In this document: positions 1-35,514 of the stretch, piece by piece
Layout of the letters: every line of letters begins with the position of its first letter
How positions within the stretch are numbered: position 1 is the stretch's first letter
Assembly: GCA_015232315.1 (NCBI GenBank)
Contig: JADFZZ010000042.1
Coordinates: 1-35,514, forward strand
Reading direction: 5' to 3'
DNA from: SAR324 cluster bacterium
GTDB lineage: Bacteria; SAR324; NAC60-12
DNA: 35,514 nt
Made by a program: the position numbers and the translations under genes
Notes under the pieces: model-generated
Told to the model about the DNA's origin: nothing
Database searches by the model: none
Seen by the model: only the letters and a program-made list of their open reading frames with translations

Positions 1-125
1 GGCTATTTGCCAAAGATAAAACTGCAGAACTAAACCACTCAATAATGGTCCATCTATACCTTGGATAGTGAGCCTTCTGACTCGCACAGTGGAACTCTGT
101 CCTCATTGCCTATATTTTCACAGTA

Positions 126-269
126 AGGTTGAGTCAGTTCATGCAGGAAAACCGTGAGATGGAAGTGGAATCTCTGCTGGAAACATTGCTGAAACAGGTC
201 GAACAGTTTGCGGAAGGCCTGGCTCAGGAGGATGATATGTCAGCCATTGTGTTTCGCTATGTGGGATGA
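126..269 (+). pseudogene. 3' remnant of a SpoIIE-type PP2C phosphatase gene
   Basis: The last ~45 codons of this frame read like the end of SpoIIE/RsbU-type serine phosphatases: an ERL-type helix (RLSQFMQENREMEVE), a helix LLETLLKQVEQFAEG, then QEDDMSAIVFRY before the stop. The DD pair corresponds to the metal-binding DDxT/S motif that precedes the final strand in this family. The same frame has a stop at 78-80, and neither other plus frame carries a recognisable continuation across bases 1-125, so the catalytic domain is absent here. It is either a decayed remnant or a gene broken by a frameshift near 126. No start codon with a ribosome site is evident; the first ATG is at 141. Confidence 0.45.
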
Positions 270-411
270 CAGGTGGGCCTGAGGGAAATCGTTCATAGTG
301 ATTTCCATTTCTTGTTTTGTTGTCTGAAATGGGTTAGAAGAAAACAGCCGTCAAACCTGAATAAAGGATCGACCTGTTTTTCAGGAAATTTAAGCACTGA
401 ACCGTTTTCAC

Positions 412-1650
412 ATGGCTCCCATGCAACGACTAACCAAGTTGTTTCAAGACCGTTTTCTGTTTCCAAAAATTACAGATGAAGAACTGAAAGCGCATCTGAA
501 AACCATTCAGGAACAATTGCCTGTTCCGGTCATCTGGTTATTGGGAAAAACTCAATCGGGCAAAACATCTCTCATTCGGGGCTTGACTCAGAACAGCCGG
601 AGTGAGATTGGCGATGGCATTCGCCCCTGCACTCAATCTGCCGTGCTGTATGATTTTCCCATGGAAGAAAATTGTTTTGTGAGGTTTCTGGATACCAGAG
701 GCATCGGCGAGTCAGGCTATGATCCGAAAGAAGAAATGAACCTGTATAAAACACAGGCCCATTTGTTACTGGTGGTGGTCAAAGCCATGGATCATGCCCA
801 GGAGCATGTGATTCAACCGCTGAAAACGATTGCCAAAGAACATCCGGAGTGGCCGATCCTGGTGGTTCAGACCTGTCTGCATGAAGGCTATATCAATCCC
901 AATACCCCCCATTACATGCCCTATCCGTTTGAACAGGAACCCTGGTCCCCTCAGTTGCCCAGAGATCTGGTTCGCTCTCTGCTCAAACAACGTGAAATGT
1001 TTCAGGGGTTGAAGGCCCGGTTTGTTCCGGTTGATTTTACTTTGCCGGAAGATGGTTTTGTCCCCCAGTTTTATGGACTGGATCCACTATGGGCCGCTAT
1101 CGAAACAGCATTGCCGCTTGGATTGCGTGCCATGATCCAGACGGCACCGCATTACCGCAAAGACTTTTTTGATCTCTATAACCGTTCTGCGCATAACCAT
1201 ATCGTGGCCTATTCTCTGGCGGCCGGAGGTTCTGGCCTGGTGCCTGTGCCTTTTGTGTCTGTGCCGTTGGTCATGTCCATCACGCTTAAAATGTTCCAGA
1301 CCCTGGCCTCAATTTACCAAAGGGAACTCAATGTTCAGCAATTTGCGGAGATTGTCGGAACGCTGGGATTGGGAATGGTGCTTAATCTTGGTGGACGGGA
1401 GCTGGCAAAAATCATTCCCGGTGTTGGCTCGGCTGTCAGCGGTATTTATTCTGCCGCCACAACCTATGCTTTGGGAAAGACCCTTTGTGCCTATTTCAGT
1501 TATTACACCGAAGATTCCCTGCCGGATAAATCAGTATTTCAGGAATTGTATCAAAAACAGTTTGAGGAAGGACGGGAACTGTTGAAACGCTATCTTTTGC
1601 CCTGGCACCCTGAAAAAATGGATCGTTCCCAAGAACAAAGCACTGAATAG
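412..1650 (+). CDS. Dynamin-like/Era-type GTPase with C-terminal DUF697 membrane domain
   Basis: A 412-residue P-loop GTPase. The Walker A/G1 motif GKTQSGKT lies at residues 45-52 and the G3 motif DTRG at 94-97. The expected G4 motif NKxD is replaced by VVQTCLHE at ~151-158 after the hydrophobic strand WPILVVQ. Residues ~265-370 are hydrophobic and glycine-rich (LAAGGSGLVPVPFVSVPLV, then KIIPGVGSAVSG), as in the DUF697/YcjF-type domain that associates with membranes. The family is linked to envelope-stress GTPases; the actual role is unknown. The start is uncertain: 412 and 421 are both ATG in frame, and the only purine-rich stretch (AGGAAA near 383) is too far away. It lies alone, followed by an inverted repeat. 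Confidence 0.8.
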   Translation: MAPMQRLTKLFQDRFLFPKITDEELKAHLKTIQEQLPVPVIWLLGKTQSGKTSLIRGLTQNSRSEIGDGIRPCTQSAVLYDFPMEENCFVRFLDTRGIGESGYDPKEEMNLYKTQAHLLLVVVKAMDHAQEHVIQPLKTIAKEHPEWPILVVQTCLHEGYINPNTPHYMPYPFEQEPWSPQLPRDLVRSLLKQREMFQGLKARFVPVDFTLPEDGFVPQFYGLDPLWAAIETALPLGLRAMIQTAPHYRKDFFDLYNRSAHNHIVAYSLAAGGSGLVPVPFVSVPLVMSITLKMFQTLASIYQRELNVQQFAEIVGTLGLGMVLNLGGRELAKIIPGVGSAVSGIYSAATTYALGKTLCAYFSYYTEDSLPDKSVFQELYQKQFEEGRELLKRYLLPWHPEKMDRSQEQSTE

Positions 1651-1717
1651 ACCGATGAAAGACAAGATCTTGGACACCACGTTTTAAGGCGAAAACCGGA
1701 AAAGACATACCGGGAAT

Positions 1718-1789
1718 GGTAGCCCCGGGTTACGTCCCGGGGAGGGCGACAAACCGTGGAATCGCATCGGGACGTAACCCGATGCTACC
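1718..1789. repeat. 72-bp inverted repeat (REP/MITE-like)
   Basis: The left arm 1718-1739 and right arm 1768-1789 are 22-nt inverted copies differing at two positions, each containing CGGGTTACGTCCCG or its complement and ending in GGTAGC/GCTACC. The 28-nt centre is not palindromic. It sits between the GTPase stop and the 3' end of the convergent gene at 1870, a usual position for dispersed extragenic palindromes. It could fold into a strong hairpin in either transcript and so act as a terminator or mRNA stabiliser. Confidence 0.75.
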
Positions 1790-1869
1790 GTCTACTGATT
1801 TTGCGATATTCAAAATCTCCCCCTGTGGGTCGGGACGACACCACTTCCAAATTATGCGAAAGCGACTGA

Positions 1870-2949
1870 CTACCGTCTCCGCTTTCCAAAGCCACCAAAA
1901 CTCTTTTTTGACCCACCAAATGAAGACTTGTTGGACGAACCAAAGCCCTGTCGTTTGGGAGCGGGAGCTGGTGCGACCTGACTTGGTTTTGGAGCGGCTG
2001 GTGTCGAAGGTTTGCCAAAGCCTCCTGCGGTCCTGCCGGGATTTTGAGCCTTGAACTGTGTTGATTTGATCTGATTCAGTGATTTTGGTGGAACCTGTTT
2101 GAAATTGTTGGAACTCACAGATTTCCCGGTGCTGGTTTTTGCCGCGGTGTTTGATGCTTGTGCCGGAGTGGTTGAAGATGTCACCGCGGAACGATTTGAC
2201 TGCACGGTAGTCACGGGAACCGGCGGTGAAAAACCACCATAAAATGAGGGACCATAGAACCGTGGTGTGAACAGGGAGTGCATCACCATGGAAGTCAACA
2301 GAATTTGCCCGAAACCGACATGGTGATGATAATACGGTGGTGCCCCTGTATACACCTGGGGGTTTGCGGCGGCCTGCGCGTTCATGGTGTTGTCGTCCTC
2401 CTTGACAGCGGAGGCGGTCATGATTTCAATGGATTTATTTTCTACAATATCCCGCCATGCGTCCTGATCGCTGGAGGGTGGATAGGAGGTGACTTCAGAG
2501 GGATCAGGCACCCGGATCGACAGTTGCAGAAAGTCGCCGCCTTCAGAAGAATCCTGGGGAATGATCAGCACAGGATCTGCCAATCCATCCTCATTCAGGT
2601 CAATGGTGCTGACATTTTTAATTTTATTGGAAAGATTGCTGATAAAAACCTTCACAAACTCTTCTTCGCCAACACCTGCTTCCGAGGTCTCTTTCAAGGC
2701 GTCCGCAACCATGGCGGGCACAAGTTTGGGATCCAGATGTTGCGTGAGGTCAACGCCCAGTTTATCAAGCGCTTCCTGACTGAAATTGTCACTGATACCA
2801 ATGGGCGGACTGTCGCTGTCATAGGCGAGTTGTTTTTTTTCCTTGTCTCCCCCGAAAAAAATCCAGTATCCAGCAAGACACAGGGCAATGATGATGAGAC
2901 CTTTGGTTGAAAAAAGAGTGTTCAAGAAGCTGTTGGGTTGGTTTTCCAT
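1870..2949 (-). CDS. Membrane-anchored hypothetical protein with low-complexity basic tail
   Basis: The preferred start is ATG at 2949 (359 residues), preceded by AGGA at 8-nt spacing; a GTG nine codons upstream is less likely. Residues ~13-28 form one transmembrane or signal-anchor helix (GLIIIALCLAGYWIFF). A mainly acidic segment follows, holding an EF-hand-like DLNEDGLAD loop around residue 115, then a His/Tyr/Phe-rich stretch (YYHHH), and a long Ser/Thr/Pro/Ala/Lys-rich tail that ends in Gly-Phe repeats and KRRR. No family was recognised. The start overlaps the end of the upstream gene (2922..3605) by 28 bases, so the two are probably translationally coupled. Confidence 0.7.
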   Translation of the reverse strand: MENQPNSFLNTLFSTKGLIIIALCLAGYWIFFGGDKEKKQLAYDSDSPPIGISDNFSQEALDKLGVDLTQHLDPKLVPAMVADALKETSEAGVGEEEFVKVFISNLSNKIKNVSTIDLNEDGLADPVLIIPQDSSEGGDFLQLSIRVPDPSEVTSYPPSSDQDAWRDIVENKSIEIMTASAVKEDDNTMNAQAAANPQVYTGAPPYYHHHVGFGQILLTSMVMHSLFTPRFYGPSFYGGFSPPVPVTTVQSNRSAVTSSTTPAQASNTAAKTSTGKSVSSNNFKQVPPKSLNQIKSTQFKAQNPGRTAGGFGKPSTPAAPKPSQVAPAPAPKRQGFGSSNKSSFGGSKKSFGGFGKRRR

Positions 2950-3605
2950 GTGTGAATCCTTTGTAATTCCACCCACTCGTCGTCAAAAATAGAGGCGACC
3001 GGAGTGATATCAATATTCAAAATAAAGATGATTGTAAAAATCATTGTTTTTTCTTCTTTGGAGATCCGTTCACTGGACAGCAACGATGTTTTTGAAGCTG
3101 AGGCGACATCAATCGAAATCTCCAGTAAGGCTTTTTTATATTCTGTCACCAAGGCCGGAGGCAATTTATCCAGCAAGCGTTTTAAGCTCAATAAATGCAG
3201 GATGATATCCTCTGACGTTCCTCTTTTAATTTGCTGGAACAGTTCTTTTTGTTCCATAGGAGCAAGCACCATCAGTTTGATAAACCGGTCACCAAATAAT
3301 TCCCGCAATTTGTTCAATCCGCGCTGAATGCTCATTTTTTCCTGAAGGGATATGTGAGCGTCGGCATAGCTGACCAGAAAAATAACGAGATAAAATGATT
3401 TCTTTAAAATCTCTATTTCACCGTCAGACAGCGACTCCATGGTGCGTGACAGATTACCGGTCACATCGGGCAGATAACGCACGAGAATTTTTTCAATGGT
3501 CTCTTCTTTCGAAAGACCTAACCGGTTGGAGTATAAAGACAATCTCTGCCAAACGGGAAATGGCAGAGACAGTTTCAGTGTTTTCTTTTCCTGTGATTCA
3601 TCCAT
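2922..3605 (-). CDS. TerB-like protein with N-terminal ribbon-helix-helix-like segment
   Basis: 227 residues. The start ATG is preceded by AAGGG at close spacing. The first ~50 residues (TLKLSLPFPVWQRLSLYSNR, then GLSKEETIEKILVRYL) resemble a ribbon-helix-helix DNA-binding unit. The rest is all-helical and contains two acidic TerB-type motifs, SYADAHISLQEK and SSERISKEEK, at the ends of a helical repeat, as in tellurite-resistance TerB domains that bind metal. Assignment to TerB is by motif only. It overlaps the next minus-strand gene (1870..2949) by 28 bases and lies 74 bases downstream of the carboxyltransferase gene. A second TerB-type protein occurs at 30352..30765. Confidence 0.65.
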   Translation of the reverse strand: MDESQEKKTLKLSLPFPVWQRLSLYSNRLGLSKEETIEKILVRYLPDVTGNLSRTMESLSDGEIEILKKSFYLVIFLVSYADAHISLQEKMSIQRGLNKLRELFGDRFIKLMVLAPMEQKELFQQIKRGTSEDIILHLLSLKRLLDKLPPALVTEYKKALLEISIDVASASKTSLLSSERISKEEKTMIFTIIFILNIDITPVASIFDDEWVELQRIHTWKTNPTAS

Positions 3606-3635
3606 GCGACCCTTAACCTGGAAAGTAACAATGAT

Positions 3636-3668
3636 CCGTCATGACAGGCGCATGACGGAAGTTTTTTT
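3636..3668. terminator. Perfect 8-bp hairpin followed by T7 (plus-strand terminator shape)
   Basis: CCGTCATG at 3636-3643 and CATGACGG at 3651-3658 form a perfect stem with a 7-nt loop, followed by AAG and seven T on the plus strand. The flanking genes are both on the minus strand, where no T-run follows the hairpin. It may therefore block antisense read-through or act as a processing hairpin between the carboxyltransferase and TerB-like genes rather than end their transcript. Confidence 0.45.
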
Positions 3669-3679
3669 CAGGTATTTTC

Positions 3680-5329
3680 CTATTCACGTTGCGGGCCACT
3701 CATGACGCATGGTTTGTAATGCCTCAGCAGATACAGCAATGTATTGCCCAGAACCTTACGACTGTAACCTGGCAGAACAAGGCGAGACACTGAACCCAAC
3801 TTCAGCGCTTCTTCAGGGTTCATCAATTCTTTTTCATAGCGGGTTGTGAGGGCCTGCATGGTTTTATCACGCAGTGCGTTGGCTTCGGCCACCGGCATGC
3901 CTTTTTTCAGATTTTCCTGATGGGATTTGAAGATATTCTTCCATTCATCCTTATACACAAACTGTCGTCCGGCAGGCCCCATGACCGCAATCCGCGCGGT
4001 GGGTAACGCAAACACAAAATCAGCGCCCACATGATAACTGTTCCAGGAGGCATAGGCCCCGCCAAAGGCATTACGCAAAATCAGGGTGATGCGGGGAACC
4101 CGGAGATCGACGATGGAATCCAGTAATTCACGACCCGCCTGCACAATTCCATTGTGTTCCTGCTCTGAGCCGGGCGCAAAACCAACGACATCTTCCAGAA
4201 AGATAGTGGGTGTGTTGTAGATGTTGCAGAAGCGGATAAATTTTGCGGCTTTGCGGGCCGCATGAACATCGATATTGCCGGAAGCGACAAGGCTGTTGTT
4301 TGCGATGATCCCGACCACATGGCCACCAATACGGCCAAACGCGGTAATGACCTGACGTGCACGCTGAGGTTGAACTTCAAAGTAATCGCCATAATCCACA
4401 AACTGCTGAATGAACAGTCTCATATCGAAAGGCGTGTTGAAGCCTGTCACAGGATGGGTGAAACTCTTTCTCAGTAATTTGGATTCTTCCTCAATGAAAT
4501 CATTCATTGAAAAGGAATTGGGCTTGAACGGGGGTGACGAATGATTGTTGTTTGGCAAATAACCCAGCAAACGCAAGGTTGTACGTAGCGCAGCCAGTTC
4601 GTCAGGCGAGGTCAGGTCTACAACACCACTTTGGGAGTGTACTTTAGGTCCGCCGAGGTCATCTGCTGAAATATCTTCGGCCATTGCTTCCTTGACCACA
4701 TTCGGACCTGTCAGTCCAAAAAAAGTATTGCCCGGTTGAATCAGAAAAGATCCCTGCCGTGGGAGATAGGCTCCACCACCGGCATTGTAGCCGAACATCA
4801 GCATAATCGAAGGAACAACACCGCTGATTTTTCGCATGGCGCAAAAGGCCTCGGAATAGCCATCCAGTCCACCAACCCCAGCCGGAACATACGCGCCAGC
4901 GGAATCATTCATTCCGATCAAGGGGATTCCATGCTCGCCTGCCATTAAAATCTGGCGTGCCAGTTTTGCTCCATTGGTGGCATCCATGGAACCGGCTCTC
5001 ACGGTAAAATCATGGCCATACAATGCGACATCCCGACCATCAATATTCAAAATTCCAGTCACGATGGAGGCACCATCCAGTTCGGGTCCCCAGTTCTGAA
5101 AGGTAATGTGTGGTTCTTCATGTGTGAGAACCTTGATCCGTTCCCAGACAGTCATTCTGCTTTTCATATGTTGAACGCGAACACGGTCAGGCCCGCCGCC
5201 CAACTGCGGTTTCTCAATAAGTTCTTCCGCACGGCTTACCATGGAATCATAAGTTTCTTCCGCCAGATTGACAAAAGTGCGTGGAGGGGGAGCTATTTCA
5301 AACGGATTGTCCAGACTGAATTTTTGCAT
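3680..5329 (-). CDS. Biotin-dependent acyl-CoA carboxylase, carboxyltransferase subunit
   Basis: This is a full-length crotonase-fold carboxyltransferase (549 residues from ATG 5329). It transfers CO2 from carboxybiotin to an acyl-CoA, as in propionyl-CoA/methylcrotonyl-CoA carboxylase beta chains, or the reverse in glutaconyl-CoA decarboxylase alpha chains. Visible landmarks are the N-terminal half [19 protein letters not shown], the acyl-CoA pocket [20 protein letters not shown], and [13 protein letters not shown]. In the C-terminal half they are [16 protein letters not shown] and [13 protein letters not shown], with [14 protein letters not shown]. The frame is open upstream to a TTG at 5401, but the sequence matching the family begins at MQKFSLDN and the upstream codons look non-coding. 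Substrate cannot be told. No biotin carboxylase or biotin carrier gene is in the window. Confidence 0.88.
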
Positions 5330-5455
5330 GCAGGCCTCACAGGAACGGGTTAATTGAAAAAAAATTGGTGAGAGTACATTGATAAAGGCTGATTTGGTCA
5401 ACCTTGTTTAAAATGATTCCGGTATTGTTTTCAAGAGAAATATTTTTCTTCAGGA

Positions 5456-6832
5456 CTATTCAGTCTCCATCAGATAATCGCCTTCAGGCGAGAGGAGCGG
5501 GATCAACCAATCTGGAAGTCCTATTGATCCATTCAGATTCACCCCTTTCAGATTTGCCCGTCTTAAATGAATATCCTTGATGCGGGCTTGTCTCAAAATG
5601 GCTGATTCCAGATCAGCGCCATTCAAATTGGCTTCTGTCAGAAAGATGCCACTCAGATCGGCATTGATAAACGTGGCGCCATTCAAATCCGCATGGTACG
5701 CGAAGGATCCATTGAGCTGCGCTTTATTGAAGTTTGCTTCCTGTCCGTTGATCAATTCCATATTAACCCCCAGTAAGAGTGCGTCTTCCAAAATGGCATT
5801 CTCCAGCACGGCTTCCTTGAGTTTTGCTTTGGATAAATTGGCTTGTGACAGATTAGCACCGGTAAAATTTGTTTTTTCCAGATTGGCCTTGGAAAAATTG
5901 ACACCAGATAAATCTGAAAAACTGAAGTTTGCTCCAGACAGATTGGATTCCTGAAAATCACAATGCTTGTACAGGTGCTTCGGTTTAGGGGCACTGCAAT
6001 CACCGTCAGGCAATGTTTTAACTTCTGATGCCTGAGGGGGTATGATTGCCTTGGCCTCTTCCGTTTTCGAAGAAAGTCCGGTGTCTGTGGCTTGAGTGGG
6101 CTTTTCAGAAATCTGGCTGGCTGGCAATACGGGTTGAACAGGTTTTTCTGTTGGTGTCGGCGGAATGATTGTTACATTTGGATTTTGTTGTAAATTTGAT
6201 AAATGTCGTTTTGCGTTGAGTTCGCCCTGTTCAGCGGCTTTTTCAAACCATCCGGCGGCCATCGGGATATTTTGTTCCACATATTTCCCCTGTTCATACA
6301 TCAAACCAAGATAATACTGTGCCGAAACGTGATTTTTTTCAGCGGCTTTGATGTACCATTTATAGGCGGTTTCATAATTCTGGGCCACGCCTCTTCCATA
6401 ATAATACATGAATCCCAGGTAGTATTGTGCGGATGGGTGGTTTTTTTCAGCGCCTTTATAAAACCATTCAATGGCTGTGGTGAAATTCTGGGCGACACCT
6501 TTGCCATAATAATACATGAATCCGATATAATATTGGGCTTCCGGATAGTTCATGCGGGCTGATTTTTCAAACCATTCTACGGCCTTTTCATAATCCTGGG
6601 GAATGCCTCTTCCATAATAATACATGAGGCCTAATTCATACATCGCGGCCAGATGATTCTGGTTTGCGGCTTTTTGATACCACTCGACGGCTTTTTCATA
6701 GTTCTGAAGCATGTTGTCTGTGCCGTGAAGATAGGCTGTGGCCTTATTATACATCTGCTCGGAGGAAAGTTCTTCCTGAGCCATTGCGGAAAAGCTCCAG
6801 AAGAGTATTCCCAGACAAATAAAAACTTTCAT
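5456..6832 (-). CDS. Secreted Sel1-repeat + pentapeptide-repeat protein
   Basis: 458 residues. A signal peptide (MKVFICLGILFWSFSAMA, probable cut after AMA) leads into about five Sel1-like repeats of 36 residues (~25-215), each with AxYxLGxMYYYGRGVxQNYExAxxWYxKAA. A Pro/Thr/Lys-rich linker (~220-280) follows, then pentapeptide repeats (~295-445) with the A(N/D)LxxxxF/L pattern, for example ANLSQANLSKAKL. Sel1 repeats form helical solenoids for protein binding, and pentapeptide repeats form a right-handed beta-helix. A periplasmic scaffold or interaction role is inferred. AGGAAG lies 8 nt before the ATG. It lies 127 bases upstream of the carboxyltransferase start on the same strand and could share its transcript. 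Confidence 0.85.
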   Translation of the reverse strand: MKVFICLGILFWSFSAMAQEELSSEQMYNKATAYLHGTDNMLQNYEKAVEWYQKAANQNHLAAMYELGLMYYYGRGIPQDYEKAVEWFEKSARMNYPEAQYYIGFMYYYGKGVAQNFTTAIEWFYKGAEKNHPSAQYYLGFMYYYGRGVAQNYETAYKWYIKAAEKNHVSAQYYLGLMYEQGKYVEQNIPMAAGWFEKAAEQGELNAKRHLSNLQQNPNVTIIPPTPTEKPVQPVLPASQISEKPTQATDTGLSSKTEEAKAIIPPQASEVKTLPDGDCSAPKPKHLYKHCDFQESNLSGANFSFSDLSGVNFSKANLEKTNFTGANLSQANLSKAKLKEAVLENAILEDALLLGVNMELINGQEANFNKAQLNGSFAYHADLNGATFINADLSGIFLTEANLNGADLESAILRQARIKDIHLRRANLKGVNLNGSIGLPDWLIPLLSPEGDYLMETE

Positions 6833-6909
6833 GGAGGTTGCTTCCTGAAACAGGTTGAGGTAATGATTTCCAGAACGTATCTTTCAATTTTTTCACGGCA
6901 GAGGTCAAG

Positions 6910-7830
6910 ATGAATGTAATTTTTATGGGTACTCCTGAAATGGCGATTCCTTCATTGGTTGGTATTATGGCGGCTGGTGGAATGGTGCAGGCTGTTTATA
7001 CTCAGCCAGATCGTCCTGCTGGAAGAAAAAAAATCATGACACCTTCTCCCGTGAAACAATTTGCGCTCGACGCCGGGTTGCGTGTGGAAACCCCCGAAAA
7101 AATCAGGGATTCCGTGTTTCTGGATCAAATTCGGGAACTTAATCCGGATGTGATTATCGTCTGTGCTTTCGGTCAGATTCTTCCTCAGACACTGCTTGAT
7201 ATCCCGCTGAAGGGGTGCTTCAACTCTCATTTTTCGTTGTTGCCACGCTGGCGGGGGGCGAGTCCGATCCAGGCTTCCATTTTGGCGGGAGATTCGGTTA
7301 CAGGTGTCACAATCCAGCGGATGGTGCTGAAACTGGATGCGGGACCCGTGGTGATGCGCTCTGAGAAGGAACCCGTTTTGCCCGCAGACACCTTTGAATC
7401 CCTGAGCGAGCGTCTTGGCAAAATTTCTGGAATGATGACCGCAACCCTGATCAGAAATCTGGAGCATGGCATGGTTGAAGGACGTGTTCAGGATGAGTCG
7501 CAGGTGACATTGTGTAAAATCATTAAAAAAGAAGAGGGGAAAATCAATTGGAATGAGGAGTCCGCAATTCAAATTGAACGTAAATTGAGAGCCTACTCTC
7601 AATGGCCGGGAATCTATACCATGGATACCCGACAAAAACGCCTCCAGATCACAAAATTATCCGTTCGGCCTGATCAATTAGTGCCTGGTGTGGTGAATTC
7701 CGGCATGATCGTCGGAACAAGGCAAGGCAGTGTGCAAATTCTGGAAGTCAAACCGGAAGGAAAAGCACTGATGTCTGCCGAAGCATTTGCCAGAGGATAT
7801 CCGGATTTGATCGGCAGTCAGTTGTTGTGA
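6910..7830 (+). CDS. fmt: Methionyl-tRNA formyltransferase
   Basis: 306 residues, normal for the family. It formylates Met-tRNAfMet with 10-formyl-THF for translation initiation. The Rossmann start is MNVIFMGTPEMAIPSL. The catalytic core NSHFSLLPRWRGASPIQ contains Asn105 and His107, and Asp143 follows in KLDAGPV, matching the Asn/His/Asp triad of the E. coli enzyme. The C-terminal OB-like domain (~205-306) includes RKLRAYSQWPGIYT. The start has GAGGT four bases upstream. The usual partner def (peptide deformylase) is not adjacent. A dispersed inverted repeat follows the stop. Confidence 0.97.
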   Translation: MNVIFMGTPEMAIPSLVGIMAAGGMVQAVYTQPDRPAGRKKIMTPSPVKQFALDAGLRVETPEKIRDSVFLDQIRELNPDVIIVCAFGQILPQTLLDIPLKGCFNSHFSLLPRWRGASPIQASILAGDSVTGVTIQRMVLKLDAGPVVMRSEKEPVLPADTFESLSERLGKISGMMTATLIRNLEHGMVEGRVQDESQVTLCKIIKKEEGKINWNEESAIQIERKLRAYSQWPGIYTMDTRQKRLQITKLSVRPDQLVPGVVNSGMIVGTRQGSVQILEVKPEGKALMSAEAFARGYPDLIGSQLL

Positions 7831-7873
7831 GGTTATACTTCGGACGGGTGAAATCTGGAATTTAAAGAGTTGT

Positions 7874-7952
7874 GTCATACCGGACCTGATCCGGTATCCA
7901 GAGTCCACAGAGCGCCGCATACCCATGGATTCCGTGTCAAGCATGGAATGAC
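7874..7952. repeat. Dispersed inverted repeat, GTCATnCC...GGAATGAC type
   Basis: 27-nt ends are imperfectly inverted: GTCATACCGGACCTGATCC... on the left, and ...GTCAAGCATGGAATGAC on the right, with about 18 of 27 positions pairing. The left arm is itself palindromic (ACCGGACCTGATCCGGT). This pattern, GTCATTCCGGACTTGATCCGG-like, is known as a widespread extragenic repeat in proteobacterial genomes. It lies between the convergent 3' ends of fmt and the OsmC gene. Confidence 0.7.
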
Positions 7953-7987
7953 ATTTTGCCTGGTTCCACCTTTTAACCGTTGTGAGG

Positions 7988-8437
7988 TTATAACGGTTGG
8001 ATCACAATCTCGGTGGTCACAGAACTGGCAATGAAGCATTGCTTGTGAGCCAGTTCATGCATGTCATGAAGTTCCTGCTCTGTAGGCAGATTGACACCAC
8101 CAAAGGTGATGTCCGGTCGAAGAATGACGCGGGTCATCATCATTTTGCCGCTTTCGTTTTTTTCCAGATAGCCTGTAGCTTCGTCATTGTAAGCATCGAC
8201 AATGAACCGTTTTTTGGAAGCGATGGCCAGGAATGTGAGCATGTGGCAACTGGAAAGCGAACCTGTGAACATTTCTTCAGGATCCACACAATCTGGCGAA
8301 CCGAAAAACGCGGTTGCGGCAGAGCCTGAAATGGTTTGTCCATTTTTATAACGAACTGTGTGTTCCCGGTTGTAAGTTTTCCAATCAAAATCAGCAGTGG
8401 TTCGTTGCCAGACAAGCTGTGTTTTGTGTTCAGACAT
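7988..8437 (-). CDS. OsmC/Ohr-family peroxidase-like protein
   Basis: 149 residues, typical for OsmC-family thiol peroxidases that reduce organic hydroperoxides in the cytoplasm. The two family cysteines are present: Cys64 in GSLSSCHMLTFL and Cys134 in AHKQCFIASS. The N-terminal strands with YNREHTVRYKNG fit the YhfA/OsmC-like branch rather than canonical Ohr. AAGG precedes the ATG. It starts 16 bases after the stop of the upstream antiporter gene, so they probably form an operon. No OhrR-type regulator is nearby. Confidence 0.88.
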   Translation of the reverse strand: MSEHKTQLVWQRTTADFDWKTYNREHTVRYKNGQTISGSAATAFFGSPDCVDPEEMFTGSLSSCHMLTFLAIASKKRFIVDAYNDEATGYLEKNESGKMMMTRVILRPDITFGGVNLPTEQELHDMHELAHKQCFIASSVTTEIVIQPL

Positions 8438-8453
8438 AAAAAACCTTTCAACA

Positions 8454-9398
8454 TCAATTGTTCATGACCAGGTAGGTCAGATAGGCACCATATCCTGTCA
8501 ACAGCGCAACCCCTTCCCACCTTTCAATTTCAAGTCCGCTCCATGCCAGTGGCAACAAAAACAGAGCTGTCACCAGCATCACACCATAATCCACAAGACT
8601 GAAGGCTTCCGATGAAATAGGTCCCAGCAAGGACGCAACACCCAGAATGCCCAGGATATTGAAAATATTGGATCCCACTACGTTACCGATAGCCATATCC
8701 GACTCACCTTTCAAAGCCGCGGTGATGGAAGTCGCTAACTCAGGCATACTGGTGCCTACCGCGACAATCGTTAATCCGATAATGGCATCACTGACCCCGA
8801 AATATTTGGCGAGATCCACGGCGCCATCAACGAACAGTGAACCTCCGGCCACCAGCATGATCAAGCCACCCACGATCAGGATGCCGCACAGCCATGTTTT
8901 TTCGCTGAGTCCGCCGGCCTGCTCAGTGATTTCACCTTCAGCTTCAGGATTTTTTTCCTTCGTTCCCTGAATGTAGTTATAAACGGTATAGGCGATAATA
9001 CCCGAAAACAACAGCAGACCATCCCACCATTGCAGGGTATGATCAAGCAGCAGGATCCAAAGGAAAACGGAGACGCCAATCATGATCGGAATATCTCTCC
9101 GGATTACCTGAACCTGAACTTTCAGGGGTCGGATCAGTGCGGTAAGGCCAAGGATGAGCGCGATATTGGCAATGTTTGAACCGATCACATTCCCAAGGGC
9201 AATCGCGCCGTTGCCACTGAGGGATGCTTTGGCACTGACCGCCAGTTCCGGCGCGCTTGTTCCGAAAGAAATGATCGTCAGACCAATGATCAGCGGGGGA
9301 ACACCAAATTTAAGGGCTAGCGCAGAACTGCCCCTGACCAGAATATCAGCACCGATTGTTAAAATAATAAACCCGGCGATCAGGTAAACAACCATCAT
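8454..9398 (-). CDS. CaCA-family Na+/Ca2+ (or K+-dependent) antiporter, YrbG-like
   Basis: 314 residues, about ten membrane segments in two inverted halves. Each half carries the alpha-repeat signature: GTSAPELAVS followed by GNVIGSNIANI in the first, and GTSMPELATS with GNVVGSNIFNI in the second. The two acidic PEL residues bind cation in this family. A short charged loop (KEKNPEAEGE) separates the halves. It exchanges Ca2+ for Na+ across the inner membrane; ion preference cannot be read from the sequence. It is directly upstream of the OsmC gene. The ATG pair at 9398/9395 follows a GGAA stretch. Confidence 0.93.
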   Translation of the reverse strand: MMVVYLIAGFIILTIGADILVRGSSALALKFGVPPLIIGLTIISFGTSAPELAVSAKASLSGNGAIALGNVIGSNIANIALILGLTALIRPLKVQVQVIRRDIPIMIGVSVFLWILLLDHTLQWWDGLLLFSGIIAYTVYNYIQGTKEKNPEAEGEITEQAGGLSEKTWLCGILIVGGLIMLVAGGSLFVDGAVDLAKYFGVSDAIIGLTIVAVGTSMPELATSITAALKGESDMAIGNVVGSNIFNILGILGVASLLGPISSEAFSLVDYGVMLVTALFLLPLAWSGLEIERWEGVALLTGYGAYLTYLVMNN

Positions 9399-9495
9399 AG
9401 TGATTCCTTCAAGTAAAGGTGAGTATTGTAAGGGATTTAGAATACACTTCTTTTATTGACATTTTTTTTTCACAACGCAATAGCAAAGATAACAT

Positions 9496-10809
9496 TTATT
9501 GAGATAATGAATAAGCTTGTCCCAGCATCACAGCCATGGTTTTTCTGAACGGCAGTGAAATCCACAGATCGGGGAAGGTATCCCCGTTGATATCATTCAC
9601 ATGAAGAAAGGCCGGAGGACTTCCCATGGGAGCTGTTGTCGCCGCGATAAACCGCGAGATAAAGGCCTCCTGTGTTGTGATCATTTCCTGATTTCCCTGA
9701 TGCTGACTCAAAATCAACGCAATATCCCCTGTTCTGCGAGAGAGTGATACCGTGGTAAAAATAAAACTGTTTCCGATGATAAAATCGGAGAAGTTATCCT
9801 TGTTCAAATCCGCAATGACTATTTGTTCCGGACCATTTCCCGCACCAATTTCCAGTTTTCTGAAGGAAAAATCCCCGTTTCCATACAGCAGGGTCAAGGT
9901 CTCAGCGGCTTGCGTTGTGATTGCCAGATCGCTCTTGCCATCACCATCCCAGTCTCCGGATTTCATGTCTTGAGGAATCCCGCTGAGTGTCATGGTGACA
10001 ACCTTTTCAAAATCACGGCCATTGCCGGGGTTTTTCCAGATTTCAAGAAGTTTTTGATCTTGCGACAAAACAGCGAGATCAAGGCTGGAATCGCCATTCC
10101 AGTCGTCGCCAATAACCCGGATTGGCAGAACACCGGTTGTTACAATCGCGACAGGAAGGTTAGAAAAAATGCCATTACCATCATTGAACAGAATGGTGAT
10201 GGTGTTGCTACCATAATTTACAGTTGCGATATCGGTGAACTGATCATGATTCCAGTCTCCGGTCGCAAGAAATAAGGGAAGGCTTTCAACAACATAGGTC
10301 AGCGATTTGAGGAAAGCACCATCCCCCACTCCATTCCAGAGTGTGACCGTAGACGAACTTGTATCTGAAACCGCAAAATCCTGAAAGCCATCGGTATCAT
10401 TGTCAAATTGACCTGAAACCATGTGTTGACGCCAAAGGATGATGCTGTTCGGGTCTGAAAAGGGATAAACTGTTTCAGTTTCCAGCAAGGCTTCTACCGG
10501 AGTCATTGAATCGATATCCGGTATGGTTTTGTGAAGGCGGATGGTTCGGTCTGTCAGTAAATCAGCGGTGGGCTGGGTCAACGGTGAGGTGACTACAATG
10601 CCATCGATGTGACTCCCCCCCTTCCACCCTAGAGAGGTGATAAACATCGGGTTTTCTCCAGCGGAAATTTCGTAGGGCGTTTGGAAGAACGTACCCGTGG
10701 TTGCGGAGGGTTCGGGAGATGGTGCTTCATTACGATGATCCGAGGCACAATCGGCTAAAAACAGCGTGGAAACAATAAGCAACAGGGAAAAATACCGGCT
10801 TGAATTCAC
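9496..10809 (-). CDS. FG-GAP/VCBS-repeat lipoprotein
   Basis: 437 residues from a GTG start with AAGGA five bases upstream. The N-terminus MNSSRYFSLLLIVSTLFLADC is a lipoprotein signal with lipobox LADC (Cys21). The rest holds about six FG-GAP/VCBS beta-propeller blades with Ca-binding loops such as GDWNHDQFTD, GDDWNGDSSLD, GDWDGDGKSD, ADLNKDNFSD and NDINGDTFPD. Such proteins fold as integrin-like propellers at the cell surface or in the periplasm. Function is unknown; adhesion or binding is a guess. It stands alone on the minus strand. Confidence 0.85.
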   Translation of the reverse strand: MNSSRYFSLLLIVSTLFLADCASDHRNEAPSPEPSATTGTFFQTPYEISAGENPMFITSLGWKGGSHIDGIVVTSPLTQPTADLLTDRTIRLHKTIPDIDSMTPVEALLETETVYPFSDPNSIILWRQHMVSGQFDNDTDGFQDFAVSDTSSSTVTLWNGVGDGAFLKSLTYVVESLPLFLATGDWNHDQFTDIATVNYGSNTITILFNDGNGIFSNLPVAIVTTGVLPIRVIGDDWNGDSSLDLAVLSQDQKLLEIWKNPGNGRDFEKVVTMTLSGIPQDMKSGDWDGDGKSDLAITTQAAETLTLLYGNGDFSFRKLEIGAGNGPEQIVIADLNKDNFSDFIIGNSFIFTTVSLSRRTGDIALILSQHQGNQEMITTQEAFISRFIAATTAPMGSPPAFLHVNDINGDTFPDLWISLPFRKTMAVMLGQAYSLSQ

Positions 10810-10957
10810 AACGATCCTTGGAAAGAAGGGGCCTGAAATTAAATCATGAAGGTGACTCTCAACAACATGAGTGTGACATGTTCATTGATGATTCCGTTTT
10901 ATGAACCATCATATCAGAGGAAGCAAGAGTTTTATCATGGACGAGAGGCAGGGAAGG

Positions 10958-10983
10958 GAAATCTCCCGTTGAAGAACGGGAGA
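10958..10983 (-). terminator. Intrinsic terminator of the FmdB-like gene
   Basis: TCTCCCGTT and AACGGGAGA form a perfect 9-bp stem with a 4-nt loop (10962-10983), followed on the minus strand by TTTCCC. It starts 9 bases after the stop codon at 10993. The T-run is short, so efficiency may be moderate. Confidence 0.65.
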
Positions 10984-10992
10984 CTTACTTGA

Positions 10993-11313
10993 CTATGTAG
11001 TTGGCGTGGGGCTGGCGCTGGTACTTGGTGCCGCGGCAGGCGTTGCCTTGGACGCCTCACTGCCGCTGTTTCCGCTCTCTGCAGATGAAGTTGCTTTAGT
11101 ACTGCTACCTTTGCCCTCTGAAGACGTGCCGCTCTGGGAATAGCCATCCTTATACCAACCACCACCTTTCAAATGAAAAGCACTGGCTGAAACTTTGCGG
11201 GTAGCAGTTGGTTTTCCACAGGCAGGACACGTTTCTGTGGGTGAATCACTGAATTTTTGGAGCTCTTCAAATTCATGATGACAATCACCACATGAATACT
11301 CATAAATTGGCAT
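10993..11313 (-). CDS. FmdB-family zinc ribbon protein with Ser/Thr/Ala-rich tail
   Basis: 106 residues. MPIYEYSCGDCHHEFEELQK and CPACGKPTATRKVSAS give the four-Cys zinc ribbon (two CxxC) of the FmdB/CxxC_CXXC_SSSS family. FHLKGGGWYKDGYS follows, as usual in this family. From residue ~60 the tail is low complexity (Ser, Ala, Thr, Gly, Lys). The ATG at 11313 has GGAGAG six bases upstream and matches the family start; an in-frame ATG at 11328 is less likely. FmdB was named as a formamidase regulator, but the general role of the family is unknown. It is divergent from lptB. Confidence 0.87.
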   Translation of the reverse strand: MPIYEYSCGDCHHEFEELQKFSDSPTETCPACGKPTATRKVSASAFHLKGGGWYKDGYSQSGTSSEGKGSSTKATSSAESGNSGSEASKATPAAAPSTSASPTPTT

Positions 11314-11373
11314 ATTGACTCTCTCCATGAAACCATTATTATTCGGACCCTTCTCAGGATGATATGATTTGGC

Positions 11374-11402
11374 ACTCTATTATCACAAGTGCTAAGAGTC
11401 AA
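11374..11402 (-). promoter_or_regulatory. Candidate sigma-70 promoter for the FmdB-like gene
   Basis: On the minus strand TTGACT (11397-11402) and TAGAGT (11374-11379) are separated by 17 bases, about 60 bases before the ATG at 11313. It fits the sigma-70 pattern by eye only. Confidence 0.35.
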
Positions 11403-11425
11403 TTATAAAAACATAGGGATTATTC

Positions 11426-12154
11426 ATGAATGGAAAACGATTGATCGCCAAAGAACTTGTAAAAACATACAAAGGTCGACGTGCGGTGAAAGGGGTTTCC
11501 ATTGAAGTCGCGCAGGGGGATGTTGTAGGACTTCTCGGACCTAATGGCGCAGGCAAAACCACAACTTTTTATATGATTGCCGGTGTGATTCGCCCGGACA
11601 CTGGCAGTATTTTTCTGGATGATCTGGATATCACCCAATATCCCATGCATCGTCGAGCAAGATCGGGAATTGGTTATCTGTCTCAGGAACGCTCGATTTT
11701 CAGAAAATTGACTGTTGAGGAAAATCTGCTGGCGGTCATGGAAATGCTCAAAATCAACAGGGCTGAAAAAAACAGGCGTCTTGAGGAATTGTTGCGTGAA
11801 CTCGGAATTTATCATGTCCGGAAAATCAAGGGATTCGCGCTTTCAGGAGGCGAAAGCCGAAGGGCTGAAATTGCCAGGGCACTGGTCCTGCAACCATCTT
11901 TTATCCTGCTGGATGAGCCGTTTGCCGGAGTAGATCCGATTGCGGTGTGGGATATTCAACAGATCATTCGCCAGTTGAGTGAAAAAAATATCGGGGTGCT
12001 GATCACCGATCATAATGTCAGGGAAACTTTCGGGATTATTGATCGGGGTTACATCATGAATGAAGGTGACTTACTGGTGCAGGGAACACCCGATCAACTG
12101 GCCGTCGATGAACAGGCGCGTCGTGTTTATTTAGGTGAAGGCTTTGAAATGTAA
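11426..12154 (+). CDS. lptB: LPS export ABC transporter ATP-binding protein LptB
   Basis: 242 residues, the standard LptB length. It is the cytoplasmic ATPase of the LptB2FGC complex that extracts lipopolysaccharide from the inner membrane. Walker A is GPNGAGKT (38-45), the Q-loop Gln87 is in YLSQERSIFRKLTVEEN, the signature LSGGE is at 139-143, Walker B is FILLDEPF (Asp163, Glu164), and the H-loop is ITDHNVRET. The pairing of YLSQERSIFRKLTVEEN with GPNGAGKTTTFYM is diagnostic for LptB against other ABC ATPases. Neither lptA nor lptC is directly upstream. rpoN follows after a 395-base repeat-rich gap, keeping the common lptB-rpoN order. Confidence 0.96.
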   Translation: MNGKRLIAKELVKTYKGRRAVKGVSIEVAQGDVVGLLGPNGAGKTTTFYMIAGVIRPDTGSIFLDDLDITQYPMHRRARSGIGYLSQERSIFRKLTVEENLLAVMEMLKINRAEKNRRLEELLRELGIYHVRKIKGFALSGGESRRAEIARALVLQPSFILLDEPFAGVDPIAVWDIQQIIRQLSEKNIGVLITDHNVRETFGIIDRGYIMNEGDLLVQGTPDQLAVDEQARRVYLGEGFEM

Positions 12155-12265
12155 TCTTGTGCGCATCTTGTTGACTTTTCCAACCTGATATCTTATGCCA
12201 AAACTACGTTAGGAACGACAAAAGAATAACTGCCCAAAGTTTTTTACCACACTTCCCTTGCCCAG

Positions 12266-12308
12266 GTCTGTAGAGACGCGCTATAGCACGTCTCTACGAA
12301 TGCCCGGC
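12266..12308. repeat. GTAGAGACG palindromic repeat, copy 1
   Basis: GTAGAGACG (12271-12279) and CGTCTCTAC (12290-12298) form a near-perfect 28-nt palindrome around GCTATAGC. The flanks GGTCT on the left and GCCCGGC on the right also occur, in reverse orientation, around a related palindrome at 33756-33796. It is a dispersed extragenic repeat in the lptB-rpoN gap. Confidence 0.7.
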
Positions 12309-12344
12309 GTGAAATGTTTTTTGAAAAGTTATGGACGTTATTGT

Positions 12345-12482
12345 GTAAGCGTTCAGCCGTTAGCTGTCAGTTTTCAAGAATTCTCAAGGCCTGGAAGCCA
12401 AACAATATTATCTGCTATTGAGTCATAATGCTTCTGAAGCGCATAAACACCGATAGCTGAATACTGATAGCTGAGCGCTTAC
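12345..12482. repeat. Inverted repeat with AGCTGATAGCTGA-type ends
   Basis: The left end GTAAGCGTTCAGCCGTTAGC (from 12345) is the inverse of the right end CTGATAGCTGAGCGCTTAC (12464-12482) with a few mismatches, separated by about 95 bases. GATAGCTGA also occurs twice in tandem near the right end. The 138-base unit looks like a MITE. Together with copy 1 of the GTAGAGACG repeat it accounts for most of the 395 bases between lptB and rpoN, where I see no gene. The rpoN promoter must lie in or after it. Confidence 0.6.
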
Positions 12483-12549
12483 GTTATGTTGAGTATTCCT
12501 TAAGGATAAATTAAACAGAACACAAAATCATGGATGAACAGGAATCCCT

Positions 12550-14274
12550 ATGGCAATGCAAATGAAGTTGCAGATGCGGCTAAGCCAGCAACTGATCATG
12601 ACCCCACAACTGCAACAGGCCATCAAGTTGCTTCAACTCTCCAGAACAGAACTGGAAGATCTTGTCAATCAGGCTCTTATAGAAAATCCTGTTCTGGAAG
12701 AATCCATGGATATTGATACGTTTCCTGCGGAAGAAGGGCAGGATATTGATTCGACTGAGAATTTTGATGTGGTTACGGAAGAACCTCAAGTGTTTGAATC
12801 AGTACGAGAGGTTGAAAAGGATTCTTCGTCAACACCAGAAGAAATCGACTGGCAGCAATATCTGGAGTTTGATGGAAACTATAACGACCGCAAACATAAT
12901 GTGTCAGATGATGAACTTCCTTCCTTTGAAGCCACGTTAACCCGGACAGAATCACTGGTGGATCATTTGGCATGGCAACTGGGAATGGGGGACTTTGATC
13001 CGCTGGAAATGGAAGTGGGAGGATATCTGGTCGGGAATATCAATGATGATGGCTATCTGGCTATCAGTATTCGGGAATTACTGGAATCCAATAACGAACT
13101 TCAAGAGGCGATTCTTGAAAAAGTATTCGAAACGCCGATATCTCAATGGGCGGAATTTCCTGTGGAATTGTTTGATCTGAAATATAAAGTCGAACGTGCC
13201 TCACACGATTCAGGCAAACGCAAAAAGAAAATGGATGACGAGATGGTGGATGAGTGGGATGAGGATTTCGACCTCGAAGAATTGGATGAGGACCTGGATT
13301 CACCGGAACCGGAAATAGAAGCTATTGTGCCAATGTCGATGGATGCCGCTATTTATGTGGAAAGGATCCTGCGGCAGATCCAGCAGTTTGAACCCAGTGG
13401 GGTCGGTGCAAGGAGTTTGCAGGAATGTCTGCTGATTCAACTGCGAAATGCCGGCCTGCAAAATGATTTGAGTTATCAGATTGTAGAACGTGACATAGAA
13501 CTGCTGGAATCCAAAGATCTGAAAAAAATCGCCCGACGTCACAAGCAGGATCTGGATCATGTCATTGAAGCATATCGCGGAATAATGACGCTGGAACCCA
13601 AACCCGGTCGTCTGTTCAGTTCAACACCCGCACATCATTACATTGTCCCGGATGTCTATATTTACAAATCCAATCAGGAATATAAAGTCGCACTCAATGG
13701 ACAGGGAATTCCAAGGTTAAGAATCAGCCATTATTATAAATCGCTGGCAGATCAGATGGCTGAAGACGGCAATCTGACCAAAGAGTATATTCAGGAAAAA
13801 ATCAAATCAGGCCAATGGTTGATGAAAAGTATTGAACAGCGTCAGAAAACCATTTACCGTGTGACACAAAGTATTTTGAAATTTCAGCGCGAATTTTTTG
13901 ACAAGGGAATCAATTATCTCAAGCCTCTGGTTCTCAAGGATGTCGCTGAAGACATCAGCGTGCATGAATCCACGGTAAGTCGGATCACCACCAATAAATA
14001 TGTGCATACCCCTCAAGGCATTTTTGAGCTGAAATATTTTTTTACAAGCGGTATTGACCAGGGCGAAGGTGGCGAGGCTATTTCATCCAAAAGAATCAAG
14101 GATATGATCACACAACTGGTGCAGTCAGAGGATCTGAAATCACCTTACACAGACTTGCAGATTGCTGATATTCTTTATCAGAAAAGCAATATCAAAGTTG
14201 CACGCAGAACAGTCGCCAAATACAGGGAAGCCCTGAATATTTTACCTTCCAACAAACGCAAACAATTATTTTAA
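12550..14274 (+). CDS. rpoN: RNA polymerase sigma-54 factor
   Basis: 574 residues, longer than the usual ~480. Region I is the Gln/Leu-rich start MAMQMKLQMRLSQQLIMTP with QLQQAIKLLQLSRTEL, which binds activators. The core-binding region includes FEPSGVGARSLQECLLIQL. The HTH is in DVAEDISVHESTVSRITTNK, and the C-terminal RpoN box ARRTVAKYREALNI contacts the -24 element. An extra, very acidic and Lys-rich insert (~215-257, MDDEMVDEWDEDFDLEELDE) interrupts the region before the core-binding domain. AGGA lies upstream of the ATG. pspA follows 11 bases after the stop. Confidence 0.97.
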   Translation: MAMQMKLQMRLSQQLIMTPQLQQAIKLLQLSRTELEDLVNQALIENPVLEESMDIDTFPAEEGQDIDSTENFDVVTEEPQVFESVREVEKDSSSTPEEIDWQQYLEFDGNYNDRKHNVSDDELPSFEATLTRTESLVDHLAWQLGMGDFDPLEMEVGGYLVGNINDDGYLAISIRELLESNNELQEAILEKVFETPISQWAEFPVELFDLKYKVERASHDSGKRKKKMDDEMVDEWDEDFDLEELDEDLDSPEPEIEAIVPMSMDAAIYVERILRQIQQFEPSGVGARSLQECLLIQLRNAGLQNDLSYQIVERDIELLESKDLKKIARRHKQDLDHVIEAYRGIMTLEPKPGRLFSSTPAHHYIVPDVYIYKSNQEYKVALNGQGIPRLRISHYYKSLADQMAEDGNLTKEYIQEKIKSGQWLMKSIEQRQKTIYRVTQSILKFQREFFDKGINYLKPLVLKDVAEDISVHESTVSRITTNKYVHTPQGIFELKYFFTSGIDQGEGGEAISSKRIKDMITQLVQSEDLKSPYTDLQIADILYQKSNIKVARRTVAKYREALNILPSNKRKQLF

Positions 14275-14285
14275 CCGGAGTTTTT

Positions 14286-14987
14286 ATGAATATGTTTACA
14301 AGATTTTGGAATGTGATCCGATCCAACATAAACAGCCTGCTGGATAAAGCGGAAGATCCTGAAAAAATGTTGACCCAAATGATTTCTGATCTGGAAGACC
14401 AGAAACGCCAGGCCAAGGAACAGATTGCTCATGCTCTGGCAGACCAGAAACGTCTTGAACGGGATCTGGTGAAGGAAAAGGAAGAAGTCCAGAAATGGGA
14501 ACAAAAAGCGATTCTGGCGATTCAGCACAACAAGGACGATCTGGCCAAGGAAGCACTGGTTCGCAAAAAAGAGCATGAACAGAGATCCATGGAGTTTGAA
14601 AAACAGGTTCAGTTGCACACCAGAAACACAGATGCTTTGCGTGATGGATATCAGAAACTGGAAGATAAAATTGAAGAAATCAAACGCAAAAAAGGGTTGC
14701 TGGTGGCAAAACAAAAACAGGCTCAGGCCTCGCAACAACTTTACCAAACCCTGGAAGGAATGGGAACAAACTCTGGCGGCGCGATTGCGACTATTGATCG
14801 GATGGAAGAAAAAGTTGAACAGATGCAGGCTAAATCAGAAGCGTATCAGGAACTGTCGCTGGACTCTGGAAAAGACAGTCTGGAAAAACAATTTGCGGAA
14901 CTCGGAAGTCCCACATCAGGCTCTGTCGAAATGGAATTACTGGAATTGAAAAAGCGCGCAGGACTGCTTGAACACAAAAATTCCTGA
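14286..14987 (+). CDS. pspA: PspA/IM30-family phage shock protein A
   Basis: 233 residues. The start MNMFTRFWNVIRSNINSLLD, with amphipathic helix and DKAEDPEKMLTQMI, is the family signature; the rest is almost entirely coiled coil. PspA binds stressed inner membranes and restrains PspF-type sigma-54 activators. GGAG lies six bases before the ATG. It sits 11 bases behind rpoN, so both are probably co-transcribed, tying sigma-54 level to membrane stress. No pspF, pspB or pspC is in the window. A bidirectional hairpin follows the stop. Confidence 0.94.
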   Translation: MNMFTRFWNVIRSNINSLLDKAEDPEKMLTQMISDLEDQKRQAKEQIAHALADQKRLERDLVKEKEEVQKWEQKAILAIQHNKDDLAKEALVRKKEHEQRSMEFEKQVQLHTRNTDALRDGYQKLEDKIEEIKRKKGLLVAKQKQAQASQQLYQTLEGMGTNSGGAIATIDRMEEKVEQMQAKSEAYQELSLDSGKDSLEKQFAELGSPTSGSVEMELLELKKRAGLLEHKNS

Positions 14988-14992
14988 AACAG

Positions 14993-15021
14993 AAGGCTCC
15001 CGGAATCTATGGGAGCCTTTC
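14993..15021 (+). terminator. Terminator of rpoN-pspA, overlapping the convergent gene's stop
   Basis: AAGGCTCCC (14993-15001) and GGGAGCCTT (15011-15019) make a perfect 9-bp stem with a 9-nt loop, 6 bases after the pspA stop. The TAG of the convergent gene (15007-15009) lies in the loop. The stem begins AAGG and ends CCTT, giving a short T tract in the plus orientation. Confidence 0.65.
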
Positions 15022-15555
15022 CAGGAGCAACAAACCTAATTGCCACAACACAAATAATCCTCCTGAAATTCCAAATAATCCCCATATAATCATCCATCGA
15101 CGTTCTACGGCAGGATCCGCAGTGCTTATTGTCTGATGCTTCAGGCTTAAATGCTTCAATTCGGTATTATCCAGCAATAGATCCACCATGATAAAAAACC
15201 GTTGAAGTCGATCGGGTTCAATCATAGGCAGATCCTGAAGATTACGTTGTTTCCAGTAGTCAAATTCCTGAATGAAGCCATCTGTGATCTGCAAATTGGG
15301 CGACTGTACCAGTTGCAGGGCCTTTAAGACCTCAATATCATTGGCGAGGTCCTCATCCAGAAGGTGCGAAAAAGAATGGGCCAGCGTTTCAGTGATATCG
15401 CACAATGAGTTGGCGAGTTTATTCCAGTTTGCGTCTCTTTGGAATTTACGACAGGAATAACGTTTGTTCCAGCAATAGGTCAGTGCGTGAAGAATGTTTT
15501 GGTGAAGGTCTTCATCCCAGTGAGGTGTGGGAAGCATAGCTGTTGAATCAATCAT
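15007..15555 (-). CDS. Hypothetical tail-anchored membrane protein
   Basis: 182 residues, unrecognised. Residues 1-150 are helical, polar and rich in His, Trp and Leu. One hydrophobic helix at ~155-177 (WGLFGISGGLFVLWQLGLLL) ends the protein, leaving only a few residues behind it, which suggests C-terminal anchoring with a cytoplasmic body. Starts at 15555 (MIDSTAM) or 15537 (MLPTPH) are both possible; neither has a clear ribosome site. It is convergent with pspA and upstream borders a MITE-like repeat. Confidence 0.6.
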   Translation of the reverse strand: MIDSTAMLPTPHWDEDLHQNILHALTYCWNKRYSCRKFQRDANWNKLANSLCDITETLAHSFSHLLDEDLANDIEVLKALQLVQSPNLQITDGFIQEFDYWKQRNLQDLPMIEPDRLQRFFIMVDLLLDNTELKHLSLKHQTISTADPAVERRWMIIWGLFGISGGLFVLWQLGLLLLERLP

Positions 15556-15611
15556 ATATTTAGTTCTATCGGAGTTTCAATTTCAGAAGTTTATTGCTCA
15601 TTTTAAAACCT

Positions 15612-15785
15612 CAAGAGTTGTAAGTTTTCAGTTATCAGCCTTCAGTTTTTTGTATCTCATTGAAAATGAAAATTTTCTGAATATCAAACTTTCAAAGAAG
15701 CTTTTATGCTTATATATAAAATAATAATAATTTCAATCAGTTCAAAATACTGAGAACTGAAAGCTGAGAACTTTCCACTGTCGAG
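15612..15785. repeat. MITE-like element, copy 1, with ~45-nt terminal inverted repeats
   Basis: The right end (15726-15785), read on the minus strand, begins CTCGACAGTGGAAAGTTCTC and continues AGCTTTCAGTTCTCAG, T-rich, then TGATTGAAATTATT. The left end (from ~15612) reads TTGTAAGTTTTCAGTTATC, AGCCTTCAGTTTTTTG, then ATTGAAAAT, an inverted degenerate copy. The centre is AT-rich without coding capacity. The right end is nearly identical to 35310-35369 in opposite orientation. It begins directly after the stop codon of the gene ending at 15786. Confidence 0.75.
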
Positions 15786-16325
15786 TTAAAACATAAACCC
15801 CAGGATAACCATTAAATTGGAATACTGACGTTCCACAACTATTGAAGATCCGTCATCAAAAGTAAAGATTTCTGAGTTTGTGGATTCCTCCTGCCAGCCA
15901 ACAGAAAAAAGATAAATACTATATTCAAACATATATCCCACGCTGGAACGCACTCCTGTCAGAAATGCGGTTCTGTTTCTTCCCTGAATCGAGTTTTCCA
16001 GACTGTTTTTTAGTTGGACACTGTGCAAACTCTCCAAAGTCCCGCTACGCGCAAAAAAACCACCAAGCTGGATTCTGAGATAAAGTGGTTGCGAATTTTC
16101 TACAGTATGTTTGAAATTCTCATCGGTCAGATTTTCTGTGTCACGGGATGTTCCAAGGGAGATAAAGTCAAACAACCACACTTCAATGGCGAGTCCCCGC
16201 CGGAGAGAGGGTTGACTGGCTGCATAAACGTCAGTTTCCAGGGAAAAAGTACGGGCATTGAGCAGAGAGGGACTCAGGATAAGCCCTAAAAAGAGCATAA
16301 AACTTAAAAACAGGAAGGTTCTCAT
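15786..16325 (-). CDS. Small secreted, probably outer-membrane protein
   Basis: 179 residues from the ATG at 16325, which has GGGGA five bases upstream; an in-frame start at 16370 would overlap the upstream gene and add a non-signal-like leader. The signal peptide MRTFLFLSFMLFLGLILSPS with NARTFS is followed by alternating beta-type sequence ending in SNLMVILGFMF. A terminal Phe preceded by alternating hydrophobics is the usual signal for beta-barrel insertion by BamA. Family not recognised. It is 38 bases downstream of another protein of the same kind and probably in its operon. Confidence 0.65.
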   Translation of the reverse strand: MRTFLFLSFMLFLGLILSPSLLNARTFSLETDVYAASQPSLRRGLAIEVWLFDFISLGTSRDTENLTDENFKHTVENSQPLYLRIQLGGFFARSGTLESLHSVQLKNSLENSIQGRNRTAFLTGVRSSVGYMFEYSIYLFSVGWQEESTNSEIFTFDDGSSIVVERQYSNLMVILGFMF

Positions 16326-16363
16326 GGCCGGTCCCCAAGGTGGCAAGACGATTAAACAACGAT

Positions 16364-17095
16364 TTACCAATGAGCAAAAACGGCAACGCTGAATCCTCCG
16401 GTCAATGAAACGGCCTCATGCTGCACCTGATTATTTCGGGTGGTCGGAAGGCTGCTGGAAGTGGCTTCGGCCGTGATGCTCAAAAACTGAAATCGCATTC
16501 CCACATTTTCCAGAATCCAGTCCACTCCGATTTTCAGAACCTGGGCAGGAATGGTGATGGTGGAACTTTGATTGCTACGGAATCCTGTCAGCGTATCATA
16601 CTGGTCATCGTCCCGTTCACCGCCATTACTGAAAGCCTGTGTTGATAAATAAGTTCCTGTCAGAACTCCAAAAAATGGTTTCCATCCACCACTTTCATGA
16701 TTGCCGAAATACATGTTCAATCCGGACAATACACCTGTTTGAACGGTTTGAACAACATCTCCGATTTTAGTGTCCTGATCATCCAGACTCCTGGTGAAAA
16801 AAGTGAAGTTCTGTCTGCTGGGGGTGGTGCCAATGTCCACCTCAAAACCAACCACACCAAACATGATCCACTCGAACATCAGATCGGTAGCGATCATGGT
16901 ACCGGTATAAGTTTCCATGACAGGTTCCTCGGCTGTTTCAGCGGTTTCATCAGCAAACCGCTGCGTTTCATACAGATAATTGATATCACTGTTGAACCGA
17001 TTGAGACCCAGTTTCATATTTTTGGTTTTTTTGGCGCCATAGGCTGTTCCTGTCAACAGGAGCAGTCCCATCAGTAGCAGAATGAAATTACGCAT
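16364..17095 (-). CDS. Secreted, probably outer-membrane beta-barrel protein
   Basis: 243 residues. The signal peptide is MRNFILLLMGLLLLTGTAYG, with cleavage probably after AYG. The mature part alternates hydrophobic and polar residues (GTMIATDLMFEWIMFGVVGFEV) and ends AVSLTGGFSVAVFAHW, with a terminal aromatic as in outer-membrane barrels. Its size fits an 8-stranded barrel. Family not recognised. It heads a two-gene minus-strand unit with the similar protein at 15786..16325. The 226 bases upstream hold no gene. Confidence 0.65.
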   Translation of the reverse strand: MRNFILLLMGLLLLTGTAYGAKKTKNMKLGLNRFNSDINYLYETQRFADETAETAEEPVMETYTGTMIATDLMFEWIMFGVVGFEVDIGTTPSRQNFTFFTRSLDDQDTKIGDVVQTVQTGVLSGLNMYFGNHESGGWKPFFGVLTGTYLSTQAFSNGGERDDDQYDTLTGFRSNQSSTITIPAQVLKIGVDWILENVGMRFQFLSITAEATSSSLPTTRNNQVQHEAVSLTGGFSVAVFAHW

Positions 17096-17321
17096 AAAAC
17101 CTTTGTTGTTACCGGATTAGAGATAGGATGGAAATTCCCTTGGTTTTTAGATCGGCAGAACTTCAAAAATCTTTAATCATCGAATGATTTTTATGGAACC
17201 CGGGCTTTCCTTGAGGCGGGAAGGTATCAGGCCGTGTCGTTAATCAGGCCTCAAACCACTGATATTGTGGAAACTGTATCATTCAGCGAGAAGAAGTGCC
17301 TGAGTGGTTGACATTGGCGGC

Positions 17322-18116
17322 TCAGGGAGATTCTTCTTGCGGACTTAATTCTATTTGAAGGATATGCCATTCCTCTGTTTGTTCAGAGGGTTGTCGGAGG
17401 AGATTCATGTTCACAATCCTTGATCCCAGTTTGCCTTTCACCTGGATCTGGATTTTCGCGGTAGGTGGCTGGGCACTGAAATCAAAATCCATTTCCGGTT
17501 TTTTTGATTCCTCAAAATCGCCAATTTGTTCCAGCAGTGGTTGATGATGCTTTAATTGCTGAAGAGCTGTTTGATAGGCGGAGGACTTTTTGATGATGTT
17601 GTCCTGAAATAAAATGGCTCCAAAGAAAAAACCAAACAGGATCAGATTTGCCAGCAGTAATCGCATCGGAACACGCAAAGCTCCGGGATGATCAATCACC
17701 ACAGACTGAACTGTTTTATCACCCCATCGCCTGGCATAGGGGTCCATCAACAAAAATAGGACTTCTACAGGCAGTAAGATCAGAAACAGGTTCCTAAATA
17801 TTTTTGTAAACCAGGCGGGTTGGTTTTCAATAGCTTTCAGGTTGCGCAGACTCATGCCCAGAATCAGTTTACCGGGACTGTTGAACGGAAAAATATCCCG
17901 AAGAATAAGCCATGTCAGCAGTCCACCATAAAAAACCACAAGATTGGTAGATTGGGGTGTTGTGCTCAAATCCCAATTATCCGGTTTGAACAGTTGATTG
18001 GCGCTATTGATCATCAACACTCCGATGATGAGATCAAATAAAAAACCAAACACACGTTTGCCTTTGGAGGATATTTTAATTTTTTCAGGAGCTGAGGCGG
18101 TGTTTTCTGAGGACAT
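17322..18116 (-). CDS. RDD-family membrane protein with Coa1-like C-terminal domain
   Basis: 264 residues. Residues ~12-140 form an RDD domain: KRVFGFLFDLIIGVLMIN, a second helix LVVFYGGLLTWLILRDIF, then SPGKLILGMSLRNLK, and a third helix near LILLPVEVLFLL. After a further helix (~153-170) a soluble tail (~170-260) contains KSSAYQTALQQLKHHQPLLE, QIGD, PTAKIQIQVKGKLGSRIV and EEWHILQIEL. This pattern resembles the Coa1/Tim21-type domain of cytochrome oxidase assembly factors. It is divergent from ctaB across a 284-base gap, so a role in cytochrome oxidase assembly is a reasonable inference. No cysteine or His metal motif is visible. Confidence 0.7.
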   Translation of the reverse strand: MSSENTASAPEKIKISSKGKRVFGFLFDLIIGVLMINSANQLFKPDNWDLSTTPQSTNLVVFYGGLLTWLILRDIFPFNSPGKLILGMSLRNLKAIENQPAWFTKIFRNLFLILLPVEVLFLLMDPYARRWGDKTVQSVVIDHPGALRVPMRLLLANLILFGFFFGAILFQDNIIKKSSAYQTALQQLKHHQPLLEQIGDFEESKKPEMDFDFSAQPPTAKIQIQVKGKLGSRIVNMNLLRQPSEQTEEWHILQIELSPQEESP

Positions 18117-18400
18117 TATTAAACCTTGATGGATGCTTGTAGAAATAATTGATTAATCCCGTGCAGAATAGATAAAACATAGAGATTGTTCAAGTAGAGA
18201 ATCTCTCTCAATGAAGTTCAGCTCAGGATTATAAAGAATAAGCTTTTGTCTTGCTATCGGGAAAAACCTTCTGTAGTACTTCCGCAAATTTCCCAGTCGT
18301 GCATCTCCTGATGCGTCATCATTCTGCGCTTTCCAGCAGAGTCCAAACTCACATGGGTTTTATGAAAAACAAGGCCATGGTGGCAAATGATATCATTTCC

Positions 18401-19273
18401 ATGACTTATTCTAAAAGTGTGTCTTATCTGGCTCTTACCAAACCACGCTTGCTCATGCTGGTGGTAATGACCACGCTGGTCGGATTTCTGCTTGCTGTCC
18501 GTCAGGATCATCAATGGTTGCTGATGTTTCATCTGCTGTTGGGAACCACGCTACTTGGTGGCGGAGCGAATTCGCTGAATCAGTGGTATGAATGGGCTCA
18601 GGATTCCAGAATGCGCCGAACCGCGGAACGCCCCATCCCTTCAGGAAAATTATCGAGGGAACAGGCCTGGTTGTTTGGCGTGACCATTTCTGTCACAGGC
18701 TTGCTCTATCTTGCCATGGCGGTGAATTCTTTGACTGCGCTCCTTGGTTTTTTGTCATGGGGAATTTATCTATTCTGGTATACGCCATTGAAACAGAAAA
18801 GTGTTCTGAATACATGGATTGGAGCCATCACCGGTGCTCTGCCACCTGTCATGGGCTGGACTGCGGTTGAGAATTCAATGGGAACCATCGCGCTTTGTTC
18901 CTTCGGGATTCTTTATTTCTGGCAATTACCTCATTTTTTTGCCATTTCATGGTTATGCCGTGATGATTATCAGAAGGGCGGATTCAAAATGCTGTCGATG
19001 GGGGATAATGAAGGTTCAGCGACAGCCCAACAGATGTTGCTCAATACACTACCTTTGATTGTCTTTAGTATTATCCCTTATATGACAGGATTTTGCGGAG
19101 ACTCTTATATGCTGACCAGTATTATACTGGGCGGTATTTTTTTGTTTGGTGTGGGACGTTTTTATTATTTCAGAGATAATATCAGCGCCCGCTGGGTGTT
19201 TATCATCTCAATCATTTATCTGCCAATTCTATTGTCTGTGATGGTGGTGGATCGAATGCCAATATTAACTTGA
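18401..19273 (+). CDS. ctaB: Protoheme IX farnesyltransferase (heme O synthase)
   Basis: 290 residues from the ATG at 18401, the usual length. The frame is open to 18251, but codons before MTYSKSVSYLALTKPRL are unlike the family; ATGs at 18353, 18362 and 18377 remain possible. It is a UbiA-superfamily integral membrane enzyme that farnesylates heme B to heme O for the oxidase encoded downstream. The first Asp-rich site is in NQWYEWAQDSRMRRTAERPI, and the second polar loop is CRDDYQKGGFKMLSMGDNEG, in which the DDY and following residues fit CyoE/CtaB rather than UbiA. About nine membrane helices. It is the first gene of the cytochrome c oxidase operon. Confidence 0.93.
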   Translation: MTYSKSVSYLALTKPRLLMLVVMTTLVGFLLAVRQDHQWLLMFHLLLGTTLLGGGANSLNQWYEWAQDSRMRRTAERPIPSGKLSREQAWLFGVTISVTGLLYLAMAVNSLTALLGFLSWGIYLFWYTPLKQKSVLNTWIGAITGALPPVMGWTAVENSMGTIALCSFGILYFWQLPHFFAISWLCRDDYQKGGFKMLSMGDNEGSATAQQMLLNTLPLIVFSIIPYMTGFCGDSYMLTSIILGGIFLFGVGRFYYFRDNISARWVFIISIIYLPILLSVMVVDRMPILT

Positions 19274-19290
19274 TCATAATCGGGAGATTT

Positions 19291-19395
19291 ATGTCAGAAA
19301 TTTCAGAGTCAGACGACTTGGCAAAAAAGTCATTTCAAACGACATTGATTTGTTGCTTTGGGTTTATTATTGCCACGGTGTTGTACGTTTTGTAA
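19291..19395 (+). CDS. 34-residue single-span membrane peptide in the oxidase operon
   Basis: A short frame starts 17 bases after ctaB with GGGAG four bases before its ATG. It encodes MSEISESDDLAKKSFQ followed by one hydrophobic helix (TLICCFGFIIATVLYVL) and ends there. Acidic N-terminus plus single span suggests a small oxidase subunit or assembly peptide, comparable in size to known small subunits of bacterial terminal oxidases. No homology can be asserted. It ends 48 bases before ctaC. Confidence 0.6.
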   Translation: MSEISESDDLAKKSFQTTLICCFGFIIATVLYVL

Positions 19396-19443
19396 GCCAT
19401 GGCCATTTGATCATTTTTATCAATCAAACATTAGGGAGAAAAT

Positions 19444-20133
19444 ATGAACATATTTCCAGTCAGTGCCTCAACCTTCAGTGGAGACATAGATGGATTATTC
19501 TGGTTGGTGACGACCTTGGTCGGATTCTGGTTTATTCTGTCTGAATTGTTATTGTTCTATTTAATATTTCGATTCCGACGCAAAAAAGGCGTTAAAGCTC
19601 AATATATTGCGGGTGAGTCCAGAAAAGAGATGGCCTGGATTTTTGTACCGCTCTTTTTTGTGATACTTTGTGATATCAGTATTGATTTGAGAACTCATAG
19701 TGTGTGGCAAAAAATCAAGGAAACACTTCCACAGGCAACAGAGAAAGTACGCGTGATCGGGCAACAATGGACTTGGGTTTTTGTGCATCCCGGGCCTGAT
19801 GGAGTGCTGGATACCTCTGATGATATCGAAACAGTCAATGAATTGCATGTAAAAGTTAACACAACAACCCATTATGAATTACAGTCTCGTGATGTTCTTC
19901 ACAATTTTTCAGTACCAGTGTTTCGTCTAAAACAGGACGCTATTCCAGGCCGTGCCATCACAGGCTGGTTTGAAGCCACTCAAACAGGTGAGTATGATAT
20001 CCAGTGTGCTGAAATGTGTGGTATTGGTCATGGTTTGATGGGAGCCAGAATTTTTATTGATACGCAAGAACAGTATGAGACGTGGATGGCTCAAGAAATT
20101 CAAAAACAGCAAAATTATGTAGCATCCAAATAA
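19444..20133 (+). CDS. ctaC: Cytochrome c oxidase subunit II
   Basis: 229 residues. Two N-terminal membrane hairpin helices (~18-42 and ~63-80) are followed by the periplasmic CuA cupredoxin domain. CuA ligands are complete: His153 in VLHNFSVP, and Cys188, Glu190, Cys192, His196, Met199 in CAEMCGIGHGLM. The electron-entry aromatic patch is QQWTWVF. A loop HPGPDGVLDTSDDIETVN is inserted as in several deltaproteobacterial subunits II. No fused cytochrome c domain and no lipobox are present. The Glu of RKEMAW corresponds by position to the subunit II Glu that lines the K-channel entrance in A-type oxidases. GGGAG precedes the ATG. Confidence 0.95.
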   Translation: MNIFPVSASTFSGDIDGLFWLVTTLVGFWFILSELLLFYLIFRFRRKKGVKAQYIAGESRKEMAWIFVPLFFVILCDISIDLRTHSVWQKIKETLPQATEKVRVIGQQWTWVFVHPGPDGVLDTSDDIETVNELHVKVNTTTHYELQSRDVLHNFSVPVFRLKQDAIPGRAITGWFEATQTGEYDIQCAEMCGIGHGLMGARIFIDTQEQYETWMAQEIQKQQNYVASK

Positions 20134-20175
20134 TTTCGTGCTTAGAATTAATTTTAACTTTGATAAGGAGGATCA

Positions 20176-21879
20176 ATGAGTAAAACAGATCATCAGGTTC
20201 ATCCCTCGGATCATGGTCATGGTCATGATCACGAAATGAATTTCTGGAGTAAATATATTTTTCCACTGGATCATAAAATGATTGGTTTGCAGTATTTGTG
20301 GACTGGTCTGTTCATGGCTCTGGTGGGTGGTTTTTTCGCATATGTGTTCCGGATGCAATTGGCCTTTCCGGGAGAGTCTGTGCCAGGTTTTGGTCATGTC
20401 TCACCAGCAAGCTATAATGCGTTGATCACCAATCATGGAACCATTATGATTTTTTGGGTGGCCATGCCCATGCTGGTCGCAGCCTTCGGAAACATCCTGA
20501 TTCCCCTGATGATTGGTTGTGACGACATGGTATTTCCCCGATTGAACCGGTTGTCCTATCAAATCTTTTTTATTAGTACTGTGTTGCTGTTTGTCGGATT
20601 TTTTGTTCCAGGAGGAGCCTTTGGTGGCGCATGGACATCCTATCCACCACTTTCTGCCCGTGCGGAATACAACCTGACTCCATGGGGAGCATCCATCTGG
20701 TTGTTGGCTGTCGCACTTGAAATTGTCGCGTTTCTTCTTGGAGGAATTAATTTTATCACAACAACCATGAACTCCAGGGCTCCGGGAATGAAAATGATGG
20801 ATATTCCCATTGTTGTCTGGATGATCAACATTGCGGTGGTATTATTTATGTTTTCCGTCGGTCCACTGGTTGCTGGCGCTGTGATGCTGTTGTTTGACCA
20901 AACGATTGGAACCAGTTTTTTTGTGCCTTCCGGTGGGGGGGATCCTGTATTATGGCAACACCTTTTTTGGTTTTTTGGACACCCTGAAGTCTACGTAATT
21001 CTTTTACCGGAAATGGGTATTGTCGCGGAAATCATCACCGTGTTCTCCAGAAAAAAACTATTCGGTTACAAGATGATTGTATACACAACATTCATGGTCG
21101 GAATCCTGAGTATGATCGTTTGGGCGCACCATCAATTTATTGCAGGTATTGATCCGCGCATGGCATCCATTTTCAGCTTTACCACCATTTTGATTTCCAT
21201 ACCTATCGCGGTAATCTTTTTTGCTTATATTGCGACATTGTACGGTGGCAGTATTGAATTTAAAGTACCCATGCTCTGGGCCTTGGGGATGATCGCGGAG
21301 TTTCTGCTGGGTGGCGTGACCGGAATTTATCTCGGAGCCAGCGCACTGGATGTCTATTTTCATGACAATACTTTTGTAGTTGCTCATTTTCACTATACAT
21401 TGATCCCCGTAGTGTTTTTTGGCGGCTTTGCCGGAATCACTTACTGGTATCCCAAAATGTTTGGGAAAATGATGAGTGAGACTCTTGGGAAATTGCATTT
21501 CTGGGGAACCACGATCTTTTTTAATGGAATATTCATCCCCTTGTTTTTCCTTGGATTGGCCGGGCAACACCGCAGAATTTATGACTACAGAAATTTTCCT
21601 GATTTGGCTGGAATGCAGGATTTGAGGATATTTGCCACAATGTGTTTGATTGGATTACTGATTTCACAGATCCCATTCATCATTAATTTTGTCAGAAGTA
21701 TCAAAAACGGAGAAGACGCCGGAAAAAATCCATGGAAAGCTAATACCTTGGAATGGATCACCGCATCCCCTCCTCCTCATGGAAATTTTGCTGAAATGCC
21801 AACTGTCTATCGAGGTCCTTATGAATACAGTGTTCCGGGACGCAAGGAAGATTTCTGGCCACAAAATCAGCCTAGTTAA
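20176..21879 (+). CDS. ctaD: Cytochrome c oxidase subunit I (heme-copper oxidase, A-type)
   Basis: 567 residues. Ligands present: heme a His87 (NHGTIMIFW) and His406; CuB His269, His318, His319; heme a3 His404 (AHFHY); cross-linked Tyr273 and D-channel Glu271 in GHPEVY. D-channel entry residues Asn106, Asp117 and Asn124 are also in place (FGN, CDDM, PRLN). The Mg-site HD is in YFHDNTFVVAHFHY. Positions matching the K-channel Ser299, Thr359 and Lys362 of the Rhodobacter enzyme are Ala284, Ile344 and Ile347. The N-terminus is His/Asp-rich (HPSDHGHGHDHE). About twelve helices. A perfect AGGAGG-type site (GGAGGATCA) precedes the ATG. Downstream of ctaC by 42 bases. Confidence 0.96.
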   Translation: MSKTDHQVHPSDHGHGHDHEMNFWSKYIFPLDHKMIGLQYLWTGLFMALVGGFFAYVFRMQLAFPGESVPGFGHVSPASYNALITNHGTIMIFWVAMPMLVAAFGNILIPLMIGCDDMVFPRLNRLSYQIFFISTVLLFVGFFVPGGAFGGAWTSYPPLSARAEYNLTPWGASIWLLAVALEIVAFLLGGINFITTTMNSRAPGMKMMDIPIVVWMINIAVVLFMFSVGPLVAGAVMLLFDQTIGTSFFVPSGGGDPVLWQHLFWFFGHPEVYVILLPEMGIVAEIITVFSRKKLFGYKMIVYTTFMVGILSMIVWAHHQFIAGIDPRMASIFSFTTILISIPIAVIFFAYIATLYGGSIEFKVPMLWALGMIAEFLLGGVTGIYLGASALDVYFHDNTFVVAHFHYTLIPVVFFGGFAGITYWYPKMFGKMMSETLGKLHFWGTTIFFNGIFIPLFFLGLAGQHRRIYDYRNFPDLAGMQDLRIFATMCLIGLLISQIPFIINFVRSIKNGEDAGKNPWKANTLEWITASPPPHGNFAEMPTVYRGPYEYSVPGRKEDFWPQNQPS

Positions 21880-21922
21880 ATTTTAAGGAATTAAATCATT
21901 CATCGTTTTTTCAAGGAGGAGT

Positions 21923-22495
21923 ATGTCACCTATTGCAACAACACGAAGCGCAACAGGAATCCCTACCGGTCGTCTGGCCGTGTGGTGGGTCATTATTTCA
22001 GAAATTGTTATTTTTGGTGGTCTTGTGACCTGTTATCTGCTCATGAGACTTGGAAACCCGGAATGGGCTGAGTATGCATCGCATACCAGCACACCGGCTG
22101 GCGCACTCAATACACTGGTTTTGCTGACATCGAGTCTGTTTGTAGTTATTGCGCACAATGCCGCAGAACACGATCATGATGGAGCCAAAGCGTTTAAATT
22201 CCTCTGGATGTGTATTGCTTTGGGCGGTGTGTTTTTATGCGTCAAGGCCTTTGAATATACAACAGAGATCCATCATGGCTTCACTATCACCAAGAATGTA
22301 TTCTGGTCATTTTATTTCATTGCGACCGGTTTGCATGGCTTGCATGTGATTGCTGGAATGGTGATTATGGCCATTATTTCTTTTGATGTGAAAAAAGGGA
22401 AAAACTTTCAAAGAGTTGAACTGATTGGCGCATACTGGCACTTTGTAGATATTGTCTGGATCTTCCTGTTTCCGTTACTTTACATCGCTAAATAA
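21923..22495 (+). CDS. ctaE: Cytochrome c oxidase subunit III
   Basis: 190 residues, about five membrane helices, so it lacks the first two helices of the seven-helix mitochondrial form, as is common in bacteria. Family landmarks are the start SEIVIFGGLVTCYLLMRLG, a middle ALNTLVLLTSSLF, GLHGLHVIAGM, and the end AYWHFVDIVWIFLFPLLY. AGGAGG lies four bases before the ATG. It stabilises subunit I and its D-channel. A second subunit III homologue is two genes downstream. Confidence 0.94.
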   Translation: MSPIATTRSATGIPTGRLAVWWVIISEIVIFGGLVTCYLLMRLGNPEWAEYASHTSTPAGALNTLVLLTSSLFVVIAHNAAEHDHDGAKAFKFLWMCIALGGVFLCVKAFEYTTEIHHGFTITKNVFWSFYFIATGLHGLHVIAGMVIMAIISFDVKKGKNFQRVELIGAYWHFVDIVWIFLFPLLYIAK

Positions 22496-22514
22496 TGTTT
22501 GATAAGGAGAAATT

Positions 22515-22850
22515 ATGTCTGAAGAAACCAATTCCACCCATCCTCATCCTGTTAAAATTTGGGTGATTCTTTTGATTTTATTCATCATCAGCGTTGCCGG
22601 ACCGATGTTGGGACACCCGATTGTCACACTCATAACGGCTTTTGGAATTGCACTGGTGAAAGCACTGACTGTCGCCGCTTATTACATGCATCTGAAAATT
22701 GAAAAGCATTACATCTGGTATGCGATGTTTTGCGGAGTTTTGGCATTGATTGTATTATTCACAGGTTTGGCTCCTGATATCATGAAAAAGCAAGGGACTA
22801 ACTGGAAAAATTGTATGGCTGACCACTCTTGTGTTCAGCAACGTTTATAG
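22515..22850 (+). CDS. ctaF: Cytochrome c oxidase subunit IV (prokaryotic type)
   Basis: 111 residues with three membrane helices (~14-31, ~36-57, ~67-87) and the family pattern LVKALTVAAYYMHLKIE. It matches the small subunit IV/CyoD-CtaF group found beside subunit III. AAGGAG precedes the ATG 19 bases after ctaE. The C-terminal tail contains two cysteines (NCMADHSCVQQ), which is not typical. Its stop overlaps the ribosome site of the next gene. Confidence 0.88.
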   Translation: MSEETNSTHPHPVKIWVILLILFIISVAGPMLGHPIVTLITAFGIALVKALTVAAYYMHLKIEKHYIWYAMFCGVLALIVLFTGLAPDIMKKQGTNWKNCMADHSCVQQRL

Positions 22851-22858
22851 GAGGTATC

Positions 22859-23446
22859 TTGGTCAATATCCCGCAAACGCATCCCAGAACCCGGTCTTCA
22901 ACACCAGTTCCCAGTGGTGTGGTTGGGGTTTTAATTTTTATTGCCGCAGAGATGATGTTTTTTTCAGCTCTGCTTTCAGCCTATTATATTATAAGGGCCG
23001 GATCTCCAGAATGGCCACCCTGGGGACAGCCTCGCCTTCCGGTTGAAGCCACAGCCGTAAACACAGTCATCCTGTTGTTGAGTGCTGTGGTTCTCCATTT
23101 CGCATATCGTCATTTTAAACATCAAAATAAATCCCGCACAGTTCAGTTATTGACTGTCACTGTTCTGCTAGGTATGATTTTTGTTGGAATGCAGGGATAT
23201 GAATGGGTCAAGTTGATCAGCTTTGGTCTGACCATGACATCCAGTGCTTATGGTGGAGTATTTTATCTGATTATTGGATGCCATGGACTCCATGTTCTTG
23301 GTGGCTTAATGGCACTAATGCAACTGCTGTTCAAAGTACGAAATGATGTTGCCAGTATGCACCCATCCTTTGTTGTTCCTCAAATTTTCTGGTATTTTGT
23401 AGTAGCCTTGTGGCCGCTGTTGTATGTGACTGTGTATCTTTTGTAG
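22859..23446 (+). CDS. Second cytochrome c oxidase subunit III homologue
   Basis: 195 residues from a TTG at 22859, chosen because AGGAGG (22849-22854) lies four bases upstream; the first in-frame ATG (22829) is inside ctaF and would add an unlikely leader. Five helices with COX3 landmarks: IAAEMMFFSALLSAYYIIRA, SPEWPPWGQPRLP, VNTVILLLSAVVLHFAYRHF, GCHGLHVLGGLMAL and the end PQIFWYFVVALWPLLYVTVY. The PEWPPxGxPxLP loop differs from the upstream ctaE product, so the pair is a divergent paralogue set rather than a recent duplication. Translation is likely coupled to ctaF. Confidence 0.88.
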   Translation: MVNIPQTHPRTRSSTPVPSGVVGVLIFIAAEMMFFSALLSAYYIIRAGSPEWPPWGQPRLPVEATAVNTVILLLSAVVLHFAYRHFKHQNKSRTVQLLTVTVLLGMIFVGMQGYEWVKLISFGLTMTSSAYGGVFYLIIGCHGLHVLGGLMALMQLLFKVRNDVASMHPSFVVPQIFWYFVVALWPLLYVTVYLL

Positions 23447-23547
23447 AAGGGTAATTTTCTCTTAAACGCATGTAATCTCAAGGCGTTTTATGGAAGATAA
23501 CAGGATTCAGTGGTTTGAGACGAGCCCCATTTTTCCCATGGAGAAAT

Positions 23548-23787
23548 ATGCCTGTATTAAATTCTTCGTTTTTTATTCGAACTTTGACATTGATGTCCAT
23601 TTTCTTTTACGGGGGATCCAATTCCCTGTGGGCTTGTTCTGTCTGCTTTTCAGCCAAAGGAGAATCTCTTATGGCCTTTTATCTGACAACAGTGGGGCTT
23701 AGTCTCTTACCCCTTTTGCTGATTGGAGGAATTGTAGGATCCCTGTATTACTGCTACCGCAACAAATCTGAAATAACCCCAAAATAA
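23548..23787 (+). CDS. Small Cys-containing membrane protein at the end of the oxidase operon
   Basis: 79 residues from ATG 23548, with GGAGAAAT directly upstream; an in-frame ATG at 23515 lacks a site. A signal-like first helix (~8-25) ends at NSLWACSVCFSAKGES, giving a CxxC pair just outside the membrane. It is followed by a second helix (~41-62, VGLSLLPLLLIGGIVGSLYY) and a short basic tail. Its place 101 bases behind the second subunit III suggests an oxidase-associated or copper/heme-handling role, which is inference. No named family was recognised. Confidence 0.65.
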   Translation: MPVLNSSFFIRTLTLMSIFFYGGSNSLWACSVCFSAKGESLMAFYLTTVGLSLLPLLLIGGIVGSLYYCYRNKSEITPK

Positions 23788-24006
23788 GAGTTTGGTGTTG
23801 ATCTCACCGAATTAAATTGTAACGCTTGGAAAAGTTTAATGAGTTTTTCTGATGTTGGCGTTGTTTTCGCATAAAGTGCAAAAATAATTCTTCTGGAATT
23901 AAGAATTGGATTGGATAAAGTGAAAAAAATTGTTAGTAAAAATAACTTTCCATTGAAAATTAGGCACTCTTTCAGAAATTATGAAAAGTAGTTAACAGTT
24001 TGAATG

Positions 24007-24109
24007 TGTCATCCCGACAGAACGAGGTCCGAGAGACTGGGGATCTTGAAGATTGGTGTATATGATCTCTCCTTCGTCGAGATGAAAAACTGTAAACAGG
24101 ATAATGACA
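24007..24109. repeat. Dispersed inverted repeat, TGTCATCCCGA type
   Basis: The left end TGTCATCCCGACAGAACGAG, running to GGGGATC, is mirrored on the right by GATCTCTCCTTCGTCGAGATGA and a terminal AATGACA, with mismatches. This is the familiar extragenic TCATCCCGA...GGGATC repeat style. The 361 bases between the small Cys protein and the transpeptidase start hold this unit and AT-rich sequence, with no gene seen. The element covers the first candidate ATG of the next frame (24104), which argues for the later start at 24149. Confidence 0.5.
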
Positions 24110-24148
24110 GATGTCGAAAATTACTTAATAAATCTATGGATCTGTTTT

Positions 24149-25123
24149 ATGAAATGCATACTGTGGGGACTCAGTGCGATTCTAATCATGTTGCCATCAC
24201 TGGTTTTAGGGGAAAACCTGCTGCCCGATTCTCTTGTGTATTACAATTACCCGGGAAAGCACGTTCTGATAGTGGACAAGTCGGGTTGTGAGGTCAGGGT
24301 ATATCGTTATCAGGAACAATGGGGACAAGTTGCTCAATATAAATGCACAACCGGAAAGAAGGAAGGGGATAAATTCAAAGAAGGTGATGAACGAACGCCC
24401 TTAGGTATTTACTGGCTTAATAACGGCTGGACAGGGAATGAATTGGTGAGTCAATATGGGGATAGTGCTGCCATTTATGGTTTAGGAGCGTTTGAACTGA
24501 ACTATCCTAATTATATCGATAAACTGCTGTATAATAAAAGCGGATATGGGATCTGGTTACATGGAACCGATAAAGGCGAACCTTCAGCAACTCGTGGTTG
24601 TGTTTCAACCAGCAATTCAGATCTGGCAGAAATTTCACGTTATATCGAATTTGGTCAAACCCCGATTCTTATTGAAGAAAAAGTAAACTATGTGACTCCT
24701 GATCAAATAGAACGGCAACAAAATGAAATACTGACGTTTCTGGATTACTGGAAGAAAGCCTGGGAATCGGATGATTTGGCGAATTTTCTTTCGTTCTATT
24801 CAAAGGATTTTCAGACGCCCCGATTTAATTACAGGCAATGGCAGGAATATAAGCAGGTTGTCAATAGCCTGAATACGAACCGGAGAGTAGAGGTCTCCGA
24901 TATTTCAATATTGAAATCAAAAGATTTGTATTCTATTCAGTTTTTACAGCGGTTTACCTCTGACCGAACCAGAGATGTCGGAAAAAAACAACTTTATCTG
25001 GTTCAGGAAGCAGGATTATACAAAATACTGAGTGAAAACTGGGAACCGGAAGCAGTGCTCCCGCACAAGCCATCCTTCAATCATTATGCCTATAAGCTCA
25101 ACACACAGGAAGAATCACTTTAA
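24149..25123 (+). CDS. L,D-transpeptidase (YkuD domain) with NTF2/SnoaL-like C-terminal domain
   Basis: 324 residues from ATG 24149. The signal peptide MKCILWGLSAILIMLPSLVLG is followed by a YkuD catalytic domain (~25-185) with HVLIVDKSGCEVRVYR, the substrate loop RTPLGIYWLNN, and the catalytic HGTDKGEPSATRGCVSTSN with His and nucleophile Cys. The C-terminal part (~195-310) resembles an NTF2/SnoaL-like fold (LTFLDYWKKAWESDDLANFL, then YSKDF), a pairing common in YafK/ErfK-type proteins. It acts on peptidoglycan cross-links or lipoprotein attachment in the periplasm. Its last 4 bases overlap the convergent argB stop. Confidence 0.88.
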   Translation: MKCILWGLSAILIMLPSLVLGENLLPDSLVYYNYPGKHVLIVDKSGCEVRVYRYQEQWGQVAQYKCTTGKKEGDKFKEGDERTPLGIYWLNNGWTGNELVSQYGDSAAIYGLGAFELNYPNYIDKLLYNKSGYGIWLHGTDKGEPSATRGCVSTSNSDLAEISRYIEFGQTPILIEEKVNYVTPDQIERQQNEILTFLDYWKKAWESDDLANFLSFYSKDFQTPRFNYRQWQEYKQVVNSLNTNRRVEVSDISILKSKDLYSIQFLQRFTSDRTRDVGKKQLYLVQEAGLYKILSENWEPEAVLPHKPSFNHYAYKLNTQEESL

Positions 25124-25977
25124 TCTGCGATTTTGGTTCCGATACCTTTGTGTGTAAAGAGTTCCGCAATAACAGAGTGAGGATCTTTCCCGTTAATGAT
25201 GTGAGCTGATTTGACGCCATGGTGAATGGCATGCAATGCAGCCTGCACTTTAGGCAGCATTCCCCCATAAATCACTCCCTGAACTATTTTTGCTTCAACT
25301 TCTTGGGATGTCAATTCTGTTAACAGTTGATTTTCTTCCATAATTCCATCCACATTAGTCAGAAAAATTACTTTATCCGCTTTAAGTGCTGAGGCGATGT
25401 ATGCGGCGACGGTGTCAGCATTGACATTGTAGGTCAATCCGTTGTCACCCATACCAATCGGTGACACAACAGGTAAAAAACCTTCTCGTAGCAAGACACT
25501 GAGGATTTCTGGATTCGTGTTTTTAATTTCGCCGACATAGCCAAGATCATAGCCTTTTTCGTGGCTTTTTTTCTGCGCTTCAATCAGGTGTCCATCTTTT
25601 CCACTCAAGCCGACGGCTTTCCCACCAAACATATTCAGATGGGAAATAATTTCTTTATTGATAGTCCCGGAAAGCACCATTTCCGCAACTTTCAGGTTTT
25701 CACGGCTAGTGACCCGTAAACCGTCAATAAAGGTAACTTCCTGTCCCAATTGTTCCATGGCACGACTGACTTCGGGGCCACCGCCATGAACGATCACTGG
25801 CATTAAACCCAGCGATTGCAAGAGCACAATATCATGAGCAAAATCTTTTTTAAGCGTTTCATCCACCATGGCGGCTCCGCCATATTTAATAACAACGATT
25901 TTATTTCTGAAAGACTGAATGTACGATAATGCCTCAATGAGCAGTTCTTTTTTATCCTGATTTGTAATGTCAACCAT
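25120..25977 (-). CDS. argB: Acetylglutamate kinase
   Basis: 285 residues, normal length. It phosphorylates N-acetylglutamate in arginine biosynthesis. Motifs: VVIKYGGAAMVD (phosphate-binding Lys), PVIVHGGGPEVSRAMEQLG, NVNADTVAAYIASALKADKV, FLTNVDGI and the C-terminal VIYGGMLPKVQAA with HIINGKDPHSVIAELFT. The ATG is preceded by GGAG with 7-nt spacing. It is alone; no other arg gene is in the window. The convergent 4-base overlap with the transpeptidase leaves no room for separate terminators. Confidence 0.96.
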   Translation of the reverse strand: MVDITNQDKKELLIEALSYIQSFRNKIVVIKYGGAAMVDETLKKDFAHDIVLLQSLGLMPVIVHGGGPEVSRAMEQLGQEVTFIDGLRVTSRENLKVAEMVLSGTINKEIISHLNMFGGKAVGLSGKDGHLIEAQKKSHEKGYDLGYVGEIKNTNPEILSVLLREGFLPVVSPIGMGDNGLTYNVNADTVAAYIASALKADKVIFLTNVDGIMEENQLLTELTSQEVEAKIVQGVIYGGMLPKVQAALHAIHHGVKSAHIINGKDPHSVIAELFTHKGIGTKIAD

Positions 25978-26227
25978 GAGAATCTCCGGAAAATATTTTG
26001 ATTTGTATGACCAAATGGTTCAATGCGATTTTAGTTCTAAAAATTGAGTACAGCCATTATTCAATCAAATAATTTGAATGATGAGCCACAGAAATCATAT
26101 GAAAACAAAACAAATTCAAGTTGTATCAAAGAGAGTATGATTCGTACTTGGATAATCAATCAGTATTTGATATAGATCTCTGAAAAGAGTCTTTCCATAA
26201 TAAATCATCTGGTTCCCTGTAAGAAAT

Positions 26228-26815
26228 ATGTCTGCTCCAAATAATAACTCATTTTCCTATATGCATCTGCTCTGGAAAAACAAAAAAGAAATTCTGATCC
26301 TTTGTCTTTTGTTGACGTTGTTGTCCTATGCGATGACTGTGTGGAACGGAAGTGACGAAATATCAGAGCAAACTGAGCAGATCATGAGAGTTCTCACCAT
26401 GGAACAGGTTGAAATAACCAATTACAAGCAAGAACTCCTCCAGTGGAAAATTATTGGCTCCCATGCAAGAGCGATTGAAGAAACACAGTCAACCCTGCTA
26501 AGAAACCTCACTGTGTTGATCTATGATGAGGAACAAACATCGCCTCCTCGGGTTGATATCCAGATAACAGCGGAACAAGGACTGTTGGAGGGGATAGAAA
26601 ATCATGTTATTTTGATGGGCAATGTGCATGCAACCAGAGATGAGGACATGTCATTAAAAACTGAAAAAGCCATTTATAATTATCAAAACCGCATTCTTAC
26701 TCTTCCAGATAATGTTAGCATGCATCGTGGGGAAATAACGATGATTGGTGATAATCTGGAATATCATGTCTTTGACAAGCAGTTTCATTTGGGAAATGTC
26801 TTATTAGTTCAATGA
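26228..26815 (+). CDS. lptC: LPS export protein LptC
   Basis: 195 residues with one N-terminal membrane helix (~21-37, EILILCLLLTLLSYAMTVW), followed by the LptC/YrbK beta-jellyroll: TMEQVEITNYKQELLQWKII, SLKTEKAIYNYQNRILTLPD and GDNLEYHVFDKQFHLGNV. LptC is the bitopic inner-membrane part of the LPS bridge. Length and topology fit the family, although primary similarity is low as usual. It is not next to lptA or lptB (lptB is ~14 kb away). The 250 bases upstream hold no gene. The ribosome site is weak. Confidence 0.8.
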   Translation: MSAPNNNSFSYMHLLWKNKKEILILCLLLTLLSYAMTVWNGSDEISEQTEQIMRVLTMEQVEITNYKQELLQWKIIGSHARAIEETQSTLLRNLTVLIYDEEQTSPPRVDIQITAEQGLLEGIENHVILMGNVHATRDEDMSLKTEKAIYNYQNRILTLPDNVSMHRGEITMIGDNLEYHVFDKQFHLGNVLLVQ

Positions 26816-26858
26816 CAGTTAATTTTGAAAGAAAAAGGCCCAATTTTTTGCGTATATT

Positions 26859-26884
26859 GAACCAATTTCAGGATCTATGTTCTA
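26859..26884 (+). promoter_or_regulatory. Candidate ECF-type (autoregulated) promoter
   Basis: GAACC (26859-26863) and TCTA (26881-26884) are separated by 17 bases, 20-45 bases before the sigma-factor start. This resembles the GAAC...TCT pattern used by many ECF sigma factors for their own operons. It is a visual match only. Confidence 0.3.
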
Positions 26885-26905
26885 TATACTTAGTTTGGAA
26901 AAACC

Positions 26906-27559
26906 ATGGTTGGGTATTCTGTTCACAAAAAGAAAGCTGTTTACCTTACGCGTGGTTTCATGGATGATGACATATTAATACAGGCACATAAAAACGGTGA
27001 TAAGCGAGCGTTTGAAAAACTGGTACATAAACATCAGCGAGGAGTTGGACGTTTAATCCTATCGGTAATCAAACAGGAAAATAAAGTTCCAGATGTATTG
27101 CAGGAGGTGTTTATTGCAGTATACCGAGGCTTGAAAAATTTCCGGGGGGACTCCTTGTTCAAGACATGGTTGTATCGAATCACACTGCACGAATCGATCC
27201 GATACTTGAATAAAGAATCCAGAAAAGAAACGGTTTCTCTTGATAATACCGACGATTCGTTCTCAGACACTACTGAACCCCACGTCACTTTGGTTTGGGA
27301 CGGAGATGATCCTGAAACCACATTGTTAAATATTCAAAATAAACAAATATTAGATGGAATTATCAGTCATTTGAGTCCAGATCACCGGTTGGTTCTGCAC
27401 CTTCACTATCAAGAAGATTTATTGGTTGAGAATATTGCGGAAATACTGGAAATCCCTGTCGGCAGCGTCAAATCTCGCTTGTATTATGCGAGGCTACATC
27501 TCAAAAAATTGATGGAACCTGTCATTCAACAATTAATGCGAGAATCTCATGGAAAATAA
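26906..27559 (+). CDS. ECF RNA polymerase sigma factor
   Basis: 217 residues from 26906 (GGA six bases upstream); an ATG at 26960, starting MDDDILIQAHKNGDKRAF, is where family similarity begins. Region 2 includes KVPDVLQEVFIAVYRGLKNF and SLFKTWLYRITLHESIRYL; region 4 is LSPDHRLVLHLHYQEDLLVE with IAEILEIPVGSVKSRLYYAR. The linker has an acidic stretch, SDTTEPHVTLVWDGDDPE. It overlaps the following zinc anti-sigma gene by 11 bases. Target genes unknown. Confidence 0.92.
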   Translation: MVGYSVHKKKAVYLTRGFMDDDILIQAHKNGDKRAFEKLVHKHQRGVGRLILSVIKQENKVPDVLQEVFIAVYRGLKNFRGDSLFKTWLYRITLHESIRYLNKESRKETVSLDNTDDSFSDTTEPHVTLVWDGDDPETTLLNIQNKQILDGIISHLSPDHRLVLHLHYQEDLLVENIAEILEIPVGSVKSRLYYARLHLKKLMEPVIQQLMRESHGK

Positions 27560-28148
27560 TAATCTTCAGCCTTGCAATCAAACAGAGATTCTGCTGAAGC
27601 TTGAGGTAGAGTCTCCTCAAACGGTTAAAAATGCTTTTTGGGCGGAACATTTGTTGGGTTGCTCTATCTGCCAGCACGAATTGAGAGCGTTCAGGCGCTC
27701 TCTGGAATTATATCTGCGGATTTCTGAGGAAAACGCAAACATAGTTGATTCATATCAGATATGGGATCAACTGGAGAAAAAACTACCTCATAACAGATTC
27801 AGGTCAACTACCGTTGCTAAAGTGCTGATGGCTGCCAGTGTTCTCTTGCTATTGGGAATACCGTCATGGTTTTCATTGCAAAAGCAGGATCCCTATGCGA
27901 TTCCATCCCAGTATACTGTGATTGACATGCAAACTGAGGAAACTTTCGGTGAAAAGTCCGGCCAGACTCAATTGATATGGGGCACCGAAAAATTTGGTTT
28001 AATGATTCGGGATGCGAATGGGACAGATTCTACGATTGTTATTGGTATGAAATTAGGAACTCATTTTTCTCTCCTCAATGGAACACTCTTTCAAAATAGA
28101 GAGCTTGTTTCCCTCAAAAAATCAACGCCTCCGACTAAGGGGTCATGA
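27549..28148 (+). CDS. Zinc-type transmembrane anti-sigma factor
   Basis: 199 residues. The N-terminal cytoplasmic domain contains His34, Cys38 and Cys41 in AEHLLGCSICQHEL, the HxxxCxxC zinc motif of anti-sigma (ZAS) domains. One membrane helix lies at ~91-107 (KVLMAASVLLLLGIPSW), followed by a ~90-residue periplasmic sensor region with no recognised fold. It would hold the preceding ECF sigma factor inactive until an envelope signal. Start overlaps the sigma gene end by 11 bases; the end overlaps the next gene (ATGA). Confidence 0.85.
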   Translation: MENNNLQPCNQTEILLKLEVESPQTVKNAFWAEHLLGCSICQHELRAFRRSLELYLRISEENANIVDSYQIWDQLEKKLPHNRFRSTTVAKVLMAASVLLLLGIPSWFSLQKQDPYAIPSQYTVIDMQTEETFGEKSGQTQLIWGTEKFGLMIRDANGTDSTIVIGMKLGTHFSLLNGTLFQNRELVSLKKSTPPTKGS

Positions 28149-29149
28149 TGAAAAAAATCTCTGTGAAATCAATGTTGAGAAATTTGAGCAAGTTTAGTTT
28201 GATGATTGCGATTATGGGAACGAATGTTCCGGTTTATGCTGATTCTTTGAAAAGTATGCAAATATCCAAAGATTATGAATTGGGTGAAGATTTGGTCGCT
28301 AACGACATTACCTGCAACCACACTAGGCTTAATATTCTGGGGAAAGTAAAAGGCCGAATTTTTTCAGTAGGTTGTGATGTGACCGTTGGGCACCAAAGTC
28401 TATTGGAAAAAGGAATTATTTTTGCGGGTGGAACCCTTAGCATACAAGAAAAGGCAACAATTACAGGTGATATTTCTCAAATTGGAGGGATCTTGCAAAT
28501 CCCACCCAATGTAGATCTCCAAGGCGTTATTCGGCGTTATCCCAAAAAAGATGAACCACCTAAGGAGTTTTTGCAGGCAAGCTTACATTATCTGACATTC
28601 CAACGAATCGTGCCTGTCGATGTTGACCATTTAAATCGGTCTATTACTGAGTTGCTTCAAAAAGGGATCACGGAAACTCATAGAGAACCACTCAAGGAAT
28701 TTACCATTCCTGAATTTGCGGAATATGTATTTAAACCGGATTATGTACGCTTTGCTCAGAAATGGACTTATATCAAAGACGGATATAATTTGGAAATGCA
28801 GATCATGGAATTTAAATCTTCTGCGGAATCCCTGATTTTTTGGAAAAACATCATGCGCCTTGGAAATGTGAACATGTCACATTCTGTATTGAACAGTATG
28901 GGCGAAGGGGGACATGGGTATTATCGTTATAAGGATCGTTCCACCATTTTATGGTATCGGGGGGACTGGATTTTTTCGTTACAAGTGCTTGTACCGGAAA
29001 AACTTCCTGTAGAAAAAAACTGGCGAGATGCTGAAATTCAGCGAGATGGATTTATCAGTATGCTTTATAAATCTCTAAAAAATAATACTCTCAATCTGGA
29101 TAGTGGCGATGTTTTTGTCGGTTCCTGGCCTTCCGAAGAACTCAAGTAA
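28145..29149 (+). CDS. Secreted bactofilin-like beta-helix protein with unknown C-terminal domain
   Basis: 334 residues; ATGA overlap with the anti-sigma stop. A signal peptide (~1-32, ending PVYA) precedes repeated short beta turns, NILGKVKGRIFSVGCDVTVG, GIIFAGGTLSIQEKATITGD and ISQIGGILQIPPNVDLQG, which resemble a bactofilin/polymer-forming beta-helix but in an exported protein. From ~190 the C-terminal domain (FAEYVFKPDYVRFAQKWTYI, QIMEFKSSAESLIFWKNIMR, YRYKDRSTILWYRGDWIFSL) recalls the DUF6599 type, by resemblance only. It is the third gene of the sigma/anti-sigma operon and so may be its effector or signal component. Confidence 0.7.
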   Translation: MMKKISVKSMLRNLSKFSLMIAIMGTNVPVYADSLKSMQISKDYELGEDLVANDITCNHTRLNILGKVKGRIFSVGCDVTVGHQSLLEKGIIFAGGTLSIQEKATITGDISQIGGILQIPPNVDLQGVIRRYPKKDEPPKEFLQASLHYLTFQRIVPVDVDHLNRSITELLQKGITETHREPLKEFTIPEFAEYVFKPDYVRFAQKWTYIKDGYNLEMQIMEFKSSAESLIFWKNIMRLGNVNMSHSVLNSMGEGGHGYYRYKDRSTILWYRGDWIFSLQVLVPEKLPVEKNWRDAEIQRDGFISMLYKSLKNNTLNLDSGDVFVGSWPSEELK

Positions 29150-29152
29150 CAA

Positions 29153-30346
29153 TCAGTTGTTGAAAAAATACTTATTCCAGTTCAACAGCGAGTTGGCCAC
29201 ATCATCAAGAAAGCCTGATTGTTTGACCGATTGATGGGCTTTTAAGGGAATCTTCTGATAAAGCCTGTCATTTAAATAAACATCCAAATATCCCAAGACT
29301 TCCCCCTTTTCAACTGGCGCTCTTACGTTTGACAGCATTTCCAGCCTGGTATCGACCTGTGGTGTTCCCGGAGTCACTAATAATGAAAGACTTTGGCCAA
29401 TTTCGAGGTCCACTTGTGGCTCCAAACCATCCTCAACAGGAACGCCCTGATCAATCAGCGATCCTTCAGAAAATAATGGAGTGCGTTCAAATTGTTCAAA
29501 ACCTGCTGTCAGCAATTGTATAGTGAATTGATCTCTGTAAAATCGATTTTCACAGCCTGTTACCACGGAAATCAGCCTTGTATTACCACGTTTGGCTGTT
29601 CCGACAAAATTGAAACCGGCTTTTCTGTGATACCCTGATTTCAATCCATCCATTCCGTCAATAGTCTGGAGCATTTTACGATAGGTGCTGACCAATTGAA
29701 ATTCCCCATTCCGAAAAGAATCCACCTTGGTAGAAGCATACTCCATATAAACAGGGTGTTTCAAGACTTCCTGAGCCAGTCGGGATAAGTCTCTGGCTGT
29801 TGTCATATTATCAGGCATACCACGTTTGGGAGGGAGGCCATGCGGCGTAAAGAACAAAGAATGATCCATACCCAGTTGTGCGGCTTTTTTATTCATAAGA
29901 GCCACAAAATCCTGATAACTACCACCTGCATATTCCGCAATAGCAACGGCCGCATCATTGGCTGAAACCATGATCATGGCTTTCAGTAATTCACTCAAAG
30001 TAAAAACTTCTCCTTCTTTCAGGAAAACCTGACTTCCACCCATGTGGCTGGCAAGCTGAGAAATAACCACTTTATCATCAAGATGCAGTTGTCCACTTTC
30101 AATTTTTTCCAGGGTAATGAGAGCTGTCATCAGTTTGACAGTGGAGGCGGGAATTGCCATTGAATCAGGGTTGTGTGCATAGAGTGTCTGTCCAGTATCG
30201 GCATCAATAAGTAGCAACGATCCAAATAAATGATCCTGAGTGTCCAAAATATCAAACAATGATCTGGTGTCAGCATACGTTGAAAAAACGTTACCCAACA
30301 CTGGGACAAAACAGATAAACAGTAATAATATGCATTTTTTTTTCAT
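29153..30346 (-). CDS. D-alanyl-D-alanine carboxypeptidase (PBP5/6 type)
   Basis: 397 residues from ATG 30346, where a signal peptide begins (MKKKCILLLFICFVPVLGNV, then FSTYA). The active site is complete: Ser68-Thr-Val-Lys71 (SxxK), Ser128-Ala-Asn130 (SxN) and Lys236-Ser-Gly238 (KTG box as KSG). A C-terminal PBP5_C-like beta domain follows (~290-375), and the protein ends with an amphipathic stretch (VANSLLNWNKYFFN) suited to peripheral membrane anchoring. It trims the terminal D-Ala of peptidoglycan stem peptides. It starts 5 bases after the TerB-type gene on the same strand. dacA and dacC cannot be told apart here. Confidence 0.93.
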   Translation of the reverse strand: MKKKCILLLFICFVPVLGNVFSTYADTRSLFDILDTQDHLFGSLLLIDADTGQTLYAHNPDSMAIPASTVKLMTALITLEKIESGQLHLDDKVVISQLASHMGGSQVFLKEGEVFTLSELLKAMIMVSANDAAVAIAEYAGGSYQDFVALMNKKAAQLGMDHSLFFTPHGLPPKRGMPDNMTTARDLSRLAQEVLKHPVYMEYASTKVDSFRNGEFQLVSTYRKMLQTIDGMDGLKSGYHRKAGFNFVGTAKRGNTRLISVVTGCENRFYRDQFTIQLLTAGFEQFERTPLFSEGSLIDQGVPVEDGLEPQVDLEIGQSLSLLVTPGTPQVDTRLEMLSNVRAPVEKGEVLGYLDVYLNDRLYQKIPLKAHQSVKQSGFLDDVANSLLNWNKYFFNN

Positions 30347-30351
30347 GATAA

Positions 30352-30765
30352 TCAGATGGATATGGCAAAAATATAGGCAAGTTGTGCACGTCCCCATTGA
30401 ATGATATGCTCAATGGTTGAGGTTTCAATTCCCATAGATGTGCCGATTTTTCGGATAATTTTTTCTTCTTTTGGATGAAACTCACCATCTGAGATGGCAA
30501 CAGACGTACAATCTTTCAGAATGTCATTTGCTTTTTGTGCGTCAATGGTTGTAATTTTCTCAATTTTCACTTTCTTTGTTCCCTGAGTGTACTGTTCTAA
30601 TTCTTCAAATTGAACAGAACTTTTGGTAAAAAAATCAAAAATCGTTCTTAAATATTTTATTTCAGCATCATCAATCCGGCCATCCGCAACAATTATTGCT
30701 ACAACAGCTTTTGCATACCAGAATTGCTCTTCCTGATTCATGTCGTTAAACAATCTTCGATTCAT
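30352..30765 (-). CDS. TerB-domain protein
   Basis: 137 residues from ATG 30765, which has AGGGG four bases upstream; ATG 30780 is also in frame. An all-helical TerB-like domain has two pseudo-symmetric acidic motifs, AIIVADGRIDDAEI and AISDGEFHPKEEKI, that match the DGxxxxxE metal-binding pattern of TerB. The role in this organism is unknown; tellurite resistance should not be assumed from TerB alone. The next gene on the strand, a D-Ala carboxypeptidase, starts 5 bases later. Confidence 0.8.
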   Translation of the reverse strand: MNRRLFNDMNQEEQFWYAKAVVAIIVADGRIDDAEIKYLRTIFDFFTKSSVQFEELEQYTQGTKKVKIEKITTIDAQKANDILKDCTSVAISDGEFHPKEEKIIRKIGTSMGIETSTIEHIIQWGRAQLAYIFAISI

Positions 30766-30963
30766 GTAACCCCTGATCATGGTTTGAATTAATACTAAAT
30801 GACACTTTGCATAATCGTTTCATAGACACAAGCCTTTTATAGGAAAGATCTTCTAAATTATCACTTACTTAGTCAAAAAGTTTGCACTCTTAATAAAAAA
30901 TAGATAGGTTTCAGTTTGCTTGGTTTATTGAATCGATAATAATAATTTTTACAGAGAGGGTTT

Positions 30964-31071
30964 ATGTTTGAAATGGAAGTTTTGGCCACTGTTTTTGTTA
31001 TTGGAGCGATTTATTTTATGGCTTTTTATGTGGCAGAATTGATCCTTATCAAGGATAAGGGATCACATTAA
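30964..31071 (+). CDS. 35-residue single-span membrane peptide
   Basis: AGGG lies four bases before the ATG. The peptide is MFEMEVLATVFVIGAIYFMA followed by FYVAELILIKDKGSH, one hydrophobic helix (~6-28) and a basic C-terminus. The stop is five bases before the ATG of the lipoprotein gene, so it heads a compact operon. No family was recognised. It may be translated as a leader or as a true small membrane protein. Confidence 0.55.
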   Translation: MFEMEVLATVFVIGAIYFMAFYVAELILIKDKGSH

Positions 31072-31076
31072 TCTCT

Positions 31077-31829
31077 ATGTCTCAGACTCTTCTAAAAAGT
31101 TTTTTTCTGTGCAGTCTCTATGCCTTGTGGGGCTGCACCCCTTCTGTTGCACCCCAATTATTTCTTTCGCCATCGTTTATCAGTGATTCTGTCCCGGCAG
31201 TCACACAGGCTTCCGGGAAAATTTCCATCAAGAATGGTGATTCTCGCCAAAGTGGTGACCTGCTTTTGACTATTGACAATGAACACCAACTCCGAATGCG
31301 GATTCTGGCTCCATTGCTGGGTAGCCAGTTGTACGAAATCAGGATGAATGATGAACAAATGATGATTCTTGATTACCAACATAGGGAATATTTTTTGGGC
31401 GAAAATACGCCGTCTGTTCGAAAAATATGGCTGGGAGTCGATCTCAGGATGGCTGAAGTGGGTTGGTGGATTTGGGGACGGATTTCTTCACGACAATTTG
31501 AGGAATGGTCAGGACACAAAACCACTTCTGGTGTGATCCTGACCAAAGAACAGGAAACCTATGAGATTGAGTTTCGTGACAATCAGTTGCCCTATAAAAT
31601 CATAAAGAAAGAAAACCAGATCACAATATTTGAAATTACCATAATGGAATATCAGAATATCGACCATTTTAGGGTTCCTTATAAAATAAATATTCTGGAT
31701 CTTCAGGAAAATAATCAGCTCAGAATTGTCCTGACTGAACTATCGGCGTCATCGGAAACCTTGAATCTGGATTTTGATCCCCCGGCGTCTATGAGACCAC
31801 TTGTCACTGCTTTCGGTGACGATTCATGA
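31077..31829 (+). CDS. LolB-like lipoprotein
   Basis: 250 residues. The signal MSQTLLKSFFLCSLYALWGC gives a lipobox with Cys20. The mature part follows the LolB/LppX-type half-barrel pattern: ASGKISIKNGDSRQSGDLLL, LRMRILAPLLGSQLYEI, MMILDYQHREYF, WWIWGRIS and late strands ending in TELSASSETLNLDFD. LolB accepts lipoproteins from LolA at the outer membrane; the assignment is to the LolB-like/DUF4292 superfamily, not proven LolB. It overlaps rsgA by ATGA, so translation is coupled. Confidence 0.7.
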   Translation: MSQTLLKSFFLCSLYALWGCTPSVAPQLFLSPSFISDSVPAVTQASGKISIKNGDSRQSGDLLLTIDNEHQLRMRILAPLLGSQLYEIRMNDEQMMILDYQHREYFLGENTPSVRKIWLGVDLRMAEVGWWIWGRISSRQFEEWSGHKTTSGVILTKEQETYEIEFRDNQLPYKIIKKENQITIFEITIMEYQNIDHFRVPYKINILDLQENNQLRIVLTELSASSETLNLDFDPPASMRPLVTAFGDDS

Positions 31830-32737
31830 CTCCAGCAACAACACAAACCGGCCTGGTGTTACGGCGAACCAAAAGCTTTTATTACATTTATGTAAATGGA
31901 AAAGTCTGCCTGTGTCGTGTCAAAGGCAATTTATTCCAAAACAGCCGATATGATCATAAAATAGCTGTGGGTGACAGAGTTGAAGTGGATCTGGAGGCCT
32001 CTGATGATGCCGGTTGGATTTATAAAGTGCTTCCGCGTTCCACAAAACTCACGCGTCCCATGAGTGAGAATGTTGAACAGGTTCTGGTTGCAAACGCTGA
32101 TTATCTGATGGTGGTTAGTTCCACCAAAACGCCACCATTTCGCTATGGTCTTGTGGATCGCTTTTTGATCACGGCTGAACGAGGTGGTTTAACTCCTGTC
32201 ATTGTGATCAATAAAATAGATTTGGGTGTCGATGGTCTGGAACCCATCCTCCAGCTATATCAGACCTTGGGATATCAGGTGTTATGCACCAGTGTGGCAA
32301 CAGGCGAAGGACTTGATATTCTGGGCAGTATGCTGCATGAAAAAATTACAATTTTGTCAGGACATTCTGGTGTGGGAAAATCATCAATCATCAAGGCTCT
32401 GTTTCCGGATTGGGATATCCGGATTGGAAATGTGAATGAAAAAGGGGGGAAAGGAAAACATACCACCACTCTGGCTGAGATGTATCCATTGCCGCAGGGA
32501 TCAGGCTTCATTGTGGACACTCCGGGAATCAGGGAAATGGGCTTGGGGATTTCCCGTGAAGAACTGGATCAGTTTTTTATTGAATTCGAAACTCCTCGAA
32601 AATTTTGTGGCTTCAAACGATGCAGTCATACCCATGAACCCCGGTGCGGGGTGAAGGAGGCCCTTGTTGATGGGCAAATTTCTGAACAACGCTACGAAAG
32701 TTATCTCAGTATTTTTGAATCTCTGGAAAACAAATGA
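31826..32737 (+). CDS. rsgA: Ribosome small subunit-dependent GTPase A
   Basis: 303 residues. An N-terminal OB fold (~10-70) precedes a circularly permuted GTPase domain: G4 NKID (129-132), then G1 GHSGVGKS (179-186), the switch KGGKGKHTTT and G3 DTPG (231-234). The zinc knuckle Cys261, Cys266, His268 and Cys274 lies in FCGFKRCSHTHEPRC. It assists maturation of the 30S subunit. It overlaps both the upstream lipoprotein gene and the downstream prenyltransferase gene by four bases (ATGA). Confidence 0.96.
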   Translation: MTPATTQTGLVLRRTKSFYYIYVNGKVCLCRVKGNLFQNSRYDHKIAVGDRVEVDLEASDDAGWIYKVLPRSTKLTRPMSENVEQVLVANADYLMVVSSTKTPPFRYGLVDRFLITAERGGLTPVIVINKIDLGVDGLEPILQLYQTLGYQVLCTSVATGEGLDILGSMLHEKITILSGHSGVGKSSIIKALFPDWDIRIGNVNEKGGKGKHTTTLAEMYPLPQGSGFIVDTPGIREMGLGISREELDQFFIEFETPRKFCGFKRCSHTHEPRCGVKEALVDGQISEQRYESYLSIFESLENK

Positions 32738-33585
32738 TAAAAACGCTTCAACACTACCTGGAACTGATCAAATTTTCTCACACGGTATTTGCCCTTCCCT
32801 TCGCCCTGGTCGCAGTGCTGACAGCAACTCACGGATCTCCAACACTGCCTCAAGTGTTTTGGGTCATTGTGGCTATGGCAGGTGCCCGTTCTGGCGCAAT
32901 GGGCTTCAATCGGTGGCTCGACCGAAAATTTGATGCCGAAAATCCAAGGACCAGCAAGCGCCCTTCGGTGACAGGAGCGATCAATCCCCTGGCTATTCTG
33001 ATGATGACTGGCGGGTCTTACTCGGTATTGGTGATTGCCTCAGCACAATTGAATCCCTTGGCGTTCTATCTGTCTCCGGTAGCTATTTTTCTAACGGCTT
33101 TTTATTCCTTTACCAAACGTTTTACCAATTATTCCCATCTGTTTTTAGGCATAGCCATTGGTGCGGCACCTGTTGCAGCATGGATTGCTGTGACTGGAAA
33201 AATTTCTGTTGCGGCACTCACTCTTGGAACTTCCGTATTGTTCTGGATTGCCGGGTTTGATGTCCTGTATGCTCTGCAGGATCTGGAATTTGACAGGCAA
33301 ACAGGATTGTTTTCCATTCCTGCCAGATTCGGCATTCAGGGGAGTTTATTGATTGCCAGAGTGTTCCATGCCATCACCGTGCTGATGTGGCTTTTGTTTT
33401 ATTACTGGAGCGGACTGAACTACTGGTTTGCGTTGGGACTCCTGGTAGGAACCTGCCTGCTGTTCTGGGAACATTGGCTGATCCGGGATGGCAAACTGGA
33501 AAAACTCGATATGGCATTTTTTAATATGAACGGCTACATCAGCCTGACCATTTTTATGTTTACCTGCCTCGCCTGCTGGTTATAG
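32734..33585 (+). CDS. UbiA-family prenyltransferase (MqnP/TIGR01475-like)
   Basis: 283 residues, eight to nine membrane helices. The first Asp-rich motif is NRWLDRKFDAENPRTSKRP and the second is DLEFDRQTGLFSIPARFGI. LEFDRQxGLFSIPARFG and the DAENPRTSKRP stretch fit the UbiA-like group placed with futalosine-pathway menaquinone synthesis (MqnP) rather than E. coli-type UbiA, though the distinction needs alignment. It attaches a polyprenyl chain to an aromatic quinone precursor at the inner membrane. Coupled to rsgA by a 4-base overlap. Confidence 0.88.
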   Translation: MIKTLQHYLELIKFSHTVFALPFALVAVLTATHGSPTLPQVFWVIVAMAGARSGAMGFNRWLDRKFDAENPRTSKRPSVTGAINPLAILMMTGGSYSVLVIASAQLNPLAFYLSPVAIFLTAFYSFTKRFTNYSHLFLGIAIGAAPVAAWIAVTGKISVAALTLGTSVLFWIAGFDVLYALQDLEFDRQTGLFSIPARFGIQGSLLIARVFHAITVLMWLLFYYWSGLNYWFALGLLVGTCLLFWEHWLIRDGKLEKLDMAFFNMNGYISLTIFMFTCLACWL

Positions 33586-33632
33586 CGCCTATTTTCTTTA
33601 TGGGCATTCGTCACAATTGTATTGTTGTGGTC

Positions 33633-33662
33633 TAAGAATCTTTTTTACCAAAAGGATTCTTA
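33633..33662. terminator. Long hairpin after the UbiA gene
   Basis: TAAGAATC and GATTCTTA, with the inner TTTTT/AAAAG part and a 4-nt loop (TACC), form a 13-bp stem including one G-U pair, 48 bases after the stop. No T-run follows on either strand, so it is a weak candidate terminator or a stabilising hairpin. Confidence 0.4.
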
Positions 33663-33755
33663 ATGAGGCTATAGTCATCGTTTCACCTAAATTAAGAAAA
33701 CGTTCTTGTTCCCCTGCGGGGGGATAGCAACGACCAGATTAAAAACATATTTTCT

Positions 33756-33796
33756 GCCGGGCGTAGAGTCGCTACTATGGAACGTCTCTACAGACC
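33756..33796. repeat. GTAGAGACG palindromic repeat, copy 2
   Basis: GCCGGGCGTAGAGTCGCTAC, then a centre with CTATGG, then AACGTCTCTACAGACC. Read on the minus strand it aligns with 12266-12308 (GGTCTGTAGAGACG, centre, CTCTACG, CCCGGC) with changes mostly in the centre. It lies in the gap between two convergent genes. Confidence 0.65.
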
Positions 33797-33828
33797 AGAG
33801 AAGTTATGATGGGAATCATTGGGTCGTA

Positions 33829-34635
33829 TTATTTGAAGAAATTCTGGTCAGTATCAATCAAGTCTTCAGTATCAGAATCAATGGTGTAGGCATTCACACT
33901 GACAGGCTGTTGCCCCTGGTTATAGATACTCAGGGAGTCCTGCTCTCTTGGGTTTTCCAGTGTGACATATCGAATCCCCTTGAACAGAAGTTGATGGGGT
34001 GGTGAATATTTAAAATCAGGATGCTGATGACGAAAGGAGACCACCGCATTGTCCGGTGAAGATACCCTGAAATAAAATGGATGAGCCGCCGCCTGATTCA
34101 CTTTAACTTTGAGTTCATGTTCAGGAAATACGGTATGACTGGAATTCCAGGTGACATTGTCCGCTGCGTTCTGAATAGGAATTTCATGAACAACCAGACG
34201 ATGGGGATCATTTTTATAACTCAAATTTTCAGGCCAGAACAAAACACTGAAAACGATGGCCACACCAACACCCGATAATCCTGCAAATCTGGTGATTTTC
34301 AGCCGAACCGGATGATTGAACCAGCTCATAACCTCACGCCAGTTTTTTTGAAATACCAATGATTTCTGAATGTTGGTTTGTGCAATTTGTGACTGAATCC
34401 TGTTCCATAATTCAGCACTCGCTTCAGGTTGGAAATAATCCTGTTGAACTAAACTCGAAAGGTTTTCAACCTGAATGGTATCCTGTAAATGGTGATAACA
34501 TTCCATGCATTCTGCAAGGTGCTCCAGTATATTTCTAATTTGTGCCCGGTCCAGGTTTTCGTCAAGGGCCTGGCTCAATAACAAATGGAGTTCCTGACAA
34601 TCACATTTTTGTTTCTGAGCTATCAGGGGTTTCAT
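33829..34635 (-). CDS. Zinc-type transmembrane anti-sigma factor, apparently orphan
   Basis: 268 residues from ATG 34635 (GAAGG at 6-nt spacing; an in-frame TTG two codons upstream is less likely). The N-terminal domain has His39, Cys43 and Cys46 in EHLAECMECYHHL, the HxxxCxxC pattern, plus Cys11 and Cys13 in KCDCQEL. One membrane helix lies at ~114-134 (ITRFAGLSGVGVAIVFSVLF), followed by a ~130-residue periplasmic domain of beta character. No sigma factor gene is directly upstream: that space has repeats and a poly-G tract. Resembles the anti-sigma at 27549..28148 in layout only. Confidence 0.78.
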   Translation of the reverse strand: MKPLIAQKQKCDCQELHLLLSQALDENLDRAQIRNILEHLAECMECYHHLQDTIQVENLSSLVQQDYFQPEASAELWNRIQSQIAQTNIQKSLVFQKNWREVMSWFNHPVRLKITRFAGLSGVGVAIVFSVLFWPENLSYKNDPHRLVVHEIPIQNAADNVTWNSSHTVFPEHELKVKVNQAAAHPFYFRVSSPDNAVVSFRHQHPDFKYSPPHQLLFKGIRYVTLENPREQDSLSIYNQGQQPVSVNAYTIDSDTEDLIDTDQNFFK

Positions 34636-34769
34636 AATCAACCTTCGGAACAGGTGAAGCTAAACATTGGTGACGATTGCAAAAATTTACATCGTTCCTG
34701 CCCAGTAACATATCTGAATCTAACCCGAAATATAAAACTCTTTTTCGACAGATGGAAATAAAATGAGGG

Positions 34770-34886
34770 GGGAGATTCTCCAGACATCAAGGTTTGATGA
34801 CAGAGGCAATCCACATCAAACAACAGGGCATCGTATAGCACAGGGGGGGGGGTAGGACCATACAACACATTGCTGAAGAATCTCCC
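34770..34886. repeat. Inverted repeat with 10-bp perfect ends flanking a poly-G tract
   Basis: GGGAGATTCT (34770-34779) and AGAATCTCCC (34877-34886) are perfect inverted copies, each bordered by extra G or C/G runs. The ~97 bases between contain a run of ten G (34843-34852). Nothing in it codes convincingly. It is part of the ~800-base stretch 34636-35444, which otherwise holds one doubtful small frame and a MITE-like repeat copy. Confidence 0.5.
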
Positions 34887-34913
34887 GGGGGATCATTCCG
34901 GAAAAAAATCAGA

Positions 34914-35183
34914 TCAAAACCATCCTTTCCCACTGAAAGGTTTATATGTTTTTTTCCGTGAAATTACCAACTTGGCCCAACGATGTTTTCTCATTTTACT
35001 TTTTTCAGCATCGCGCATTATTTGCAAAATCCGATCATCCAAGTCCATATCACTCCTGCTTTTTAGTCTACAAATCACACCCTTCAGAATCCATTTTTCT
35101 GACATGGGCAACTTATTGAAATGTACACCACCTCGAAGTACTTCATTAAAGTGTCGTGTATATTGTGTAAGTTGCGGATTCAA
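34914..35183 (-). CDS. Doubtful small basic protein
   Basis: 89 residues from a TTG, with no ribosome site; an ATG at 35105 would give 63 residues. Composition is protein-like and basic (LDDRILQIMRDAEKSKMRKH, RWAKLVISRKKTYKPF), with no recognised family. Just upstream an ATG (35189) leads through nine T into another frame; with eight T it would join this frame as MNFFLNPQLTQ. It may be a decayed gene, a gene broken at a homopolymer, or chance. Confidence 0.3.
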   Translation of the reverse strand: MNPQLTQYTRHFNEVLRGGVHFNKLPMSEKWILKGVICRLKSRSDMDLDDRILQIMRDAEKSKMRKHRWAKLVISRKKTYKPFSGKGWF

Positions 35184-35309
35184 AAAAAAAGTTCATATTT
35201 TTTTATTTTTTTATTTTTTTAACTCCTATTACGTGTACAAATTTTTAACTCAAGGAGCTTCTGTTGAATGGCTGTGGACTGGGGACTCAGATCTCTCCTT
35301 ATTTGAGAT

Positions 35310-35369
35310 CTCGACAGTGGTAAGTTCTCAGCTTTCAGTTCTCAGTTTTTTGAATTGATTGAAATTATT
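35310..35369. repeat. MITE-like element end, copy 2
   Basis: CTCGACAGTGGTAAGTTCTC, AGCTTTCAGTTCTCAG, T6, then GAATTGATTGAAATTATT: differs from the minus-strand reading of 15726-15785 at about three of 60 positions. No clear inverted second end was found in the remaining 145 bases, so this copy may be partial or extend differently. Confidence 0.75.
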
Positions 35370-35428
35370 CTGATTGTTTATATAATTCTCGGGTTTTCTA
35401 AAAAAATTTCTTTGACAATTTAAAGCAC

Positions 35429-35443
35429 TGGCACGGTTTATGC
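35429..35443 (+). promoter_or_regulatory. Sigma-54-type -24/-12 match
   Basis: TGGCACGGTTTATGC matches the TGGCACG-N4-TTGC consensus at all fixed positions but one, with correct GG-GC spacing. It points rightward into a region that on the minus strand seems to end a gene, so its function is doubtful. Confidence 0.3.
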
Positions 35444-35444
35444 G

Positions 35445-35514
35445 CTAGGCGGCTTTTTCCAAAGAGAGCTCATCAACTGGTTCTAAATTGACCAATTCAG
35501 AGGAACATTTTCGA
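35445..35514 (-). CDS. C-terminal end of a gene running off the window
   Basis: On the minus strand the last bases read RKCSSELVNLEPVDELSLEK then AA and a TAG at 35445-35447. The segment is open to the edge and protein-like, but 22 residues are too few to name a family. The gene body lies beyond 35514. Confidence 0.35.
   Translation of the reverse strand, partial: RKCSSELVNLEPVDELSLEKAA

Follow-up and report, generated by a model that had tools for sequence, protein, structure and literature searches.

An RDD membrane module fused to a Coa1-like domain is kept in most SAR324 genomes examined and generally lies apart from cytochrome oxidase genes

Does a gene that lies back to back with the heme O synthase and cytochrome oxidase genes of a SAR324 bacterium encode an oxidase assembly factor, or does its position say little about its role? 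The question is raised by a 35,514-nucleotide stretch of DNA (the window, contig JADFZZ010000042.1 of assembly GCA_015232315.1), in which a reading made from the letters alone (here, the sequence-only reading) had recognized an RDD membrane protein fused to a Coa1/Tim21-like domain and had proposed for it a bacterial role in oxidase assembly. RDD and bacterial Coa1 proteins are both without a settled role, and their fusion in 45 of 52 genomes of the class ties the two families together. The available portion of PMC12419801 calls the role of RDD unknown and places a site within the membrane, and that of PMC8709867 describes COA1 as a distant homologue of TIMM21 and reports a bacterial cluster of COA1 homologues. 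Within the open-licence literature, we found no paper on an RDD-Coa1 fusion, none pairing the phrase "Coa1 family protein" with the assembly of cytochrome c oxidase, and none naming two of Coa1, DUF1783, and PF08695.

The fusion gene and its RDD module

The fusion gene (Table 1) is indeed divergent from ctaB, with 134 nt between it and the TTG start of that ORF at 18251. Promoter-like sites around it occur at chance level, and terminator-like sites are not above chance. The genome to which the window belongs contains one further RDD match and no further Coa1 match, and a search of NCBIfam with the 264-residue protein gave no match.

Table 1. Coordinates of the fusion gene, the parts of its product, and the neighboring genes in the window
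Feature	Position	Strand	Basis
RDD-Coa1 fusion gene	17322..18116	(-)	ORF, 264 aa, ATG start, stop codon included
RDD module, residues 14-150	17667..18077	(-)	Pfam RDD, homologue alignment, invariant residues, predicted model; putative membrane location
RDD module elements: helices 18-43, 56-72; half-helices 102-111, 115-124; strands 88-92, 138-142			Predicted model
Fourth membrane helix, residues 148-171	17604..17675	(-)	Predicted model and alignment with stand-alone Coa1; putative membrane location
Coa1-like domain, residues 170-264, predicted periplasmic	17325..17609	(-)	Pfam Coa1, hhalign with controls, predicted model
Downstream gene	16364..17095	(-)	No Pfam family over cut-off; signal-peptide-like start (reading of sequence)
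Second downstream gene	15786..16370	(-)	No Pfam family
ctaB (UbiA family), divergent neighbor	18251..19273	(+)	Pfam UbiA, 180.8 bits
Oxidase genes cox2, cox1, cox3, cox4, cox3	19444..23446	(+)	Pfam COX2, COX1, COX3, COX4_pro, COX3

The window protein scores 18.3 bits over residues 19 to 153 against Pfam RDD (PF06271), below the cut-off of 24.1. The alignment comprises 35 of the 45 members, and every one of these is matched by the RDD profile at E≤0.1 (best E, 5.1e-13). R21, D28, S80, G82, R108, P116, R130, and D133 are invariant in all 35. Since R21, D28, and D133 are among them, the R, D, and D residues that define the RDD family, as given in the available part of PMC5996927, are covered: an arginine at the start of TM1, an aspartate in the middle of TM1, and another conserved aspartate later. 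The module further resembles the family in its S-x-G-K and R-N motifs and in its predicted place in the membrane, but it is divergent and is followed by an extra helix and a putatively periplasmic domain. Mean pairwise identity is 27% in the Coa1 part versus 40% in the RDD part, and the RDD module may therefore do the main work.

Homology of the C-terminal domain to Coa1

Judged from single sequences, the Coa1 assignment is borderline. The window protein reaches 22.6 bits against Pfam Coa1 (PF08695; residues 165 to 260), 0.6 bits over the cut-off of 22; the profile matches 6 of the 35 aligned homologues at E≤0.1, and in a genome-wide Pfam search just two genomes of the class, G000 and G031, exceeded the Coa1 cut-off. 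In a profile-profile comparison with hhalign, residues 150 to 264 of the family aligned to a profile of 34 Coa1 proteins, all from outside the class, with a probability of 98.1% and an E value of 6.8e-14 (1.4e-13 when the window protein and L064 were removed; 8.2e-12 with the soluble part only). As controls, the RDD half gave a probability of 0.15% against the same profile, 60 column shuffles gave a lowest E of 0.019, and the reversed alignment gave 0.046. When two less diverse alignments were compared, A4 with A5, of which A5 includes one fusion from the unrelated bacterium G185, the result was 89.7% and an E of 1.8e-6.

As in stand-alone bacterial Coa1 proteins, a membrane helix is predicted to immediately precede the domain (by alignment, and as a helix spanning residues 148 to 190 in the model), and the S-x-A-Y-x-x-A-type start, a late W (31 of 35 class members), and the order of elements in the alignment are shared, whereas the glycine of the LG position of Coa1 is kept in 19 of 35 members and an RDD module stands in front. 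Each motif quoted in the sequence-only reading can be found in the protein, SAYQTAL starting at residue 179, LGSRIV at 230, and EEWHI at 248. The Coa1 element with which LGSRIV aligns is the later hairpin (GSEEKGVLHI in L073) rather than the early GS[VIL] stretch.

That a small helix-plus-sheet domain should match Coa1 by chance, as the slim Pfam margin, the few matching homologues, and the commonness of the fold might hint, is very improbable in view of the profile-profile E value with its clean controls and of the two G185 fusions, both of which are detected by the C-terminal model of the window family (E, 1.4e-7 and 1.8e-7) and also by the Coa1 model (7.6e-12 and 1.6e-10), neither model matching the other 18 RDD proteins. 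The fusion is thus borne out by Pfam, by the homologue alignment, and by profile-profile comparison with controls, and on this sequence evidence we regard the C-terminal domain as homologous to Coa1. No Coa1 domain was found in 18 other RDD proteins with two profiles, and no RDD module was found in the 34 proteins of the Coa1 profile. When the family and bacterial Coa1 were searched against PDB sequences, no Tim21 or Coa1 chain was matched, the best matches being unrelated or designed proteins.

Predicted structure and topology

The AlphaFold model of the whole protein, built with 17 sequences, is of moderate quality (pLDDT, 73.6; pTM, 0.53), and the last 119 residues modeled alone reached 79.7 and 0.60, respectively. 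Besides the two RDD helices listed in Table 1, the model predicts short helices and two strands within residues 81 to 142, the helix at 148 to 190, which joins the fourth membrane helix without a break to the first one of the Coa1 domain, and four strands within residues 208 to 259. At E≤0.001, Foldseek matched neither the whole model nor its C-terminal part to any structure; with the C-terminal model, Tim21 (2ciu) ranked seventh (E, 0.41; TM, 0.46), and its E value ranged from 0.41 to 1.0 across searches. VIA-align grouped the C-terminal part with cystatin and NTF2-like folds (4r80; Z, 10.1 and 9.4) and also matched periplasmic domains of secretion machines, including DotI (Z, 8.2 to 8.4), an IcmL-like protein (8.7 to 8.8), and TrwG (7.9 to 8.2). 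Tim21 (6k7f) followed at rank 48 with a Z of 7.3, an rmsd of 3.6, and 116 aligned residues, and it was absent among the best 50 matches of a second structural comparison. Many other cystatin-like and NTF2-like chains score at or above Tim21, and common arrangements also give Z values between 7 and 10. The Coa1/Tim21 fold that had been read into the sequence is therefore compatible with the model, but so equally are those of many cystatin, NTF2, and VirB8-like proteins: the predicted fold agrees with Coa1/Tim21 without singling it out. Like Tim21 and mitochondrial Coa1 (MITRAC15), the protein appears to carry a helix-plus-sheet domain behind one membrane helix; it differs from them in that no oxidase link was found and in that its structural match to Tim21 is middling.

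The fusion suggests a testable topology, with the RDD module in the membrane and the Coa1 domain in the periplasm, which the distribution of positive charges favors weakly.

Distribution within and beyond the class

The fusion is a genuine one, retained by most genomes of the class. In a search of 98 genomes, 45 of the 52 class (SAR324) genomes, that of the window included, had a homologue aligning over almost its full length, and two weak matches fell outside the class; a single-sequence search of genome contigs gave no relative. A profile search of 367 genomes returned the same 45, one per genome at E<1e-60, and the matches beyond the class spanned the RDD part, except in G185. Seven class genomes lack the fusion (G023 and G046 to G051, with an RDD-only match in G051), and six of these belong to family f3.

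G185 (family f138) encodes two RDD-Coa1 fusions (L158 and L159) with the same domain order as that of the class protein, which is present in one copy per genome. When RDD modules (18 from the class, 2 from G185, and 19 others) were placed in one tree, the G185 modules stood apart from those of the class, which group together but are weakly supported (74/46); a single clade of class and G185 modules was not rejected (p-AU, 0.106), with long branches in play. A common origin of the class and G185 fusions is, from these sequences, neither shown nor rejected. A precedent for such fusions is Mas1B of actinobacterial mce operons, in which, according to the available part of PMC1810536, an RDD module is joined to an extracytoplasmic domain; the likeness is drawn from that description, and the soluble domain and setting are different.

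In a broad set of 383 genomes, Coa1 scored over the cut-off in 6, two of which belong to the class. Among genomes around G185 the count was 3 of 193, and among genomes around G079 it was 70 of 144; we tentatively take these relatives of G079, in which stand-alone Coa1 is common, to be Myxococcota.

Gene neighborhoods of the fusion and of the oxidase genes

Neighborhoods were read, with the window's own proteins as tblastn queries, for 40 of the 44 other fusion genes of the class (all but those of G015, G021, G027, and G030); 23 of them had at least 5 kb, and 27 at least 3 kb, on both sides. By these queries, none of the 40 contains a ctaB or cox gene near the fusion, and at E≤1 they yielded three matches, all with an E of 0.18 or worse. 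The assembly role is therefore not supported by gene order, a link to oxidase genes elsewhere being the check by which the sequence-only reading had proposed to refute it, and among the neighborhoods read the fusion adjoins ctaB in the window's genome only. That genome and G034, in which a COX1 fragment lies about 30 kb from the fusion, are the only listed genomes with the fusion and COX1 on one contig.

Seen from the oxidase side, 8 of 12 class oxidase loci chosen from COX1 matches carry ctaB, cox2, cox1, cox3, cox4, and cox3 in the window's order, and the fusion was not found in these eight; in two of them (L194 and L195) the contig ends less than 1 kb upstream of ctaB, leaving the next gene out of view, and in L197, L198, and L205 the gene upstream of ctaB differs in each. 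By this evidence, ctaB is not part of the system to which the fusion belongs. After the oxidase genes, at 24104-25123, the window has a gene for an L,D-transpeptidase-like protein with a Cds6 domain at its C terminus, and such a gene trails the cassette in 6 of the 12 oxidase loci.

Nor was an oxidase gene found beside stand-alone Coa1 genes (20 neighborhoods) or the G185 fusions (2 neighborhoods) with the window's proteins as queries, which find the cassette in class oxidase loci and whose power of recognition in distant Coa1 genomes may differ; 19 of these 22 neighborhoods had at least 5 kb on both sides. The stand-alone loci in relatives of G079 have, by crude gene calls, a gene order common to part of them, and no constant partner gene of Coa1 was found there. 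With oxidase genes recognized in 0 of 20 stand-alone neighborhoods by the window queries, the name Coa1 is poor evidence of oxidase assembly in bacteria. Across the class neighborhoods, the stand-alone genes, the G185 pair, and the cassettes without a fusion, gene order thus speaks against the oxidase assembly role that had been read from it.

What does lie beside the fusion varies with lineage (abhydrolase and dUTPase genes, LpxD-like and LeuA-like genes, RecN-like and nuclease genes, a TPR gene, or an FtsI-like transpeptidase gene, some of these names being readings of sequence), and no gene neighbor conserved across the whole class was found. The fusion overlaps the upstream ORF by 4 nt in 18 of the 38 loci with a located gene. 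These shifting neighborhoods fit a housekeeping gene better than part of one pathway. The two genes downstream of the fusion in the window also follow it in L037, L041, and L049, and they perhaps encode secreted or outer membrane proteins. In addition, the fusion has rpoN and/or pspA no more than about 7 kb away, both in the window (12550-14987) and in 5 of the 10 loci read for family f2 (L054, L056, L058, L060, and L064), perhaps reflecting an older gene order.

Co-occurrence with COX1 and with oxidase assembly factors

COX1 was matched in 43 of the 52 class genomes, namely, in 38 of 45 with the fusion versus 5 of 7 without it (p, 0.59). When strong matches alone were counted (E<1e-90, a limit set after the data were seen), the figures were 34 of 45 versus 2 of 7 (p, 0.023), and when COX1 genes cut in pieces (G016, G025, and G034) were added, likewise post hoc, they were 37 of 45 versus 2 of 7 (p, 0.0076). 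This post hoc association speaks for a link between the fusion and the oxidase. However, six of the seven lacking genomes are in f3, and within f3 (fusion in four genomes, absent in six) strong COX1 was found in 2 of 4 versus 2 of 6 genomes (p, 1.0), so that one loss in one clade may explain the association. Two genomes carry the fusion without any COX1 match (G043, 97% complete, and G001, 93% complete), and five carry COX1 without the fusion (G046, G049, G050, G051, and G023), of which G046 and G050 are at least 90% complete.

SURF1 was found in none of the 52 class genomes (the same search matches 2 of 14 known genomes) and neither was CtaG/Cox11 (1 of 14), and SCO1 was found in 42, of which 41 are over the cut-off. 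Oxidase assembly in the class seems to do without SURF1 and Cox11 or to use unrecognized forms of them.

Candidate roles of the fusion protein

Starting from the observed presence of the two domains, their conservation, and the absence of an oxidase neighborhood, we tentatively favor, at somewhat less than even confidence, an inner membrane adaptor whose periplasmic Coa1-type domain helps to assemble or stabilize membrane complexes and is not dedicated to cytochrome oxidase. Within the membrane, the RDD module would have its conserved polar residues facing the cytoplasm, and the fourth helix would cross to the periplasm and bear the Coa1/Tim21-type domain there. Most likely, this domain would dock on other membrane proteins during their assembly or within a finished complex, with the RDD module acting either as its anchor or as a binding site for an intramembrane partner or ligand. 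The protein would serve the envelope in general. We count in support of such an adaptor that its predicted fold is common to extracytoplasmic domains of membrane machines (DotI, IcmL-like, TrwG, and Tim21).

An oxidase assembly factor acting in trans, whose Coa1-type domain would hold nascent subunit I and perhaps replace SURF1, seems unlikely to us. Mitochondrial Coa1 reportedly holds nascent oxidase subunit I, and the homology to Coa1 would suit such a role, as would the complete absence of SURF1 and CtaG/Cox11 beside widespread SCO1 and COX1, which leaves some assembly steps without a known factor; together with the commoner strong COX1 in genomes with the fusion, this absence gives an oxidase role in trans some room. 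The weight on the other side comes from the 40 neighborhoods devoid of oxidase genes, the cassettes that occur without the fusion, the stand-alone Coa1 genes that are not beside oxidase genes recognized by the window queries, the lack of association when any COX1 is counted or when f3 is taken by itself, and the genomes that have either the fusion or COX1 without the other. The bolder version, in which the chaperoning of oxidase subunit I passed in SAR324 from both SURF1 and Cox11 to the RDD-Coa1 protein, strikes us as decidedly improbable; if true, mitochondrial Coa1/Tim21 would have a bacterial counterpart in this protein, and the RDD module would have a part in assembly.

Also unlikely, to about the same degree as the assembly factor in trans, is a role in handling envelope lipids or precursors, modeled on RDD-Mas or VanZ-RDD proteins, in which the RDD module would bind a lipid-linked ligand and the periplasmic domain would pass that ligand on or scaffold a transporter. 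The LpxD-like and FtsI-like neighbors point that way, as do the two putative secreted or outer membrane genes beside the window gene and at three other loci; an RDD module fused to VanZ, with an intramembrane site facing the cytoplasm, appears in the available part of PMC12419801, and RDD-Mas proteins in mce settings appear in that of PMC1810536. Each such neighbor is, however, confined to one part of the class, and no recurring lipid transport gene was found among the named neighbor families.

Exchange of Na+ (Li+, K+) for H+ by the RDD module, with the Coa1 domain as an accessory, is suggested by a Halobacillus andaensis RDD protein reported as an antiporter in the available part of PMC5996927. 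R108 and D133 are invariant, but among the residues needed by that antiporter (R124, R129, D154, and D158), equivalents of R129 and D154 alone are evident by an approximate ungapped count that starts at the last RDD aspartate and runs backward. For an antiporter, a number of three to four helices is low, and we consider this role quite improbable for the fusion protein.

The best structural match of the RDD part was chain A of 7t92, a peroxisomal ubiquitin ligase retro-translocon (Z, 10.4; 123 residues); the match is helical, and the likeness is possibly due to chance.
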